A stretch of 64,000 nt of DNA from Fibrobacter sp. UWH6 (GTDB lineage Bacteria; Fibrobacterota; Fibrobacteria; Fibrobacterales; Fibrobacteraceae): contig NZ_FRAX01000002.1 in the NCBI RefSeq assembly GCF_900142465.1, positions 62,001-126,000 of the forward strand, given 5' to 3'. The notes under the pieces were generated by a model. That model did no database searches, was not told the origin of the DNA, and saw only the letters and a list, made by a program, of their open reading frames with translations. This document shows, in pieces, positions 1-64,000 of this stretch (the stretch's first letter is position 1; each line of letters starts with the position of its first letter). A program made the position numbers and the translations under genes.

Positions 1-125
1 CAGTCCAGGAAGAAGCTCAGGATTCCTACAATGAAATGAATGACTCTGCAGAACAGATTTCCAACGAAGAACCTGTCGCAGATAATTCCAACGACGATTT
101 CGACTCCCCGTCTTACGACGATTAA
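1..125 (+). CDS. 3' end of an unidentified gene (acidic C-terminal tail)
   Basis: An open frame enters from the left edge (first full codon at base 3) and stops with TAA at 123-125, giving about 40 residues. The tail is strongly acidic and Asn/Ser-rich (NSNDDFDSPSYDD at the end), typical of a disordered C-terminus. Nothing in it identifies a family. It ends 24 bp before the CstA gene on the same strand, so the two could be co-transcribed. Confidence 0.6.
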   Translation, partial: VQEEAQDSYNEMNDSAEQISNEEPVADNSNDDFDSPSYDD

Positions 126-149
126 TCAAATAAAACAAAAAGGCACAAG

Positions 150-1703
150 ATGATTACTTTCCTAATTGGCGTTGCTATCCTTATTGGCGGCTACTTCACT
201 TACGGCAAGTTCGTAGAACACGTGTTCGGCCCCGACGACCGCAAGACTCCCGCCACCGAAAATCCCGATGGTGTGGACCGTCTGGTTCTCCCCCACTGGA
301 AGAATATGCTGATCCAGCTTTTGAACATTGCCGGTATCGGTCCTGTGATTGGCGTGATTCTGGGCATCAAGTTCGGCGCCATCGTCTTCATCTTGCTGCC
401 TCTGGGAAACGTGCTGGGCGGAGCCGTACACGATTACTTTAGCGGTATGGTCAGCATGCGCAACAACGGTTACAACGTGCCGGCCCTTTCCCGCAAGTTC
501 ATGGGCAAGGGTCCTTCCAAGGTGGTAATGACCTTGATTTCCGTAGCCCTGATTTTGGTGGGCGCCGTATTCACCAACACCCCCGCCCAGCTGATCAACA
601 CCCCCATCCTCGTCGGTAACGCCGTATCCCCCACCCTGTTCTGGATTGCGGTGGCCTGCATTTTCGTTTACTACTTCCTCAGCACATTCTTCCCCATCGA
701 CAAGATTATCGGACGTATCTACCCGGTGTTCGGCGGTTTGCTGATTTTAGCCTCTCTCGCCATTCTCGTGGGTATCGCCCCCAACCTGAACGTACTTGAC
801 GAAATCAACTTCAACGACTTCGGCAGCAACTTTACGCAACATCCGGCTCACCAGCCCATCTTGCCCATGCTGTTCGTAACCATCGCCTGCGGCATCATCA
901 GCGGATTCCATAGTACCCAGAGCCCTCTGGTGGCACGTACCGAATTTACCGAAAAGACCGGCCGTCAGACATTCTACGGTATGATGATTCTGGAAGGTCT
1001 CATCGGTATGATCTGGGCTGCCGGCGGTATGTTCATCTATCACCTCCATCCGGAACTGATTACTGGCGCCAGCGGCGTCAAGGTCTTGAGCACCCTGGTT
1101 TCTACCGTGCTGCCCTTCGCCCCCATTTCTGTGCTGGTCGTGGTTGGCGTGATTGTACTTGCCATTACCAGTGGCGACACAAGCCTCCGCAGCCTCCGTC
1201 TGACCATTGCAGAACTTTTGCACATTGATCAGACTTCCGCCAAGAACCGTTTGTTCTTGACCGTTCCCATGTTCGCCATCTGCCTTGCCATTATCTTCTG
1301 GAGCAATCTGGACAAGGAAGGTTTCAACATCCTGTGGAACTACTTCAGTTGGAGTAACCAGCTCATGGCCGTCTGCAGCCTCTGCGTTACCGTGGTCTAC
1401 CTTCGCTGCAAGAAAAAGAATTTCTGGATTGCACTTCTGCCCTGCATGTTCATGACTTTCATTACCGCAGATTATATCCTCTGGGTCAGCCCCACCAACT
1501 TGAAGGGAGCTCCCGTAGGTTTCGGTCTGGACTATAACACCGCAAGAGTCATGGCCGTATTCGTAGCCATCGCCCTGGGCGTTTGGCTGGTCCGTCGCGG
1601 CAAGGAACTTTCCAGGAGGAACGAATTCAACCCCGACAAGTGGGACCACGAACTGGACAAGAAGAATAACTTCAATCCGCAGTTGCGCAGAAAACAAAAG
1701 TAA
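150..1703 (+). CDS. cstA: CstA-family carbon starvation protein / peptide or pyruvate transporter
   Basis: Polytopic inner-membrane protein of 517 aa with more than ten hydrophobic segments. The N-terminus (GYFTYGKFVEHVFGPDD, then IQLLNIAGIGPVIG and GGAVHDYFSGMVSMRNNG) is characteristic of the CstA family (Pfam CstA), whose E. coli members BtsT and CstA import pyruvate and are linked to peptide use. At 517 aa it belongs to the shorter branch; E. coli CstA is about 700 aa. It ends in a basic, Asn-rich cytoplasmic tail. The family is secure. The substrate (pyruvate, peptides or amino acids) cannot be read from sequence. Confidence 0.9.
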   Translation: MITFLIGVAILIGGYFTYGKFVEHVFGPDDRKTPATENPDGVDRLVLPHWKNMLIQLLNIAGIGPVIGVILGIKFGAIVFILLPLGNVLGGAVHDYFSGMVSMRNNGYNVPALSRKFMGKGPSKVVMTLISVALILVGAVFTNTPAQLINTPILVGNAVSPTLFWIAVACIFVYYFLSTFFPIDKIIGRIYPVFGGLLILASLAILVGIAPNLNVLDEINFNDFGSNFTQHPAHQPILPMLFVTIACGIISGFHSTQSPLVARTEFTEKTGRQTFYGMMILEGLIGMIWAAGGMFIYHLHPELITGASGVKVLSTLVSTVLPFAPISVLVVVGVIVLAITSGDTSLRSLRLTIAELLHIDQTSAKNRLFLTVPMFAICLAIIFWSNLDKEGFNILWNYFSWSNQLMAVCSLCVTVVYLRCKKKNFWIALLPCMFMTFITADYILWVSPTNLKGAPVGFGLDYNTARVMAVFVAIALGVWLVRRGKELSRRNEFNPDKWDHELDKKNNFNPQLRRKQK

Positions 1704-1709
1704 GCCAAC

Positions 1710-1806
1710 CTAAGTAAAGAGCCGTGAGCTATGAGCAGCGAGCTTAAAGCGGAAAGGTTTAAGCGGAAAGAGAAACTTTAACCTTTAAACTTTAAACTTT
1801 TAAACT
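1710..1806. repeat. Low-complexity intergenic repeat tract
   Basis: The cstA-recD2 spacer is made of short iterated words: GAGC(T/A)ATGAG-like units, AGCTTAAAGCGGAAAG twice with variation, then ACTTTAAACTTT-type iterations up to the recD2 start. Similar TATGAG/AGCTTAAAGC words occur at 11.65-11.76 kb and 44.42-44.56 kb. I see no terminator or recognisable promoter in it. Confidence 0.5.
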
Positions 1807-3969
1807 ATGCAAATCCAGGGGACCATTAAATCCATCACATTCCACAGTCCGCAGAATGGCTTTACCGTTTTGCGCCTTAATGAGGCGGAATCCAAGAAGG
1901 TGGTAGTGGTCACGGGAACCCTCCCGGAACTGAACGTAGGCGAGAATATAAAGTTCGAAGGAGAATGGGGACGTCACCCCAAGTTCGGCACACAGTTCAA
2001 GTGTACATCCTTTGAACTCATCGCCATGGCCGACGACAGCGACGTGGTGGCCTACCTGGGTAGCGGACTTTGCCAGGGTATCGGTCCCAAGACCGCGCAG
2101 AACATCTATGATGTTTTTGGCGAAGAAACTTTCGACGTTTTAGACAACGATCCAGACCGTTTTCGCAGCGTAAAAATTAAAGGTCTGCCCAAGGCCAAGG
2201 TGGAACTTTTCCTGGCCCGCTGGCAAGAGGCTCGCCACAGCCGCGAAACCATGATGTTCCTGTACAGCCACGGCATCGTAGGAAGCATCGCCAAAAAACT
2301 CTGGACCCGATTCGGCCAGGGGACTGTCCCCAAGATCCGCGACAATCCCTACATGCTCTGCGAGGAAGTTTTCGGCATCGGCTTTTTAAAGGCTGACGAA
2401 ATCGCCATGAAGCTGGGGCTCCCCAAGGACAGTCCCACCCGTATGCAGGAAGCCTTGCTGTACACCCTGCAGGAAGCCTCCATGGGAGACGGCCACGTAT
2501 TCCTCCCTAGGGAACAGTTGCTGAGCCGCGCCATCAAAAATCTGCGAATTGACATTTACGATGAGGATTCCGTAAACCGTCTTATTGACCAGTTCGACAT
2601 CCTCTGCGGCAACGAAAGAATCAGACGTATAAACGACGACTGTTTCCACCCCCTCCTATTTAACGCCGAGCAGCGAATTGCAGACAACATCAAATTCCGT
2701 TTATGCAATACCGCCTACGAAGCCATCGGCGAAGAATTCGCCAACAGGGAATTACGGGACTGGGAAAGGGCACAGAAATTTTCTTTTGACCCCATTCAGC
2801 GCGACGCCATTATCCAGGCTCTGAGCCACAGGATGTTCATCATCACGGGCGGACCCGGCACCGGTAAGACCACCATTCTAAAGGGCATCCTCCATCTGGC
2901 CAGAAAGCTGGGCGACAACATCCTGCTTGCCGCCCCCACGGGCCGTGCCGCCAAGCGCATGGGCGAATGCTGTGGCGAAAAGGCAAGCACCATCCACCGC
3001 CTTCTGGAAATGGATCCGGTTTCCAGGAAATTCTCGAAAAACGGTTTGAACCAGCTGGATTGTAACCTGCTGGTCATTGACGAATTCAGTATGGTGGATA
3101 CCTGGCTTGCCGCCTCTCTGTTAGACGCAATCCCCATGAAGGCCCGCATCGTCATTGTTGGCGACGCCGACCAGTTGCCAAGTGTCGGACCTGGCAACGT
3201 ATTGAACGATTTACTCAGCAGCCCCGGCTTCCCCCATATCCGTCTGCAGCACATTTTCCGTCAGGCCAGCGACAACGACATCGCCGAAAAGGCAAGCAAG
3301 ATTAACCAGGGAATCACCCCCACTCCCCTTGACGGCCCCAACTTTCACTTTGTCCCCTTCGAGACTCCCGAAGAATGCAAGGCCCATCTGGAGCAGTTAA
3401 TCTCCACCGGCATCAAGAGCAAACTGGACATCAATCTCACCGAGCAGATGCAGGTCCTGGTGCCTATGCGCAAGGGTCCCCTTGGTATTTTCGAGTTGAA
3501 CCCCTTCCTGCAAGGTTTGCTGAACCCCAATGTTCCCCGCCACAAGATGATGGGCGTCGAATGGAGCCAGGGCGATCGCGTCATGCAGGTGAAGAACAAC
3601 TACGAAAAGAACGTCTTTAACGGCGACGTCGGTACAATCTGGCGCGTGGACGCGGTCAACAAGAAGATTACCGTTTTCTACGACGACAAGACCGTAGACT
3701 ACGAAGACGACGAGTTGGAAGAACTGACCCTAGCCTACGCCTGCACCATCCACAAGAGCCAGGGCAGCGAATACCCGGCAGTCATCGTGGTACTGGATTC
3801 CAGCCATTACGTTATGCTCCAGCGGAACCTGATCTACACGGCCATTACCCGTGCCAAGGGCCATGTATGGATCCTCTCGGCACCCGGTTCCCTGCACCAG
3901 GCCATACGTACCATCCGTAACGCCCGCCGCTTTACCCGTCTTACCGAAAGGCTGGCTACAGGATTCTAA
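1807..3969 (+). CDS. recD2: RecD2-type ATP-dependent 5'-3' DNA helicase
   Basis: 720 aa SF1B helicase of the RecD2/TraA type, which works without RecB or RecC. Visible parts in order: an N-terminal OB-like region, tandem helix-hairpin-helix stretches (LGSGLCQGIGPKTAQNIY near residue 80), Walker A GGPGTGKTT near 348, Walker B VIDEFSMVD near 420, GDADQLPSVGPG (motif III), and C-terminal UvrD-like motifs (CTIHKSQGSEYPAVIV, then LIYTAITRAK). Length and motif order match RecD2. It is expected to act in DNA repair and fork processing. All helicase motifs are intact. Confidence 0.93.
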   Translation: MQIQGTIKSITFHSPQNGFTVLRLNEAESKKVVVVTGTLPELNVGENIKFEGEWGRHPKFGTQFKCTSFELIAMADDSDVVAYLGSGLCQGIGPKTAQNIYDVFGEETFDVLDNDPDRFRSVKIKGLPKAKVELFLARWQEARHSRETMMFLYSHGIVGSIAKKLWTRFGQGTVPKIRDNPYMLCEEVFGIGFLKADEIAMKLGLPKDSPTRMQEALLYTLQEASMGDGHVFLPREQLLSRAIKNLRIDIYDEDSVNRLIDQFDILCGNERIRRINDDCFHPLLFNAEQRIADNIKFRLCNTAYEAIGEEFANRELRDWERAQKFSFDPIQRDAIIQALSHRMFIITGGPGTGKTTILKGILHLARKLGDNILLAAPTGRAAKRMGECCGEKASTIHRLLEMDPVSRKFSKNGLNQLDCNLLVIDEFSMVDTWLAASLLDAIPMKARIVIVGDADQLPSVGPGNVLNDLLSSPGFPHIRLQHIFRQASDNDIAEKASKINQGITPTPLDGPNFHFVPFETPEECKAHLEQLISTGIKSKLDINLTEQMQVLVPMRKGPLGIFELNPFLQGLLNPNVPRHKMMGVEWSQGDRVMQVKNNYEKNVFNGDVGTIWRVDAVNKKITVFYDDKTVDYEDDELEELTLAYACTIHKSQGSEYPAVIVVLDSSHYVMLQRNLIYTAITRAKGHVWILSAPGSLHQAIRTIRNARRFTRLTERLATGF

Positions 3970-4075
3970 TTTCGGGGTTAAACGAACCAAATTCCCTCAA
4001 AAGACGCTTTTTCGCCTACCATTTGACATTGTAAGAATCAAAAAACTTTTTTCTTGAACTACATTTTGCGCGGAA

Positions 4076-5212
4076 ATGCTTTTTACAGTGCTTACATACA
4101 CAGTGGTTTCACTCCTGGCAGTGTTCTGCCTTTTTTACGCATGGCTCGAAGTGCGCTTTTTCCGCGCGCTGGGTTCTGTGCGTAAGGGCGACTCCGATGT
4201 GGAACCCGCTCCAAAGGTAAGCATCCTCATTGCGGCCCGAAACGAAGAAGAAGGGATCCGCGAAACTCTTGAATCGGTCATGAAGCAGGATTACCGCGGT
4301 TTTTGGGAAGTCTGGGTCGCCGATGACCGCAGCACAGACAGAACTCCCAAAATCCTGGCCGAGTACGTCGACAAATACCCCGACAGGTTCCATGTCCTGA
4401 CCATCAAGGACATTCCCGAGGGAGTCAGCCCCAAGAAGCACGCCCTGAGCCTGATGATCGAGGCCTGCAACGGCGAAATCCTCTGCCTGACCGACGCCGA
4501 CTGCATCGTAAAGCCCACCTGGGTCACAGGCATCGTCGCCGAATTCGAACCCGGCATTGAACTGGTAGCAGGCCACTCCTACATTCCCACGGTCAAGGGT
4601 AAGTCTAGCGTTCTAATCTGTATGCAGGCCGTAGAGACTCTTATATATAGAGTGGCAGGAACCGCTGGCTTGGCCATGCACCTGCCCCTGACCAGTACCG
4701 GTAACAACCTGGCCTACCGCAAGAGTTTTTTCAAGAGCGTCAAGGGCTTCGAAAACGTCATCAAGATCCAGAGCGGCGACGACGACCTGCTGATGCAGAA
4801 ACTGGCAGCCGACCGCCCCTGGGCCATGCGCTACTGTATCAACGAAGCCACCTTCGTTACGACTAACGGCAAGGAAACCCTGAAGGAACTTTGGGAACAG
4901 CGCAAACGCTGGGCCTCCAAGACCATATATTACACACCGAAAATCGTTTTCGTACTGAGCATGGTGTTCCTGTTCCTGCTGATGGAATGCATCGGGGCGG
5001 CCCTTTCACCGTTCAGCTTTACAATTTTCCTGGCCACAGCGATAACATTCGTCGTCAAGTGCGCCGGTGACCTGATTTTAATACTCCGGGGGCTAAGAAT
5101 CTTTAGGCAGGAACACTTGATCAAATGGTGTATCCCGGTGGAGTTCATCCACGCCCCCTTCACCGTTCTGGCCGTACTCTTCGGCCTCTTCGGACGCTTC
5201 AAATGGAAGTAA
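4076..5212 (+). CDS. Membrane-bound family 2 glycosyltransferase
   Basis: 378 aa with an N-terminal membrane anchor (VLTYTVVSLLAVFCLFYAW), a GT-A domain (VSILIAARNEEEGIRETLES), an acidic LCLTDADC motif for metal and nucleotide-sugar binding, and the QRKRW motif of processive GT2 enzymes, followed by two or three C-terminal membrane helices. This layout matches processive enzymes that polymerise or extend sugars at the inner face of the membrane. It is separated by only 3 bases from topB, so the two are probably transcribed together without a clear functional link. Donor and acceptor are unknown. Confidence 0.85.
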   Translation: MLFTVLTYTVVSLLAVFCLFYAWLEVRFFRALGSVRKGDSDVEPAPKVSILIAARNEEEGIRETLESVMKQDYRGFWEVWVADDRSTDRTPKILAEYVDKYPDRFHVLTIKDIPEGVSPKKHALSLMIEACNGEILCLTDADCIVKPTWVTGIVAEFEPGIELVAGHSYIPTVKGKSSVLICMQAVETLIYRVAGTAGLAMHLPLTSTGNNLAYRKSFFKSVKGFENVIKIQSGDDDLLMQKLAADRPWAMRYCINEATFVTTNGKETLKELWEQRKRWASKTIYYTPKIVFVLSMVFLFLLMECIGAALSPFSFTIFLATAITFVVKCAGDLILILRGLRIFRQEHLIKWCIPVEFIHAPFTVLAVLFGLFGRFKWK

Positions 5213-5215
5213 TCT

Positions 5216-7789
5216 ATGGCAACAGCAAAGGCAACTGATACTACTGCGGCAAAGGCTACAAAAACTGCAAAGGCAGCTAAGCCCGCCACAAAAGCAAAGA
5301 AATCTGCAGTCCCCGTCGAAGGGAAGACTCTCATTATTGCAGAAAAGCCCAGCGTCGCCCTGGACTTGGTCAAGGTCCTAGGCCAGAAAAACTTCACCAA
5401 GGGAAACGGCGTCTACGAAAGTGACACCACCATCGTCAGTCACGCCATCGGCCATTTGGTTGAAATCGCCGACCCCAAGGAAATCGACGAACGATACAAG
5501 AAGTGGGAAATGAGCACCCTCCCCATGTTGCCGGAGAAGTTCCCCCTTTCTGCCAACCCCACCACCAAGAGCCAGCTTTCCATCCTGAGCAAGCTGATCA
5601 AGCGCAAGGACGTAACCACCCTCGTAAACGCTTGCGATGCTGGCCGCGAAGGTGAATTGATATTCTTCTACATCCTGGACTACGTGCTGAAGGGCAAGTT
5701 CACAGGCAAGACCATCAAGCGCCTGTGGATGCAGAGTATGACCCCCGCCGCCATCCAGGAAGCCTTTGACAACATGCGCGACGGCGCCGACATGGAAAAC
5801 CTGAAGGCCGCCGCCATCTGCCGTAGCGAAGCCGACTGGCTTATCGGTATGAACGGCAGCCGCGGACTTACCGCCTACAACAGTTCCATGGGCGGTTTCC
5901 AGATTACCCCCTGCGGCCGTGTGCAGACCCCCACCCTCGCCATCATCGTGAACCGCGAAGAAGAACGCCACCAGTTCGTCCCCAAGAAGTTCTGGACCAT
6001 CGAGGCCAACTTCGACAACAGCGGCAACAACTATCAGGGCAAGTGGTTTACCCCCAACGGCGACAGCAAGCAGAAACAGATTTTTGACGAAGCCAAGGTC
6101 CAGGAAATCCTTTCCAAGTGCAAGGGCAAGACTGGTACCATCGAAGAGACCACCGCACCCAGTTTCCAGAAGTGCGGCCCCCTGTACGACCTGACTACCC
6201 TCCAGCGCGAAGCCAACAACCGTTTCGGCTTTAGCGCCAAGACAACCCTTTCAATCGCCCAGGCCCTCTACGAACGCCACAAGGCAACCACCTACCCCCG
6301 TACCGACAGCAAGCACTTGCCCGAAGACTACGTAGGTCCCGTCAAGGCCACCCTCGGAAAAATTACAGGCTCCCTGTCCACTTTCGCACAGACCGCCCTC
6401 AACAACAACTGGGTCGTAAAGACACCCAAGGTTTTCGACAACAAGAAGATCTCGGACCACTTTGCCATTATCCCCACAGGCATCATGCCCACAGACCTGA
6501 GCGAAGCGGAACAGAAAGTGTTCAACATGATCTGTCAGCGTTTTATCGCTGTCTTCTACCCGCCTGCAAAATACCTGAACACCACCCGCGTGACCACCGT
6601 CGAAAACGAGACCTTCATTACCGAAGGCAAGATCCTGGTGGAACCCGGTTTCAAGGCCGTGTACGGCAAGGATGCAGACGACGAAGCCAACATCCCGCAG
6701 CTGAAGGGCGACAAGGCCAAGACCGTTGAAATTGAAGCCAAGGAAGACTTTACCAAGCCTCCTGCCCACTACACCGAAAGTACCCTCCTCTCCATGATGG
6801 AAAGTGCCGGTAAACTGGTGGAAGACGAAGAACTCCGCGACGCCATGAAGGAACGCGGCTTGGGCACTCCTGCCACCCGCGCAGCCATTATCGAAAAGCT
6901 AGTCACCGACAAGTACGTGGTCCGCGACGGCAAGGACATGATCGCTACGGCCAAGGCCTTCGACCTGATCAAGGTATTAAAGGCTATGGATATTGAGGCC
7001 CTCACAAGTCCAGAGCTAACTGGTGAGTGGGAATATAAGATGGAGCAGATCGAGAAGGGCAAGGAAACCCGAGAGAACTTCATGAACGGCATTGTAGAAA
7101 TGACCCGCACCATGGTGAAGAACATCAAGGGCTTCAAGGAAGAAAGCACTACAGGCGAAGCAAGTTTCAGCCCGGTGAACGGCAAGAAGGTTTTCGAGAC
7201 CGTCAGCCGATACACCACCGAAGATGGAATCGTCATCCGCAAGATGATCGGCGGCAAGAGACTTTCCAACGAAGAAATCGTGGAACTCCTGACCAACCAC
7301 AAGATTGGTCCCCTTACCGGATTCCGCAGCAAGAAGGGCGTAGAATTTTCTGCCGTAGTTATCATCAACGACCAGAACAAAATCGAGTTCGTCTTCGATG
7401 ATAACAAGGAAGGATCCGAAATTGAATTGGGCCAGCAGGTAGGCAACTCTCCGCTGGACAACTCCGCTGTGTACGAAACCATGACCGGTTACGTCAGCGA
7501 TAGCTATGTAAAGAAGGAACCTAGCGGCCTGCAGCTGCCCAAGATTCTTCTCGGCAAGGAAATTCCCCTGGAACAGATCCAGAAGATGCTCTCCGGAACC
7601 GAAGTGAAGACCGAACTGATCAAGGGTTTCCGCAGCAACAAGACACACCGCACCTTTGACGCTTTCCTCTACATCGACAAGAAAGGCAAGTTAAAGTTTG
7701 ACTTCCCGCCCAGAGAATTCAAGCCTCGCCGTTGGGGCGCCAAGAAGGCCTCCGCAAGCAAGAGCTCCGATGAAGATTATGTTCCGTAA
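5216..7789 (+). CDS. topB: DNA topoisomerase III (type IA)
   Basis: 857 aa type IA topoisomerase. After an Ala/Lys/Thr-rich basic extension of about 36 residues comes the TOPRIM domain (LIIAEKPSVALDL; ACDAGREGELIF with the acidic metal ligands), then the catalytic-tyrosine region (TTYPRTDSKHLPED near residue 360). The C-terminus carries repeated modules of the form GFRSxK...F.A.L.I...K..F.F instead of zinc fingers. Type IA enzymes relax and decatenate DNA through a 5'-phosphotyrosine. The basic N-terminal tail is unusual and may give extra DNA contacts. The start ATG directly follows the glycosyltransferase stop. Confidence 0.93.
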   Translation: MATAKATDTTAAKATKTAKAAKPATKAKKSAVPVEGKTLIIAEKPSVALDLVKVLGQKNFTKGNGVYESDTTIVSHAIGHLVEIADPKEIDERYKKWEMSTLPMLPEKFPLSANPTTKSQLSILSKLIKRKDVTTLVNACDAGREGELIFFYILDYVLKGKFTGKTIKRLWMQSMTPAAIQEAFDNMRDGADMENLKAAAICRSEADWLIGMNGSRGLTAYNSSMGGFQITPCGRVQTPTLAIIVNREEERHQFVPKKFWTIEANFDNSGNNYQGKWFTPNGDSKQKQIFDEAKVQEILSKCKGKTGTIEETTAPSFQKCGPLYDLTTLQREANNRFGFSAKTTLSIAQALYERHKATTYPRTDSKHLPEDYVGPVKATLGKITGSLSTFAQTALNNNWVVKTPKVFDNKKISDHFAIIPTGIMPTDLSEAEQKVFNMICQRFIAVFYPPAKYLNTTRVTTVENETFITEGKILVEPGFKAVYGKDADDEANIPQLKGDKAKTVEIEAKEDFTKPPAHYTESTLLSMMESAGKLVEDEELRDAMKERGLGTPATRAAIIEKLVTDKYVVRDGKDMIATAKAFDLIKVLKAMDIEALTSPELTGEWEYKMEQIEKGKETRENFMNGIVEMTRTMVKNIKGFKEESTTGEASFSPVNGKKVFETVSRYTTEDGIVIRKMIGGKRLSNEEIVELLTNHKIGPLTGFRSKKGVEFSAVVIINDQNKIEFVFDDNKEGSEIELGQQVGNSPLDNSAVYETMTGYVSDSYVKKEPSGLQLPKILLGKEIPLEQIQKMLSGTEVKTELIKGFRSNKTHRTFDAFLYIDKKGKLKFDFPPREFKPRRWGAKKASASKSSDEDYVP

Positions 7790-7847
7790 TGGATCGGCAA
7801 GTTCCTTACCTTAAAGGGTAACGAGCAAGTCGAGAGGTGTATGGATT

Positions 7848-9236
7848 TTGAAATTTAGAACAGCAGTCTTTATTGTATCAAGCGCATTCTGTGCCGTTTT
7901 CGCACAGCCGGTGCCGTCTGCCCTAGACAGTGCCGTCATGCAGGTTTCCCCGGACACGTCCCAGGATATTGTCCTGCAGGACCTTTCTGCCATGGCCGCC
8001 AAGGCCGCCGCAGATTCCGTTACCGTCAACGAGTCCGTCGCAAGTACCGGAACCGACGCAGAATCCACAGCAGGCACCACCTCCGCAGGCGCCGTCTCCG
8101 CAGAATCAGCCCCTGAATCTGCCGCAGAGCCCACTGCAACCGCAGCCACCGCAACAGAGTCCATCCAGGACACCGCAGCGGTCCCAAACCCCTACGACCT
8201 TCCCGACGCCTTGATGCCCCTATGGAATTCCATGAGCATCAAGCAAAAGGCCGCCCAGATGGTCATGGTCTATATGACCCCCGCCAGCTTCATGATCGAT
8301 AATGAATTCGGCGGTATCCTTGTAATGCGCAGTCACCTTAAGGATCTGGAAAAATTCAAGGATGTCATCAGCACCATCAACGACAGCCTCGCAATCCCTC
8401 CCGTCGTCGCCGTAGACCAGGAAGGCGGACGAGTAAACCGCATCTCCAGCATCTCGCCCCAGTGGGCAAGAACTCCCAGCGCTAAGGCCATGAGAAAAAT
8501 GGAGGCGGACTCTATCCAGCAACTGGCTCAGCAAATCGGAAACGTGCTGAAGGAAGCGGGAATCAACATGAATCTGGCTCCCGTCCTGGACCCGGCAAAA
8601 GACAGCCGAGGCAAGCGTTCCTTCATGGAAGAATCGGACCGCAGCTGGGGCGAAGACACCACCAATGCCTACAAGGTCCGCGCCTTCGTAAAGGGCATGG
8701 CCCAGAGCGGCATCGTCTGCGTTTCCAAGCATTTTCCCGGTTATGATTCCTGGACAAATAGCGACCACCAGATTGCCATCAGCACCACTCCCAAAAAGTC
8801 AATCAAGAAAAACGTCGCATTTTTCAACGCCCTCGCCGCAGACATTCCCATCACCATGATGAGCAGCGTCCGCTTTGTCCGCGTGTCAAACCGCCCTGCC
8901 GTTTTCGAGCCCAAGATTATTTCGCTGGCCCGTCGCATGTCACCAGAAACAGTCATCCTCACCGACGACCTGTGGGGCGTTTCACTCCGCGCCTGGATCA
9001 GTGGGACCGAACGAGTCACCAGCAAAAACTACCCCTCTAAGGATTTCAAGAAACTTGTGCAGACAGCCCTCTCCGCCGGCAACGACATGTTCATGATTAC
9101 CTATCCCCAGAAAGCAGTGGAAATGGTAAAAATCCTTACGGCCATGTCCAATCAGAACGCCAAGTACAAACAGAGAATCGAAGAGTCCTGCGCCCGTATT
9201 CTTAAAATGAAATACCGCGCCGGCATTCTAAAGTAA
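7848..9236 (+). CDS. Exported GH3-family beta-N-acetylhexosaminidase-like protein
   Basis: 462 aa starting at a TTG codon (7848) behind the purine-rich GAGAGGTG. The nearby ATG at 7841 is out of frame and stops at once. A signal peptide (FIVSSAFCAVFAQP) is followed by an Ala/Ser/Thr/Glu-rich linker of about 90 residues and then a GH3 barrel: AVDQEGGRVNRI, SKHFPGYDSW...DHQ (the general acid/base loop) and ILTDDLWG, where the first Asp of DDL is the expected nucleophile. This resembles NagZ-like enzymes that act on GlcNAc-containing substrates, but outside the cytoplasm. His is replaced by Tyr in the usual KHFPGHG, so activity is less certain. Confidence 0.8.
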   Translation: MKFRTAVFIVSSAFCAVFAQPVPSALDSAVMQVSPDTSQDIVLQDLSAMAAKAAADSVTVNESVASTGTDAESTAGTTSAGAVSAESAPESAAEPTATAATATESIQDTAAVPNPYDLPDALMPLWNSMSIKQKAAQMVMVYMTPASFMIDNEFGGILVMRSHLKDLEKFKDVISTINDSLAIPPVVAVDQEGGRVNRISSISPQWARTPSAKAMRKMEADSIQQLAQQIGNVLKEAGINMNLAPVLDPAKDSRGKRSFMEESDRSWGEDTTNAYKVRAFVKGMAQSGIVCVSKHFPGYDSWTNSDHQIAISTTPKKSIKKNVAFFNALAADIPITMMSSVRFVRVSNRPAVFEPKIISLARRMSPETVILTDDLWGVSLRAWISGTERVTSKNYPSKDFKKLVQTALSAGNDMFMITYPQKAVEMVKILTAMSNQNAKYKQRIEESCARILKMKYRAGILK

Positions 9237-9258
9237 GCGCGACGCGGTTATCAAAAAA

Positions 9259-9819
9259 TTAGAACATCACTTCTGCTTCAGCCTTGGTAATGTTCTTCAC
9301 TTCCTTCCGGATTTTTTCAGGACCTGCTTTCTGCAGGCACAGCTTCAGCAATTCCGCAGCAGCCATGGCATCTGCCAGCGCCCGGTGGTGATTAAAGTCC
9401 GGAAGATTCAAACTCATGATCAGGTTGTGCAGGCTGTAACTCCCCTGCCCCGGAAAATATCGACGGGTCAACTTTACAGTGCAAAGCCTGGGCGGATCAA
9501 TCTTGATGCAACAACGACGCAATTCAGCCCGCAAAAAACGGCAGTCGAACTGAACATTGTGCGCCACGAAAATGCGGCCCTGCAAAAGTTCGGCAACTTC
9601 CTCGGCAACAGAAGCAAACTGCGGCTGCCCCTGAACCATCTCGTCGGTAATTCCGGTTAAGTTCTGCACAAAAGGCTGTATGGGCATTCCCGGATCCAGC
9701 AAGACCTGGTACGTCTTCACCACCTCGAAATCATCCAGCAGAACAATCCCGATTTCTGTAATGCGACCATTTTCCGGCGTACCGCCGGTGGTCTCCAAAT
9801 CCACAACAGCAAACTTCAT
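9259..9819 (-). CDS. DEDDh 3'-5' exonuclease (DnaQ/PolIII epsilon-like)
   Basis: 186 aa single-domain exonuclease. ExoI VVDLETTGG supplies the first Asp and Glu, ExoII AHNVQFDCRFL the second Asp, and ExoIII HRALADA the catalytic His and last Asp. This is the DnaQ fold found in PolIII epsilon, RNase T and free-standing exonucleases. There is no UvrC/GIY-YIG or BRCT extension, so it could be a proofreading subunit or a stand-alone repair exonuclease. It lies 4 bases downstream of the small exported protein gene and probably shares its transcript. It converges on the GH3 gene. Confidence 0.88.
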   Translation of the reverse strand: MKFAVVDLETTGGTPENGRITEIGIVLLDDFEVVKTYQVLLDPGMPIQPFVQNLTGITDEMVQGQPQFASVAEEVAELLQGRIFVAHNVQFDCRFLRAELRRCCIKIDPPRLCTVKLTRRYFPGQGSYSLHNLIMSLNLPDFNHHRALADAMAAAELLKLCLQKAGPEKIRKEVKNITKAEAEVMF

Positions 9820-9823
9820 GAGT

Positions 9824-10402
9824 CTACTTTACAGGAATTTCAAATTCAATGGTTTCGCGACCGCAAACAGCCTTGGCCTTCAACACGTTTGCCTTGGGGC
9901 GAGCATAAAGAGGAGCCACCATCAAGTTCATAATCTTGCTGCTTTCGCTGGGAGTGGCGGCATCATCGCTGGCAGACTGTGTAAAGATGGGATTCTTGCC
10001 CTTGTCGTAAATGTAGAATGTCAAGTCGCGGACCATACCCTTCTTGATCTGTTCCTTGGGAACCTGGAAATAGACGATACCACCCTTGGGAACCTTACGC
10101 AGACTATCCTTGATTTCTTCTTCAGTGGCAAAGTCCGCTTCCATAGCCATGCGGACATCTTTCTTTAACTTGTCTACACTTTCGTAATCCACAGAAATCT
10201 GATACTTCACATCCTCCGGAACGGCGGTCGGGCGCACATCACGAATCTGTGCATTGTTCTGATAATATTCCCAACGGCCATTGTCGTGCAGGATAACGGT
10301 AGAGCCATTGGAAGTCTTGGCAATAATATCTTCGGCAAAGGCACCAACAGTCAAGGCCATAGACAGGGAAACAACAGAAACGAAAGCAAATTTATTCATC
10401 AT
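9824..10402 (-). CDS. Small exported protein of unknown function (DUF3157-like N-terminus)
   Basis: 192 aa with a clear Sec signal peptide (FAFVSVVSLSMALTVGAFAED) and a short motif, AKTSNGSTVILHDNGRWEYY, that resembles the start of DUF3157-type periplasmic proteins. The rest is a mixed alpha/beta domain with a basic helix near residue 80 and a beta-rich C-terminus. Its role is unknown. A TATATTTG element sits 5 nt upstream of the ATG, so the message is probably leaderless. The following exonuclease gene is likely in the same operon. Confidence 0.7.
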   Translation of the reverse strand: MMNKFAFVSVVSLSMALTVGAFAEDIIAKTSNGSTVILHDNGRWEYYQNNAQIRDVRPTAVPEDVKYQISVDYESVDKLKKDVRMAMEADFATEEEIKDSLRKVPKGGIVYFQVPKEQIKKGMVRDLTFYIYDKGKNPIFTQSASDDAATPSESSKIMNLMVAPLYARPKANVLKAKAVCGRETIEFEIPVK

Positions 10403-10407
10403 AGAAC

Positions 10408-10415
10408 CAAATATA
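10408..10415 (-). promoter_or_regulatory. TATATTTG -7/-10 element, probable leaderless promoter
   Basis: TATATTTG fits the TAnnTTTG element of Bacteroidota-like sigma factors and lies 5 nt before the ATG of the gene that starts at 10402. Transcription would begin at or next to the start codon. Confidence 0.5.
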
Positions 10416-10471
10416 TATGAAAGTCAAAAAAAGGACTGCAAACCTTTTGAAAAAATGTTTTTATAAACAGC

Positions 10472-11587
10472 CTATCTCATCATGTCGCAGACTTCAGAAC
10501 CGATGACACCATTCTGGATCGTGGTCATCAATAGACGCTGTTCAATATCGTCCGGCGGATCCGCAGGTCCCACAAAGGGAGCCTTACCCGAGGTCCTGTA
10601 TTCCTGAACAAGACGTTCTCCAAGTGCGGCGTGCAAAGCAAGACTCGTATCGATGTACTTGAGATGGGTAGGTTCATCTAACATGAAGTTCAAGGGAGCC
10701 TTGTGGTTCAGCACACGGCTTTCGGGAACGAATTCACCGAACTCATCTTCGACGCCCATGTTTGCCACCACCAATTCCGGGCGGTTCATGATGACTGTCG
10801 TCGCCGAGATAGACAGAGCGCCCTTTACGCCAGTAGCGGTCACCAGGAAGTCAGCTTCTTCAACAGCAGCCTTTACAGCACCATCGTTAAAGCAATCCAC
10901 GATAGTTACATCGTTGCGTTCCAGCACATGGCAAAAATCAGACGAAGAACTTCTGCGGTTTGTGTCGGTAACAGTTGTCACCTGCATTCCGCGACGAACT
11001 CCCTGCAGGGCGATGCCGCAACCAACCTTGCCGCTTCCAAAAACAATCAGCTTCTTATTTTCGAAATCATTATAGCCAAGTTGCTCCAAACCTCTAAAGC
11101 AACCATCACCTGTTCCCAGAATGGTTTCAATGCGCTTCACGATCCCACTATCAGCCACATACACGGGGAATTCAGACTTTTCAAAGAACTGCACACCGCT
11201 GCGAGTCAATTCCACAAAGCCCAGCTTCGGATGGCAAGAAGCGAACTGACCCGCACAATCAAGAATCAGGTCAAAATCATCAGCCACCTTACCGCATTTA
11301 ATATCATCATCCGTAACAACAGGGACCCCAGATTCGGTCAGAAGTTCGACAACCGATTCATCACAAGGCATCTGGGTATCGCCTGATACCGCATGTCCCA
11401 CATAGACCTGAGCCCCGCCAGCAATCAGGGTTCGGTATTCCAGGAGAGTATTCCTGTAAATGGGAGTCGCCACAAGAACCTTGAGGCCTTCAAAGGGGCG
11501 TTCACAAACCCACTGGTCCGCAAGGAAAGCCAAGGCGGGATACTCACGGGGATCATAATGTTCGTTGATAATCTCTTCAAAAAGCAT
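10472..11587 (-). CDS. S-adenosylhomocysteine hydrolase-like NAD-binding protein
   Basis: 371 aa, shorter than true SAH hydrolases (about 430-480 aa). The central Rossmann motif LIVFGSGKVGCGIALQG and the pattern of a two-lobed dehydrogenase (substrate-binding part, NAD domain, C-terminal return) match the SAHH superfamily, as does ATGVKGALSI...RPELVVANMGVEDEFG. The canonical SAHH active-site stretches are not obvious, so the substrate may differ. A TAACTTTG element 4 nt before the ATG suggests its own leaderless promoter. Alternatives are an alanine-dehydrogenase-like or other formate/glycerate-type enzyme. Confidence 0.6.
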   Translation of the reverse strand: MLFEEIINEHYDPREYPALAFLADQWVCERPFEGLKVLVATPIYRNTLLEYRTLIAGGAQVYVGHAVSGDTQMPCDESVVELLTESGVPVVTDDDIKCGKVADDFDLILDCAGQFASCHPKLGFVELTRSGVQFFEKSEFPVYVADSGIVKRIETILGTGDGCFRGLEQLGYNDFENKKLIVFGSGKVGCGIALQGVRRGMQVTTVTDTNRRSSSSDFCHVLERNDVTIVDCFNDGAVKAAVEEADFLVTATGVKGALSISATTVIMNRPELVVANMGVEDEFGEFVPESRVLNHKAPLNFMLDEPTHLKYIDTSLALHAALGERLVQEYRTSGKAPFVGPADPPDDIEQRLLMTTIQNGVIGSEVCDMMR

Positions 11588-11591
11588 GCGA

Positions 11592-11599
11592 CAAAGTTA
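11592..11599 (-). promoter_or_regulatory. TAACTTTG -7 element
   Basis: TAACTTTG matches TAnnTTTG and ends 4 nt before the ATG at 11587, implying a leaderless or near-leaderless transcript for the SAHH-like gene. Confidence 0.45.
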
Positions 11600-11635
11600 A
11601 TAATTAGCGAACAGGTCGGTCGGCATTCGCCTCCC

Positions 11636-11760
11636 TATGAGGCCCGAGGTCGGTAGCTTCGCTACCTAGAGGATTGAGGAGAGTGAATAGTGAATAGTGT
11701 AAAGCTTAAAGCTTAAAGAATAAAGGAGATATCTCATATCTCATACCTCGAACCTCATTC
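11636..11760. repeat. Intergenic repeat tract with a GGTAGC-TTC-GCTACC mini-hairpin
   Basis: The spacer contains GAGGTCGGTAGC TTC GCTACC (perfect 6-bp stem) with flanks like those of the hairpin cluster at 44.4 kb, then AGCTTAAAGCTTAAAG and ATATCTCATATCTCATACCTCG iterations. It separates the divergent SAHH-like and sstT genes. No function can be assigned. Confidence 0.5.
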
Positions 11761-11806
11761 GGTGTGATTCATAACTATATTTCCACTTGATAAAAAAGGA
11801 ACTCTT

Positions 11807-13027
11807 ATGAAACGTATTGCAAGGAAATGGATTGAGCTTAGCCTCATCATTCGTATTATCATCGGACTAATTCTTGGCGCTGTCCTCGGATTATTCGCTC
11901 CGCAGCTCAGCGCCATCGGCATTCTCGGCACCCTATTTGTAGGCGCCCTGAAAGGTGCCGCACCCATCCTGGTGTTCGCCCTGGTGGCAAGTTCCATTGC
12001 AGGAGCCGGAGAAGGAATCGGCAGCAGATTCCGCAAGGTGATTCTTCTTTACGTCATCAGCTCCATTGGCGCAGCCGCCTTGGCTGTCGCAGGAAGCGAA
12101 CTATTCCCAGTCACCATGAAATTGTCCGTCTCTGCTGCAGAAGGTGCCGCCCCTAGCGGCATTGGCGAAGTTCTGACGAACCTGGTAAAGAACTGCGTCC
12201 AGAATCCCATCGCAGCCCTGGCCGGTGCAAATTACATCGGAATCCTCTTCTGGTCTATCGTATTCGGCTTGGCTCTTAAGAAACTTCCTGTAGACCATAC
12301 CGTCACCGTCATCACCGACGCTTCCGCCGCCATATCCCAAGTCATCCGCTGGATTATCCAGATGGCACCTTTCGGCATTCTAGGTTTGGTATTCTCCTCC
12401 GTTGCCGAAAACGGAATGAGCATCTTCGCCGACTACGGAAAGCTCTTGGCCTTACTGGTGGGCTGCATGCTGGTAGTCGCCCTTGTCCTGAATCCCATCA
12501 TCATTTTCATCACACTCCGTAAAAATCCCTACCCCCTGGTATTCCGCTGCCTTCGCGATAGCGGCATTACCGCTTTCTTCACCCGTAGTTCTGCAGCCAA
12601 CGTTCCGGTGAACATGGCACTTTGCGAACGCCTGGGTCTTGAAAAGGACTTCTACTCTGTTTCCATTCCTCTGGGCTGCACCATCAACATGTGCGGTGCC
12701 GCCGTGACTATCGCCGTCATGACTCTGGCCGTAGCAAACACCCTGGGCATCCATGTGGACCTTCCCACCGCCTGCATTCTCTGCGTTATGAGTGCCATTG
12801 GCGCTTGCGGAACTTCCGGTATCGCTGGCGGCTCCCTATTCCTCATTCCCATGACCTGTTCTATCCTGGGCATCAGCGGCGACATTTCCATGCAGGCCGT
12901 AGCTGTGGGCTTTATCCTGGGCGTGGTACAGGACTCCATGGAAACCGCACTGAACTCCAGCAGTGACGTCATCTTCACCGCCACGGCGGAATATCACCAC
13001 AGGAAAAAGAACTGCTTGAAGATTTAA
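11807..13027 (+). CDS. sstT: Sodium:serine/threonine symporter SstT
   Basis: 406 aa polytopic transporter of the dicarboxylate/amino acid:cation symporter family. The N-terminus (KRIARKWIELSLIIRIIIGL, then GTLFVGALKGAAPILVFALV), the helical hairpin SSAANVPVNMALCERLGL and the loop CGTSGIAGGSLFLIPM closely match SstT, which imports Ser and Thr with Na+. Length fits E. coli SstT (414 aa). A strong intrinsic terminator follows 33 bp after the stop. Confidence 0.9.
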   Translation: MKRIARKWIELSLIIRIIIGLILGAVLGLFAPQLSAIGILGTLFVGALKGAAPILVFALVASSIAGAGEGIGSRFRKVILLYVISSIGAAALAVAGSELFPVTMKLSVSAAEGAAPSGIGEVLTNLVKNCVQNPIAALAGANYIGILFWSIVFGLALKKLPVDHTVTVITDASAAISQVIRWIIQMAPFGILGLVFSSVAENGMSIFADYGKLLALLVGCMLVVALVLNPIIIFITLRKNPYPLVFRCLRDSGITAFFTRSSAANVPVNMALCERLGLEKDFYSVSIPLGCTINMCGAAVTIAVMTLAVANTLGIHVDLPTACILCVMSAIGACGTSGIAGGSLFLIPMTCSILGISGDISMQAVAVGFILGVVQDSMETALNSSSDVIFTATAEYHHRKKNCLKI

Positions 13028-13059
13028 GGTTTCGCGCAACGCAAGAAATCAAAAATTGC

Positions 13060-13090
13060 AAAACCTCCCGATTTTTTTCGGGAGGTTTTC
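13060..13090 (+). terminator. Rho-independent terminator of sstT
   Basis: AAAACCTCCCGA / TCGGGAGGTTTT stem around a T-rich loop, followed by TTCTTATTC. It can act in both directions, serving sstT and possibly the opposing flavodoxin-like gene. Confidence 0.85.
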
Positions 13091-13171
13091 TTATTCACTT
13101 TTTTAGAATAGAAATTAGATAATACACCATACAGCCTCCAACACAGAGGCCTACCCCCTAGAAACAGATTT

Positions 13172-14035
13172 CTACTTATCCACACTAATCAATTGTGCGT
13201 TTCCACGGCCGGGCAGGGGCTTGAAGATTTTTACCATGGCGGTAAGTTCTTCGCCGAAGGCCTTCATGTTGCAGGTAAACATGTAGTTGGTTCCCGCCAT
13301 AATCTGGGTGGACACGCTCATGGGTGTAAGCTTCAAATAGCCGTAATCCTTGGTGGCTTCGGCAAACACAGCCAAGTCTTCTTCCGTGGGCTGGCGAGAT
13401 TCACCATATGCGCCTACGAAATTTTTCTCATCGGTACCAGCGCGGACTGCGGCAATATGCTTTTCAATTTCCTCGGCCACATTCACTTCGGGATTGTTGG
13501 CGCGACGATTAGAAATGCCGTAGGAAAGCACCACGTTGGCGTTGGGTTCCAACTGCTTTAATTCCTTGGCACTGGCCAGGCGACCGCCGCTTCCGTAAGT
13601 ACAGAAGGGCACCACCACCTTTCCGCTCAAGTCGTTAGAATCCAGGAAGGTATACATAGGCGGGGCAAAGAAACCAAACATAATGGGAGCGCCCACATAG
13701 AGCGTATCGTACTTGGAAAGATCCTGCTTGGCGTTAGCGAGGGCAGGCCACTTCTTAGATTCGCGTTCTGCACGGACAGCGGCAATGGTGCTGTCGTAAG
13801 TGGAGGGATAGGGCGTTACAAGTTGCAGTTCAATGGCATCGGCACCCAGCTGCTTTACAAATTCCTCGGCAACCTTCTTGGTGGTTCCCGTCTGGGAATA
13901 ATAAATCACAGCGGTTTTCTGCGCCTTTGCGTCAGGTTCCGCAGCAGTTTGATTCTGCGCGATTTTCTGTTCATTGCAAGCGGTCATGCAAGCTGCCACC
14001 GCTACGACACCAAATACACTTAAGAACTTTTTCAT
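13172..14035 (-). CDS. Flavodoxin-domain lipoprotein
   Basis: 288 aa from the ATG at 14035, chosen because a GAGG ribosome site sits 6-7 nt upstream and the protein then begins with a lipoprotein signal (VFGVVAVAACMTAC). An upstream in-frame ATG at 14116 would bury the signal and is rejected. After the lipobox comes a flavodoxin domain with the FMN phosphate loop YYSQTGTTKK and the later loops GAPIMFGFFAPP and FCTYGSGGR. The C-terminal 100 residues are an extra domain that I cannot name. A membrane-anchored flavodoxin outside the cytoplasm is unusual. It shares this design with the protein at 29516-29986. Confidence 0.75.
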   Translation of the reverse strand: MKKFLSVFGVVAVAACMTACNEQKIAQNQTAAEPDAKAQKTAVIYYSQTGTTKKVAEEFVKQLGADAIELQLVTPYPSTYDSTIAAVRAERESKKWPALANAKQDLSKYDTLYVGAPIMFGFFAPPMYTFLDSNDLSGKVVVPFCTYGSGGRLASAKELKQLEPNANVVLSYGISNRRANNPEVNVAEEIEKHIAAVRAGTDEKNFVGAYGESRQPTEEDLAVFAEATKDYGYLKLTPMSVSTQIMAGTNYMFTCNMKAFGEELTAMVKIFKPLPGRGNAQLISVDK

Positions 14036-14121
14036 ATAAGGCCTCAACTTTATTTCTAAAATATAAGAAATAAAGGCAGACCTATTTTTATACAAATTAA
14101 AAAATATCTTTTTCAAAAGAG

Positions 14122-14403
14122 CTATCCTATTAATTTTTTTAAATTTGCCAGAACAAGTTCCTCAGTCGGCCCGTCATTAGGCAAGCGCAATCGCAACATA
14201 AATTCACGTACCGCTAGACAGAGAATCCATTCCAGCTTATGAGACAAAAGGTCAAACGTTCTATTCAGAAAGTCATCCCTTGATTCACATTCTTCTCCAT
14301 CAAAATAATTTACCGGTCCATCTTTCACCATCCCCTTCACGAAAAACAAACGCATACTAAGCTGACCATTTTCGTGATAGGAGCACTCTACACCTTCAGG
14401 CAA
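14122..14403 (-). CDS. MORN-repeat fragment (possible second half of the preceding gene)
   Basis: 93 aa from a TTG codon. The frame carries one MORN-variant unit (CSYHENGQLSMRLFFVKG..KDGP) followed by a helical tail. It overlaps the upstream 123-aa MORN ORF by 16 bp in a different frame, and its frame is open a further stretch upstream with MORN-like sequence (QNGNLPEG). This suggests either translational coupling or that a single-base frameshift split one gene. No good ribosome site precedes the TTG. Confidence 0.4.
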   Translation of the reverse strand: MPEGVECSYHENGQLSMRLFFVKGMVKDGPVNYFDGEECESRDDFLNRTFDLLSHKLEWILCLAVREFMLRLRLPNDGPTEELVLANLKKLIG

Positions 14404-14759
14404 ATTTCCATTCTGTTCAACATTCCAAATTCTCGATAAAGACGGTTACTGCGATCATAACAGCGACAACGGCCTTTTTCCCAGTATTCAGAAAACGCAA
14501 GAGAGCCGTCCCTTCCAAACACAGGAACAAAGCCATCAATCACACGACCATCCCGAAAAACATGGCGACAAATCCGCAAGCCATTTTCAAAGGTCATGAT
14601 TCTTGGCCCATCTAGCAAACCTTCCCGATAGGTGGCGGTACTACGCAGTGCGCCAGAGGGATAATATTCCTTGCAGGCTCCATCGCGATAGCCGTTTTTC
14701 AGAGGGCATTCAAACCATACTTTCCCATTTTCGTGGTAACGTCTTTCCATGTTGTCCAT
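14388..14759 (-). CDS. MORN-repeat protein (YwqK-antitoxin-like)
   Basis: 123 aa with several MORN_2-type repeats at a 24-residue spacing (YHENGKVWFECPLKNGYRDG, then YPSGAL..TYREGLLDGP, then FENGLR..VFRDG), as in YwqK-type proteins. The ATG at 14759 has an excellent AAGGAGG site 6 nt upstream. The last codons diverge from the repeat pattern, which resumes in the other frame (14122-14403), so the gene may be frameshifted. Function unknown; such proteins often bind or neutralise partners. Confidence 0.6.
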   Translation of the reverse strand: MDNMERRYHENGKVWFECPLKNGYRDGACKEYYPSGALRSTATYREGLLDGPRIMTFENGLRICRHVFRDGRVIDGFVPVFGRDGSLAFSEYWEKGRCRCYDRSNRLYREFGMLNRMEICLKV

Positions 14760-14827
14760 TGTAGACCTCCTTATGCCTACAATGGACCTTTCGGAAACGC
14801 TCTTTAGGTCGCCTGACAGGCGACATC

Positions 14828-14848
14828 AAAAAACGGAAAATATTCCGT
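14828..14848 (-). terminator. Rho-independent terminator downstream of the SDR gene
   Basis: On the minus strand ACGGAA-TATT-TTCCGT is followed directly by a run of T. It lies just downstream of the SDR stop codon. Confidence 0.7.
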
Positions 14849-14853
14849 CTTAT

Positions 14854-15516
14854 CTATTCCGGCCACACGAAGGTGGCGTTCAGATCCTTCTCGCCGTTAT
14901 CGATGAGAATATCCTGACCAGTGCAGTTCTTGTTCACCACCGTAAGGAAGTACACCCACTGGGCAATATCTTCGGGAGACGCCCAGCGCTTTAGGGGCGT
15001 TACATCCATGATCTGTTTCCAGAGTTTTGCATCATCCATGACAGGGCGGTTCAATTCCGTGGTAACGCCACCCGGTGAAATGCTATTGCAGGTGGCGCCA
15101 TACTTGGCAACCCGCAAAGCCACGTTTTTCATGTAAGAAAGAAGTCCGCCCTTAGAAGCGGAGTATTCCGGAAATTCGGCACCGGAGTGAGCGGAGGCGG
15201 ATGCCACCAGAAGTACCGACTTGATGCCTGCATGAAAGGCATACTTTTCTACAAAGTTGATGGAACCTTTCAGATTCACTTCGATGTCCCTACCGGAATT
15301 CTGGACGCCAGCGTTACTGATTACGATATCCATCGGTTCATCAATTGCGGGAAGCGAATCCTTGTCCGAGACATCGGCGATGTAATGTCTATATAGTTTG
15401 CTCTGGATACTTGCGGGCCCAATATCCAATCCAAAAACAGCGCAACCATTTTGCAGAAAAAGTTCCGCAATGGCGCGGCCAATACCGCAACTTGTACCGC
15501 TAATCAGGACGTTCAT
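14854..15516 (-). CDS. Short-chain dehydrogenase/reductase
   Basis: 220 aa classical SDR. The NAD(P)-binding motif is present in variant form (ISGTSCGIGRAIAELF), as are NAG (VISNAGVQ) and the catalytic Ser plus YSASKGG (Tyr-x3-Lys). It starts 4 bases inside the end of the queuosine-precursor transporter gene (ATGA-type overlap), so it is translated from the same riboswitch-controlled message. Whether it acts in queuosine metabolism is unknown. Folate or deazapurine reduction would be one idea, but generic alcohol or ketone reduction is equally possible. Confidence 0.82.
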   Translation of the reverse strand: MNVLISGTSCGIGRAIAELFLQNGCAVFGLDIGPASIQSKLYRHYIADVSDKDSLPAIDEPMDIVISNAGVQNSGRDIEVNLKGSINFVEKYAFHAGIKSVLLVASASAHSGAEFPEYSASKGGLLSYMKNVALRVAKYGATCNSISPGGVTTELNRPVMDDAKLWKQIMDVTPLKRWASPEDIAQWVYFLTVVNKNCTGQDILIDNGEKDLNATFVWPE

Positions 15517-16271
15517 TTTGCAGCCTTCATGTTCAGGTATTCACGGCCCACGTCATGCTTTTCCCAGCTGCAGACCATCTTGTAGCCAATGGGGCTAATC
15601 AGAATTTCGCAAAGCAGCTCCATCACGGAACCGGTAATGGAACAGACGATCACCTGGGTCATGGTCCAACCGAAGAACACATGGCTCACCACCATGGCGA
15701 AAATAAAGTTGTCTACAAACTGGGCCACCATGGTGGAGATGTAGGAACGGAGTGCAAAATTTTTAAAGCCCGTGGTTTTCGTACTTTTGGCAATCAGGTA
15801 GTTCACAATGGAGTTGACGCCCGACGAAGTGAACATGGCAAGAGCAGAACCCAGCACCACATACCAGGAACCGCCAAATGTGGCATTCAGCGCCGCGTTG
15901 GCTACGTTCGCCATTTCGGGATTGGAATCCACGTAGCTGTAGAATTCGCCCCACATTCCGGGGGTGCGTGAAAGCAGACTGAACAAGGCGCAAGTGACCA
16001 GGTTGATAAACAGCGCCACCATGGAAACCTTCATGGCGGCCTTGGGGCCAAAGCGCTTGCAGATCATGTCCATGCAGAGGAAGGAGAACCAGCTCAGGGT
16101 AAAACCGCAATCAAGGGCCAGGTACTCCGTAGAGAACAGCTCCTTGTTGGCGAGCAGGTTCATGCAAACCACAGACAGTACAAAAAATGTAACAGCCAGG
16201 GAAGGGATATTTCTCAGGAGAACAACGAGGTCTTTCACCTCGTACTTGATTTTTTCAAATAGTGTACGCAT
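15513..16271 (-). CDS. yhhQ: Queuosine precursor transporter (YhhQ/VUT family)
   Basis: 252 aa inner-membrane protein with six or so helices. VLSVVCMNLLANKELF, FTLSWFSFLCMDMICKRFG and the C-terminal helix pair are typical of the VUT/QueT-like family (DUF165), whose E. coli member YhhQ imports preQ0/preQ1. The gene begins 2 nt after a preQ1-I-type riboswitch, which independently supports the substrate. There is no separate Shine-Dalgarno; the A-rich riboswitch tail lies where the ribosome would bind. The SDR gene overlaps its 3' end. Confidence 0.9.
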   Translation of the reverse strand: MRTLFEKIKYEVKDLVVLLRNIPSLAVTFFVLSVVCMNLLANKELFSTEYLALDCGFTLSWFSFLCMDMICKRFGPKAAMKVSMVALFINLVTCALFSLLSRTPGMWGEFYSYVDSNPEMANVANAALNATFGGSWYVVLGSALAMFTSSGVNSIVNYLIAKSTKTTGFKNFALRSYISTMVAQFVDNFIFAMVVSHVFFGWTMTQVIVCSITGSVMELLCEILISPIGYKMVCSWEKHDVGREYLNMKAAK

Positions 16272-16273
16272 AG

Positions 16274-16306
16274 TTGTTTTTTAAAGAAGGTTAGACAATG
16301 ACTTCT
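16274..16306 (-). promoter_or_regulatory. preQ1-I riboswitch aptamer controlling yhhQ
   Basis: Reading the minus strand from 16306: P1 AGAAG (16306-16302) pairs with CTTCT (16289-16285). Loop bases TTG (16298-16296) pair with CAA (16276-16274) to form the pseudoknot P2. The preQ1-recognising C is at 16290 and the A-rich tail AAAAAA at 16282-16277. Compared with the Bacillus queC aptamer, P1 and P2 each differ by a compensated base-pair change (G-C to A-U; A-U to U-A) while the conserved C and A tail are kept. The tail ends 2 nt before the yhhQ ATG, so control is most likely translational. Confidence 0.85.
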
Positions 16307-16318
16307 GTATCACGAAAA

Positions 16319-16339
16319 ATAGAAAATTTTCTATCTTTG
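16319..16339. promoter_or_regulatory. Divergent promoter region with a perfect 16-bp palindrome and a TATCTTTG element
   Basis: ATAGAAAATTTTCTAT (16319-16334) is a perfect palindrome between yhhQ and cysS. TATCTTTG (16332-16339) fits TAnnTTTG for cysS, giving a leader of about 45 nt with the GGAGG site near 16380. The palindrome may be an operator or simply back-to-back promoter DNA. Confidence 0.45.
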
Positions 16340-16390
16340 GCGCACCATGGTTCCGCATCCCGCGGCACCCAAACTTAACCGGAGGCTAAA

Positions 16391-17851
16391 ATGGCACTTC
16401 AATTCTACAACACCGCATCACGCAAGAAAGAGATTTTCACACTTCCTGAAGGCGTTCCCGCCGTGCGTATGTACTGTTGTGGCCCTACGGTGTACCACTT
16501 CGCCCACATCGGCAACCTCCGCACCTACATTTTCGAAGACTTCCTGGTCCGCACCTTGAACTACTACGGCTACAAGGTGAACCACATCGTGAACATCACC
16601 GACGTTGGCCACCTCACTAGCGATGGCGACTCCGGAGACGACAAGATGGAAAAGGGCGCAGCCCGCGAAGGCAAGTCCGTTTGGGACATCGCTAAGTTCT
16701 ACACCGACGCCTTCATGAACGACTGGCATCGCCTGAACATTCAGGAACCCACCCGCTGGACTCCTGCCACCCAGCACATCCAGGAACAGATTGACCTGGT
16801 GAAGACCCTGGAAGAAAAGGGCTTTACCTACCGTACTTCCGATGGCATCTACTTCGATAGCCTGAAGTTCCCCCGTTACGCCGACTTCGCCCGCCTGGAC
16901 GTTGAAAACCTCCGCAAGGGCAGCCGTATCGACATGGGCGAAAAGCGAGCCGCCACCGACTTCGCTCTGTGGAAGTTCAGCCCCACCGACAAGAAGCGCG
17001 CCATGGAATGGGATTCCCCCTGGGGCGTAGGCTTCCCGGGCTGGCATGTGGAATGCTCCGCCATGGCCATGAAGTACAACGGCCCGACCCTCGACATTCA
17101 CTGCGGCGGTACTGACCATATCCGCGTGCACCACACCAACGAAATCGCCCAGAGCGAATGCGCCAACGGCGTAACTTTCAGCCGTTTCTGGATGCACGGT
17201 GAATTCCTCCGTACCGCCAGCGAAGAAAAGCTGGAAGACGGCACCACCGCCACTACCTTCGGCAAGATGAGTAAGTCTAGCGGCGAATTCCTCACTGTTG
17301 ACTTGCTGGTGGATCGCGGTTTCAATCCGCTGGACTACCGCTTCTTCGCAGTGGGCAGCCACTACCGCAACTACCTGAACTTCACCTGGGAAGCTCTGGA
17401 AGGCGCCAAGGAAGGCCTCAAGAGCCTTCACAAGAAGACCGACGCCCTCATCGGTAAGGCAACCGAAATCAAGAGCGAAGCCGCCAAGGCATTCCAGGAA
17501 GAATTCAAGAACGCTATCGGCGACGACTTGAACATGCCCCGCGCCCTGGGTATCATGAATACCATGCTGAAGTCCGACATCGACGACGGCGAAAAGGCAG
17601 CTCTTGTCCTGGATATGGACAAGGTATTCGGCCTGAAGCTGGACGAACCCCGTCAGGACTACAAGAAGAAGGCTGACGAAGGTGCCGCTGGCGTTGACGT
17701 CGCCAAGGTGGAAGAACTGCTGGCCGCCCGTAAGGAAGCACGCACCAACAAGAACTGGGCCGAAAGCGACCGCATCCGCGACGAACTTGCCGCCATGAAT
17801 ATCGTGATCAAGGACAGCAAGGAAGGCACCACCTGGAGCGTCAAGGAATAA
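16391..17851 (+). CDS. cysS: Cysteinyl-tRNA synthetase
   Basis: 486 aa class I aminoacyl-tRNA synthetase. The zinc ligand and HIGH region read MYCCGPTVYHFAHIGNLR, followed by CysRS-typical VNHIVNITDVGH, GWHVECSAMAMKYNG and the C..H zinc segment LDIHCGGTDHIRVHHTNE. The KMSKS loop is KMSKSSGEFL, and the C-terminal DALR-like helical domain is present. Length fits (E. coli 461 aa). The GGAGG site 6-7 nt upstream fixes the ATG at 16391. Confidence 0.97.
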   Translation: MALQFYNTASRKKEIFTLPEGVPAVRMYCCGPTVYHFAHIGNLRTYIFEDFLVRTLNYYGYKVNHIVNITDVGHLTSDGDSGDDKMEKGAAREGKSVWDIAKFYTDAFMNDWHRLNIQEPTRWTPATQHIQEQIDLVKTLEEKGFTYRTSDGIYFDSLKFPRYADFARLDVENLRKGSRIDMGEKRAATDFALWKFSPTDKKRAMEWDSPWGVGFPGWHVECSAMAMKYNGPTLDIHCGGTDHIRVHHTNEIAQSECANGVTFSRFWMHGEFLRTASEEKLEDGTTATTFGKMSKSSGEFLTVDLLVDRGFNPLDYRFFAVGSHYRNYLNFTWEALEGAKEGLKSLHKKTDALIGKATEIKSEAAKAFQEEFKNAIGDDLNMPRALGIMNTMLKSDIDDGEKAALVLDMDKVFGLKLDEPRQDYKKKADEGAAGVDVAKVEELLAARKEARTNKNWAESDRIRDELAAMNIVIKDSKEGTTWSVKE

Positions 17852-17860
17852 GGTTCTCCG

Positions 17861-17902
17861 CGTCATCCTGAGCGAAGCGCATAAGCGCAAAGTCGAAGGA
17901 TA
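17861..17902. repeat. GTCATCCTGAGCG...GTCGAAGGAT dispersed repeat
   Basis: The word CGTCATCCTGAGCGAAGC followed by GCGCAAAGTCGAAGGAT forms an imperfect hairpin (ATCCT..AGGAT). This GTCATCCTGAG/GTCGAAGGAT element is a common intergenic repeat in many bacterial genomes. It sits directly after cysS. Confidence 0.6.
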
Positions 17903-17908
17903 AAAAAT

Positions 17909-17940
17909 TAAACCGCCCGGCGTTCATAGCTGGGGGTTTT
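17909..17940 (+). terminator. Probable terminator of cysS
   Basis: AAACCGCCCGGC / GCTGGGGGTTTT imperfect stem with a T tract, 58 bp after the cysS stop. Confidence 0.6.
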
Positions 17941-17949
17941 CATTTTATA

Positions 17950-17980
17950 CAAAAGAAAATTGCCCTTGGTATGGGCAATT
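17950..17980 (-). terminator. Rho-independent terminator of the FIST-GGDEF gene
   Basis: AATTGCCC / GGGCAATT perfect 8-bp stem (17958-17980) followed on the minus strand by TTTCTTTTG. It is 46 bp after the stop of the minus-strand gene. Confidence 0.75.
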
Positions 17981-18025
17981 CAAACAAACCATTGTTAATT
18001 TTACAACGCCAACGAAGTAAACTCT

Positions 18026-19777
18026 TTAAAGGGTAACCACCCTATTCTTACCTGAATTCTTAGCCTTGTAAAGGGCTTCGTCCACACGCACACAAATGGC
18101 GTCAATGGAATCACCCCATCTCATTTCTGTAGCACCAAGACTGATGGTCTTGCGTCCCACTTCGGGGAACATCACCTGGGCGAATCCGGTACGAACCGTT
18201 TCCGCAAACTCAACCGCTTCCTTAATACCCATATCAGGAAGCATGATCATAAATTCCTCACCGCCCCAACGGCCGGCATCTGCATCGGGAGCCTTTTCGT
18301 AGGTAGCAATCTGGATTTGCTTAGAAAGGCCCTGAATCACAATGTCACCAATCTTGTGGCCATAGGTATCGTTCACCGACTTGAAGTTGTCGATATCAAT
18401 CATCACCAGCGACATAGGAGCATCGGGATTTTCTGCATGGCGTTCTGCAATGCGGCGCTGGATTTCACCACGATTGTACAAACCGGTCAAGGCATCCGTA
18501 ATGGAGTTCTTGGTCATCATGTTGTACATTTCCACCAGTTCGGCAGAAGACACGTTGGTAAAGTTCGCCAAGCGGGTAATCACAGAAACCCTGCCCGCCC
18601 GTGAATCGTCATTCACCACGGCAGTCTTCATCTTGGACGTATTCGCTTCGCCTTCGCGCATACCTACCACCACAATGGACAGGTTATGCAGCTTTACAAA
18701 ATTTCTTGTGCGCAGGAACTGTGCCGTCGCATAAAAACCAGAAGCCGGAGCAATGGTATCGAAGGGAACAGTTTCGTTGTTCACATCTGTTTCACCCCAG
18801 AACATTCGGCGGCCCATGCCTGAATACATGTAGATGGCATCCGGGCAGAACTTTGACAGTTTCGTCGTACCCAGGCGCACGCTATCCATAATGGATTGAG
18901 GATCGCCATAGGCAAGCTTCGTAATGATCCCGACACCCATGTCCGATGCCAAAAGCAGGGCCCCATTTTCAGAACAGGCCATAGGGCAACGCAACAGGTT
19001 CTCACCATCCTCGTTATAGAACAGGGGAAATTCCAGAGTGTTCTGGAAGAAGTAATAGTCGTTCTGGATATTCAGATATTTGGAGAAAGCTTCAAAGGCA
19101 GGCTTGCCATCCAGCTCATGAAGAACGTTCCCCTGAGCCTTAGTCACCGTAAACGGTCTACCCAGGGGTTTCCATCCAGAAACCTTGACCGTCTCCACAT
19201 GGAAATTTTCACCGCCATACAGAACGCAGACGACGGACTCGTTAGAGAAGTCACAGACGTTGGAAAATACATAAGCCGGAGTTTCTTCACAAGTTTGACC
19301 TGCCAGCCCGCCAAAAACCTGGACTTCGGGCCGCATGGTACTCAAGCCATTGCAAAAACCGGTAAAGGAAAATCCGGGAGTAGCCGCAAGCATTTCTACA
19401 GCCGACACCCAGGGGCGCTTTCCAACTTCTCGGGCCAGATCTTCCGCAATAGGTTCGGCAGACTCCTCCTTCAGCACATACTGAAGAACCTCGATCCGAG
19501 TAGCGGGATCTTCAAACACAGAGCAAGTTACAGTCACAGACTCGCCCGAGAACGCGCCATCCACAATATTGCCATTACCCGAACAACCCACACAAAGGGC
19601 ATCAGGGAAAAACTTGACAATGGCGCTGCAGACAATCTTCAACTGTCTAAAACCAGGCTGTTCCGAGTATATATGAAACAACAACTTCAGCTGCCTGTTT
19701 CCGCGGAAACGGGCTATATTCTGAAGTACATCACCCAGGTGTTCCGGGTTAACGTATGCAAACTGAAGCTGTTTCAT
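18026..19777 (-). CDS. FIST sensory domain - diguanylate cyclase (GGDEF)
   Basis: 583 aa. Residues about 1-390 look like FIST-N plus FIST-C, an intracellular small-ligand sensory module (VGCSGNGNIVDG, VFGGLAGQ..., GMGRRMFWG). The C-terminal 170 residues are GGDEF: ALTGLYNRGEIQRRI, DIDNFKSVNDTYGHKIGD, and the active site RWGGEEFMI (GGEEF, catalytically competent). It should make c-di-GMP in response to a metabolite, possibly an amino acid. No inhibitory RxxD site is evident immediately before GGEEF. It is soluble, and a TATATTGA element 6 nt before the ATG suggests a monocistronic leaderless message. Confidence 0.85.
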   Translation of the reverse strand: MKQLQFAYVNPEHLGDVLQNIARFRGNRQLKLLFHIYSEQPGFRQLKIVCSAIVKFFPDALCVGCSGNGNIVDGAFSGESVTVTCSVFEDPATRIEVLQYVLKEESAEPIAEDLAREVGKRPWVSAVEMLAATPGFSFTGFCNGLSTMRPEVQVFGGLAGQTCEETPAYVFSNVCDFSNESVVCVLYGGENFHVETVKVSGWKPLGRPFTVTKAQGNVLHELDGKPAFEAFSKYLNIQNDYYFFQNTLEFPLFYNEDGENLLRCPMACSENGALLLASDMGVGIITKLAYGDPQSIMDSVRLGTTKLSKFCPDAIYMYSGMGRRMFWGETDVNNETVPFDTIAPASGFYATAQFLRTRNFVKLHNLSIVVVGMREGEANTSKMKTAVVNDDSRAGRVSVITRLANFTNVSSAELVEMYNMMTKNSITDALTGLYNRGEIQRRIAERHAENPDAPMSLVMIDIDNFKSVNDTYGHKIGDIVIQGLSKQIQIATYEKAPDADAGRWGGEEFMIMLPDMGIKEAVEFAETVRTGFAQVMFPEVGRKTISLGATEMRWGDSIDAICVRVDEALYKAKNSGKNRVVTL

Positions 19778-19829
19778 CCAATATCAATATAGTTTTACTC
19801 TTGAAAAGATAACAAAAGTATTTTACAAA

Positions 19830-20561
19830 CTACTGTTCTAATCTCCAACCGCAGTCGTTATGATATACCATTTGGCGGGTCATGCCGCCATCGATGCAGA
19901 TGTTTTCGCCTGTAATGAACCCGGCCTTGTCACTTGCCAGGAACAGCACCATGTTGGAAATGTCCAGCGGGTTGCCAACGCGGCCTGCAGGCTGTTGGGT
20001 AGCGTCGGGACCTTCGTAAACAGTAAAGTCCGTATCGATCCAGCCCGGCGAAATGGAATTCACCCGGACGCCTCGCCCACCGAGGCTTACAGCCAGTGCA
20101 TGAGTGAGGGCAGCAATGCCGCCCTTGGCGGCCGTATAACTTTCGGTCTGGGGCTGGCTCATGCGATCGCGGGATGAAGAAATGTTGATGATGGAAGCAC
20201 CTTTTGCAAAATGTGGAGCAAAAAGTTTCGCCAAGTAAAATGGTGCGGTTACCCCTACAGCCAAGGCGTAGCTAAATTCCTCGTAGGAACATTCATCTAT
20301 GCCCTTCATCAGAGGCAAGGCGTTGTTCACCAGAACATCTACATGGCCAAATTTTTCAATGACAAAGGTCGCAAACTTTTCCAGGACCTCCTTCTTGGAA
20401 AGGTCACCTACAAAGGAATCGTTTTCACGAATATCAATAAAAACAACCTTCGCACCTTCACGCTCAAATTCGCTAACGATGGTCTTTCCGATGCCGTGGG
20501 CACCGCCTGTCACAACAACTACTTTATCCTTAAAACCGTTCATCATATTTCCTTGCTTCAT
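19830..20561 (-). CDS. Short-chain dehydrogenase/reductase
   Basis: 243 aa classical SDR: VVTGGAHGIGKTI (TGxxxGIG), VLVNNALPLM (NNA), IINISSSRDR, the catalytic YTAAKGG and a C-terminal ISPGWI..FITGENICIDGG typical of FabG-like enzymes. The ATG at 20561 overlaps the stop of the preceding membrane-protein gene (ATGA). An internal pair of ATG codons 15-18 nt further on has its own AAGGA, so the first five residues may be absent. Substrate unknown. Confidence 0.85.
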   Translation of the reverse strand: MKQGNMMNGFKDKVVVVTGGAHGIGKTIVSEFEREGAKVVFIDIRENDSFVGDLSKKEVLEKFATFVIEKFGHVDVLVNNALPLMKGIDECSYEEFSYALAVGVTAPFYLAKLFAPHFAKGASIINISSSRDRMSQPQTESYTAAKGGIAALTHALAVSLGGRGVRVNSISPGWIDTDFTVYEGPDATQQPAGRVGNPLDISNMVLFLASDKAGFITGENICIDGGMTRQMVYHNDCGWRLEQ

Positions 20562-21148
20562 TCGGCTAAACGATATCTATCAGGCGAAAAAATCTGGATC
20601 AAAATATCGCCTTGATAAACCGTGTAATATACCTGTCTGACAAAAGCTGCGTTATATTTTTTTGAACCCACCATAAATGAGGAACCGCTGCTAAACAGCA
20701 AGTGGTAAGAGGTTCCACTTTTTGATCCATGGGACTTATACTTATCGACGACGAATTCCTTATGGAGTTTAGGCTCCGCCTTTAACCTTGTGGGGAAATC
20801 CAGATTAGGAGCAATAGAGGCCGAAAGGCCTATAACAGGAAACACAATGAGCGCACAACCCAGATTCCATTTTTTGTGTTTCTCTTCAAATCTTGGAAAC
20901 TTGTATTTGAGGGCGATGTAAATGCAAATGGCTATTCCAAAAGTGACGGCAAGTACAGCGGATGCGTCCTGGATGATTTCATAATTTTTGTACTGAACTA
21001 GCAACTTCAAGAAGTCATTACTGATTACATACCCAAGTTCTGGTAAGGAATGAATTTTCAAACTCGTAACAAGAAAGATTACGCAACAGACCGCAATCAC
21101 CGCAACGTAGGCGATAACAAAATGATCTTTTAAAACGCGATTTTTCAT
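20558..21148 (-). CDS. Membrane protein of unknown function
   Basis: 197 aa from the ATG at 21148 (KNRVLKDH). The much longer upstream open frame has no coding character. There are three or so hydrophobic segments (VIAYVAVIAVCCVIFLVTSL; VLAVTFGIAICIYIAL; LGCALIVFPVIGLSASI), followed by a soluble C-terminal part rich in Ser/Tyr/Lys. A TATATTTA element lies 7 nt before the start. It overlaps the SDR start by 4 bp, so the two are translated as a pair. No family recognised. Confidence 0.6.
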   Translation of the reverse strand: MKNRVLKDHFVIAYVAVIAVCCVIFLVTSLKIHSLPELGYVISNDFLKLLVQYKNYEIIQDASAVLAVTFGIAICIYIALKYKFPRFEEKHKKWNLGCALIVFPVIGLSASIAPNLDFPTRLKAEPKLHKEFVVDKYKSHGSKSGTSYHLLFSSGSSFMVGSKKYNAAFVRQVYYTVYQGDILIQIFSPDRYRLAE

Positions 21149-21231
21149 ACCATGGTAAATATAAATGTTTTGAATCTGTCGCGGCTGTGCGAAGCCCGTA
21201 GAAATTCTATTTTGTGCAATAAGGATTGCAA

Positions 21232-22179
21232 ATGAAAGTTTTTTACCACCTTCCCGGGCTATTCGAATTCTACGATCTGTACAAGGCGTTTTTGCCGCTG
21301 TTCCGTGAGCATCGGGAGTGGTTTTACGACTGGTGTGAAATCGGTTCCATTTATGGGGCTCCCGCCGACTGCATCTGGGGCGGCGGCCGCGTTGGCTTTG
21401 GCGACGAGCCTGCAGAACGGGTGGCGGAGCTTTTAAAGGAATATGGTATTTCTGCAAGATTGACGTTCAGCAATTCCCTGTTAAGGGAAGAACATCTTTC
21501 CGACACTCGTTGCAACGATCTATGCAAAATGTTTGAAGGAAATGCTAGTAGTGAATGCGCCGGGCAAAACTCGGACCGTGCACGAAATCCAGATAGAGAC
21601 TGCGCGCAAAATGGCATCATCATTCATTCCGACTTGCTATTGAATTATTTAAAGTCAAAATATCCGGGATTCTATTTCGTCTCTTCCACAACGAAGGTCA
21701 TTACGGATTTCGCGCAGTTCCAACAAGAATTGAGCCGCGATGAATTTCGTTATGTTGTTCCAGATTTTAGACTAAACAAGGAATTGGATAAGTTCGCCAC
21801 GCTGTCACCAGCCCAAAAACAGAAAGTGGAATTTCTCTGCAATGAATGCTGTTGGTTCGGTTGCCAGGATCGCAAAATTTGTTACGAGAACGTGAGCCGC
21901 AAAAACTTGGGCGAAGATTGCAAGGATCATATCTGCAAATCGCCGGGTGCAAAGAAGGGCTACCGCTTTTCCGACGCCATGAAAAATCCTGGTTTTATCG
22001 GGATTGACGACATTCAAAATATTTATGCCCCCGCAGGTTTTTCACAATTTAAAATTGAAGGTCGCAGCCTCGGCAGCGCCCTCATCCTGGAATTTTTGCT
22101 TTACTACATGATCAAGCCAGAATACCAGCTGAACGTCCGCGAAGAAATTTACCTGGACAGCACGCTGGATTTATTTTAG
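21232..22179 (+). CDS. U32-peptidase-like TIM-barrel protein with a Cys cluster
   Basis: 315 aa from the ATG at 21232, placed by an AAGGA site 6 nt upstream. I read it as a distant relative of the U32 peptidase/UbiU-type barrel: a C-terminal FKIEGRS (compare FKIEGR in U32) preceded by a Cys-rich stretch, FLCNECCWFGCQDRKICYE and later CKDHICKSP, which could bind an Fe-S cluster or zinc. Fe-S binding is known for UbiU/UbiV-type U32 proteins that run O2-independent hydroxylations. There are no informative neighbours. The assignment rests on short motifs only. Confidence 0.5.
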   Translation: MKVFYHLPGLFEFYDLYKAFLPLFREHREWFYDWCEIGSIYGAPADCIWGGGRVGFGDEPAERVAELLKEYGISARLTFSNSLLREEHLSDTRCNDLCKMFEGNASSECAGQNSDRARNPDRDCAQNGIIIHSDLLLNYLKSKYPGFYFVSSTTKVITDFAQFQQELSRDEFRYVVPDFRLNKELDKFATLSPAQKQKVEFLCNECCWFGCQDRKICYENVSRKNLGEDCKDHICKSPGAKKGYRFSDAMKNPGFIGIDDIQNIYAPAGFSQFKIEGRSLGSALILEFLLYYMIKPEYQLNVREEIYLDSTLDLF

Positions 22180-22305
22180 CATAGCAGCAAAAATTCAGCC
22201 GCAAGTCGCTATACTATACACTTTATAATACAAACCAGCAAAAAAACAAAATTTTCATGTAGTAATCTTCTCCACGACCATTCCGTGGAGGTTTATATTT
22301 TAGAT

Positions 22306-23169
22306 GTGATAAAATCTGTATTTGAATACGACGACTACCGTTCTTTCATGAGCGATTATTACCAGTGGAAAAAAAGGACTTCCGCTTTTTCCTGGCGTGA
22401 ATTTGCAAAAGTCAGCGGTTTTTCATCACCAAATTATCTGAAAGTCGTTTGCGATGGTAAAAGTGGGCTTTCCAACCCAGGAACAAAACGCGTTGCAAAG
22501 GCGATGGGGCTTGTCGGGGCAGAATACGATTACTTTCAGCAACTGGTCAGATTTGGCCAAGCCAAGAAAGATGCAGAAAAAGAAGACGCCTATGCGGAAA
22601 TGATCAACATTGTAAGTTCTCACCAAGTCCGTGTACTGGAAGGCGAGTCCATTTCGTTTTATGAGTCCTGGAAATATCCGGTGCTTCGTGAGTTGGTGCC
22701 CATGATGCCCGGGGCAAAACCTTCGGATTTATCCAAGGCTTGCAGAGGCGTTTTCTCCGCAGAAGAAGTCCGCAACGCACTGGCATTTCTGACCCGCGCA
22801 AGATTTCTTAGGAAAACAGCAAGCGATGTCTATGAGCAAGAGGATCGTTCGCTTCAGGCCTCTGTAGCGGCCATGCCCACGCAGGTTCGCGCCATGCACA
22901 AGGAAATGGCAAACTTTGCGAAAGACGCCATTGAAAAATATCCCGTAAGCGAAAGAAATTTTTCTGGAGCCACCATCGGAATCGATGAAGAAGATTACGC
23001 CAAGATCGTAGAGGAACTTGACGCCTGTCGAAAAAGGATTATTTCCATAGCGACAGCAAAGAAGGGAGGCAATCGAGTCTATCGAGTGAATCTGCAGTTG
23101 TTCCCTCTAACCGAAAAAATTTTAAAAGGTGAATCTGGTTCCGCAAATAAAGGATGTAAAAAAAGATGA
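22306..23169 (+). CDS. TIGR02147-family (Fibrobacter paralogous family) regulator-like protein
   Basis: About 287 aa. The N-terminus SVFEYDDYRSFMSDYYQWKK, the HTH-like FSWREFAKVSGFSSPNYLKVV, YDYFQQLVRFGQAK and the central LRELVPMM are characteristic of TIGR02147, a family expanded in Fibrobacter and thought to be regulatory. The GTG at 22306 gives the family's usual N-terminus and has TATATTTT just upstream; an earlier GTG at 22285 is possible. Its 3' end overlaps the lipoprotein gene by 4 bp, so the pair is translationally coupled. The partner may be its target or sensor. Confidence 0.75.
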   Translation: MIKSVFEYDDYRSFMSDYYQWKKRTSAFSWREFAKVSGFSSPNYLKVVCDGKSGLSNPGTKRVAKAMGLVGAEYDYFQQLVRFGQAKKDAEKEDAYAEMINIVSSHQVRVLEGESISFYESWKYPVLRELVPMMPGAKPSDLSKACRGVFSAEEVRNALAFLTRARFLRKTASDVYEQEDRSLQASVAAMPTQVRAMHKEMANFAKDAIEKYPVSERNFSGATIGIDEEDYAKIVEELDACRKRIISIATAKKGGNRVYRVNLQLFPLTEKILKGESGSANKGCKKR

Positions 23170-24824
23170 AATTCGATAAAGTTGCCTTATTCTGTTTGCT
23201 GATTTTATTCTTGTTTGCATGTTCCGAATCAGACAAGGTTGCTGGCGGTTCTATTGAGGACCAGAATGCCGTTTCTGAGGAACGGCTTAACGAATGGTAT
23301 AGCTATGGAACAAGTCTGCAAGAATCAGCCTATGCTAGAATTGATGGTGGAAAACTAGCATTAGCAGAAGATGGCTCTGGTGCGCGAGCTGAATGTACCG
23401 CAGATAGCACAAGTCTAGCAATGACATTCCTAATTCAGGAAGGGTTTGTCGTATCCACGCTTAATGGCGGTCACGTGGGAGTAAAGTGCGATTCCGCCTA
23501 CAATGTCTTCAAGAGTGAATGTGAAAGCCAAGCCGGCAATGAATTCTTTACTTTAAGTAATGGCTGCAAGAATGGATCTTTCGATGGCGCTTGTCGACTT
23601 TCCAATGTACATGCAGATTCAATAAATATCCTGTTCACTCGTTTTGAAAATGCAACCGTTAATCGATGCGCAGAATTATCTAAAAAAGCTCAATCTTCAA
23701 CGGGACGATTTGAATCTTTGTCGTCGTATCAGGAGCCGACTTCTTCATCGTCTAGTAGTATTGATTCTCCGATAATTACGCCTACCGATACTTCAGTTGC
23801 GGTAAACTATCACCAGACCCTTGAGCGCTATGTCTTGCAATATGTTTCCAGTGTTGATGAACTTACTTTTGACAACCATGTGATTGCCTATAACGGTTCT
23901 GCATCTATGGAATGTATAGATTTCATGAACAGTTCCTTTGATTTAACAGACAAACCTATCTTGAAGGAAATAGCCCAAACAGATATGGCAAAGTGCTTTC
24001 CAATGACGTCGAAATTAATGAGGGATGTTGCTTACGAAAGCAGGGAAAAATGCAAGTATTACGCGACTTTCGTAAATGATGGCGCACAACCTACGGGCCA
24101 TGTATTAAGTAGCGTTGCAGACAACGAGATAGAATTTACTAGCATTAGCCCGGGTGGATCGTGCATGAAGAGCATGAACTATTTTCCCGTTTATTTCTTG
24201 TTTGAAGATTGCGATGGCGAAATCACTTCAATGAAACCCACAAGAAAAAATCAGATATTCAAGAGCGAAATCTGGAAATGTGAGGAAGGCAGTTATTCTC
24301 CTTCCGCAAAAGCAGCTTCCTATGGGGAATGGTTTAATGAAAGACTGATTCCTGAAGGATTTAAAATAGACACATCTGCTATTGTCGAAATGAACAGGGG
24401 TACAAATTCTACATATCGTGTTTTTAAAACGCCCAAAGAAACGGTATATGAAAAAATGGACCAAAATCAAAAAGGTTGTGTCGTAAACGTCTATCGAGAA
24501 GAGTCCTCCCTGCAACAGGTCAAGACCTTTGAAAATGGCGATAGCTATTTAACAGTAAGTTTAAGGAGCTTTGTCGAGGGACAAACTCAACCCGTTTATT
24601 CGATTAGTGGAGTTTATGGCGGCAATAAGGGAAAATGTGCAGAAGATCGTGAAGCGTTCCTTAACTTTTGCAAACAGGCCGAAGGCTTTATAGAACATAG
24701 CGTTGCGTACATTGGTCTCGGTTGCGAGGAAGATGCAGTTCTTGAGATGCATTGTGCGGCAAATGTTCCTGAGACTTCTGTAGATTATTTTGTACCAAAG
24801 CTTAAAGAAAATTGCAAATCCTGA
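23166..24824 (+). CDS. Large lipoprotein coupled to the TIGR02147 protein
   Basis: 552 aa with a lipoprotein signal (LFCLLILFLFACSES). Three loosely similar modules seem present, each with several Cys residues that could form disulfides. A Ser-rich linker (PTSSSSSSIDS) separates the first from the second, and the third begins KAASYGEWFNERL. The remainder is beta-rich and of unknown function. It starts within the stop of the TIGR02147 gene. Just beyond the stop, the +1 frame reads on with AYGEWFKSSLL, another copy of the module-start motif, which suggests a truncated or frameshifted further module. Confidence 0.65.
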   Translation: MKFDKVALFCLLILFLFACSESDKVAGGSIEDQNAVSEERLNEWYSYGTSLQESAYARIDGGKLALAEDGSGARAECTADSTSLAMTFLIQEGFVVSTLNGGHVGVKCDSAYNVFKSECESQAGNEFFTLSNGCKNGSFDGACRLSNVHADSINILFTRFENATVNRCAELSKKAQSSTGRFESLSSYQEPTSSSSSSIDSPIITPTDTSVAVNYHQTLERYVLQYVSSVDELTFDNHVIAYNGSASMECIDFMNSSFDLTDKPILKEIAQTDMAKCFPMTSKLMRDVAYESREKCKYYATFVNDGAQPTGHVLSSVADNEIEFTSISPGGSCMKSMNYFPVYFLFEDCDGEITSMKPTRKNQIFKSEIWKCEEGSYSPSAKAASYGEWFNERLIPEGFKIDTSAIVEMNRGTNSTYRVFKTPKETVYEKMDQNQKGCVVNVYREESSLQQVKTFENGDSYLTVSLRSFVEGQTQPVYSISGVYGGNKGKCAEDREAFLNFCKQAEGFIEHSVAYIGLGCEEDAVLEMHCAANVPETSVDYFVPKLKENCKS

Positions 24825-24885
24825 CGCTTTTGCCTACGGAGAATGGTTCAAGTCTTCTCTGCTGTAAAAACTAAACGATAACATT

Positions 24886-25299
24886 ATGGTTGAAATAAAA
24901 GGAGTGCTAGCGCAACTAGCACGTTACTTACTAGTGGGTGGATTTGCCTTTCTAGTGGATTTTGGGCTATTCGCTTTTTGCCTGTATGTTCTAGGGTGGC
25001 ATTATCTGCTTGCGAATTTCATCGGATTGGTTGCTGGTCTGGTACTCAACTATGCCCTTAGCGTCAGGTGGGTTTTCTCGGATTGCAAACGCAGGCTTGA
25101 AATGCGCAAGTCTGCAGAGTTTGCCGTATTCGCCGTGATTGGTTTTGCAGGTGTTGCGCTTAACGAACTGTTGATGGTTTTCCTGGTTGACTCGCTCCAT
25201 GGGCAGGAAATGATTTCCAAGATGATTGCCGCGGCAGTTGTTTTGATGTGGAACTTCGGAGCGCGAAAGCTGACCTTGTTCCGAGAAAAAAAGGATTGA
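24886..25299 (+). CDS. GtrA-family membrane protein
   Basis: 137 aa with four membrane helices and the GtrA pattern ([40 protein letters not shown], then a final helix ending in [10 protein letters not shown]). GtrA-like proteins help move polyprenyl-linked sugars across the inner membrane, for surface polysaccharide modification or for supplying sugar donors to periplasmic transferases. It is the first gene of a three-gene operon with an FAD oxidoreductase and a membrane glycosyltransferase. Confidence 0.85.
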
Positions 25300-25300
25300 C

Positions 25301-26842
25301 ATGACCACTGAAAATGAATCCCCCAAAATTGCTGTCATCGCAGGTGCCGGGCCAGCAGGCTTGACGGCCGCATTGGAATTACTTCGCACCACAAATGTAA
25401 AGCCTGTAATCTTCGAAGCAGAAAATGCAATTGGCGGAATCTCCCGGACAGTTTGCTACAAAGGCAACAGGATGGATATTGGAGGCCATCGATTCTTCAG
25501 CAAGAGCGATGCCGTTATGGACTGGTGGCTGAACATTCTTCCCCTGGAATCCAAGGACGGACCCCATCCAGAAAAAGACGATTTGGTCATGCTTTGCCGT
25601 AGTCGGCTGAGTCGCATATTGTTCCTGCGGAAACTTTTCGACTACCCCGTAACCTTGAACGGAAATACCATTCGCGGTCTTGGATTTTGGCGAATGATGA
25701 AAATTGGTCTGAGCTATCTTAAGGTGCAGTTGCTTCCTGCCCGTTCCGAAAAGAGTCTAGAAGATTTTATGATCAACCGTTTCGGCGTTGAACTTTATAG
25801 AACCTTTTTTAGGGACTACACCAAAAAGCTCTGGGGTGTTCCCTGCAATAAAATCAGCCCGGAATGGGGCGGCCAGCGAATTAAAGGACTTTCCATTACA
25901 AAGACTGTGGTTCATGCGGTAAAGCAAATTTTCAAAAGTAATAGACACGCCATTGATAGGGATAGCGCAGATAAATTCCGTCAGAAAAATACCGAAACAA
26001 GTTTAATCGGCCAGTTCCTATATCCAAAACTTGGGCCAGGCCAGCTTTGGGAAACCGTCGCCCAGAAAATCCTTGACATGGGCGGCGAAATTGTGATGAA
26101 CGCAAAGGTTGTGGGAGTAAATCGGATTGAGAACCGCGTGGTAAGTGTCGCCGTTGACAACAGTCAAGGAGTCGAGACAATTCCATGCGACTATTTCCTA
26201 AGCTCCATGCCCGTGAAGGAACTGGTGACCGCCATGGATCAGCCCAAGACTTCCGTTCCCGCCGAAGTAAAGCGGGTTGCGGAAGGACTCGTCTATCGTG
26301 ATTTTATGACCGTCGGTCTGCTGCTGGATAAACTTGAAATAGGAAACATAAAGGACAACTGGATTTATGTTCAGGAAAGCGATGTAAAGCTGGGTCGCAT
26401 TCAGGTGTTCAACAACTGGAGTCCATATCTGGTTAGTGATCCGTCCAAGGTCTGGATTGGCCTGGAATACTTCGTTAACGAAGGCGACGAAATGTGGACA
26501 ATGTCCGATGCCGACTTCATCCGGTTTGCCATTACAGAACTGGACAGGATTCATGTGGCAAAGCCGGAGTCAGTTCGCGATTCCGTTGTATTCCGCGTCA
26601 AGAAGGCTTATCCGGCCTACTTCGGAACCTATGGCGAATTCCATAAGATTCGCGAATATCTGGACAACATCGAAAACCTGTTCCTGATGGGCCGTAACGG
26701 CATGCACAAATACAACAACATGGATCACAGTATGCTGACCGCCATGGAAACCGTAAAGTGTATTCGCGAAGGCTCCGTTGACAAATCGGATCTTTGGGAT
26801 GTCAATACCGAAGAAGAATATCACGAAGGCAAAAAGAAATGA
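25301..26842 (+). CDS. FAD-dependent oxidoreductase (amine-oxidase / UDP-galactopyranose-mutase-like)
   Basis: 513 aa, starting 1 base after the gtrA-like stop. The N-terminal Rossmann motif [15 protein letters not shown] and the second signature [25 protein letters not shown] bind FAD. The C-terminus [21 protein letters not shown] closes the FAD site. The GGHRFF and [10 protein letters not shown] segments resemble UDP-galactopyranose-mutase-like and protoporphyrinogen-oxidase-like proteins found in polysaccharide loci. With GtrA and a GT39-like enzyme, a role in modifying a lipid-linked sugar is likely, but the substrate is unknown. Confidence 0.8.
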
Positions 26843-28602
26843 AAAATGTGCTTAAGAAAATTCTTGAAAATTTTGAATTTCGTTGCATCGTCGGCATTCT
26901 TGCGTGTTTCGCATTTTTGCAATACGGGCAAATCCGTGTAGAGAATGTGATTCTTCACCAAGGAGAAAACGACGAAAAGACATCGCTGCCGATTTCCAGA
27001 AAAATGATGCAGGGCGAAAATTTTCGCGTTAGCTTTGTTATCTCAAATCCGCTAAATCTTCACTATGACCTGAATATCATCCCCGATGATTGCGCAGAAT
27101 CGCTAACGATTAACAGCGCAGACATTCCTCTGTCGGATTATTCTGGCAGATGCAATTACAGCAAGGGATTTGTGCTGGCAGATTCTGTTACCGCGCCCCA
27201 CCGCGTTGGCCCTAGAACGACTTATGAACTTTCCCTGAAAAATGGTGGCGGACCCGGAGGAATCAATGTTTTTCCTAAGGGGACAGGCTTTACGGACGCC
27301 CTGGAAATCGTGATTGCAATCCTTGCGGGATTAGCTCTTGCATCCTTATGCAAACGCCGCAAGTGGCATTCATTTTTACTTCTTTGCGTCGTGTTCGGAG
27401 TATTCCTGCGATTTGCCATGTTCAGCGCCCTGCCCTACACTCAATTTGCAAATGATGTAGAAGGTCATTTGGCGTACATTCAGTATATTGCGGATAACCT
27501 TGCGATTCCTGCAGCGGATGAATGCTGGACCTGTTACCATCCACCAGTTTATTACACGGTGGCGGTACCTTCGCTTATTGCAAGTAGCCTGCTAGGATTT
27601 GCATCAAGTGCAGGCGTTCAGCTATTTAGTTTGGCGCTTTCAATTCTCGTATTGATTTGTGGTCTTGCCCTATTAAAAAAACTTGTGGATGGCAAAAGCC
27701 TGATTGTTGCCGCAGCCCTTTGGACGGTGTGGCCAACCTTACTTTTAGTCGCTCCAAGAATCGGGAACGATCAGATGTTCATTGCACTGCATGTTCTTTG
27801 TCTGCTTTCAGGCTTCAATTACATTAGGTATAGGAAAGGTTCGTCCCTTGTTTTCGCCGTGGTTTGCGCAGCTCTTGCAATCTGGACAAAATCCACAGGC
27901 TTTATCTCTTTGGCTCTTGTAATACTGATGGCTGTTGCAGGCTATCTCAAAAATCGTTCGCCAAAAAAAATTACACCAACCAAACCAGAAATCACAAGCT
28001 GGATTTTATTATTTCTAATCTTTGTTGGATTGGCCTTCGAAAAAATAATGGGCGAAGGAGGCCTAGTTTCCAACGCAAACAGTCTGCACTCGGGCTTGAA
28101 AGTCGGGAACGAAGCCGGAAACTATCTTTATTTTGATCTGAAGTCTTTCCTAACGGAACCTTATACCAGCGCATGGGCCAACGGTCTGGGCAGAGAATAC
28201 TTTCTCAATTACGCCCTCAAATCTTCCCTGTTTGGAGAATTCAAACTTGTGGAAACCGCATTGGGTAAGACCTTGGCATCCTTCATTAGCGTGTCATTCC
28301 TGGGCTTGATCGTATTTGCGATTCGCGGCTGGTGGAATACAAAACTAGATGTTTACCATTGGATTCTTTTTATTCAGGGAATCCTGTTCTTTGCAGCATT
28401 GAGTTTCCTGCGTTACAAATATCCCTACGCCTGCAGCAACGATTTCCGCTACATCATGCCTGCGTTGTTGAGCTTTGTTCCCTATGTTGGATTGGGCATA
28501 TACCAAAAAGAATTTTCCCTCAAGTGGAAAATTCTTGGTATCGCAACAGTACTTGTTTTTGTGGTATGTTCTGTGCTGCTGATGGGTTGTGTATTTGGAT
28601 AG
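26839..28602 (+). CDS. GT39/GT83-like polytopic glycosyltransferase
   Basis: 587 aa from the ATG at 26839, which overlaps the stop of the oxidoreductase gene (ATGA). An upstream in-frame start lies inside that gene and is rejected. An N-terminal helix is followed by a periplasmic beta-rich domain of about 140 residues, then ten or more helices. The first cytoplasm-distal loop contains [16 protein letters not shown] with the acidic residues (D, E) expected of GT-C enzymes, and [11 protein letters not shown]. Such enzymes use polyprenyl-phosphate sugars, which would be supplied by the GtrA-like partner. The acceptor (lipid or protein) is unknown. Confidence 0.75.
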
Positions 28603-28608
28603 TAAAAT

Positions 28609-28616
28609 TATATTTC
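28609..28616 (+). promoter_or_regulatory. TATATTTC element before the LysR gene
   Basis: TATATTTC ends 5 nt before the ATG at 28622, suggesting that the regulator has its own leaderless promoter despite being only 20 bp from the upstream gene. Confidence 0.45.
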
Positions 28617-28621
28617 ACTCC

Positions 28622-29500
28622 ATGGAACTTCGAACCCTCAAATACTTCTTAGCCGTCGCCCAGGAAGAAAGCATTTCCAAGGCGGCAAGCGACGTGCTGT
28701 TCGTTACCCAGCCAACACTTTCCCGCCAAATGCAAGAACTGGAAGAAGAGCTGGGCGTAAAGCTGTTTGCGCGTTCCAACAAGAAGACCATCCTTACCGA
28801 AGACGGCATTTTCTTCCGCAAGAGAGCCGAAGAAATCGTGGCCCTTGCAGAACGCACCGCAAACGAATTCAAGGTCGCAAGCCAACAGGAACTTACCGGC
28901 GACATTTTCGTGGGCGGTGGCGAAACCGACGGCATGCGAGTCATCGCAAAAGTCTTCAAGAAATTTAACGAAAAACATCCCCAAGTCCGTCTGAACCTTT
29001 TCAGCGGAAACGCCGCTGACGTTACCGAAAAACTGGACCAGGGCTTACTGGATTTCGGCATTCTCATCGAACCTGTAAACAAGCAGAAGTACGATTATCT
29101 CGCCCTGCAAAGCAAAGACACCTGGGGGCTCCTCGTCCGCAGAGATTCGGAACTAGCGGATCGCAAATTTATAAGGCCCGCAGACCTAACAAAAATTCCG
29201 CTGATTGTTTCTAGGCAATCCTTTAGGAGCAACGAATTTTCCGGCTGGCTGGGCCGCATTCCCCTGAATGTCATCGCCACTTACAACTTGCTCTTTAACG
29301 CATCCCTCATGGTAAAGGAAGGCGTGGGCTGTGCCCTTGGCCTAGACAAAATCATCAACACCTCTGAAGATAGCGAGCTGAAGTTCATCCCCCTGCACCC
29401 CGCCCGAGAAGTGGGTCTGGTGGCCGTCTATAAAAAGAACGCCGCCTTCAGTAAGCCGGCAGCGCTCTTCCTGGAAATGCTCAAGCAGGAACTGGAATAA
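28622..29500 (+). CDS. LysR-family transcriptional regulator
   Basis: 292 aa from the ATG at 28622, giving the canonical LTTR start MELRTLKYFLAVAQEESISKAA with the winged HTH (LFVTQPTLSRQMQELEEELGVKLFAR). A periplasmic-binding-protein-like effector domain follows (DIFVGGGETDGM, then FGILIEPVN). It converges on the flavodoxin/aldo-keto-reductase genes and is a plausible regulator of the redox genes at 29.5-34 kb. The 11-bp inverted repeat at 32298-32368 could be its target. Confidence 0.92.
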   Translation: MELRTLKYFLAVAQEESISKAASDVLFVTQPTLSRQMQELEEELGVKLFARSNKKTILTEDGIFFRKRAEEIVALAERTANEFKVASQQELTGDIFVGGGETDGMRVIAKVFKKFNEKHPQVRLNLFSGNAADVTEKLDQGLLDFGILIEPVNKQKYDYLALQSKDTWGLLVRRDSELADRKFIRPADLTKIPLIVSRQSFRSNEFSGWLGRIPLNVIATYNLLFNASLMVKEGVGCALGLDKIINTSEDSELKFIPLHPAREVGLVAVYKKNAAFSKPAALFLEMLKQELE

Positions 29501-29508
29501 ATTCCAGT
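29491..29508. terminator. Hairpin between converging LysR and flavodoxin genes
   Basis: ACTGGAAT-AA-ATTCCAGT, a perfect 8-bp stem overlapping the LysR stop codon. It has only a weak T tract and may serve both converging genes. Confidence 0.4.
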
Positions 29509-29515
29509 AGTTCTG

Positions 29516-29986
29516 TTATTTCAATAATTTTATTTTCTTTAGGAATGCTTCAACATCTGCTGTTTTCCCATGCTGCTGATCCAAGCCCTCTAAATGTTTT
29601 GCCTTGGGCGTCAACTCCACGATTTGATCCAGCGTCGTTTTCGCTTGCGTCGTCCACCAAGTGCAAAATGAAACAACCGTTTTCCCTTTGAATTCCCTGG
29701 AATGATTTTTCAGCCAGCGAATCATAGGCGTCGCCACAGAATCATTCCATACAGGTGTCCCAATAAAAAGAACATCGTAATTGGAGGGGGATACGGACGC
29801 AGCACCTGTTGAATCCAAAGCAAAAATTTCGCCGTCAACCTTTTCCGAAATTCTCTGTGCCAGTTTTTCTGTAGTTCCTGTTTGACTGTAATAGATGACC
29901 AGAGTTTTTGAGTTGGCGTTGCCTGAATTTGGGGCTGCACAAATTGCGACGCAAGCAAGCAAAAGAAAAATCAGTACTTTTTTCAT
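29516..29986 (-). CDS. Exported flavodoxin
   Basis: 156 aa from the ATG at 29986, set by a GAGG site 5 nt upstream. A Sec signal peptide (VLIFLLLACVAICAAP) precedes a complete flavodoxin domain: FMN phosphate loop YYSQTGTTEKLA, GTPVWNDSVATPMIRW and FCTWWTTQAKTTL. Flavodoxins normally work in the cytoplasm; an exported one needs FMN outside or must load it after export. It lies 16 bp downstream of the lipoprotein aldo/keto reductase and shares its MerR-type promoter. Confidence 0.82.
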   Translation of the reverse strand: MKKVLIFLLLACVAICAAPNSGNANSKTLVIYYSQTGTTEKLAQRISEKVDGEIFALDSTGAASVSPSNYDVLFIGTPVWNDSVATPMIRWLKNHSREFKGKTVVSFCTWWTTQAKTTLDQIVELTPKAKHLEGLDQQHGKTADVEAFLKKIKLLK

Positions 29987-30001
29987 AATCACCTCGAAAA
30001 A

Positions 30002-30943
30002 TTACCAGTTTTCAAAACGGCGTCCCGTATCCATTTCACCAATCTTTTTCATTTCTTCAGTAGTCAATTCAAAGTCAAAGATATTGAAATCTTCTTTCAA
30101 GTATTTGAGAGAATCAATTCCCGGAATGGTGATGTAGCCAGCCTGAATATGCCAGCGCAAATCCACCTGAGCAGCGGTCTTTCCGTGAGCCTTTGCAATT
30201 TCTTTCAGCGTCGAATTGCCAAGAATTTTCTGGGTATTTCCGCGACCGCCCAATGGATAGTAGGACTCCACGACGGTACCATACTTGGCCACATATTTCT
30301 GGAATTCCGTATTCTGGTACAACGGATGATTTTCATTTTGAACAACAGCAGGTTTGATTTTCGCACCTGCGGTCACACGCTCAAATTCTTCCGCCGTATA
30401 GTAATTGGAAATTCCGATGGATCGAATTTTCCCTGCGGCAACGCCTTTTTCCAAAGCCTTGTAAACGCCATCGTCATTTGGCCCTGACTGATGAACAAGC
30501 ATCAAGTCAATGTACCCCAAACCCAATGTTTCATTGGATTCGTCAATACCCTTTTCTGGATTACGGTAATAGCCAGGCATCACCTTGGTAGTCACGAAAA
30601 CATCTTCGCGCTTTACAAGGCCATCCTTAATGGCACGGCGAACACCTTCACCTACACCCTTCTCGTTGCCGTAATATTCCGCCGTATCAAAAAGGCGATA
30701 GCCCATCTTGATTGCTTCATAAACAGCATCCGATGCAAAAGAATTGCTCATGGTCCAGGTTCCAAGACCAAGAACCGGCATTGAGTAGCCACTATTCAAC
30801 TTGATTGTATTTGCAACGGTCACAGATTCACCTCCGCTGACCTGAGTTTCATTTTCCGCAGTTTTGGCAGCAACACTTTCGCTGGAGCAGCCCAGCAAAA
30901 ACGCTACCGATACAGCTAGAAAACTTGAAAGAAAATTTTTCAT
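30002..30943 (-). CDS. Lipoprotein aldo/keto reductase
   Basis: About 313 aa. A lipoprotein signal (LAVSVAFLLGCSSES) precedes a full AKR barrel: the Asp/Tyr of the tetrad in YRLFDTAEYYGNEKGVG, Lys in VTTKVMPG, His in DLMLVHQSG, and the NADP-binding C-terminal half. The ATG at 30943 coincides with the start site predicted from the -10 at 30950-30955; the ATG at 30949 is the alternative. AKRs need NAD(P)H, so anchoring outside the inner membrane is odd. It has a MerR-type promoter and is co-transcribed with the exported flavodoxin. Confidence 0.82.
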   Translation of the reverse strand: MKNFLSSFLAVSVAFLLGCSSESVAAKTAENETQVSGGESVTVANTIKLNSGYSMPVLGLGTWTMSNSFASDAVYEAIKMGYRLFDTAEYYGNEKGVGEGVRRAIKDGLVKREDVFVTTKVMPGYYRNPEKGIDESNETLGLGYIDLMLVHQSGPNDDGVYKALEKGVAAGKIRSIGISNYYTAEEFERVTAGAKIKPAVVQNENHPLYQNTEFQKYVAKYGTVVESYYPLGGRGNTQKILGNSTLKEIAKAHGKTAAQVDLRWHIQAGYITIPGIDSLKYLKEDFNIFDFELTTEEMKKIGEMDTGRRFENW

Positions 30944-30949
30944 ATTCAT

Positions 30950-30980
30950 AATTTAACACCTAGAGTTGACTCAATGTCAA
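30950..30980 (-). promoter_or_regulatory. MerR-type promoter A (aldo/keto reductase operon)
   Basis: Minus strand: -35 TTGACA (30980-30975), a 19-bp spacer containing TTGAGTCAACTCTAG, and -10 TAAATT (30955-30950). The long spacer over a GAGT..ACTC dyad is the hallmark of MerR-family activators. Transcription would start at about the ATG at 30943. Confidence 0.65.
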
Positions 30981-30989
30981 ATCATTTTT

Positions 30990-31023
30990 TATAAAAAAAG
31001 AAGGCAGCGAACCACCTTCTTTT
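30990..31023 (-). terminator. Rho-independent terminator of the hydrolase gene
   Basis: AAAAGAAGG / CCTTCTTTT 9-bp stem followed on the minus strand by a run of T. It insulates the hydrolase from the AKR promoter. Confidence 0.8.
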
Positions 31024-31052
31024 CAAATGCATTTCGCAGCGGTTCAGGCCAA

Positions 31053-32240
31053 TTACTTCAAATTAGCCTTGAAGAATTCGTCAAGCTTTGCGAAAGGAAT
31101 CTTTTCCATGTTGTCGTAAAGATCCACGTGAGATGCGCCAGGAATTACCAAAAGTTCCTTGTTGGAAGGATTCGGGTTTGCCTTGATGCCTGCAGCGGGA
31201 TTGCCTTCCACCATGTACTTGTAAGCATCCTTGCCGAAGTAGAAGGAATGAGCCTTGTCGCCGTGCATCACGAGAACAGCGGAACGGATTTCGTTGGTGT
31301 AACGGAGGAAGCGGGCGTTGGCATAAGCCTGGGTACCTGTTGCGTTCCAACCGTCGTTGGAATTGCCGGAACGCTTATGGTAACCACGAGGAGTCTTGTA
31401 GTAAGCGTAGTAATCCTTCACGAAATAGGGCGCATCATCCGGAAGCGGGTCCACAACGCCACCGGCACGCAGGTAGGAACCTGCGGCGCGATCCTTTACG
31501 CGCTGGGCTGCGAGAGCCTTGCGGCCTTCGTAACGGGCTTCTTCATTGTCTGCAGAATCGAAGTAACCGTTGCCGCCCACGCGAGTCATGTCGTATATGG
31601 TGCTTGCCACAGTTGCCTTGATGCGGGTGTCCGCGGCAGCAGCGTTCAGGGCGATGCCACCCCAACCGCAAATACCGATAATGCCGATGCGTTCAGCATC
31701 CACATTTTCCCGAGCGCCGAGAAAATCTACAGCGGCCATGAAGTCTTCGGTGTTAATGTCCGGAGAAGCCACGCGGCGGGGCATGCCGCTGCTTTCGCCA
31801 GTAAAGCTGGGGTCAAATGCGATGGTCAAGTAACCCTTTTCTGCCATGGTCTGTGCGTAAAGACCGCTGGACTGTTCCTTCACGGCGCCAAAGGGACCGG
31901 AAACTGCGATGGCCGGAAACTTACCATTTACAGCAAGGCTTGCATCCTTCGGGATGTACATATCGGCAGCCAAGGTGATGCCGAAGTTATTGGTGAAGGT
32001 CACCTTCTTATGATCCACCTTTTCGCTCTTGGGGAAAACCTTGTCCCATTCTTGAGTCAGTTCCAATTTTTCGTTCTGTGCCATAGCGGTCTCGTTTGCG
32101 GAGTAGTTGATAGTTGCGTTTGCAGCCTTTGCAGTCTGAGTTGCGTCGCTCTTGTCGCAGCAGGCGGTGAAAGCGGTTGCCACAGAGATTACTGCAGCAG
32201 CGGTAACAATTTTACCTAAGGAAGATTTCTTGAAATTCAT
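31053..32240 (-). CDS. Lipoprotein alpha/beta hydrolase (Cys-nucleophile type)
   Basis: 395 aa from the ATG at 32240 (AGGA site 7 nt upstream). A lipoprotein-like signal (AAAVISVATAFTACC) precedes an alpha/beta-hydrolase fold. The nucleophile elbow reads GICGWGG, with Cys in place of Ser as in dienelactone hydrolases. The acid/His end is VIPGASHVDLYD. Members with this elbow are common in Bacteroidota redox clusters, but their substrate is not known. It is divergent from the cyclophilin-like gene and followed by its own terminator. Confidence 0.78.
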   Translation of the reverse strand: MNFKKSSLGKIVTAAAVISVATAFTACCDKSDATQTAKAANATINYSANETAMAQNEKLELTQEWDKVFPKSEKVDHKKVTFTNNFGITLAADMYIPKDASLAVNGKFPAIAVSGPFGAVKEQSSGLYAQTMAEKGYLTIAFDPSFTGESSGMPRRVASPDINTEDFMAAVDFLGARENVDAERIGIIGICGWGGIALNAAAADTRIKATVASTIYDMTRVGGNGYFDSADNEEARYEGRKALAAQRVKDRAAGSYLRAGGVVDPLPDDAPYFVKDYYAYYKTPRGYHKRSGNSNDGWNATGTQAYANARFLRYTNEIRSAVLVMHGDKAHSFYFGKDAYKYMVEGNPAAGIKANPNPSNKELLVIPGASHVDLYDNMEKIPFAKLDEFFKANLK

Positions 32241-32297
32241 ATTCAATCCTATGAAGATGTTTTTGCAAGATACAATTTAGAACCCAAAAACACAATA

Positions 32298-32368
32298 AGC
32301 AAATACTTAATTTTTATGCTTTGCTATGCTTTTTAGGCATAACTGTATATAAAATCAAAGTATTTGCT
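32298..32368. repeat. 11-bp inverted repeat in a divergent promoter region
   Basis: AGCAAATACTT (32298-32308) and its exact complement AAGTATTTGCT (32358-32368) flank the region between the divergent hydrolase and cyclophilin-like genes, 49 bp apart. This could be a two-site operator, for example for the LysR regulator. Confidence 0.5.
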
Positions 32369-32386
32369 ATTTCAACGAAACAACGC

Positions 32387-32394
32387 TATATTTG
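32387..32394 (+). promoter_or_regulatory. TATATTTG element, leaderless promoter
   Basis: TATATTTG matches TAnnTTTG and is followed by 4 nt and then the ATG at 32399. Confidence 0.5.
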
Positions 32395-32398
32395 TGAC

Positions 32399-32866
32399 AT
32401 GAAAAATTTGTTGAATTTTCTTTTTGCAGGCTTATTACTTCTGCCTTTGTACGCCTGCGCCGATTCCGGGTCAAACGCGGAACAAGGTTCAAACGAGGTT
32501 TCGGTTGTCGAAATGAACAAAATCAAAATCACCATCGGCTCTCAAGAATTCATTGCCACCCTAGCAGACAACGCCACCGCGCAAAGTTTCAAGGAAAAAC
32601 TTCCCCTGACACTTTCCATGACGGAACTTCACGGCAACGAATACTACGTCTACCTGGATTCCGGTTTCAAGACCACAAGTTACGCCCCCGGCACCATCAA
32701 GAAAGGCGACATCAAGGTTTATGGTTCCGACTGCCTCGTCTTTTTCTACGAGACCTTCAGCAATCCAGGCTACAGCTACAGCGACATCGGGTCCTTCGAA
32801 AATCCAGACAGCTTAAAGGACGCCCTAAAAGCTGGCGCCAAGAAAATCACAATCCAAAGTTTTTAA
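32399..32866 (+). CDS. Cyclophilin-like-fold lipoprotein
   Basis: 155 aa from the ATG at 32399, chosen because it gives a lipoprotein signal (FLFAGLLLLPLYACAD). The domain reads IKITIGSQEFIATLADNATAQSFKEKLP, then MTELHGNEYYVYL, GTIKKGDIKVYGSDCLVFFYE and a final KITIQSF. This matches the cyclophilin-like family (PF18050) that often accompanies flavodoxin and AKR genes. Its biochemical role is unknown. It is first in a three-gene plus-strand group with an FMN reductase and an acetyltransferase. Confidence 0.75.
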   Translation: MKNLLNFLFAGLLLLPLYACADSGSNAEQGSNEVSVVEMNKIKITIGSQEFIATLADNATAQSFKEKLPLTLSMTELHGNEYYVYLDSGFKTTSYAPGTIKKGDIKVYGSDCLVFFYETFSNPGYSYSDIGSFENPDSLKDALKAGAKKITIQSF

Positions 32867-32896
32867 TTCACGCAGCATTTTCATGGAGACACGCAA

Positions 32897-33433
32897 ATGA
32901 AAAAAGTTCTTGTTATTTCTTCTAGCCTCCGCAAGGGAAGCAACTCCGACATTCTAGCCAAGGAATTTGCCAAGGGCGCAAAGGACTCCGGCAACGAAGT
33001 GGAATACATTTCCCTGCAGGGCAAGAATATCGCATTCTGTCGCGGTTGCCTCGCCTGCCAAAAGAAGGGCAAGTACGTCATCAAGGACGACGCCAACGAA
33101 ATCACCGAAAAAATGAAGAACGCCGAAGTCATCGCCTTCGCAACGCCCATCTATTACTACGAAATGTGCGGCCAGCTGAAGACCATGCTGGACCGCGCTA
33201 ATTCCCTTTACATTAGCGAATACAAGTTCCGCGAAATCTACCTGCTAGCCACCGCCGCCGAAAATGAAAAGACCACCCCGAAGAACGCCATAAACGGAAT
33301 CAAGGGCTGGATCGCCTGTTTCAACAACGTCAAGCTGAAGGGAACCGTTTTCGCCAGCGCCTCCGAGCCCAAGGAAGCCGCAAGCAACAAGGCCGCTCTC
33401 GCCGAAGCCTACAAGAAGGGATCTAAGGTCTAA
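32897..33433 (+). CDS. NADPH-dependent FMN reductase / iron-sulfur-flavoprotein-like
   Basis: 178 aa flavodoxin-like protein: [20 protein letters not shown] (FMN loop), then [18 protein letters not shown], whose clustered Cys resemble those binding the Fe-S centre in ISF proteins, and [19 protein letters not shown]. It is cytoplasmic and expected to transfer electrons from NAD(P)H through FMN. A GGAGA site precedes the ATG. The acetyltransferase gene begins on its last base. Confidence 0.85.
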
Positions 33434-33996
33434 TGACTCTGGAAGAATTCAAGAAGGCCATGGCATCCGGCGCGCGAATCATCGCCGGAAGTGAAACCCA
33501 TTTGCTCATGCACGAAATGTCCCAGCGGGCCTTGAAAATCACTGCGGAAATCAACACAGGCTATCACGAGCCTGCCGAAATCCGCAAACTATTTTCGGAA
33601 CTGATTGGCGAAACCGTTGACGAAACTTTTGGGCTGTTCCCGCCCTTCAATACGGACTGCGGCAGAAACATCAAAATCGGCAAACGGGTATTCATTAACG
33701 CAGGCTGCAAATTTCAGGATCAAGGTGGCATCACCATCGACGACGGCGCCCTCATCGGCCACAACGTGGTGCTGGCCACGCTGAATCACGCTCCCGAACC
33801 GGAACACCGCGGAGATATGTACCCCAAGCCCATCCACATCGGTAAAAACGTGTGGATCGGTTCCAACGCCACCATTCTCCCGGGCGTAACCATCGGTGAC
33901 GGAGCCATTGTTGCGGCAGGAGCCGTAGTAAACAAAAACGTCGCCCCCAACACGGTGGTAGGCGGCGTTCCTGCGAAGGTGATTAAGGAAGTGTAG
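33433..33996 (+). CDS. Maltose/galactoside O-acetyltransferase-like enzyme
   Basis: 187 aa with an N-terminal helical maltose-acetyltransferase (Mac) region and a left-handed beta-helix of hexapeptide repeats. [32 protein letters not shown] contains the catalytic His, and [31 protein letters not shown] is the classic C-terminal signature. It transfers acetyl from acetyl-CoA to sugars. The ATG overlaps the preceding stop by 1 base (TAATG), so translation is coupled. Confidence 0.88.
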
Positions 33997-34027
33997 TACT
34001 TGAAATCAAGAACATCGTGGAGAATCT
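33997..34027 (-). pseudogene. Remnant of a second DUF3800 gene (C-terminal end)
   Basis: TACTTGAAATCAAGAA and the following bases repeat, with a few changes, the 3' end of the intact DUF3800 gene at 34259-34290. The minus strand encodes [13 protein letters not shown] against KIVHDILDFKYYS in the intact copy. It is the tail of a lost or displaced paralogue. Confidence 0.55.
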
Positions 34028-34034
34028 GGCTAGC

Positions 34035-34124
34035 TCAGCGGCGAAACCGATCGCATTTTGCGACCAGTTCGTCGAATTCATTCTTGTTCAGCCGAATCAT
34101 GAATTCTTCGGGGTTGACTTTTAA
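34035..34124 (-). pseudogene. ORF6N-domain gene fragment
   Basis: A 28-codon stretch on the minus strand (from about 34124 to the TGA at 34035) reads PEEFMIRLNKNEFDELV and on to CDRFRR. This resembles the middle of phage-type ORF6N-domain proteins (PEDFMFxLTxEEF..LxSQ). Stops flank it, so it is debris, consistent with turnover at the border of the defence island. Confidence 0.45.
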
Positions 34125-34148
34125 CTAAAATTTTGTTAGATTACAGTT

Positions 34149-34222
34149 ATTGGGTCCTAATAAGGTGAAAGCGGGCTTCATGCCATGCGTTTCGAAAGAA
34201 ACCTAGCCTTATACAAGGGTCC
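34149..34222. other. Possible small structured RNA element
   Basis: ATAAGG (34160-34165) pairs with CCTTAT (34207-34212) and encloses two hairpins: GC-GGC-TTCAT-GCC-GC and a perfect GTTTC-GAAA-GAAAC with a GNRA tetraloop (34189-34202). Direct GGGTCC repeats (34152 and 34217) flank the unit. It lies just downstream of the DUF3800 stop codon. I cannot match it to a known RNA family. Confidence 0.4.
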
Positions 34223-34227
34223 ATTTT

Positions 34228-34977
34228 TTATTTTACCATGGGATTCTTAGAAGAATAATACTTGAAATCAAGAATGTCGTGGACAATCTTGATTTTATCT
34301 TTCAAGTAATTATAGAATCGATATTCTTTTTTTTCATAAACACGCTGAATGGTCCAAAGAACATAGTCGGATGCCTGCAGCAAAGGTATTTCTGACGCTT
34401 GCTGAATAAAAATCCTTATTGAATTTTTGTTCTCGTAATGCCATTTGCTGCTGAAAGCGTCAATTGCAGAATCAATGGCACTTTGCATAGTGTCCTTGCG
34501 AACAACATTTCCCAATGAAGAAAAATAACAGTCAATTTCAGAATATAGGTGCAAACGATTTTCAAGCAGATTTTTAACCGCGTACTTGTAAATTTCTGTA
34601 TTCTTGAATTCAAAACGCTTTCTGAAGAATTCCTCCCTTTTTTGGAGGACTACACAATAATAGGTGAAATCCAGATTTTTAAGCAAACGGAAAACCCTAT
34701 CGCGAACTTCAGGGCAATCCTTTGCCGCATGAAAAGCGACTTTTGTTTTTTCCATAGAAGGAATTTCCCGTAAAAGTTCATCTTCACAAATTTCTTTATG
34801 CAAAGCGTTTAAAGACTTGGTTAGTCCCTTAGGATTCTTTGTTTCTAGGTAACCTACCATAAAAACCTTGCTTGCAACTCCACTTTCAACAAGGTTCACC
34901 CCATGATGACCCAGAATATTTGGATCCCCGGCCTCATCAAAATAATAATAGGCTTTCGCATTCTCAGTTTCTTTCAT
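34228..34977 (-). CDS. DUF3800 protein next to Wadjet
   Basis: 249 aa. The N-terminal YYYFDEAGDPN and the C-terminal LLQASDYVLWTIQRVYE carry the acidic residues diagnostic of DUF3800, a family with an RNase H-like appearance often found in defence and mobile islands. It lies 116 bp downstream of jetD on the same strand. It has its own TATATTTC element 6 nt before the ATG, so it may be transcribed separately. It could be a Wadjet accessory or an unrelated island gene. Confidence 0.8.
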   Translation of the reverse strand: MKETENAKAYYYFDEAGDPNILGHHGVNLVESGVASKVFMVGYLETKNPKGLTKSLNALHKEICEDELLREIPSMEKTKVAFHAAKDCPEVRDRVFRLLKNLDFTYYCVVLQKREEFFRKRFEFKNTEIYKYAVKNLLENRLHLYSEIDCYFSSLGNVVRKDTMQSAIDSAIDAFSSKWHYENKNSIRIFIQQASEIPLLQASDYVLWTIQRVYEKKEYRFYNYLKDKIKIVHDILDFKYYSSKNPMVK

Positions 34978-34983
34978 ATCGCA

Positions 34984-34991
34984 GAAATATA
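34984..34991 (-). promoter_or_regulatory. TATATTTC element before the DUF3800 gene
   Basis: TATATTTC lies 6 nt before the ATG at 34977, suggesting a separate, nearly leaderless transcript for the DUF3800 gene. Confidence 0.45.
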
Positions 34992-35093
34992 CCTATTTTA
35001 TTTGTTTCAAGCAAGACGGTCAAGGCTTTGCTAGTTTCAGCTAGAACAATCGCTAATACAAATAAAGTAATATCCTTTAGCAATTTTCCATTG

Positions 35094-36314
35094 TTACTTT
35101 TCATTCCAACTGATGATTTCTTGTTCCAACTTTACATTGTTATCCAACATATACTGAACTGTTTCAACATACTTTCCGGATTTAATCAGGCCGTCCGCTT
35201 TAACTGTATCGTTCTCTACAAGCGTCTTACAATACCTTTCGTATTTCTTGAGCTGTTCAACGCCCATACAGAATGGTTGAAAGTCAATACCTGTTTTGTA
35301 CTTAAGATTTTCTAATATCAAAAGTCCATCGGGATCTATATCACCAAAGTGGTAGAATTCCAATGTTTCATTTTGATTTTTAATTAGCTGAATAAATTTT
35401 CGTTTTGCAGTATTATGGTAGCCACTCAAATACACGAAGAAAGAATTATCATGTTGGACACGATTGAACGACGTTAAATTTTCAACCGTCATCAACTTTT
35501 TTTCAAAAATTTCAATCTTTGTTATTGAGTTCAGAATCGTAGACGGCAACGCAAGCGGTCTATCTCGTAAAACGCTTACAATATCCCCATTATCAAAGAT
35601 AATCTTCGCATTACCTTTAAAATGCACATATGAAGGATTTGGATAGACGTTCAATTCTTCCAGGATTTTCTTTTCAAATTCTTTGATTTCCGATTCCTGA
35701 GAGGCTAGTTCATCAAAGCATCCGCTCTCTCGTAATATCTTGCATACTTGTGATCTATAAGACTTTTCCCACACTTTCGAATCATGAGCAACTTCTATGG
35801 AAAGCTCGCGTTCAAGAATTTCTTGCTGGTTATTTAAGATATAATCAAGGAACGCTACAATAATCTTTACTGATTCAAGTGGGTATAATTCTTTCTTACC
35901 TTGATAGATTCGTTCAATTTGAACATCGCAAAAGTTTTTTATAACAGCATGTTTGTCAAGGCATGATGTGTAAAAATCTAAGGATTCCTGTAAAAGAATC
36001 TTTTTCTCCTTTACACCAAGAATATTTCTGAGTTGATTCCAGACATTTTCTTCGTCAATAGCAATGATCTTGGCAATATGATTATCTTTATAAACGATAT
36101 CTATCAAGCCAGACTGCTGAAGCCCCGCAACCTCTTGCTCAAAGTTCCTAACTTCATCAAGATCAGCAAAATCATCTTCATATTTCTCAAAGATCTTAGA
36201 TGGTTCTACAGCAAAAGACTGACGAACAGAATTCTCACCTTTATAGCTTTTACTGTTCTCATATTTTTTTAAAAGCTTATCAAGAATAAGTTTTTGTCGC
36301 TTGTTTAAATTCAT
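35094..36314 (-). CDS. jetD: Wadjet nuclease subunit JetD
   Basis: 406 aa. The C-terminal third is a TOPRIM-like (DUF2220) nuclease: the Glu of MTVENLTSF near residue 278 and the DxD of FHFGD-type YHFGDIDPDGLLILENL (Asp325, Asp327). The N-terminal part is helical with winged-helix character. In Wadjet, JetD cleaves plasmid DNA once the JetABC loop extruder stalls on small circles. The start overlaps the jetC stop (ATGA). A full-length protein with intact metal-binding residues predicts an active nuclease. Confidence 0.88.
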   Translation of the reverse strand: MNLNKRQKLILDKLLKKYENSKSYKGENSVRQSFAVEPSKIFEKYEDDFADLDEVRNFEQEVAGLQQSGLIDIVYKDNHIAKIIAIDEENVWNQLRNILGVKEKKILLQESLDFYTSCLDKHAVIKNFCDVQIERIYQGKKELYPLESVKIIVAFLDYILNNQQEILERELSIEVAHDSKVWEKSYRSQVCKILRESGCFDELASQESEIKEFEKKILEELNVYPNPSYVHFKGNAKIIFDNGDIVSVLRDRPLALPSTILNSITKIEIFEKKLMTVENLTSFNRVQHDNSFFVYLSGYHNTAKRKFIQLIKNQNETLEFYHFGDIDPDGLLILENLKYKTGIDFQPFCMGVEQLKKYERYCKTLVENDTVKADGLIKSGKYVETVQYMLDNNVKLEQEIISWNEK

Positions 36315-39300
36315 ACCGCAGACTTCCTGATACCTTCTTCTGCATAGGTGTATTTACCATCAGAATACAAAGCCACCGTATTATCAATATGGCTACCGAT
36401 ACTGTCTATTTTTTCTGGAGGTGCAGCATAGAATACTTGGAAATGATTTTCCTCCAGGAATTTCACCATCTGCTCAATACGTTCCTTTGACAGGGCGGAG
36501 AAAGCTTCATCAATGAACGCTACACGAGCACAATTTTTTTCCTTGGGATAGAACTGCATCAAGCTGGCGGCAAGAATAATGAAGTACGGAGTTTGCTTTT
36601 CGCCACCACTTGCAGAGCCTTGCTTCTGAGAAAGATCCATCTCTTCACCATTTTTACGACGAATGCTCATGTCATAAACAAAATAGTTTCTATAGTCAGA
36701 ATATTCCATTTCATCAGAACCTTGTTGTAGAATATCGTCTAGGAATTTCTGCACATCTGCGTTAAACTTATCCTGAGAAACCTTCATCGGATTGAAAAAA
36801 TCCTGATTGATATAGCTTTCAAGATTATTACAAATATCAAAGAAAATTTTTCGGTCTGGTCTTTCTTCCATTTTGAATTGATAAAAATCAATACCAAAAG
36901 GAATCTTCTTCAGTTCCTTATTGATAATATCAATTTCCTCTCTAGCTTTTTCGATATTTTCCTTTAATTCTGCAATAAAATCATGGAGGAACGCATTGCG
37001 GAGCTTTGTGGAAGCGTCTTCAAGTTTATTTTTCGCCTCATCAAGTTTTGCATTGGCAATATCACGATACTCTTCTCGATAGAACCAGATGTAAGCAACA
37101 CCACGTTCGTTCAAATCCTTTCCAGCAAGTTTATTGTATTCAAGTTGAATGTTTTCAAGAGTTTTTTCTTTATCATTCAAATCAGATACTGCATTTTTCA
37201 CCGTCTTCTCAGCAATGACTAAAAAATTGTTTTGCTGTTTCCTCATCTGATCATACTGGTTAAGCATTTCCTGTTCTAGTTCGAGATTTTCTTGTACAAG
37301 CTTTTGATAGTCAGCCGTCTTCATGTCTATGCTTTGAATCAAATTTCGAATTGCCAGAGCATTGTTATTTTGGGAAGACTCGTTCTTTCCCAAATCTCTT
37401 TCTAAACGCGACCTTTCACGATCGAATTCATCGACTTTCTTCTCTGCCATTTCAATTTCTTGCATAGCGCGTAGCATTTCTGGGCTATTCTTAAGAATTT
37501 CGATTTCATTTACAATCTGTCCAAGTCTACCATTCAATAGCCTTATTTTTTCTACAGCCTCGAAATCATATTCATCGGGATCCCACTCAATGTTACCACA
37601 CAAGCGTAGCAAATCGCTTAATTCGTTGATTTGCTCAGTAAGATTACGCAACTTTGCAAAGTGCTGTTCCCTTTCACTCTCTCTTTTTTTCAAAAGTATT
37701 TCAACAGCTTTTTCGCCTAAACAAGGATCAACATCATTAATTTTCATCATAGATGCTGCATAACTCTTTGCTAGCATGCCGTCTTTCATTAATCCACCCT
37801 TTGGGTAATCATGAAGTTCTTCGATGGTATGGCAAAGATGAATTCCATTCAGCAAATAATTGGCGTACTTTCGAGCCGCTTTATTCTTGATTTCAAGAAT
37901 TTCTGCAGCAGAATCTTTTTCAATGTCACTATCCGGAATTTTATCAGACAAAACCACATTTGCATTTGTGAGTTTTTTTTCTTTAAGGATTCTCAGAGCG
38001 ACATCGCAATATTCGTCATCAACAATCAAGAAATAACGTTTACGGCCAAGGAACGTTTCAATAGCCAAGCGCCAGCTTTCATCCTTGATTTCCTCCACTA
38101 ATTCGGCAAAAAAGCGAACTTCAGACTTTATGGAGCGGCTGTTAAATTCTTCCTGGATAGAGCATTTTGCATTTTCAGCATCTTTTGGGAAAATAACTTT
38201 CTTAGCCTGCAAATCCTTGATATTCCGTTCAATCTCAGCAAGAGTTTTCTTACACTCATCTCTTCTATCTTCTAAACGAACCTTATTTGCAGTATACTCT
38301 TCACTAACAGTTTGAATTTGATTTCCTAATTCAATAAATTGAGTCTGCTTTTCAGAAGCATCAATTCCATCTTCCGCTAGATTCTTAAGTATTTCTTGAG
38401 ATTCTTTAGAAACCGAAATGTCATTTTCAATTTGAGGAAGCAATTGTGTAATGGCAACCTGAAGATTTTTTAGAGCCGCAATAGAGGTTTCACATTCCTT
38501 AATCTTTTCTTTGCACTTCTTCAACTCTTCATTTTTATCATCCAGTGAATCACTAAGCGTTCTATTGGAATCCTTAACTTTAGTAAGATTTTCGCGAGCG
38601 GTTTCTAATTCAGTTTCAACAGTTTTCTTCTGTGACTCCAATTGTCCCTGTTCAAGTACAAACGTCTTCGACAGAAGCTCGCGCTTTTCCAAATCCTGTT
38701 TATCTTTCTGAAGATACTGATAGCTATACATCATCTTACGAATCTTCATATATTTCAGTTGTTTTTCGTAAGAAGATGTTGCTACTTCTATTCTCTCCAA
38801 AAGTTCTTTACGCTTCTGGTTATTCTCCAACACCTGAAGTGCTTCAGAATAGTGGTTTTTCTGCTCCCTCAAAGACTGCAAAGAGTTAACGTCGTTCTGA
38901 ACGAGTACAGAGTCCTTCACAAACTTTTCAACATTCTTTTCTGGCTTGAAAGCCATCATCTTTAAGATTTTTTCGACATACTTCTTAAAGTCTCCATCAC
39001 TTATTCGAAGGCCTAAAGCTCTTGCAATTGCAGGTTTGGCCTTTTCTCGGCCAAGCATCTCCGAAGCCTTTACAGGAATTCCCTTTCTAGTAAGATTCTT
39101 TCCGCTAGCAATGCTTAACCTTCCATTTTCAACAGATCTAAAGTTAAAATCCTCAATCTTTGCATTTTGGAAGATAAACCATTTTGATTCCGCAGAATCC
39201 TGTGCAGATCGGGATTCAATATTCACCCCAACGACAAAATCGCCTTCTGTAGGAGAATTGAATTCCATGACAATATAACTGACAACGGCATCTTTTCTAA

Positions 39301-39550
39301 GATATCGATCAGAGCCATTTGTCTTTCGGTCGCCATGGATATAAGCATTTACCGTTCGTTCCTTGTCGTCAGCAGCACGATTAAACTGCGTATTAGCGAA
39401 TAGCAAATAAGACATTGCATCAAGAATTGTAGTCTTTCCTGTGCCATTAACACCCGTAAATAGGGTTGAACTACCTAATTCAATGCAAACATTCTGAAAA
39501 CAAGACCAGTTTAATAGAAGAAGTTTCTTTGCGGTTTTACGGAATTCCAT
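36311..39550 (-). CDS. jetC: Wadjet SMC-like ATPase JetC
   Basis: 1079 aa SMC/MukB-like ATPase. Walker A GVNGTGKTT is at residues 33-41. A long coiled-coil region with a central hinge-like part follows, then the ABC signature SASGGEKQ near 979 and Walker B ARVAFIDEAFSALS near 1010. In Wadjet, JetC dimers with JetA and JetB extrude DNA loops to sense closed circular DNA. The gene follows jetB after a 2-base gap and overlaps jetD. All ATPase motifs are intact. Confidence 0.92.
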   Translation of the reverse strand: MEFRKTAKKLLLLNWSCFQNVCIELGSSTLFTGVNGTGKTTILDAMSYLLFANTQFNRAADDKERTVNAYIHGDRKTNGSDRYLRKDAVVSYIVMEFNSPTEGDFVVGVNIESRSAQDSAESKWFIFQNAKIEDFNFRSVENGRLSIASGKNLTRKGIPVKASEMLGREKAKPAIARALGLRISDGDFKKYVEKILKMMAFKPEKNVEKFVKDSVLVQNDVNSLQSLREQKNHYSEALQVLENNQKRKELLERIEVATSSYEKQLKYMKIRKMMYSYQYLQKDKQDLEKRELLSKTFVLEQGQLESQKKTVETELETARENLTKVKDSNRTLSDSLDDKNEELKKCKEKIKECETSIAALKNLQVAITQLLPQIENDISVSKESQEILKNLAEDGIDASEKQTQFIELGNQIQTVSEEYTANKVRLEDRRDECKKTLAEIERNIKDLQAKKVIFPKDAENAKCSIQEEFNSRSIKSEVRFFAELVEEIKDESWRLAIETFLGRKRYFLIVDDEYCDVALRILKEKKLTNANVVLSDKIPDSDIEKDSAAEILEIKNKAARKYANYLLNGIHLCHTIEELHDYPKGGLMKDGMLAKSYAASMMKINDVDPCLGEKAVEILLKKRESEREQHFAKLRNLTEQINELSDLLRLCGNIEWDPDEYDFEAVEKIRLLNGRLGQIVNEIEILKNSPEMLRAMQEIEMAEKKVDEFDRERSRLERDLGKNESSQNNNALAIRNLIQSIDMKTADYQKLVQENLELEQEMLNQYDQMRKQQNNFLVIAEKTVKNAVSDLNDKEKTLENIQLEYNKLAGKDLNERGVAYIWFYREEYRDIANAKLDEAKNKLEDASTKLRNAFLHDFIAELKENIEKAREEIDIINKELKKIPFGIDFYQFKMEERPDRKIFFDICNNLESYINQDFFNPMKVSQDKFNADVQKFLDDILQQGSDEMEYSDYRNYFVYDMSIRRKNGEEMDLSQKQGSASGGEKQTPYFIILAASLMQFYPKEKNCARVAFIDEAFSALSKERIEQMVKFLEENHFQVFYAAPPEKIDSIGSHIDNTVALYSDGKYTYAEEGIRKSAV

Positions 39551-39552
39551 GA

Positions 39553-40206
39553 TTATTCCTCCTCCCCTTCTGCATCAAAGTTATCTTCTACAACATCTTC
39601 GTTTTGAGGACCGGCATTCAACATTTTTTCGCGAACACCAGCGACAAATGTGGCGAATTCAGATTCATCTAAAGCGAATTGAATCGACGGATAAAGAACA
39701 ATCACACGTTCATTATCCGCAGCATTCCAATTGACAAAAATCAAATTATATCTTGCAAAAAGTTGCAACGCTGTTTTAAGATTGCTCTTAATATCAAAAG
39801 CACCCTTAAACTCAAACTTCTCCAATTCCGCATTCAGTTCTGGGAAAGTCGTCGTAATTTGCTTGGAAAGTGATCCTGATTGAATCTTGTCCATATACAA
39901 GGTCCACAAACAGCAAAGAATGATGCTCTGGAATTTATTGAATTTTTGCTTTGAAACAACAACATCGGAGCTGTCATTTTGGAGCATCACAACCCCATTA
40001 TCCTTCACAATAATATCAAAGCCAATCAAGTTAAGATAATCCGAGAATAGTCCTTCATTCGATTTAACAAAGAAGAACATCTTGCGGTTATCTTCATCCA
40101 TATCGCGGACAATGAAGGTTTCTTTCAAAAGACGGCGGCAACATTTTTTGAACAATAATTGTTCCGAGGAAGTAAGGTCATCCCACATTTCATTAATTGT
40201 TGACAT
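39553..40206 (-). CDS. jetB: Wadjet subunit JetB (MukE-like)
   Basis: 217 aa from the ATG at 40206 (STINEMWDDLTSSEQLLFKK); an in-frame start at 40251 would extend the overlap with jetA. It has tandem winged-helix character with an acidic C-terminus (EDVVEDNFDAEGEEE), as expected for the MukE-like kite subunit (DUF4194/DUF6063 type). The identification rests mainly on position between JetA and JetC and on size. It overlaps jetA by 14 bp. Confidence 0.8.
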   Translation of the reverse strand: MSTINEMWDDLTSSEQLLFKKCCRRLLKETFIVRDMDEDNRKMFFFVKSNEGLFSDYLNLIGFDIIVKDNGVVMLQNDSSDVVVSKQKFNKFQSIILCCLWTLYMDKIQSGSLSKQITTTFPELNAELEKFEFKGAFDIKSNLKTALQLFARYNLIFVNWNAADNERVIVLYPSIQFALDESEFATFVAGVREKMLNAGPQNEDVVEDNFDAEGEEE

Positions 40207-41596
40207 TTTTCTTTGCCCTCCAATGTCGAACCTTAAATTCTTCTGATTCAATAAAATCTTCGTCGGTTTCTACCAAATAACCATTATCGCGAGCGTAAGT
40301 CACAGCTGCCATAGACGCAAGAACATCTTTTTTCTCATTCAATCGAAGATTAGAACTGTCAATCTTTCCATTAATTGATTGGTTTTCTAGGAATTTCGCC
40401 ATTAATTCCTTGGAATACGGATTATGCGATTCCTTCTGCAATTGAATTTTTTGACGTTCACGCTCTTCTACACTCATTTCGACAAGGTCAGTCTCAATAT
40501 TCGATTGAGCACTTTGGTTTTTATGCGGATAGTGCAGCGATGATCTGTCTATAAATTCATAATCATGAATATGGAAGAGATACTGAATTTCATCATCTAT
40601 CTTGTTCAGTTTGTCGTCTTCTAGATTCTGGACCAAATATCGAACCGTTTCTTCAACATTTCCACGGTTATCCCGGCCTTTATTTCGAAGAATTCGTTCA
40701 CGAGCAACGGCAATCTTGATATACGCATTAATCTGATCCTTAATGCGTTTCATAATCTTGTTATAATCGTCATGGAGAAAACGTCTGGTGCTATCAAGCA
40801 TCCTTAAAACTTTTTCTTCAGCAAAGGCTCTTGTGCAACCGTCTTCATCCATGACACTTTGGGTAAGAGATCCAAAATAACCAAGACCTTTAAATTCTTC
40901 TAACCGTCTGGATATTTTCTCACGATAGAGATGGATATTTTGTTGCTGAACAAGACGAGAATATTCCTTAATAAAGTCCCCATCGCAATATTTGATAATA
41001 TTTTCAGTCAAACTGACCAGGGTTCCTTCACGGAGCATTCCCTCAATAATCTTTTTGATGGAGGTGGCGAGTTTCTTCAGAGCCGAAGACAGTTTGCGAG
41101 CTTCATCATACACCGGGGTCAAAATCAATTTATAAGGATTTTGTTCGCCTTGAGCCCAATGTTCCAAAGTATTATAAATCGTATAGATGGAGACTGAAAA
41201 TTCAGAGCGAACAGGATTCTTTAGATTTTCAATAAATTGAGCCAAGGCAAGACCGTTATCCGTCATCACAATGGTCTTTTCCAATGAAGAATCATCCGTC
41301 TCTTCTTCTAGCCAACCAGCATCCACAAAACGCCGAATAATAAAATTAGCGTTGCCATTCCAATCAGATTCTACAGGAGACACTGAAGAATCATCTTCCT
41401 GGATCTCAATGTGGTTTTCTAGTAAGAATGCGGCAATCGTATCACGGACGATATCACGCACGATTCTATACGAAATTTCATCTTCAAAAAGACCATATAT
41501 TTTCAGTAAAAGTTCTGAATATACAGCCCTGTTGGGGTTGCGACGACCAAGAATTGTGAAGAAATCAGCTGGAATTATGTCAAAAACACTGTGCAC
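40193..41596 (-). CDS. jetA: Wadjet subunit JetA (MukF-like kleisin)
   Basis: 467 aa from a GTG at 41596. An N-terminal winged-helix domain (DIIPADFFTILGRRNPNRAVYSELLLKIYGLF) and a long helical middle (ILTPVYDEARKLSSALKKLATSIKKI) resemble the PF18982-type JetA of type II-like Wadjet systems more than the DUF3375 JetA of type I. Together with JetB, JetC and JetD it forms a complete operon. TATATTTA lies 4 nt upstream of the GTG, so the operon message is probably leaderless. The C-terminal 100 residues are charged and may be disordered. Confidence 0.82.
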   Translation of the reverse strand: MHSVFDIIPADFFTILGRRNPNRAVYSELLLKIYGLFEDEISYRIVRDIVRDTIAAFLLENHIEIQEDDSSVSPVESDWNGNANFIIRRFVDAGWLEEETDDSSLEKTIVMTDNGLALAQFIENLKNPVRSEFSVSIYTIYNTLEHWAQGEQNPYKLILTPVYDEARKLSSALKKLATSIKKIIEGMLREGTLVSLTENIIKYCDGDFIKEYSRLVQQQNIHLYREKISRRLEEFKGLGYFGSLTQSVMDEDGCTRAFAEEKVLRMLDSTRRFLHDDYNKIMKRIKDQINAYIKIAVARERILRNKGRDNRGNVEETVRYLVQNLEDDKLNKIDDEIQYLFHIHDYEFIDRSSLHYPHKNQSAQSNIETDLVEMSVEERERQKIQLQKESHNPYSKELMAKFLENQSINGKIDSSNLRLNEKKDVLASMAAVTYARDNGYLVETDEDFIESEEFKVRHWRAKKNVNN

Positions 41597-41600
41597 AACC

Positions 41601-41608
41601 TAAATATA
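41601..41608 (-). promoter_or_regulatory. TATATTTA element of the jetABCD operon
   Basis: TATATTTA ends 4 nt before the jetA GTG; it is the only promoter-like element in the spacer and would drive the whole Wadjet operon. Confidence 0.5.
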
Positions 41609-41746
41609 ACCCATTTTAGCTGTCACTTTGTGTCAAATCGGAATATTCCTTCGCTTTTATGACTTTTATGTATAACGAAAAACATCCGAAGATGTTGTTC
41701 GGATTTAAAGAGAAGAAACCGAACCAGAATATCAAATAAAAATCAA

Positions 41747-42751
41747 TTACTTCTCAAACAGGTTCTGCGCATTTTTGTACAGGACCTGTTCTACATTTTG
41801 AGGAACAATTTCTTGCAGGTTTTTCTTTAGAATAGACAAGTTCTTTATCAGAACCGGTTCTGCGACGTAGGGATAATCCGTTCCATAAAGTAGATGGTCG
41901 GGGGTGGTAATTGTCAAAAGTTCACGAATGGTTTCTGGAGTTGCAGCCCCTGCCAAATCGTAGTAGAAAGCTTCCAAATTCTTGGCAATATCAACGCCTT
42001 TCAAATACCCGACGTTATTCATGACGGGCATCAGGCTTTGCATGCGAGGCACGGCCAGCGGCAAGAAAGAACCGCAGTGGGGCACCACGATTTTCAACTT
42101 CGGGAACCGAACCGTAATGTTGTGGCCCACCATATTCAACACCGCCCGAGAGGTTTCCGCCAGATATTCGTAGGAAGCCAGCGGCACAACAGAAGTCAAT
42201 TCCTTATTTACGGCAGAAGGCTTGTGAGGGTGGGAAATGATAACCGCCCCACGTTCATTCAGCACCTTCATAAGTGGGTCAAGCGCGGGATCTCCCAAAT
42301 AAAGCCCGCGGCTATTAGAGGCTAGCTAAACGCCATCGGCGTGCAAGATGTCAAGAGCATAAATGGCTTCGCGAATAGCTGCATCGACATCAGGCAATGG
42401 CAAGGTGGCACAGAAAAGGAATCGGCCTTTATGTATAGCCTTCACTTCAGCCATTTCCTCATGTATTTTGCGGATCAGCTGAGCGCTTTCAACGCTGTCA
42501 CCAAACCAAGGTTGCGGCGCAGGCAATGTTAAAACGGAAGTCTGTATGCCGGCGGCATCCATAAACTTGATATGCTTTTCAAGACTCCACTGGGGAATGG
42601 GAAAATCTTCATCAAGAAGGGCGTCATGTTTTACCAGATAATCACGATAGGATTTCGGAATCATGTGGGAATGGGTATCGAAGGGCTTCTGAGCGAAAGT
42701 CATATTTGCAAGAATAAAGATTGGCAGGATTTTCAGTAAAAGCTTTTTCAT
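41747..42751 (-). pseudogene. Exported amidohydrolase interrupted by an in-frame TAG
   Basis: One reading frame encodes a signal peptide (LLKILPIFILANMTFAQ), the metal motif FDTHSHMIP, then LPLPDVDAAIREAIYAL...HADGV, a TAG at 42328-42326, and at once LASNSRGLYLGDPALDPLM, ISHPHKPSA and a terminal YGTDYPYV. These are the parts of an ACMSD/aminocarboxymuconate-type amidohydrolase in the right order, so a single substitution (for example AAG to TAG) has interrupted it. The RBS and MerR-type promoter are intact. A stop suppressor or a very recent mutation are both possible. Confidence 0.85.
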
Positions 42752-42758
42752 ACCCTCC

Positions 42759-42789
42759 AATACAACACCTAGAGTTAACTCAAGGTCAA
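42759..42789 (-). promoter_or_regulatory. MerR-type promoter B (amidohydrolase)
   Basis: Minus strand: -35 TTGACC (42789-42784), 19-bp spacer TTGAGTTAACTCTAGGTGT, -10 TGTATT (42764-42759). The dyad GAGTTAACTC is perfect. GGAGGGT and the ATG follow directly. Confidence 0.7.
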
Positions 42790-42876
42790 GGGGTAAGACG
42801 CAAAAAAATCGCCTCACATTTTCAGCGGGCGACTTTTCAAAAAATGAATCTATGTGCTAGGGCGAAAAGTTGAATC

Positions 42877-43497
42877 TTATCGCACGAAGTTCATGGGCTG
42901 CCAATCTTCTTTGGCTGGTTTTTCGGCGGTGCCGGTGGCAAACTTCTTCAGCATATAAGCCATGTTGTTTGCCAGAGTGCGCATGGTCTGCATGCCTTCT
43001 GTATCCTGGGCGGATTCCGCTTCGGCACGGCCGTAGGCGATGTTCCAATACTGGGAAGTAACGATAGGCATGTTCAGCATCTGGAAAGGCATTTGCAAAG
43101 TCTGGAATGCAGCAGTTGCACCTCCGCGGCGGCAGCAGCAAACAGCGGCGGCGGGCTTACCCTGGAAATGGGCTCCGGCAGCATAAGCCATACGCTGGAT
43201 CAGGGAAAGTACGGAACCGTTGGGCTGACCCCAATAAACCGGAGAGCCAACGATCAATGCGTCGCTGGTTTCCATCTTGGCGATGACTTCGTTACAGATG
43301 TCTTCGTCAAAGGCGCAGCGGCAATTACCCTTGGTCTTGCAGACGTTACAGGCGATGCAACCGCGAACAGCCTTGTTGCCGATCCATACGATTTCGCTGT
43401 CGATGCCGTTCTTCTTCAGCTGTTCTGCAGCCTCGTTCAGGGCGGTAAAAGTGTTGCCGTTCTTGCGGGGGCTTCCGTTAATCAATAAAACTTTCAT
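42877..43497 (-). CDS. NADPH-dependent FMN reductase-family flavoprotein
   Basis: 206 aa flavodoxin-like: INGSPRKNGNTFTALNEA, then CIACNVCKTKGNCRCAFDED with several Cys as in iron-sulfur flavoproteins, GSPVYWGQPNGSVLSLIQR, and a C-terminal extension. It starts 16 bp after tatC with a TGAGGTAAC site and is probably the last gene of the DUF362/Tat operon. It is cytoplasmic and likely supplies electrons, or removes them, for that operon's function. Confidence 0.85.
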   Translation of the reverse strand: MKVLLINGSPRKNGNTFTALNEAAEQLKKNGIDSEIVWIGNKAVRGCIACNVCKTKGNCRCAFDEDICNEVIAKMETSDALIVGSPVYWGQPNGSVLSLIQRMAYAAGAHFQGKPAAAVCCCRRGGATAAFQTLQMPFQMLNMPIVTSQYWNIAYGRAEAESAQDTEGMQTMRTLANNMAYMLKKFATGTAEKPAKEDWQPMNFVR

Positions 43498-43512
43498 CTT
43501 GTTACCTCAATT

Positions 43513-44421
43513 TTAAAATGGTTTCCAGTCGTTGGCGTTCCGCTCAGTTCCAACTTGATACGGAGAAGTCGGTTTTGTAAAATCCACATCGTCTTGGGAA
43601 TCTTTATTTGCAGATTTCTGCGTCGCGGAATCTTGGGTGCTGCGCGATTTCTGAGTTTTCGGTTCCACGCGAACGGGAGAATTCTCTTCGCCACACTCCT
43701 TGAACTGCTCACCTTTATACTTTCGTGCGGCAAACAAGCCTGCTTCAAAAAGTAAATAGGTAGGAGCACCCAGAATCAGCTGGCTGATAATATCCGGCGG
43801 AGTCAGCAAAGCGGCCAACACAAGGATGCCCACCACCACATAAGGGCGTGCGTGACAGACTGTTTCGTAATAAACAACGCCAGAGCGAATCAGAGCGTAA
43901 GTCACCAGCGGGAACTGGAACATACAACCAAAAGCTAGCGACAGCCACAGTGCCAATGTAACGATATTTTCTACTCCAAAAATTGGCTGTAGAGTTTCGC
44001 TTTCAAAACTCATACCGAAACGCACCACCAGCGGAAAGCAAATTCCCAGGCAGAACACGACACCTGAAATAAAAAGTCCGCTAGTAATCCACACAATGGA
44101 ACGAACAAATTTTCGTTCATTTTCATAGAGACCTGGCAGTATAAATTTCCAAAGATTCCAGGCAATGTAAGGAGAACAGACAACGCAATCCGTCAGTGCC
44201 GCAATTTTCAACTGCAGCAAGAATACTTCCATGGGTGAGAAATAATGAAGAGTCGCGCCGCTCTGAGCAACAAGCTCCGCGCTGAACCAGTCAAGAATAT
44301 AGGACGACAACAAAAACATCGGGATAATCCCGATGCCTAGCGCCACAAAACAGTGAATCAGCGCCGTACGCAAGGCCTCCAAGTGAGAGACCAACGTCTG
44401 TTCCTGATCTTCTTTTTTCAT
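43513..44421 (-). CDS. tatC: Sec-independent translocase subunit TatC
   Basis: 302 aa with six helices and TatC landmarks: LVSHLEALRTALIHC at the N-terminus, YFSPMEVFLLQLKIA and the loop FGMSFESETLQ. The last 60 residues are a polar tail rich in Ser/Gln/Lys (about residues 242-302) not found in standard TatC. With TatA next door and two twin-arginine substrates upstream, this looks like a dedicated Tat system. Whether the chromosome has another tatC cannot be seen here. Confidence 0.92.
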   Translation of the reverse strand: MKKEDQEQTLVSHLEALRTALIHCFVALGIGIIPMFLLSSYILDWFSAELVAQSGATLHYFSPMEVFLLQLKIAALTDCVVCSPYIAWNLWKFILPGLYENERKFVRSIVWITSGLFISGVVFCLGICFPLVVRFGMSFESETLQPIFGVENIVTLALWLSLAFGCMFQFPLVTYALIRSGVVYYETVCHARPYVVVGILVLAALLTPPDIISQLILGAPTYLLFEAGLFAARKYKGEQFKECGEENSPVRVEPKTQKSRSTQDSATQKSANKDSQDDVDFTKPTSPYQVGTERNANDWKPF

Positions 44422-44424
44422 GCA

Positions 44425-44564
44425 GGTATGAGCTCGGTGCTACGCACCTTTGAGGTATGAGGTCGGCGATTCTCGCCTTTGAGGTTCATTTTTTCCACCT
44501 CAAGGAGGCAAAGCCTCCGTCCCTCACAGCTCAAAGCGAAGCGACCTCAAAGGGCTTTAGCCCT
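44425..44564. repeat. Cluster of four mini-hairpins with conserved flanks
   Basis: Between tatA and tatC: GGTGC-TAC-GCACC (44436-44448), GGCGA-TTC-TCGCC (44465-44477), GGAGGC-AAA-GCCTCC (44504-44518) and AGGGCT-TT-AGCCCT (44551-44564). Stems differ but the flanks repeat (GAGGTATGAGGTC before, CCTTTGAGGT after, or their complements). The same design is seen at 11.64 kb. Confidence 0.65.
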
Positions 44565-44766
44565 GTTCCTTTTTCGCTTCAGCTTCGCCGACTTTTTCGA
44601 CAGTCTTCTGCAGGTCTTCTGCTTCTTCCTTCAGGGCGTCCTTTGCCTTCTTGTATTCGTGCTGGGCACGGCCAAGAGAGCGGGCCAGTTCAGGAATGCG
44701 CTTGCCACCGAACAGCAGCAAAACCACAACAACAATCAGGATGATTTCTGGAATTCCAAGAGACAT
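44557..44766 (-). CDS. tatA: Sec-independent translocase subunit TatA/TatE
   Basis: 69 aa: a short N-terminal membrane helix ([27 protein letters not shown]) followed by an amphipathic helix and a charged tail, the exact TatA/E form. The FGGKRIPEL hinge is intact. A GAGG site precedes the ATG. It is encoded between the DUF362 substrates and tatC. There is no tatB in the window, so this is a minimal TatAC translocase. Confidence 0.95.
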
Positions 44767-44810
44767 GCTAACCTCGGCACTTGTTATAGAAATTTCCGTT
44801 CAATGGAAAA

Positions 44811-45800
44811 TTACAAAACTTCCACCAGTTTGTACTTGCGGGAACCCATCTTATGGTGTTCCATGGCGTCAAGCTGATGCAAGCCTTCGCGGGACTCGAT
44901 GCGTTCCTTCAGGTCAGCAAGTTCCTTAGGCGGAAGTTTATAGACCATATCGATGCTAGCCTGGTCCACAGCAAGAATATCGGTAGATGCAAGGATACCG
45001 ATGTCACGGCAGGTGGGTTCTGCGGCGCTTGTACCGGCGCAGTCGCAGTCCACGGACATACGGCGTAACACGTTGATGAAGCACATTTTGCCCTTGAAAT
45101 GATCGCAGGTTGCCTTGGCGGAGTCGCCCATCAGTTCCATGAACTTGGCGCCCATAATCCAGTCGGCAGAGGCGTTCACGTCGGAAGTATTCAGGTGGAC
45201 TTCACGCTTGCCAATCTGACCGCCGGCACAGCCGATAGCAATGTTTTTCATGGAACCGCCGAAACCACCCATGGCGTGACCCTTGAAGTGGGTAAATACC
45301 ACCATAGAATCGTAGTTCAGCATGTGCTTACCTACATGCAGTTCCTTCAGCCAATAGCCGTCCTTCACCGGAATAGGAGTTTCGCCGTCTTCGTCCATAA
45401 TGTCGACGACCGTGAACTTGGTAAAGCCATTGACTTCGAGAGCCTTGCGGTGATCTGCGGTAGTATAGCGGCCGCCCTGATACAGGGTGTTGGTCTCTAC
45501 GATGGTGCTGTCGGGAATAGCCTTCTGCAAGGCTTCATCCCATTCGCGGGGAATAATGTTCGGGCCGTTGGGTTCGCCAGTGTGGAGCTTGATGGCCACC
45601 TTGCCAGAGATGTTCTGTTTCACCTTTTCGTAAAGTTTCAGAACGCCAGCGGCACTGAGATCCTTGGTAAAATAGACGGTAGACACCTTGTCCTCCTTGG
45701 AGTTTTTTGCAGGAGCAGCGTTAGCGGCGTTTGCAGCACTTGCAAGACCAGCTACAGCAACGGCACCTGCAGAAGCCTTCAGAAAATCACGACGATCCAT
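44811..45800 (-). CDS. Tat-exported DUF362 protein, LarA-like residue pattern (copy 2)
   Basis: 329 aa from the ATG at 45800, which has an AGAAGG site and puts the twin-arginine motif DRRDFLK at the N-terminus; an ATG at 45824 would overlap the preceding gene. The DUF362 domain contains HTGEPNGPNI, ADHRKAL (His117), FKGHAMGGFGGSMKNIAIG (His175, Lys185), REVH (His202) and a C-terminal CDCAG...C. His175-x9-Lys185 and the later His copy the spacing of LarA His174-Lys184-His200, which hold the nickel-pincer cofactor. I infer an exported NPN-dependent enzyme; function is otherwise unknown. Confidence 0.8.
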   Translation of the reverse strand: MDRRDFLKASAGAVAVAGLASAANAANAAPAKNSKEDKVSTVYFTKDLSAAGVLKLYEKVKQNISGKVAIKLHTGEPNGPNIIPREWDEALQKAIPDSTIVETNTLYQGGRYTTADHRKALEVNGFTKFTVVDIMDEDGETPIPVKDGYWLKELHVGKHMLNYDSMVVFTHFKGHAMGGFGGSMKNIAIGCAGGQIGKREVHLNTSDVNASADWIMGAKFMELMGDSAKATCDHFKGKMCFINVLRRMSVDCDCAGTSAAEPTCRDIGILASTDILAVDQASIDMVYKLPPKELADLKERIESREGLHQLDAMEHHKMGSRKYKLVEVL

Positions 45801-45813
45801 AACGGCCTTCTTA

Positions 45814-46821
45814 TTAGAATTCAATAATACGATACTTGCGGTTGCCCATCTTCAGAGCTTCCATGGCAGGGAGCTGATGCAGGCCTTCGCGAGTTTCGAT
45901 ACGTTCCTTGATATCCTTCAGTTCGCCAATGGGCAGCTTGTAAACCATGTCTACGCTGGCCTGGTCCACAGCGAGAATATCGGTGGAAGCAAGGATACCG
46001 ATGTCACGGCAGGTGGGTTCGGCAGCGCCAACGCCAGCACAGTCGCAGTCCACGGACATACGGCGCAGCACATTGATAAAGCACATCTTGCCCTTAAAGT
46101 GATTGACGGTTGCCTTGCCGGATTCAGCCATGGCTTCCATGAAGCGCTTGCCGCTATTGCTCCACTTGGGGTAAAGTTCCGGCTTTGCATTATAATCCGG
46201 ATCTTCCATCTTTTCGTGAATCATCTTCTTGCCCACATTGGCGTCGGCACAGCCGATGGCGATGTTCTTGAGGGAACCGCCGAAACCGCCCATGGTATGG
46301 CCCTTGAAGTGTGTCAGCACCACCATGGAATCGTAATTCACGATGTGGCCGCCCATGCTCATTTCCTTAAAGTGCTTGCCGCCAGGAACAGGGAGCATCA
46401 CCGTACCTTCTTCGTCCATGATGTCCACGGGGCAGAAAGTCCAGCCGTTTACCTTCAAGGTTTCGCGATGCTTTTCGGTAGTATCGCGGTCGCTGGGATG
46501 GTAGTAGGTGTTGGTTTCCACAATGTTGGAATTGGGAATCAGGGCCTGCACAGCCTTCACCCATTCGCGGGGCAAAATGTTGGGGCCATTCTTTTCGCCG
46601 GTGTGAACCTTGATGGCCACCTTACCGGAAATGTTCTGGTTCACCTTGTTATAAAGTTTGATTAGACCTTCAGCAGAAAGATCCTTGGTGAAGTAGACGT
46701 TGGAAACATCCTTGCCCGCTTCCTTTACTTCCTGATTCTTGGGCTTACCAAAAACGGGTGTAGCCATGGCGCTAATGAGTGCAGCGGAACCTACAGTCTT
46801 TATAAAATCACGACGGTCCAT
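45814..46821 (-). CDS. Tat-exported DUF362 protein, LarA-like residue pattern (copy 1)
   Basis: 335 aa with twin-arginine signal MDRRDFIKTVGSAAL. It is clearly paralogous to the next gene. Key points: HTGEKNGPNI near 73, His118 in EKHRE, FKGHTMGGFGGSLKNIAIG (His175, Lys185), MIHEK (His202), and Cys259, Cys261 and Cys271 near the C-terminus. An insertion near 205-220 is absent from the paralogue. DUF362 proteins are described elsewhere as uncharacterised, often Fe-S-linked. The Tat signal implies export after folding and cofactor insertion. Its start follows the stop of the 99-aa membrane gene directly. Confidence 0.82.
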   Translation of the reverse strand: MDRRDFIKTVGSAALISAMATPVFGKPKNQEVKEAGKDVSNVYFTKDLSAEGLIKLYNKVNQNISGKVAIKVHTGEKNGPNILPREWVKAVQALIPNSNIVETNTYYHPSDRDTTEKHRETLKVNGWTFCPVDIMDEEGTVMLPVPGGKHFKEMSMGGHIVNYDSMVVLTHFKGHTMGGFGGSLKNIAIGCADANVGKKMIHEKMEDPDYNAKPELYPKWSNSGKRFMEAMAESGKATVNHFKGKMCFINVLRRMSVDCDCAGVGAAEPTCRDIGILASTDILAVDQASVDMVYKLPIGELKDIKERIETREGLHQLPAMEALKMGNRKYRIIEF

Positions 46822-47121
46822 TTAAGCCACCTTATGGAAACGACCCTTGGGGTCTTTAATGAGGAGCATGGCAAGCCAAATCACAAGGCCAAATGCCACA
46901 GCGGAGAAACCCAGGAAAGCGTCATTCAGCATGTCGCCTGCAGCCGGGGTGAAAAATTCAGCGCGAAGTTCTGCATATTCAAAAATGGCATCTACGAACC
47001 ACATGAGGGATGCGCCCCAGTACATGTAGCACAAGGGAGAAAGACGCATCTTGTTCTCAACATCGCGGTACCAAAGAGCGGTGCAGATAATCGCTGCAAA
47101 AACAGTGATGAGAAGGGTCAT
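46822..47121 (-). CDS. Small membrane protein of the DUF362/Tat operon
   Basis: 99 aa with three hydrophobic segments (LLITVFAAIICTALWY; LCYMYWGASLMWFVDAIFEYAE; AFLGFSAVAFGLVIWLAMLLI). No family recognised. The start overlaps the stop of the upstream 131-aa gene (TAATG) and its stop abuts the start of the first DUF362 gene, so it is translated as part of the unit. With its upstream neighbour it may form a membrane anchor or electron-transfer pair for the exported enzymes. Confidence 0.7.
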   Translation of the reverse strand: MTLLITVFAAIICTALWYRDVENKMRLSPLCYMYWGASLMWFVDAIFEYAELRAEFFTPAAGDMLNDAFLGFSAVAFGLVIWLAMLLIKDPKGRFHKVA

Positions 47122-47516
47122 TACTTACCTGCCTTTACTTCTGCAGGAACAGCCTTGTGGAACTTGCTGCGGAATGCGGTGAGGGCAGCCCATGCGACTG
47201 TTACAAGGCCGGCCATGGACGTACCTACGGTAGCGACTTCATGCCACATCTGGCTCATGGCCTCGGGGCTAGAAGCCGCTGTCAAAAACGGATAGAAGGC
47301 CTGCAGTTCGCCGTGCCAGACATGTTCAAAAGCCAACAGAACAGAACCGCCCCAAAGCATCTTGGAAAGGACCTTCAGATTCTTGCAGACAGCCTGCTTT
47401 TTGGTGGCAACCTGAAGTTCACCAGCCTGCTTGGCGGACTTGTCCGTGTGTTCCAAAACGATGGTGGTGACGGTGGTAACGATGGCTTCAGCCATGGGGG
47501 CGACAAAACAGCACAT
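47121..47516 (-). CDS. Small membrane protein, first gene of the DUF362/Tat operon
   Basis: 131 aa. An N-terminal segment (CCFVAPMAEAIVTTVTTIVLEH), a central helix (MLWGGSVLLAFEHVWHGE) and a C-terminal helix (TSMAGLVTVAWAALTAF) suggest a membrane protein. His residues in FEHVWHGE and MWHEV could be ligands, for example of haem, but this is a guess. The ATG has an AGGAG site and a 33-nt leader from the MerR-type promoter at 47550-47580. Family unknown. Confidence 0.7.
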   Translation of the reverse strand: MCCFVAPMAEAIVTTVTTIVLEHTDKSAKQAGELQVATKKQAVCKNLKVLSKMLWGGSVLLAFEHVWHGELQAFYPFLTAASSPEAMSQMWHEVATVGTSMAGLVTVAWAALTAFRSKFHKAVPAEVKAGK

Positions 47517-47549
47517 AAGTACTCCTGTATTAAAATATTTATCACTTGA

Positions 47550-47580
47550 AATATAATACCTAGAGTCAACTCTAATGCAA
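47550..47580 (-). promoter_or_regulatory. MerR-type promoter C (DUF362/Tat operon)
   Basis: Minus strand: -35 TTGCAT (47580-47575), 19-bp spacer starting TAGAGTTGACTCTAGG, -10 TATATT (47555-47550). Near-perfect dyad TAGAGT..ACTCTA. Confidence 0.7.
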
Positions 47581-47591
47581 GAACTTTTTTC

Positions 47592-47630
47592 AAAAAAAAG
47601 GTCTAAACCCTCAAAAAATTAGGTTAGACC
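47592..47630 (-). terminator. Rho-independent terminator of the 166-aa lipoprotein gene
   Basis: Minus strand: GGTCTAACC / GGGTTTAGACC stem (47630-47600) followed by a run of T to 47592. Confidence 0.8.
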
Positions 47631-47665
47631 AATCATCTACGATACACCAAAAGTTAAAACAAGCA

Positions 47666-48166
47666 TTATAATAGAAGATATTCAGCAAGGCAGCTAGAAC
47701 GTCTTTCCTTCCAACTGTTTTGCTCAATATCGAACTCCAAAATCAAAGGCTCAGAATCTTCATTATCTTTGTAGATTACCAATTTCAATCGAGTTTCATC
47801 TCCGATAATTTTTTGCTGTACAAATATTCCCGCTCCAAGGACAGTCTCCCTAGTGTAGATATTTGCAGAATCAATTACAACTTCTTCTTGCCCTTTAAAA
47901 AACGTCCCCGTTACTTTTTTGGGGAGAGTCTTTCCATATTTGGTACTATCCAAATAAACTTGGATCATTTCAAAGTACCTTTCCAAAATTCCCTCCGAAT
48001 TCAGGTCTATGTTTCCCCCAGTAATATCTGCAACCTTCACAAAGGTACTGTCGAACTTGACTATTTTCGATCTTTTCTCCACAAATATATAATAACTCTT
48101 GGCGTGACCACAATTTCCGCAATTCCACAAAAACAAGCAAGTAATGATTAGTAGTATTTTTTTCAT
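47666..48166 (-). CDS. Small lipoprotein of unknown function
   Basis: 166 aa from the ATG at 48166. Lipoprotein signal (ILLIITCLFLWNCGNC) followed by a beta-rich domain with many Lys/Glu and a Tyr-rich start (SYYIFVEKRSK). No family recognised. It sits alone between the DUF362 operon and larB and has its own terminator. Its base composition is more AT-rich than its neighbours, so it may be a later insertion that separated two divergent units. Confidence 0.6.
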   Translation of the reverse strand: MKKILLIITCLFLWNCGNCGHAKSYYIFVEKRSKIVKFDSTFVKVADITGGNIDLNSEGILERYFEMIQVYLDSTKYGKTLPKKVTGTFFKGQEEVVIDSANIYTRETVLGAGIFVQQKIIGDETRLKLVIYKDNEDSEPLILEFDIEQNSWKERRSSCLAEYLLL

Positions 48167-48366
48167 GATCAATCAACTATGAGCCACGGAAGAATGTCAA
48201 ATTGCAATATGAAAAATATAGTTATTTCCATAGCCCAATTTTTCATAGTTAGGGGTAGCCTCATAGCACCCAATTACATTTGCGACAAACATTTTATTAG
48301 ACTTTATTCTACTAGGTAGTAGGACCGAAAAAAAAATCATTTTATGCAAAAAAGATTTTTCATCTC

Positions 48367-48397
48367 TTGTGTTAGAGTAAACTCTAGATTGTATATT
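48367..48397 (+). promoter_or_regulatory. MerR-type promoter D (larBCE)
   Basis: -35 TTGTGT (48367-48372), 19-bp spacer TAGAGTAAACTCTAGATTG, -10 TATATT (48392-48397), then 6 nt to the larB ATG: a leaderless MerR-type promoter. The dyad TAGAGTAAACTCTA matches promoter C. Confidence 0.7.
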
Positions 48398-48403
48398 TAG
48401 GGT

Positions 48404-49153
48404 ATGAAAGATGAAAAGTTTGACGATATCGGTTTTGCAAAGCTGGATGTAAGCCGCGAGAACCGAACCGGCACCAGCGAGGCCATTTTCTGCCCCGGCA
48501 AGACCAAGGAACAACTGTTAAAGATTCTTGAAACCTTCGCCAAAAACGGGTGTTCTGTACTGGGGACAAAATGCACTAGGGAACAAGCTGATTTTGTACA
48601 AGAAATGTTGAATGGCGCATCTGGTAAAAGCGGGGCCACGAACGCACCGGCAATTCGTTACGACGAGACTTCCAGAATCTTGACCATGAAGGTTAAGAGG
48701 ACCGCAAAAAGATCTGCGAATGCGAAAGTCGCGAGAGCAGGCCGTTCACTTAAAGATTCCGTAGCCGTATGTTGTGCAGGAACCGCCGACTTGCCCATCG
48801 CCGAAGAAGCCGCCCAGACCGCAGAATTTTTCGGAGCCAAGGTTGAGCGCCACTTTGACGTAGGCATCGCAGGCCTTCACCGACTTCTTTCAAAGATGGA
48901 TGAAATCCGCAAGGCCGATGTCGTTATTGCTGTTGCAGGCATGGAAGGCGCATTGGCAGGCGTTATCGCAGGACTTACAAAAGCCCCCGTGATTGCAGTC
49001 CCAACCTCTGTTGGCTACGGAGCATCCTTCAACGGACTGAGCCCGCTTTTGACCATGCTGAACACCTGCGCGGAAGGGGTTTCCGTAGTGAACATCGACA
49101 ACGGTTATGGCGCCGCCGTCAGTGCAGTGAGAATGTTACGCATCAAAAAGTAA
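48404..49153 (+). CDS. larB: LarB, NaAD carboxylase/hydrolase of nickel-pincer cofactor synthesis
   Basis: 249 aa. The N-terminal FAKLDVSRENRTGTSEAIFCPGKTKEQLLKIL and the PurE-like C-terminal domain (CCAGTADLPIAEEAAQTAEFFG, then VVIAVAGMEGALAGVIAGL and VPTSVGYG) define LarB. It carboxylates the pyridine ring of nicotinic acid adenine dinucleotide and cleaves off AMP, the first step to NPN. Length is standard (about 246 aa). It is the first gene of larB-larC-larE and is driven by the MerR-type promoter. Confidence 0.92.
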   Translation: MKDEKFDDIGFAKLDVSRENRTGTSEAIFCPGKTKEQLLKILETFAKNGCSVLGTKCTREQADFVQEMLNGASGKSGATNAPAIRYDETSRILTMKVKRTAKRSANAKVARAGRSLKDSVAVCCAGTADLPIAEEAAQTAEFFGAKVERHFDVGIAGLHRLLSKMDEIRKADVVIAVAGMEGALAGVIAGLTKAPVIAVPTSVGYGASFNGLSPLLTMLNTCAEGVSVVNIDNGYGAAVSAVRMLRIKK

Positions 49154-49210
49154 AACGCAGACGAATCAAAAATTTCAATGCGACTGAGAGCGCCGCGGAC
49201 TTGAAGAATT

Positions 49211-50554
49211 ATGAAATATCTTTATCTTGATGGATCTTGTGGTATCAGCGGAAACATGACTGTTGCCGCCTTGCTAGACTTAGGCGCATCCCGCGAAAGG
49301 CTTGAAGATGCAATTCACGCCATGCACCTGGAAGGAATGCATTGTCATATTGAAAGAGGCAATTCCTACAGCATCGCAGGGATGAACTTTGACGTTCATG
49401 TCCACACCCATCACGGTGAAGAAAGCGCAGACCATGTGGACGCTCACGAAGAAGGTTACGTGGAATATCACCACGAGCATAATCACGAGCACCATCATGA
49501 TCATTGCGAAGGGCATCATCACGAACATGGTCACCACCATGAGCACCGCCACCTGGCAGAAGTTTACCACATTCTAGAACATGCCGCCGGACATTGCGCA
49601 GAACACAATCCTGCCGCACCCGCATTTTCTAGCAACGCCCTGGATACCGCCAAGAAAATTTTCCGCATTATCGCAGAAGCCGAAGCAAAGGCCCACGGCG
49701 TCGCTGTTGAAGAGGTCCACTTCCACGAAGTTGGCGCCATTGATTCCATCGTCGACATTATGGCGGTGGCCGTTCTTGTTGACGACCTGCGAGAAAAATT
49801 CGGCATCGAAAAGTGCGTGGTGACAGGGCTTAACGAAGGCTCCGGATTTGTGCAGACTCAGCACGGAATGCTTCCCATTCCCGTTCCCGCCGTTGCAAGT
49901 ATCGCAGAGGCCGCAGGCATCGCCCTGCACGTTACCGATACCAAGGGCGAAATGGTCACCCCTACAGGCATTGGCATCGTAGCCGCACTACGCACCAGCG
50001 AAAAACTTCCGGAGCAGTACAAAATTTTAAAGACAGGCATCGGCCTTGGAAAGCGAGATTTCGGAAGAGCCAATTTCTTGCGGGCACAGATTATTGAAGA
50101 TGTTGAAGTTCGCGCCGCAGGTTGCGAAAATATTTTCATGATCGAATGTAACATCGATGATCAAAGTCCCGAGGAATTGGGGCTTGCCTTGGAAAAGATT
50201 TTTGAATCCGGTGCAAGAGACGTTCATTACGTTCCCTGCTACATGAAGAAGAACCGCCCCGCAGTGATCCTGCGAGTTCTTGCCGACGAAGAAAAGTTAC
50301 CGCAAATTGAAACCGCAATTTTCCGCCACACAACGACGGTTGGCCTCAGGCGTTATCCCGTAAGCCGCACTTGCATGAACCGCAGTTTCGCTGACATTGC
50401 AACACCTTACGGAACCGTCACCGTCAAGAAATGTGAGCTGGGCGACATTGTGAAGTACAAGCCGGAGTTCGATAGCGTCAAGAAAGTTGCAGACCAAGCA
50501 GGCGTCACCTACCGCGAAGTTTCCGACGCCGCCAAGGCAAACGCAAAATTCTAA
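49211..50554 (+). CDS. larC: LarC, nickel insertase of the pincer cofactor
   Basis: 447 aa. MKYLYLDGSCGISGNMTVAALLDLG is the LarC start, and IECNIDDQSPEELG opens the C-terminal half. The central region (about residues 73-125) is extraordinarily His-rich (HHEHNHEHHHDH and similar), as expected of a nickel store. LarC inserts Ni into the dithiolated nucleotide in a CTP-dependent cyclometallation. In Lactiplantibacillus plantarum larC is made by a frameshift between two ORFs; here it is one continuous frame. Confidence 0.95.
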   Translation: MKYLYLDGSCGISGNMTVAALLDLGASRERLEDAIHAMHLEGMHCHIERGNSYSIAGMNFDVHVHTHHGEESADHVDAHEEGYVEYHHEHNHEHHHDHCEGHHHEHGHHHEHRHLAEVYHILEHAAGHCAEHNPAAPAFSSNALDTAKKIFRIIAEAEAKAHGVAVEEVHFHEVGAIDSIVDIMAVAVLVDDLREKFGIEKCVVTGLNEGSGFVQTQHGMLPIPVPAVASIAEAAGIALHVTDTKGEMVTPTGIGIVAALRTSEKLPEQYKILKTGIGLGKRDFGRANFLRAQIIEDVEVRAAGCENIFMIECNIDDQSPEELGLALEKIFESGARDVHYVPCYMKKNRPAVILRVLADEEKLPQIETAIFRHTTTVGLRRYPVSRTCMNRSFADIATPYGTVTVKKCELGDIVKYKPEFDSVKKVADQAGVTYREVSDAAKANAKF

Positions 50555-50644
50555 GGTTCAAAACATCAGCGACGTTTTTGTAAATCGCAGCCTACACACA
50601 ACTTGCAGCTCCCGCAGTTCATAAACGTCGCAAAAAAGGGTCTC

Positions 50645-51475
50645 ATGAATCTACAAGAAAAGAAAGAACGTCTTCAGGAAATTCTCCGCAGCTATGGCAA
50701 GGTGGCCATCGCCTATTCCAGCGGCGTAGATTCTACGTTCCTTCTAAAAGTAGCTCACGATACCTTAGGCGATAACGCCATCGCCATTACGGTAAAGTCC
50801 CTCCTGGTTTCCGCGGCGGAAATGGACGAAGCGGAAGCATTCTGCAAACGCGAAAATATTCGCCACCAATTCATCATTCACGACGAAATGTCCGTGCCAG
50901 GATTCGCAGAAAATCCACCTAACCGCTGCTATATCTGCAAAAGGCAAATTTTCTCATCCATTCAAGCCACCGTGCGAGATGAGTTCGTCGTCTGCGAAGG
51001 CAGCAATAAGGACGACGAAGGGGATTACCGCCCCGGCATGAAAGCCATCGCAGAACTTTCCGTCAAGAGTCCCCTGCGAGAAGCCGGACTCACTAAGGCT
51101 GAGATCCGCGAACTTTCCCGGGAACTCAGCCTCCCCACCGCAAGCAAGCCCTCATTCGCCTGCCTCGCCAGCCGCATACCCTACGGTCAGATCATTACAA
51201 GACAAAAATTGCAGTTGGTCGAAACCGCCGAAAAATTCCTGCAGGATTTAGGTTTCGTGCAATACAGAGTGCGCTGCCGCGAGGCCTCCCCCGCAACCTC
51301 CCTTACTGCTTCCATCGAACTTCTCCCCGAGCAATTCAATCTGTTTAAAACAAATCAAGAACTTATCATCCAGACTCTCAAAAACCTCGGCTTCGCAGAA
51401 GTTCGTCTCGACGAAAAAGGCTACCGCACCGGCAGCCTGAATGAAGCTCTAGGAATTAAGCACCCAGTCCCATAA
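50645..51475 (+). CDS. larE: LarE, sulfur transferase of the pincer cofactor
   Basis: 276 aa from the ATG at 50645. The PP-loop IAYSSGVDSTFLLKVAHD binds ATP. NRCYICKRQIF, CEGSNKDDEGDYRPG and FACLASRIPYG are LarE landmarks. Cys173 of ACLASR is near where the sulfur-donating cysteine or cluster ligand is expected, but I cannot tell from this alone whether the enzyme is of the sacrificial-Cys or the Fe-S type. It converts the two carboxylates to thiocarboxylates. A terminator follows. With LarB and LarC the pathway is complete. Confidence 0.93.
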   Translation: MNLQEKKERLQEILRSYGKVAIAYSSGVDSTFLLKVAHDTLGDNAIAITVKSLLVSAAEMDEAEAFCKRENIRHQFIIHDEMSVPGFAENPPNRCYICKRQIFSSIQATVRDEFVVCEGSNKDDEGDYRPGMKAIAELSVKSPLREAGLTKAEIRELSRELSLPTASKPSFACLASRIPYGQIITRQKLQLVETAEKFLQDLGFVQYRVRCREASPATSLTASIELLPEQFNLFKTNQELIIQTLKNLGFAEVRLDEKGYRTGSLNEALGIKHPVP

Positions 51476-51488
51476 TCACAAGCCCCCT

Positions 51489-51522
51489 CCCCGACGCCTC
51501 TCACCGGCATCGGGGATTTTTT
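51489..51522 (+). terminator. Rho-independent terminator of larBCE
   Basis: CCCCGACGCC / GGCATCGGGG stem (one mismatch) followed by ATTTTTTATTTT, just after larE. Confidence 0.85.
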
Positions 51523-51589
51523 ATTTTCAAGCCCTTTCATATCCAAAGCCCACTCCTTTTTCATTTTATTTTTTGTTATCTTATGAGAT

Positions 51590-51808
51590 ATGTGTACCGC
51601 AAAGGAACTAGAATTCTCTGTTTTTGTCATTCATAAGTTGGCCTCTGCCTGGGGAAAAACTCCAGCGGAGGTTTATGCAGTTTTGAACGATACGAAAATT
51701 CTAGACGACTATTTAATCCCCTGTTACGACACATTACACACGATGGGATCCGAAGCTGTCACGGCTGAACTGACAGACTTTGCTCGTGAACGCGGGGTTG
51801 CCGTATGA
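51590..51808 (+). CDS. DUF3791 protein (putative antitoxin 1)
   Basis: 72 aa. KELEFSVFVIHKLASAWGKTPAEVYAVLNDTKILDDYLIPCYDTLHTMG is typical of DUF3791 proteins, which sit next to DUF3990 genes. It is small, helical and probably DNA- or toxin-binding. The stop overlaps the start of the DUF3990 gene by 4 bp (ATGA), so synthesis is coupled, as in toxin-antitoxin pairs. Confidence 0.78.
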   Translation: MCTAKELEFSVFVIHKLASAWGKTPAEVYAVLNDTKILDDYLIPCYDTLHTMGSEAVTAELTDFARERGVAV

Positions 51809-52293
51809 TAGTCTATCATGGTTCCACAAAAATCATTGAAAAACCGCAAATCGGTTTTTCTAAAAAATATCTTGATTTCGGCGAAGGGTTTTATGTCACC
51901 ACATTTCAGAAACAAGCCGAAAAATGGGCAAAGCGCAAGGCTCTTCGTTATGGTGAAAAAGCTTTCGTAAACGTCTATGACATGAGTGAATCTTTTGAAC
52001 CTTTAAAAAGCCTAAACTTTGATTCCGCTGATGAAAAGTGGCTAGATTTCGTTTGCGCCTGTCGCCGTGGTGAAAATCTTAATCAGACTTTTGACATCAT
52101 TTGCGGGAATGTGGCTGACGATGATGTGTTCAAGACGATTGACATGTACTTTCGTGGTCTATGGGACAAAGAAAAAACTTTAGCCGAGCTTCGCTATTTT
52201 CAACAAAACAACCAGATCTGTTTTGTGACACAGCTTGCAATTGATTCTCTTTTAAAATTCAATCGAAGCTATGAGGTAAAAGTAGATGGATAA
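51805..52293 (+). CDS. DUF3990 ADP-ribosyltransferase-like protein (putative toxin)
   Basis: 162 aa. MIVYHGSTKIIEKPQIGF and the LDFGEGFYVTTFQKQAEKWAKRKA element are the DUF3990 hallmark, resembling the ART fold: YHGS-type NAD-binding strand, then a G-F-Y-x-T-T loop. A late Glu/Gln stretch (QNNQICFVTQLAI) marks the last strand. By family logic it would transfer ADP-ribose from NAD+ to a cellular target unless neutralised by the flanking DUF3791 proteins. Target unknown. Confidence 0.78.
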   Translation: MIVYHGSTKIIEKPQIGFSKKYLDFGEGFYVTTFQKQAEKWAKRKALRYGEKAFVNVYDMSESFEPLKSLNFDSADEKWLDFVCACRRGENLNQTFDIICGNVADDDVFKTIDMYFRGLWDKEKTLAELRYFQQNNQICFVTQLAIDSLLKFNRSYEVKVDG

Positions 52294-52495
52294 CAAAATC
52301 CTCACAGCCTTATATCGCGAGAACCTTGAGGAAGATATCATCAAGGAAGTTGCCGCATTGAAGAACATACCTTTAAGAGATGCAATGGCCCTGTACTATA
52401 CAAGCAACTTGGCAAAGCAGATTGAACAAGGCATGTACGGGATTGACAATCTATCTCCGAAGTATTTAGCAAACGACCTCCTAGAAAACGGCTAA
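52286..52495 (+). CDS. DUF3791-like small protein (putative antitoxin 2)
   Basis: 69 aa that overlaps the DUF3990 gene by 8 bp. EVAALKNIPLRDAMALYYTSNLAKQIEQGMYGIDNLSPKYLANDL matches the second small protein usually found downstream of DUF3990 genes. It is probably part of the neutralising complex. The tripartite order small-ART-small is conserved in gut anaerobes by my recollection. Confidence 0.7.
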   Translation: MDNKILTALYRENLEEDIIKEVAALKNIPLRDAMALYYTSNLAKQIEQGMYGIDNLSPKYLANDLLENG

Positions 52496-52644
52496 TTCTT
52501 AAAAAATTTTTCTCTTGACACAATCGTCAGATTTCTGTACTTCACCAAAAGTCCACAAACCGAGCATTTTGTGGATAATTAGGAAAATTTCAAACGCCCT
52601 AAAAACTCGCATTCCAGACGGTGATCTTTCTAAAAAAAACAAGA

Positions 52645-52673
52645 AGTCCCCAAAGCATTTAACTTCGGGGACT
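52645..52673. terminator. Bidirectional terminator between the toxin module and ileS
   Basis: AGTCCCC / GGGGACT stem with T tracts on both strands (TTTTGTTTTGC to the right; TTCTTGTTTTTTTTA on the minus strand). Confidence 0.8.
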
Positions 52674-52744
52674 TTTGTTTTGCTAGGTTCAGCCGATGCC
52701 GAGCGACCTCGGCATGACTTTCGCGACGTTCGCCTTGTTAAGCC

Positions 52745-55700
52745 TTATGCCTTAACAGTTGTGAAGCTGAATGCCTCTCCGTCAGCGTCGTTAGCTTCGA
52801 GGCCATCAGCGGCGGCAGCCCAGGTCAGCTTAACGGCCTGAGTCTCGCCCATGATGTAGGCTTCGTTTTCAGCGACTGCCTGCTTGAACATTTCACTGTC
52901 AGAGAACAAGGTCACTTCGATCTTGTCAGTGATGGTGTAGTTCTGTTCCTTACGGCGGTTCTGGATGCGGTTCACCAATTCGCGGGCGACGCAAGCGCGG
53001 CGCAGGTCGTCGGTGACGTTCAGGTCCAGAGCAACGGTAAAGTGGCTGTCAGCATCCACGGCAAGGCCTTCCGGCACAATGCGCTGGATCATGAGGCAGT
53101 CTGCACCCACTTCGCCAAATTCGAACTTGATAGTCTCACCACCCTGCAAAGCCTTGATTTCGTCAGCGCTCAGGCTGTTAAGCTTTGCAGAGATGACCTT
53201 CATGTTCTTGGCGTATTCAGGACCCTTGGCCTTGATACCCAGGAAGTTAGGCTTTGCAGAAAGCTTCACCAGAACGGTTTCGTCTTCCAGGAACTTCATT
53301 TCGCGAACGTTTAGTTCTTCGAGGATGAGGTCCTTCATGGTTTCTGCCACATCCTTTTCTACGGCACCGTGGGGCACCACAGTCATGCTAGCAATTGGCA
53401 TACGGTTCTTTACGTTGTTCGTAGCGCGGATTGCACGGCCCATTTCCACCATGCCGCGGACCATTGCGATACGCTGCACCAGAGCTTCGTCCTTCAAGGA
53501 TTCGTCAGCGCTGGGGAATTCGCAGAGGTGTACGCTAACAGGTGCGTTGGCATCCACTTCGCGAACGAGAATCTGGTAGATTTCTTCGGCCAGGAGCGGC
53601 AGGAACGGAGCAAGAATCTTGCTGAAGTCCACCAGCACCTTGTACATGGTAGCGTAAGCTGCATTCTTGTCGCCATCGTTTTCAGACTTCCAGAAACGGC
53701 GGCGGCTACGACGAACATACCAGTTGGTCAGGTCATCCACAGCGGCGATGATTGCAGGCACCACGTTGTACAAACGGTAAGCCTTCATTTCCACTTCGAC
53801 CTTGGCGGCCAGATCCTGCAGGGTTGCAAGCATCCAGCGGTCCAGTTCGTTTTCGGACTTCACCACTTCACCCGGATTCCAGTTCAGCTGGCCCTTGGCG
53901 GCGTCGGCATTGTGGTTACTTACGAAGAAGCTAACGGCGTTCCACAGCGGGAGCATCACCTGCTTCACGATACCCTTCACGCCTTCTTCAGAGAAGCGCA
54001 GGTCTTCGGCCTTCAGTGCAGCAGAGTTAATGAGGAACAGGCGGATAGCGTCAGCGCCGGTACGTTCGATAAGTTCGTTGGGGTCCGGATAGTTCTTCTT
54101 GGACTTGGACATCTTGGAACCGTCTTCGGCCAAGATGATACCGTTCACGATCACGTTCTTGAAGGCAGGCTTCTGGAACAGAGCGTTAGAAAGAACAGTC
54201 AGGGTGTAGAACCAACCACGAGTCTGGTCAAGGCCTTCGGCAATGAAGTCAGCCGGGAAGCTCTTTTCAACCAGTTCCTTGTTTTCAAACGGATAGTGGC
54301 GGCTAGCATAAGGCATGGAGCCAGATTCGAACCAGCAGTCAAACACTTCCGGAGTACGCTTGAATTCCTTGCCGTCCTTCTTGATGACAATCTTGTCCAC
54401 GAAGTGCTTGTGCAAGTCGTCCAGAGTTTCGCCAGTAAGGTCTGCCAATTCCTTGATGGAGCCCACAGCGATCATTTCGCCGTCGTCAGCAATCCATACA
54501 GGAATCGGGGTACCCCAGAAACGGTTACGGGAAAGGTTCCAGTCGCGGGCGTTGGCAATCCACTTACCGAAGCGGCCGCTCTTGATGTGGTCGGGAACCC
54601 AGTTCACGGTCTGGTTGTTTTCGACCATCCATTCCTTCAAAGTCTTGGTGACACCTTCTGCATTGGTAACTTCGCCATCGATCTTCAAGAACCAAGTCTT
54701 GAGGGCGCGGTACAGCAGAGGCACGCCGGTACGCCAGCAGTGGGGGTAGCTATGAACGAAGGTTTCGTGCTTGAACACGCGGCCCTGTTCCTTGAGGTAA
54801 GCGATAATGCTCTTGTCGGCTTCCTTTGCACCCAGTCCCTTCCACATGGGGACCTTGTCGGTGAACTTGCCTTCGGTATCCAGCGGGTCAAAAAGACCCA
54901 GGCCAAGAGATGCGCCCAGCTGGAAGTCTTCTTCACCGAAGGAAGGAGCGATATGCACAGCACCGGCACCGTCTTCGTCGCTAACGAAATCGGCAACGTA
55001 GATGGTATAACGCTTGGCCAGTTCTTCTGCGGTGGCGTAAGCGTCGCTAATGTGGAACAAAGCTTCGTACTTGAGACCAGCAAGGTCAGAACCCATGCAC
55101 TTGTCCACAATGTTGGGCTGCTTGAAGTAAGCGCCAGCGCGTGTACCCATGACCCAGAACTTCTTGCCGTCCTGTTCTACGCAAACGTATTCGGCGTCAG
55201 CCTTCACTGCAATAGCGAAGTTGGAAGGAAGAGTCCAAGGAGTGGTGGTCCAAACCAGGATGTTGGAACCAGCAAACTTAGCGTCGTCGGAAACCAGCGG
55301 GAAGATAAGAGTCAAGGACGGGTCCTGACGGTCCTTATAGCCCTGGTTGGTTTCGAAGTTGGAAAGCGGAGTTGCAAGAGCCGGGCTGTACGGCTGGATG
55401 CGGTAGCCCTGATAGATGAGGCCCTTGTCGAAGCACTGCTTGAACACCCACCACACAGATTCCATGAAGTTCTTGTCCATGGTCTTGTAGCCCTTGTCGA
55501 AGTCCACCCAACGGCCCATACGACGAACCGTCTTGCGCCATTCACCGGTGTACTTCAGAACCTTGCTACGGCAGGTTTCGTTAAACTTGTCTACGCCCAG
55601 GTTCTGGATTTCGGCAACGCCAGCCAGACCCAGTTCGTTCTGCACCAGAGATTCAATAGGCAGACCGTGGCAGTCCCAACCGAAACCGCGGGGAACCTTC

Positions 55701-55939
55701 TTGCCCTTCATGGTCCAGTAACGGGGAACGATATCCTTGATGGTACCAGCCAGCAAGTGACCATAGTGCGGAAGGCCAGTTGCAAACGGAGGGCCATCGT
55801 AGAAAGTATAGGGTGCAGTTTCCGGACGGCTGTCCAGAGACTTCTTAAAGCTATCATCCTTATCCCACAATCCGAGCACGCGCTCTTCGATCTGCGGGAA
55901 GGTTTCTTCCTTTTGTACTTCGCGGAATAACTTTGCCAT
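52745..55939 (-). CDS. ileS: Isoleucyl-tRNA synthetase
   Basis: 1064 aa class I synthetase. DGPPFATGLPHYGHLLAGT contains the HIGH motif (HYGH), GWDCHGLPIE follows, a full CP1 editing domain is present, and KMSKS reads DGSKMSKSKKNYPDP. The length and the SKNYPDP variant match the eukaryote-like (type 2) IleRS that often confers mupirocin tolerance. A GAGGTAA site precedes the ATG. It is monocistronic and ends at a bidirectional terminator. Confidence 0.97.
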   Translation of the reverse strand: MAKLFREVQKEETFPQIEERVLGLWDKDDSFKKSLDSRPETAPYTFYDGPPFATGLPHYGHLLAGTIKDIVPRYWTMKGKKVPRGFGWDCHGLPIESLVQNELGLAGVAEIQNLGVDKFNETCRSKVLKYTGEWRKTVRRMGRWVDFDKGYKTMDKNFMESVWWVFKQCFDKGLIYQGYRIQPYSPALATPLSNFETNQGYKDRQDPSLTLIFPLVSDDAKFAGSNILVWTTTPWTLPSNFAIAVKADAEYVCVEQDGKKFWVMGTRAGAYFKQPNIVDKCMGSDLAGLKYEALFHISDAYATAEELAKRYTIYVADFVSDEDGAGAVHIAPSFGEEDFQLGASLGLGLFDPLDTEGKFTDKVPMWKGLGAKEADKSIIAYLKEQGRVFKHETFVHSYPHCWRTGVPLLYRALKTWFLKIDGEVTNAEGVTKTLKEWMVENNQTVNWVPDHIKSGRFGKWIANARDWNLSRNRFWGTPIPVWIADDGEMIAVGSIKELADLTGETLDDLHKHFVDKIVIKKDGKEFKRTPEVFDCWFESGSMPYASRHYPFENKELVEKSFPADFIAEGLDQTRGWFYTLTVLSNALFQKPAFKNVIVNGIILAEDGSKMSKSKKNYPDPNELIERTGADAIRLFLINSAALKAEDLRFSEEGVKGIVKQVMLPLWNAVSFFVSNHNADAAKGQLNWNPGEVVKSENELDRWMLATLQDLAAKVEVEMKAYRLYNVVPAIIAAVDDLTNWYVRRSRRRFWKSENDGDKNAAYATMYKVLVDFSKILAPFLPLLAEEIYQILVREVDANAPVSVHLCEFPSADESLKDEALVQRIAMVRGMVEMGRAIRATNNVKNRMPIASMTVVPHGAVEKDVAETMKDLILEELNVREMKFLEDETVLVKLSAKPNFLGIKAKGPEYAKNMKVISAKLNSLSADEIKALQGGETIKFEFGEVGADCLMIQRIVPEGLAVDADSHFTVALDLNVTDDLRRACVARELVNRIQNRRKEQNYTITDKIEVTLFSDSEMFKQAVAENEAYIMGETQAVKLTWAAAADGLEANDADGEAFSFTTVKA

Positions 55940-56281
55940 TGTTTACCTCGGGGCATACAGCCCCCTATTAAATACGGGCGTAAATTTAGCAAAAGGCGAA
56001 CATCGTGACATTCACGCTTGCGTGAAATGGCATGATTGAGCCGTACTAAATGCAAGCAAAGCTTGTCAGATAGAAAAAACAAAAAGGGGGGCAGCCGCCC
56101 CCTCGCTCCAACTTTTGCGCAAATCAGCCTAAAAAGCAGGCCGCGCAAAATTTTACGCTACCCCCACTCCTAAGGGGACACCCCTTAAAAACCCCGATAA
56201 ATTTCAATCATCAAAGCACAGGTCCTCTTCTATCATCGGCAAAGAGACAAAGTAATAGCCATCACGGCAGCCCAATCGAGA
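55940..56281. other. 342-bp noncoding spacer rich in hairpins
   Basis: No gene is seen. From left to right it holds a TTCACGC-TT-GCGTGAA hairpin (56011-56026), a strong GC terminator (56075-56102), a long hairpin TTTTGCGC..GCGCAAAA with inner GCCT/AGGC (56113-56150), and TAAGGGG-ACA-CCCCTTA (56171-56187). The ileS promoter must lie in the first part. The set resembles a REP-like composite element. Confidence 0.6.
56075..56102 (-). terminator. Strong Rho-independent terminator
   Basis: Minus strand: GGGGGC-GGCT-GCCCCC (56102-56087) followed by CTTTTTGTTTTTT. It would end transcripts coming from the 130-aa gene. Confidence 0.85.
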
Positions 56282-56674
56282 CTAAACAGAAAAATCGTAA
56301 TTTTGAGCGTCATTTACCAATAAACTACTTTTGTAACCGAAAAGCCACGCAGTGTCTTGCAACGAAATTGCATAAATGTGTGTTTTCCCCATTATCAAGT
56401 CGTCAACATCAAGGACATTTATACTGTCATTTTCCTCAACATCAAAATAAACCTTCCCATTCTTTACGGTTGTATCATGTATGACATAACATCCATATAC
56501 AACAAACCAATCCTCACGTTCAGAATCAATTTTCCCTTCATCATAGGTATAATGATAAAGGAGGTCTTCCTTATTTTTTCTATAGAGTAATTCGTTAACG
56601 CCTTCGCAAAGAACTTTGTCGCCTATATATGCTTTAACAGACTTGACCGGCTTTGTTGAAATTACGCTAATCAC
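56282..56674 (-). CDS. Hypothetical protein, 130 aa
   Basis: 130 aa, no signal peptide, mixed beta-rich sequence with many Tyr and Asp (EDWFVVYGCYVIHDTTVKNG). No family recognised. The first 36 codons are repeated in the duplicated unit (57574-57683). The downstream half is unique. It is AT-rich compared with most of the window, like its neighbours on this strand. Confidence 0.5.
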   Translation of the reverse strand: MISVISTKPVKSVKAYIGDKVLCEGVNELLYRKNKEDLLYHYTYDEGKIDSEREDWFVVYGCYVIHDTTVKNGKVYFDVEENDSINVLDVDDLIMGKTHIYAISLQDTAWLFGYKSSLLVNDAQNYDFSV

Positions 56675-56790
56675 CGTAATTTAATTTGTATTAATTTCAT
56701 TAGCGCACTTATAAGGATCAACACACGAGACCAACATGAGCGAACAAAATGCGAATAAAATTCTGCTCTTTCTCAAAAAAATTTCTCGCA

Positions 56791-57396
56791 TTATTTCATC
56801 CTCTCTTGTTCTAAAATTTCATTAAACGCACCCATTCCTAAGGATACCAAATCGGAATATTGCCGATCTGATTTTACCGCTACGGGCAAATATTTTCCGA
56901 CAAAGATTCTGTCAATTTCATCGCTAAACATAACCCGTTCCAATGTATTTAGTAAACTGGCTTCAAAAAGACTAAAATCAAGATTTACTTCAGCATTAAG
57001 CTCTCCAATAAGTTCAATTCCCAAAGAGGTAAAAACTGCATAGGGATGCATTTCCTCATACGTCATTTGCGGATTATCATAAAAAGCAATCCACTGATTC
57101 TGTATGGCCCGAGCCAGATAGCGATAAGCGGCTCTCTTTTCAGGACTGTCTGGAATTTTCGCATCAATTAGAGAATCCAGGTCATCCCTTACACCATTTC
57201 CATCTCTGTCATAACCTAAAATTTTTATTCTCGCCGTATCTGCGGCTGTTGCAACATCGTCGTAGTGCTCATTCGATACAGAGGGATGCAATTCATCTGC
57301 ATTTTCAAACGAAGAACTAGACAAGTTCCTTCCCAAAGATATTAGGGCAGCTGCTAAGACGCTCAAGAATAAAAAAATCAAGAAAGCTTTTTTCAT
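56791..57396 (-). CDS. Exported/anchored protein with an EF-hand-like loop (copy 1)
   Basis: 201 aa from the ATG at 57396. The N-terminal helix (AFLIFLFLSVLAAALISLG) is a signal or anchor. GYDRDGNGVRDDLDSLI is a calcium-loop motif (DxDxNGxxDD) of the dockerin/thrombospondin-3 type. The rest is helical. No enzyme family recognised. The protein is identical to that of copy 2; the one difference I saw within the gene is silent (a Pro codon). Confidence 0.65.
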   Translation of the reverse strand: MKKAFLIFLFLSVLAAALISLGRNLSSSSFENADELHPSVSNEHYDDVATAADTARIKILGYDRDGNGVRDDLDSLIDAKIPDSPEKRAAYRYLARAIQNQWIAFYDNPQMTYEEMHPYAVFTSLGIELIGELNAEVNLDFSLFEASLLNTLERVMFSDEIDRIFVGKYLPVAVKSDRQYSDLVSLGMGAFNEILEQERMK

Positions 57397-57459
57397 GCCA
57401 AAAAATATAAACAAAGCACCCCCAAGGGAGTGCCGTGTTTAATGACAATGCCGTCATCT

Positions 57460-57567
57460 CTAGGTGTTTTGCAAGAAGGATATGATTTGTTCTTCATGTT
57501 CCGTGAAATAACCACGCCAGATTTTTTCAAGTTCATCAAGTTTGTCATCGGCAACATCGTCCAACTT
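57460..57567 (-). pseudogene. Duplicated 3' fragment of the patatin gene
   Basis: The last 108 bp of the patatin gene copied with the tandem duplication and detached from its 5' part. It carries two substitutions against the intact copy and has no start of its own. Confidence 0.85.
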
Positions 57568-57573
57568 AGGAAT

Positions 57574-57683
57574 TCTTCCTTATTTTTTCTATAGAGTAAT
57601 TCGTTAACGCCTTCGCAAAGAACTTTGTCGCCTATATATGCTTTAACAGACTTGACCGGCTTTGTTGAAATTACGCTAATCAC
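57574..57683 (-). pseudogene. Duplicated 5' fragment of the 130-aa gene
   Basis: The first 36 codons of the 130-aa gene (VISTKPVKSVKAYIGDK and on) then run across the AGGAAT junction into out-of-frame patatin DNA, making a chimeric 96-codon ORF (57683-57393) with no coherent C-terminal domain. It is probably non-functional. Confidence 0.8.
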
Positions 57684-57799
57684 CGTAATTTAATTTGTAT
57701 TAATTTCATTAGCGCACTTATAAGGATCAACACACGAGACCAACATGAGCGAACAAAATGCGAATAAAATTCTGCTCTTTCTCAAAAAAATTTCTCGCA

Positions 57800-58405
57800 T
57801 TATTTCATCCTCTCTTGTTCTAAAATTTCATTAAACGCACCCATTCCTAAGGATACCAAATCGGAATATTGCCGATCTGATTTTACCGCTACAGGCAAAT
57901 ATTTTCCGACAAAGATTCTGTCAATTTCATCGCTAAACATAACCCGTTCCAATGTATTTAGTAAACTGGCTTCAAAAAGACTAAAATCAAGATTTACTTC
58001 AGCATTAAGCTCTCCAATAAGTTCAATTCCCAAAGAGGTAAAAACTGCATAGGGATGCATTTCCTCATACGTCATTTGCGGATTATCATAAAAAGCAATC
58101 CACTGATTCTGTATGGCCCGAGCCAGATAGCGATAAGCGGCTCTCTTTTCAGGACTGTCTGGAATTTTCGCATCAATTAGAGAATCCAGGTCATCCCTTA
58201 CACCATTTCCATCTCTGTCATAACCTAAAATTTTTATTCTCGCCGTATCTGCGGCTGTTGCAACATCGTCGTAGTGCTCATTCGATACAGAGGGATGCAA
58301 TTCATCTGCATTTTCAAACGAAGAACTAGACAAGTTCCTTCCCAAAGATATTAGGGCAGCTGCTAAGACGCTCAAGAATAAAAAAATCAAGAAAGCTTTT
58401 TTCAT
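57800..58405 (-). CDS. Exported/anchored protein with an EF-hand-like loop (copy 2)
   Basis: 201 aa, protein-identical to 56791-57396. As the copy next to the intact patatin gene it sits in the ancestral left context. A TATATTTT element lies about 5 nt before the ATG in both copies, so each copy carries its own promoter and both may be expressed, doubling dosage. The DxDxNGxxDD loop suggests calcium binding outside the inner membrane. Confidence 0.65.
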   Translation of the reverse strand: MKKAFLIFLFLSVLAAALISLGRNLSSSSFENADELHPSVSNEHYDDVATAADTARIKILGYDRDGNGVRDDLDSLIDAKIPDSPEKRAAYRYLARAIQNQWIAFYDNPQMTYEEMHPYAVFTSLGIELIGELNAEVNLDFSLFEASLLNTLERVMFSDEIDRIFVGKYLPVAVKSDRQYSDLVSLGMGAFNEILEQERMK

Positions 58406-58468
58406 GCCAAAAAATATAAACAAAGCACCCCCAAGGGAGTGCCGTGTTTAATGACAATGCCGTCATCT

Positions 58469-59356
58469 CTAGGTGTTTTGCAAGAAGGATATGATTTGTT
58501 CTTCATGTTCCGTGAAATAACCACGCCAGATTTTTTCAAGTTCATCCAGCTTGTCATCGGCAACATCGTCCAACTTGTATTTTTTACCATTTGCAGACGG
58601 CGAAAGCACATGGACATTTTCGCGGCCAATGTCAGCCATCACTTCGTAATCGCTACTCTTGCCAGAACGGGCAACCCATTCATTAAGCACGTAGCTACCC
58701 CAGCCAAGCAAGGTCTGGTTGTCTTCAACGCGAACCATCATATCCATGTCAGTATCAAAGGTAAGGATACGGTAATCGTCGCGGAAACCAGCTCTCTTCA
58801 AGCCTGCATTCAAAACCGCAATGGGAGAATTTGCCCACATGCCACCGTCGGCATACCAAGTATCGCCAAGTTTTTCAACGTCAAAGTAGGTAGGAGCACA
58901 AGTGGACGAAAGAACCGCGAACCACTTATCCACATCGGCATCGCCTCTGTCCCAAACCTTTTCTACAGACTTTTTACCATTGAGTCGAGTTGTGGGAATG
59001 AAAATCGGTTTTTCCCAATCGCTGCACTTACCCTTCATGCAGTCCATTAGAAGTTCTTTCAAGCGTGCATGATTATAAGTCGGCTTTTTAAGATCCTTAA
59101 TGCGTTCCCACAAGGAATATTTCTTGAAAATATCCTTCAAGTTATCGCGGTAGAACTTACGGATCTTTTCTGCAGACATTCCCTCATCGAGGCAAGCCGC
59201 TACGATAGCGCCGGTAGAGGTACCACCAAAAGCGGCAGCATTCTTAGAAATCCAGCCTTCCCCAAGCTTCTTTTCAATTTCACACATCAGCGCAACCGGA
59301 CCAATGCCCAGCGCACCACCACCATTAATAGATATAGCCAATTTATCTCTTCTCAT
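58469..59356 (-). CDS. Patatin-like phospholipase
   Basis: 295 aa. The oxyanion loop SINGGGALGIGPVALM, the nucleophile elbow FGGTSTGAI (Gly-x-Ser-x-Gly) and the catalytic Asp in WYADGGMW are intact, so it should hydrolyse acyl esters of membrane lipids. It is cytoplasmic with no signal peptide, as with CapV-type effectors, but no cyclase or sensor gene adjoins it, so a defence role is unproven. A TATAATT element is 8 nt before the ATG. Its 3' end is part of the tandem duplication. Confidence 0.85.
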   Translation of the reverse strand: MRRDKLAISINGGGALGIGPVALMCEIEKKLGEGWISKNAAAFGGTSTGAIVAACLDEGMSAEKIRKFYRDNLKDIFKKYSLWERIKDLKKPTYNHARLKELLMDCMKGKCSDWEKPIFIPTTRLNGKKSVEKVWDRGDADVDKWFAVLSSTCAPTYFDVEKLGDTWYADGGMWANSPIAVLNAGLKRAGFRDDYRILTFDTDMDMMVRVEDNQTLLGWGSYVLNEWVARSGKSSDYEVMADIGRENVHVLSPSANGKKYKLDDVADDKLDELEKIWRGYFTEHEEQIISFLQNT

Positions 59357-59509
59357 AGCGGGCCAATTATAACATTTGTTAATACACCGTATTAACAGAA
59401 TCCATACAATATGACAATTTTCTTACATCTTGTAATATTGGAAATGAAATTTTTTTGAAAAAAAAACATCCTGAGATCGTATTTTGTTCCCTAGGAATGG
59501 AAGAAAATT

Positions 59510-60752
59510 ATGAACAGGATCATCAAAAAAGCATTTTTAGGGATTTCCGTAATCTGCGGGCTTGCTTCAGCAGCTTCCGTCAAAAGCCCCTTCGTAACAG
59601 TCCCCTGGAATGGCTATTCTGGCGCGGCCAGCTTTACCTTCGATGACGGATTCTACCAGGCAGAGCCTCTTTCCCAGATTCTCGAGGATATGCCCGAAGT
59701 CAAGGTGACTTTCTTCCTTACTAATATGGGTATGAACCTGCTTGACTACTTTGGCCCCACATACGCTGAACTTGCAAAACAGGGGCATGAAATCGGCAAC
59801 CATACCAACAACCATTTCGACCTCACCTCCATTGCAGAATCCTCCCTGAAATCAGAAATTATCGATTTTGCCGGGGAACTGGAGCAAATCATGGGCTCTT
59901 ATGGAGCTGAAGTGAGCGTCACATCCCACGCACTCCCCTACAGTCAAAACAGCGACATTGTTTCTAGCGTCATTGATGACCGCCATTTCATCAATCGCAG
60001 TGCAGGCGGACCGGGTAAACACGACTGGAATGTGGAACCCAACTGGAGCAATATGGATTCCAAGGTTTGGTACACCACCCCCAACGCCGAAGAAGATTTC
60101 CTCAACTCTATCGATGCTTCAGCCATGGCCCCTTCCTGGCTGATTCTTCTCAATCATGGAATCGCCGATCTTGGAGAAGGTTATATCACCCAGGATCTGA
60201 TGAAGGAATTCATTCAACGTGCCGTAAAAAACAATATGTGGGTTGCCCCCTTTAGCACAGTCGGGGCCTACTACCGCGCCCACTTTACCCTGGATACCGC
60301 CAAGGCCGTTGCCGATGGAAACAATCTTACCGTCACATGGGAAATGCCCCACAAGAATATGCCCAAAAGCATTCCTCTCAAGGTCGTCATAAACGAAACT
60401 TTCGTCAGAGAAAATTTCGGCAACAATGCGAGCATCTACATCGAACAGGATGGTAAAAGAATCTACCCCGATGAAGACGGAATTTTCATTCTTGAATTCA
60501 CTTCTTTAAAGGCAACCATCTACGGCTCCTCCAAGACTCCCGACACCAAGCCCTACATGGTTCGTTCCGACCTTAGAACACAAGACGATCCCTTCTCCGA
60601 AAAACACAACGTACACCCTCCTGGATGCAAAGGGAAGACGCCTTGGTAATATTACCGAATTCAAAGTCCCCGATTTTATGCCCAAGGGCCCCTACATCAT
60701 CATCTCAAAGACTCCTGGATTCGCCGCCAAGGTAAGAAAGGTCATCCACTAG
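59510..60752 (+). pseudogene. Secreted polysaccharide deacetylase (CE4) with a C-terminal frameshift
   Basis: Frame 1 runs 59510-60649 (379 aa): signal peptide (FLGISVICGLASAA), SFTFDDGFYQ (metal Asp motif), GHEIGNHTNNH (His ligands) and further NodB elements. It then ends in a meaningless tail (HPPGCKGKTPW). The +1 frame reads on from about 60590 to TAG at 60752 with YTLLDAKGRRLGN, MPKGPYIIISKTPG and KVRKVIH, the C-terminal sorting-type tail of Fibrobacter secreted proteins. A one-base change near 60584-60610 therefore removes the tail. The catalytic domain itself is intact. Confidence 0.8.
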
Positions 60753-60817
60753 AGAACAACAGCTCCTCCAATCCAAAACTTTAAATTAATTTTGAAGAAA
60801 CGTTTTGGATTTGACTT

Positions 60818-62038
60818 ATGGCAAAAAAGAGTTTAGCGAAATCGGCGGTGAGAACACTCATCGCCACCTTAGGATTAACGAGTTTTAGTATGGCCGTGCC
60901 CCCTCTCACTACAGTTCCCTGGAACGGCCATGTCGGCGCCGCCAGTTTCACCTTTGATGACGCCATGGAAAATCAGGTGAAGAACCTGACTCCAATCCTG
61001 GAAGAAATGCCAGACGTCAGGGTGACCTTTTTCCTTTCAAACATGGGCGGAAACAGCCTTAGGCAAAACGGTGCAGGTTTCGCCAAACTGGCCAACATGG
61101 GCAACGAAATCGGCAACCATACCGACAACCATTTGCAACTCCCCGATCAAGATGACGCCAAGCTAAAATCGGAAATTACTGATTTCGCTACGGAAATCGA
61201 AAAAGTCATGGCCGAAAACGGAGCCGAAATCAACATCACTTCCCACGCCACCCCCTTCTGCGCCAACAACGAAAAAGTATCTGGCGAAATCAACCAGCAT
61301 CATTTTATTAACCGCGACTGCGGCTGGCATGGGCGAAACGACTGGGATGTAGAACCGGAATGGTTAGGCATGGCCTCCCGAGTCTGGAATTCTTCGGAAA
61401 CGGCGGACACAGAACTTCTAGAAGCGTTAGATACAGCCGCATTCATTGGCGATTTTTCAAATGCAAATCCGTGGGACGTTCAGGTAAAGGGAGGTTCCTG
61501 GCTAGTTCTGTTGAACCACGGCGTATCAGATGAAGGCGGTATGAGCATCACCCCCGAAGCCATAAAGAACGCCTTTCAACGCGCCCTAAAGAATGACTTG
61601 TGGGTAGCCCCATTTAGCACGGTAGGCGCCTACCATAAAGCACATTTTATAATGGATAAGGCAGAAGGTACCGCAAACGATAAGGAGTACAAGATCAGTT
61701 GGGAAATGCCCCACCCGCATATGCCTAAGAGCATTCCTCTCAAGGTAAAATTGAACGAAGAATTCCTGAAGGAATCCGGTTTTACTGCCGATGACAATAT
61801 CGTTATCGAACAGAACAACAATGAAATTCAGCCCGACGAAAACGGGATCTACACCATTGAATTCTGCAATTTAAGTCTGACTATTAAAAAGTCGGCAGGA
61901 ACATCTAAACTGAAATCCACCATTAGCACAAAACGCAAAACCGATGGCAATCACAGCGGCATTTTTGATTTGAACGGTAAGCGACTCAACACACGAAATC
62001 GCCCGAAAAATTCCACGCCTACTTTCCTTTTTCCTTAG
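60818..62038 (+). CDS. Secreted polysaccharide deacetylase (CE4)
   Basis: 406 aa paralogue of the preceding gene: signal region ending in SMAVPP, VPWNGHVGAASFTFDDAMENQ, GNEIGNHTDNH, WLVLLNHGVSDEGG and APFSTVGAYHKA. In the TFDD motif the following residue is Ala, not Gly. The C-terminus (GIFDLNGKRLNTRNRPKN) begins like a sorting tail but stops after STPTFLFP, so the tail appears cut short. It overlaps the converging acyltransferase gene by 20 bp. Likely substrate is acetylated xylan or another plant or cell-wall polysaccharide. Confidence 0.82.
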   Translation: MAKKSLAKSAVRTLIATLGLTSFSMAVPPLTTVPWNGHVGAASFTFDDAMENQVKNLTPILEEMPDVRVTFFLSNMGGNSLRQNGAGFAKLANMGNEIGNHTDNHLQLPDQDDAKLKSEITDFATEIEKVMAENGAEINITSHATPFCANNEKVSGEINQHHFINRDCGWHGRNDWDVEPEWLGMASRVWNSSETADTELLEALDTAAFIGDFSNANPWDVQVKGGSWLVLLNHGVSDEGGMSITPEAIKNAFQRALKNDLWVAPFSTVGAYHKAHFIMDKAEGTANDKEYKISWEMPHPHMPKSIPLKVKLNEEFLKESGFTADDNIVIEQNNNEIQPDENGIYTIEFCNLSLTIKKSAGTSKLKSTISTKRKTDGNHSGIFDLNGKRLNTRNRPKNSTPTFLFP

Positions 62039-63203
62039 CCTTCTTACGGCGCCAGGTCTTGAATTCGCTATATAACGTGCTGACGGTATAGACGAACAGC
62101 ATAAACTTGACGGTATTCGCCGGCTGATTCAAGTTGCACATGCCCCAGGCAATGGTCATAATCGGCAGGTGAATCAGGTAAGGATAGAAAGAAGCCTTGC
62201 CCACTTTGCGTACAATTCCGACAGTGAAAAGCCTGGCCATAAAGCCCTTGCCGCTCAAAAGCGACACCAGGAACAATCCGTACAGCATCACCGGAACGGA
62301 ATGGTGTGCAAAATAGTTCCAACCAGGATTGGCCTTGGGACTCATGATAAATAGGCTTCCGTAAATGGCGGCAAGTACCACAAACTGGGCTATGCCACTG
62401 ACAAAATTCTTTTTCAGGTAGTCAAAGCAACCTTCATTGTACAATCTGAAAAGGACCATGCCGAAAAGGTATTCGAAAATTCGGACCGGAGCAAAAATGT
62501 GGAAGAAACGGTATTTGGCGCCGTAGCCATCAAACCAAAGATTTCCGCTAAAGCCAAAGAAAATGGCCCACAAAATTCCCGGAATAAACAGCGTGCCAAA
62601 AAGAATCCAGAGAGTACGATTATTCTGCTTGAACAACCAACGGCTAAACCAGGGCGTAATGGCATAACAGACGAAGAAGCTGGTAAGGGACCAGGAAGGT
62701 TCATTCAGTTTCATGCCCAGATCGGGAACAATGGACCATGTCAAAGTCAAGTGCAAAATCAAGCTGCGCCAGGGATGCGTCATATTGGCAAGACCCTTGC
62801 TCACACAATCTGAAACTTCACTCAAGCCCGGCAAATGGGTGTATCCGCTGAACTTCACGATCATGGCCACGAACATGAGCAAGGTCATAAAGAAGTGAAG
62901 GCGGTACAGTTTTGAAATGCGACCGAACATAAAGGGGATAACAGGAATGCGACGGTCGGGATCGCTAAACTTACTTGCAAAAAGGAAACCTGCCAGCACA
63001 TAGAAAATACCAGCAGCAAACGCAGGAGCGCTAAGAATAGGCATCAGCCATTTATAGTCAGCCAAGTAGCCAAGGGCATTGGAACTGGCCAAGTGAAGCA
63101 GCACAATGTTCACGCTAGCCAACAGGCGAAGGCCATCCAAAGCGGGAAAGTAATTTTTCTTAGGCGCAGTCTTTGCAGAGGAATTCGTTACGGAATCGGT
63201 CAT
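62019..63203 (-). CDS. Acyltransferase family 3 membrane protein
   Basis: 394 aa with about ten helices. FPALDGLRLLASVNIVLLHL is the family-3 N-terminal motif (catalytic His in LLHL), followed by LSVVL-type helices and a C-terminal basic tail. Such enzymes O-acylate sugars of surface polymers. It lies 4 bases after the stop of the CBS-domain gene and probably shares its transcript. The 3' end overlaps the opposing deacetylase gene. Confidence 0.85.
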   Translation of the reverse strand: MTDSVTNSSAKTAPKKNYFPALDGLRLLASVNIVLLHLASSNALGYLADYKWLMPILSAPAFAAGIFYVLAGFLFASKFSDPDRRIPVIPFMFGRISKLYRLHFFMTLLMFVAMIVKFSGYTHLPGLSEVSDCVSKGLANMTHPWRSLILHLTLTWSIVPDLGMKLNEPSWSLTSFFVCYAITPWFSRWLFKQNNRTLWILFGTLFIPGILWAIFFGFSGNLWFDGYGAKYRFFHIFAPVRIFEYLFGMVLFRLYNEGCFDYLKKNFVSGIAQFVVLAAIYGSLFIMSPKANPGWNYFAHHSVPVMLYGLFLVSLLSGKGFMARLFTVGIVRKVGKASFYPYLIHLPIMTIAWGMCNLNQPANTVKFMLFVYTVSTLYSEFKTWRRKKAKEKGK

Positions 63204-63207
63204 AATC

Positions 63208-64000
63208 TTACTGCTGTTGAGTGTCAGCGGAATTTTCGTTTGAAGTTGAATTTTGCGGGCGGGGAACAGCGACGTTTTCGCGAGTCACCACACTTTCGCG
63301 GGCCAACGCCGCCGTAGTACGGGTTACAGCACGACGCTGTTCACGCATACTGGCCAAAGCCTTGGAACGCTTACGGGCGGACTCCTGAAGGTCCACCGAC
63401 TCATCATATTCATCTACGATTTCTCGGCCAAGAATTTCTTCAAGAACATCTTCGAGACTAACGACCCCCGCAATGGCGCCCCATTCATCCACAACGCCGA
63501 CAATATGTCCACGCTGTTTCAAAAAACGGAGCAGCAACTTATCCAGAGTCAAGGAATCAGGAATCAGCTGAAGGGGACGCATCAACTGACGCAACTTAAT
63601 ATCTCGATGACCGTCAGCCAACTTGTTGTAGGCATCGCGCCTCAAAATCGTTCCAATCCAATTGTCCTTATTCTTTTCGTAAAGGGGAATTCGGGAGAAC
63701 GGCCAGTTTCCGCGTTCGTCCAGGGATTCACCCAAAGTCTTATTGGCATCCAGCGAGAACACCACCTGGCGCGGTGTCATCACCTTACGCACGGGAACCG
63801 ATTTCAGCGCAAGAATATTCTTGATCGCCAGGGACTGCTGACGGTCAATCACGTCTTCACGCAGGCCAAGGCTAACAAGGCTGTTTATATCCTCGATACT
63901 CACATCCTTCTTTTCCTCGGATTCTCGAGTCCAATGTTTCGTCAAAGTCAGACAGAGCCAGATTAGTCCAGTCCAGGAAAGAATCTTCGTAATGTAGTAG
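63208..64000 (-). CDS. CNNM/CorC-type transporter, C-terminal part (partial)
   Basis: The frame is open to the right edge, so the 5' end lies outside the window. The visible part begins in a membrane helix (ILSWTGLIWLCLTLT), then has the CBS pair (VPVRKVMTPRQVV, SRIPLYEKNKDNWIGTI, LRQLMRPLQLIP, GVVDEWGAIAGVVSLEDVLEEILG) and a Gln/Arg-rich tail. It lacks the usual CorC_HlyC domain after the CBS pair. The TTG at 63945 is not a real start. Members export Mg2+ or other divalent cations. Confidence 0.85.
   Translation of the reverse strand, partial: YYITKILSWTGLIWLCLTLTKHWTRESEEKKDVSIEDINSLVSLGLREDVIDRQQSLAIKNILALKSVPVRKVMTPRQVVFSLDANKTLGESLDERGNWPFSRIPLYEKNKDNWIGTILRRDAYNKLADGHRDIKLRQLMRPLQLIPDSLTLDKLLLRFLKQRGHIVGVVDEWGAIAGVVSLEDVLEEILGREIVDEYDESVDLQESARKRSKALASMREQRRAVTRTTAALARESVVTRENVAVPRPQNSTSNENSADTQQQ

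Follow-up and report, generated by a model that had tools for sequence, protein, structure and literature searches.

Tandem DUF362 proteins with a predicted LarA fold adjoin larBCE in a Fibrobacter genome lacking LarA and are candidate NPN users

In a window of 64,000 nucleotides from Fibrobacter sp. UWH6 (contig NZ_FRAX01000002.1, positions 62,001 to 126,000), two tandem DUF362 genes lie beside a complete set of genes for synthesis of the nickel-pincer nucleotide (NPN), a rare nickel cofactor. The LarA fold, the key residues, the adjacency of larBCE and the absence of LarA together make the DUF362 pair good candidates for NPN users in a larA-less genome. We lean modestly toward the view that both proteins are exported LarA-fold enzymes and clients of the NPN supplied by the neighboring larBCE genes. 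Nicotinic acid adenine dinucleotide is the precursor from which LarB, LarE and LarC build NPN; LarA, the nickel enzyme lactate racemase, relies on a lysine tether, a histidine nickel ligand and two acid/base histidines for a proton-coupled hydride transfer (PMC11770544, PMC12611868). The occurrence of larB, larC and larE without larA was reported for about 15% of the genomes surveyed; it was argued that a further NPN protein must exist, and this protein was expected to be unlike LarA in sequence and fold (PMC11796402). In the literature searched, we found no functional study of DUF362 and no description of it as an NPN client.

The larB, larC and larE genes each score above their NCBIfam equivalog cut-offs, and the NPN pathway is complete in the window. 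They are encoded on the opposite strand, 0.9 kb past the DUF362 transcription unit. No match to Lar_N (LarA) was found in the 99.99%-complete genome of Fibrobacter sp. UWH6. The features of the region are as follows.

42877 to 43497, minus strand: FMN_red flavoprotein (PF03358, 108.8 bits), of uncertain membership in the module
43513 to 44421, minus strand: TatC, downstream of the DUF362 genes (TIGR00945, 163 bits against 132.7), in the same order in relatives
44811 to 45800, minus strand: DUF362 paralogue b (P0001 plus its ATG, 329 aa)
45814 to 46821, minus strand: DUF362 paralogue a (P0002, 335 aa), with a predicted LarA fold
46216 to 46218, minus strand: codon of His202 of paralogue a (LarA His200 equivalent; nickel ligand in LarA)
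46267 to 46269, minus strand: codon of Lys185 of paralogue a (LarA Lys184 equivalent; NPN tether in LarA)
46297 to 46299, minus strand: codon of His175 of paralogue a (LarA His174 equivalent, from profile alignment and conservation)
46828 to 47121, minus strand: small membrane-like protein P0003, upstream of DUF362, with no Pfam family; placed alike in the close relatives L046 and L050
47121 to 47516, minus strand: small membrane-like protein whose gene opens the DUF362 transcription unit, with no Pfam or NCBIfam family over cut-off
48404 to 49153, plus strand: larB (NF033503, 259 bits against 175)
49211 to 50554, plus strand: larC, LarC1 plus LarC2 (TIGR00299, 172.8 bits against 90; NF052512, 146.1 against 50; PF01969, 405 bits)
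50603 to 51475, plus strand: larE (TIGR00268, 296.9 bits against 150)

The first gene of the DUF362 unit is conserved upstream of DUF362 across Fibrobacter-family loci, and 10 of 80 other loci, as well as several loci of the Fibrobacter family, have FMN_red close to DUF362. Elsewhere in the window, larE is followed by a gene for a DUF3990 protein (51805-52293, plus strand, 170 bits) that also matches ADP-ribosyltransferase weakly. The Wadjet protein JetA (PF18982, 290 bits) is encoded at 40193-41596 on the minus strand, and the long same-strand open reading frames beside it, at 39553, 36311 and 35094, could be the remaining Wadjet defence genes.

Both paralogues are clear members of DUF362 (PF04015, in Pfam clan CL0471, the "DUF362-like superfamily") and have all of the family-invariant residues; paralogues a and b reach 139.5 and 136.2 bits, respectively, against a gathering cut-off of 24, with profile positions 1-200 covered. 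They are tandem duplicates, with 63% protein identity and DNA repeats at 1.0 kb spacing, and are the only two DUF362 genes in the genome. Paralogue b begins with MDRRDFLK, and its Tat signal is over cut-off in both TIGR01409 (NCBIfam) and PF10518 (Pfam). Paralogue a begins with the twin-arginine sequence MDRRDFIK, despite which none of the TAT signal models tried was over cut-off. A Tat signal and an adjoining tatC fit a protein that is exported folded. Many DUF362 proteins have ferredoxin motifs, which the subfamily of these paralogues lacks; within DUF362, this subfamily is often Tat-exported and, in some lineages, linked to larBCE.

A preliminary description of this DNA had proposed that DUF362 and LarA are distant homologues, a proposal that both the fold search and the profile alignment bear out. 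The homology itself is prior knowledge, curated in Pfam: DUF362 and DUF2088/Lar_N both belong to clan CL0471, and DUF362 has been used as the outgroup of LarA (PMC11770544; the clan name is given in PMC7955657). Searches of PDB sequences found no DUF362 structure. For a predicted model of paralogue a (pLDDT 89.1, pTM 0.86), VIA-align placed all twelve PDB entries of the LarA family at the top (Z 13.5-15.8, with about 200 residues at 3.0-3.7 angstrom), ahead of the next fold at 4.7, and Foldseek agreed, with 6C1W as the best match (E 1.1e-7). The LarA family thus provides the top structural matches of the model, and the different fold that would have spoken against homology was not seen. The profile-profile comparison that the description had suggested (hhalign, DUF362 against eleven LarA homologues) gave a probability of 88% and an E-value of 2.8e-6. 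Its register pairs H175, K185 and H202 with LarA His174, Lys184 and His200, which supports the correspondence claimed for these residues, and the three positions are invariant in the alignments of both families. As single sequences, the paralogues match Lar_N (PF09861) with 16.8 and 12.9 bits, below the cut-off of 23.3.

The paralogues therefore resemble the LarA superfamily (PF09861; PDB 5HUQ, 6C1W, 9EIA) in fold, in the aligned His-x9-Lys and later His, and in having larBCE in the genome, but differ from it in their sub-cut-off Lar_N scores, in the change from DxTR to HTGE, in lacking an aligned His108 and in their predicted Tat export. LarA is also longer, with about 424 aa against the 335 aa of paralogue a (a difference of roughly 90), and its C-terminal part is a separate domain of about 150 residues. 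In the structural alignment, residue 306 is the last one of the model to be covered. We also encountered Lar_N-type proteins (L042-L044) that match Lar_N at 1.4e-13 and DUF362 weakly, at 0.0017. Like DUF362, they have K-N following the tether position (H-x9-K-N), whereas their length of about 420-440 aa and their DxTR and GxH motifs are LarA-like and unlike the paralogues. This family, which occurs in LarC-positive genomes and sometimes near larC (e.g., G423, G478, G370, and G411), appears to be a bridge between LarA and DUF362; we found no experimental study of it.

His175, Lys185 and His202 (numbered from the ATG) are present in both paralogues, as originally described, and an earlier histidine was likewise correctly placed at 118 in paralogue a and 117 in paralogue b. 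Among 84 close relatives, which span about a dozen phyla, H73, H171, H175, K185, N186, H202, C259 and C261 are kept in all 84, the two cysteines forming a conserved CDC motif, and H118 is kept in 83. Extending the alignment to DUF362 proteins of 15-22% identity leaves ten invariant columns: K71, G126, K173, H175, K185, N186, G190, H202, G263 and A284. The pattern K-x-H-x9-K-N-...-H recurs in ferredoxin-fused DUF362 types, in a motif table that leaves out five rows read in the wrong frame and in which two alphaproteobacterial rows have K-G. Because the H/K/H triad is kept in close and distant DUF362 proteins alike, it is the core signature of the family and no chance match.

Other active-site positions depart from those of LarA. 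The preliminary description had placed His117/118 where LarA has His108, which is unsupported: neither the register of hhalign nor that of Pfam Lar_N favors this pairing. In the profile alignment, LarA His108 falls near DUF362 residues 107-112, with no histidine aligned to it, and His117/118 lies some seven residues further on, in the subsequent helix. The HTGExNGPN segment does lie opposite the D-x-T-R segment of LarA, as had been suggested, but its residues do not correspond, with H73 in place of Asp and E76 in place of Arg. In LarA, this Asp holds the NPN ribose and the Arg binds the phosphate and the substrate carboxylate (PMC12611868, PMC11851776). DUF362 thus appears to retain the tether, the nickel-ligand and one acid/base position without the nucleotide-holding residues, and the change of Arg to Glu (E76) argues against an ordinary 2-hydroxycarboxylate substrate. 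As for the idea of a shared cofactor site, the H/K/H positions hold up, whereas the same cofactor does not follow from the residues alone, given the replaced Asp and Arg, the lack of an aligned His108 and the occurrence of H/K/H in genomes without LarB and LarC. LarASp and LarABw, which have a single catalytic histidine (PDB 9Q3K and 9Q3J), similarly keep the Lys tether and the Ni-ligand His while their other active-site residues have diverged, yet they use NPN, so that NPN use tolerates active-site change. The pattern of loss is the reverse of that in DUF362, however: LarASp and LarABw keep the ribose Asp, the phosphate Lys/Arg and the His108 equivalent and lack the His174 equivalent.

Gene context, which the preliminary description did not use, makes NPN the most likely ligand in the operon, with larBCE beside DUF362 and no LarA. 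In Fibrobacter-family relatives, one or two copies of DUF362 follow the gene for a small membrane protein in a single same-strand run that continues with TatC, LarB, LarC and LarE. In L046 and L050, the closest relatives, larE occupies the other, upstream end of the run, and larB-larC and DUF362-TatC are colinear. Compared with these, the arrangement in the window, where larBCE are together and divergent from DUF362, is a local rearrangement in which adjacency was kept. Across the genus, 13 genomes have both LarC and DUF362, one has DUF362 alone, none has LarC alone and at least 19 have neither (naive Fisher test, 2e-8, phylogeny ignored); Lar_N had no match in any genus member examined. In the LarA-less subset of 121 genomes of the phylum, DUF362 was found in 33 of 44 LarC-positive genomes versus 2 of 57 LarC-negative ones, although the tests at both levels ignore kinship and adjacent genes can be lost together. 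Two Fibrobacter genomes (L052 in G061 and L065 in G121) keep DUF362-TatC with other genes in the place of larBC and have no LarC in the genome, and the mature DUF362 protein of one of the two is identical to that of larBCE-positive relatives.

A scan of 84,980 species genomes yielded 80 DUF362 loci, four of which have larB and larC nearby. The order is DUF362-LarC-LarE-LarB in Telmatospirillum siberiense, whose genome has no Lar_N match, LarE-DUF362-LarB-LarC in Oryzomonas japonica, which has a second larBC elsewhere in the genome, and DUF362-LarB-LarC in a Rickettsiales MAG; in a Clostridiales MAG, larB/larC are about 6 kb from DUF362 on the other strand. The gene tree unites the DUF362 proteins from Fibrobacter, Telmatospirillum and Oryzomonas in a single clade of 26 members with a support of 90, indicating that ancestry or transfer contributes to the linkage; nonetheless, the gene orders differ. 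In the order to which Telmatospirillum belongs, each of the five genomes in which DUF362 matches strongly is LarC-positive, compared with 33 of 297 overall (p 1.3e-5), and four of the five have LarA too. A count of 18 of 18 LarC-positive genomes in this order was set aside, as 13 of the DUF362 matches were weak and mostly coincided with Lar_N relatives, and only the five strong ones were counted. Neighbors at unlinked DUF362 loci include aldo-keto reductase/flavodoxin fusions, FMN_red, iron alcohol dehydrogenase, cupin and AraC, which hint weakly at carbonyl or alcohol redox. Many LarC matches in Sutterellaceae, and the second larC of Oryzomonas, cover only profile positions 1-235 (LarC1), with no LarC2 match nearby; these are split, frameshifted or shortened LarC. 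Among control genomes, those of Synechococcus elongatus and Haloferax volcanii lack Lar_N but encode both LarC and DUF362. In Methanocaldococcus jannaschii and Corynebacterium glutamicum, LarC is the only one of the three, so DUF362 cannot account for every larA-less genome.

An alternative that we consider unlikely is that H/K/H is an old, clan-wide ligand site at which DUF362 holds something other than NPN (another nucleotide, a metal or a substrate), that LarA adopted the site for NPN, and that linkage to larBCE reflects shared regulation or a shared pathway. Among 79 distinct genomes that harbor a close relative, 31 have no LarC (one of these, G141, has LarB), and LarB and LarC are both absent from 22 of the first 50; in such LarC-negative genomes H/K/H is invariant, and distant DUF362 proteins with the same residues occur in a complete LarC-negative genome (G012). 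Either these residues cannot serve NPN everywhere or the organisms obtain NPN otherwise, and NPN as the ligand of all DUF362 proteins was rejected, since many genomes with DUF362 lack both LarB and LarC. The replacement of the NPN-site Asp and Arg agrees with a different ligand, and the other invariant residues H73, H171, C259 and C261 could make a different site. On the other hand, the LarC-negative genomes are often small MAGs, notably of Elusimicrobia and gut Alphaproteobacteria, and LarB and LarC are present in each of the ten genomes from named isolates within the first 50, although lineage-wide absence of LarC cannot all stem from MAG incompleteness. A non-NPN ligand would also leave unexplained why larBCE lie beside DUF362 without any LarA in Fibrobacter and Telmatospirillum, and why the linkage recurs with varied gene orders. 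Use of NPN is thus somewhat favored for the larBCE-linked proteins and unlikely for DUF362 as a whole. The export route does not help to discriminate: some relatives look Sec-exported, including one with larBC adjoining (L142), and many proteins of LarC-negative genomes resemble Sec lipoproteins. Sec export implies an unfolded protein and hence counts against export of a folded holoprotein. As a test of NPN dependence, the apparent tie between Sec-type DUF362 and absence of LarC (Fisher 6e-5) was discarded, because the tree leaves four independent pairs (starred branches) and an empty sign test.

Operon linkage and the conserved CDC motif would also suit a non-catalytic aid to NPN metabolism, such as an exported protein handling nickel, sulfur or NPN, with another protein being the NPN enzyme. 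We judge this improbable, as Tat export would part DUF362 from the cytoplasmic LarB, LarC and LarE steps, the LarA fold with its tether and nickel-ligand positions is present, and the genome has no Lar_N protein to act as that enzyme, though one from an unrelated family could do so. Finally, larBCE and DUF362 might simply be carried jointly by a mobile or accessory segment, with H/K/H reflecting common ancestry only. The module is indeed an accessory feature of the genus, and the single supported clade of linked proteins from Fibrobacter, Telmatospirillum and Oryzomonas makes the linkage events partly dependent. Even so, gene order varies among these three lineages and the Rickettsiales MAG, and in the window larBCE are inverted yet still adjoin DUF362, making incidental linkage highly improbable.

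For the preferred reading, in which the larBCE-linked DUF362 proteins are NPN clients, we infer the following course. LarB, LarE and LarC would make NPN in the cytoplasm, where it would be loaded onto the folded DUF362 protein, with Lys185 as the tether and His202 completing the nickel coordination. The folded holoprotein would then be exported by the TatC encoded alongside. Outside the membrane it may carry out an NPN-dependent hydride transfer with His175 as one acid/base, probably on a substrate other than the typical 2-hydroxycarboxylate of LarA, because the Arg that binds carboxylate and phosphate in LarA is Glu in DUF362. It is a tentative proposal, falling just short of probable, that larBCE-linked DUF362 proteins form a second, extracytoplasmic class of NPN enzymes, defined by cytoplasmic loading, Tat export and a chemistry unlike that of LarA (given the replaced carboxylate- and phosphate-binding residues), and that this class explains part of the genomes with larBCE and no larA.

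An NPN-client role would bear directly on the question, raised in the literature, of why genomes can have larBCE but no larA. The locus supplies a specific candidate that experiments can examine, namely a protein of LarA fold that keeps the positions of the tether and the nickel ligand and shares an operon with larBCE. If the proposed role is correct, it would provide a first function for part of the large DUF362 family and, to our knowledge, the first exported NPN enzyme.
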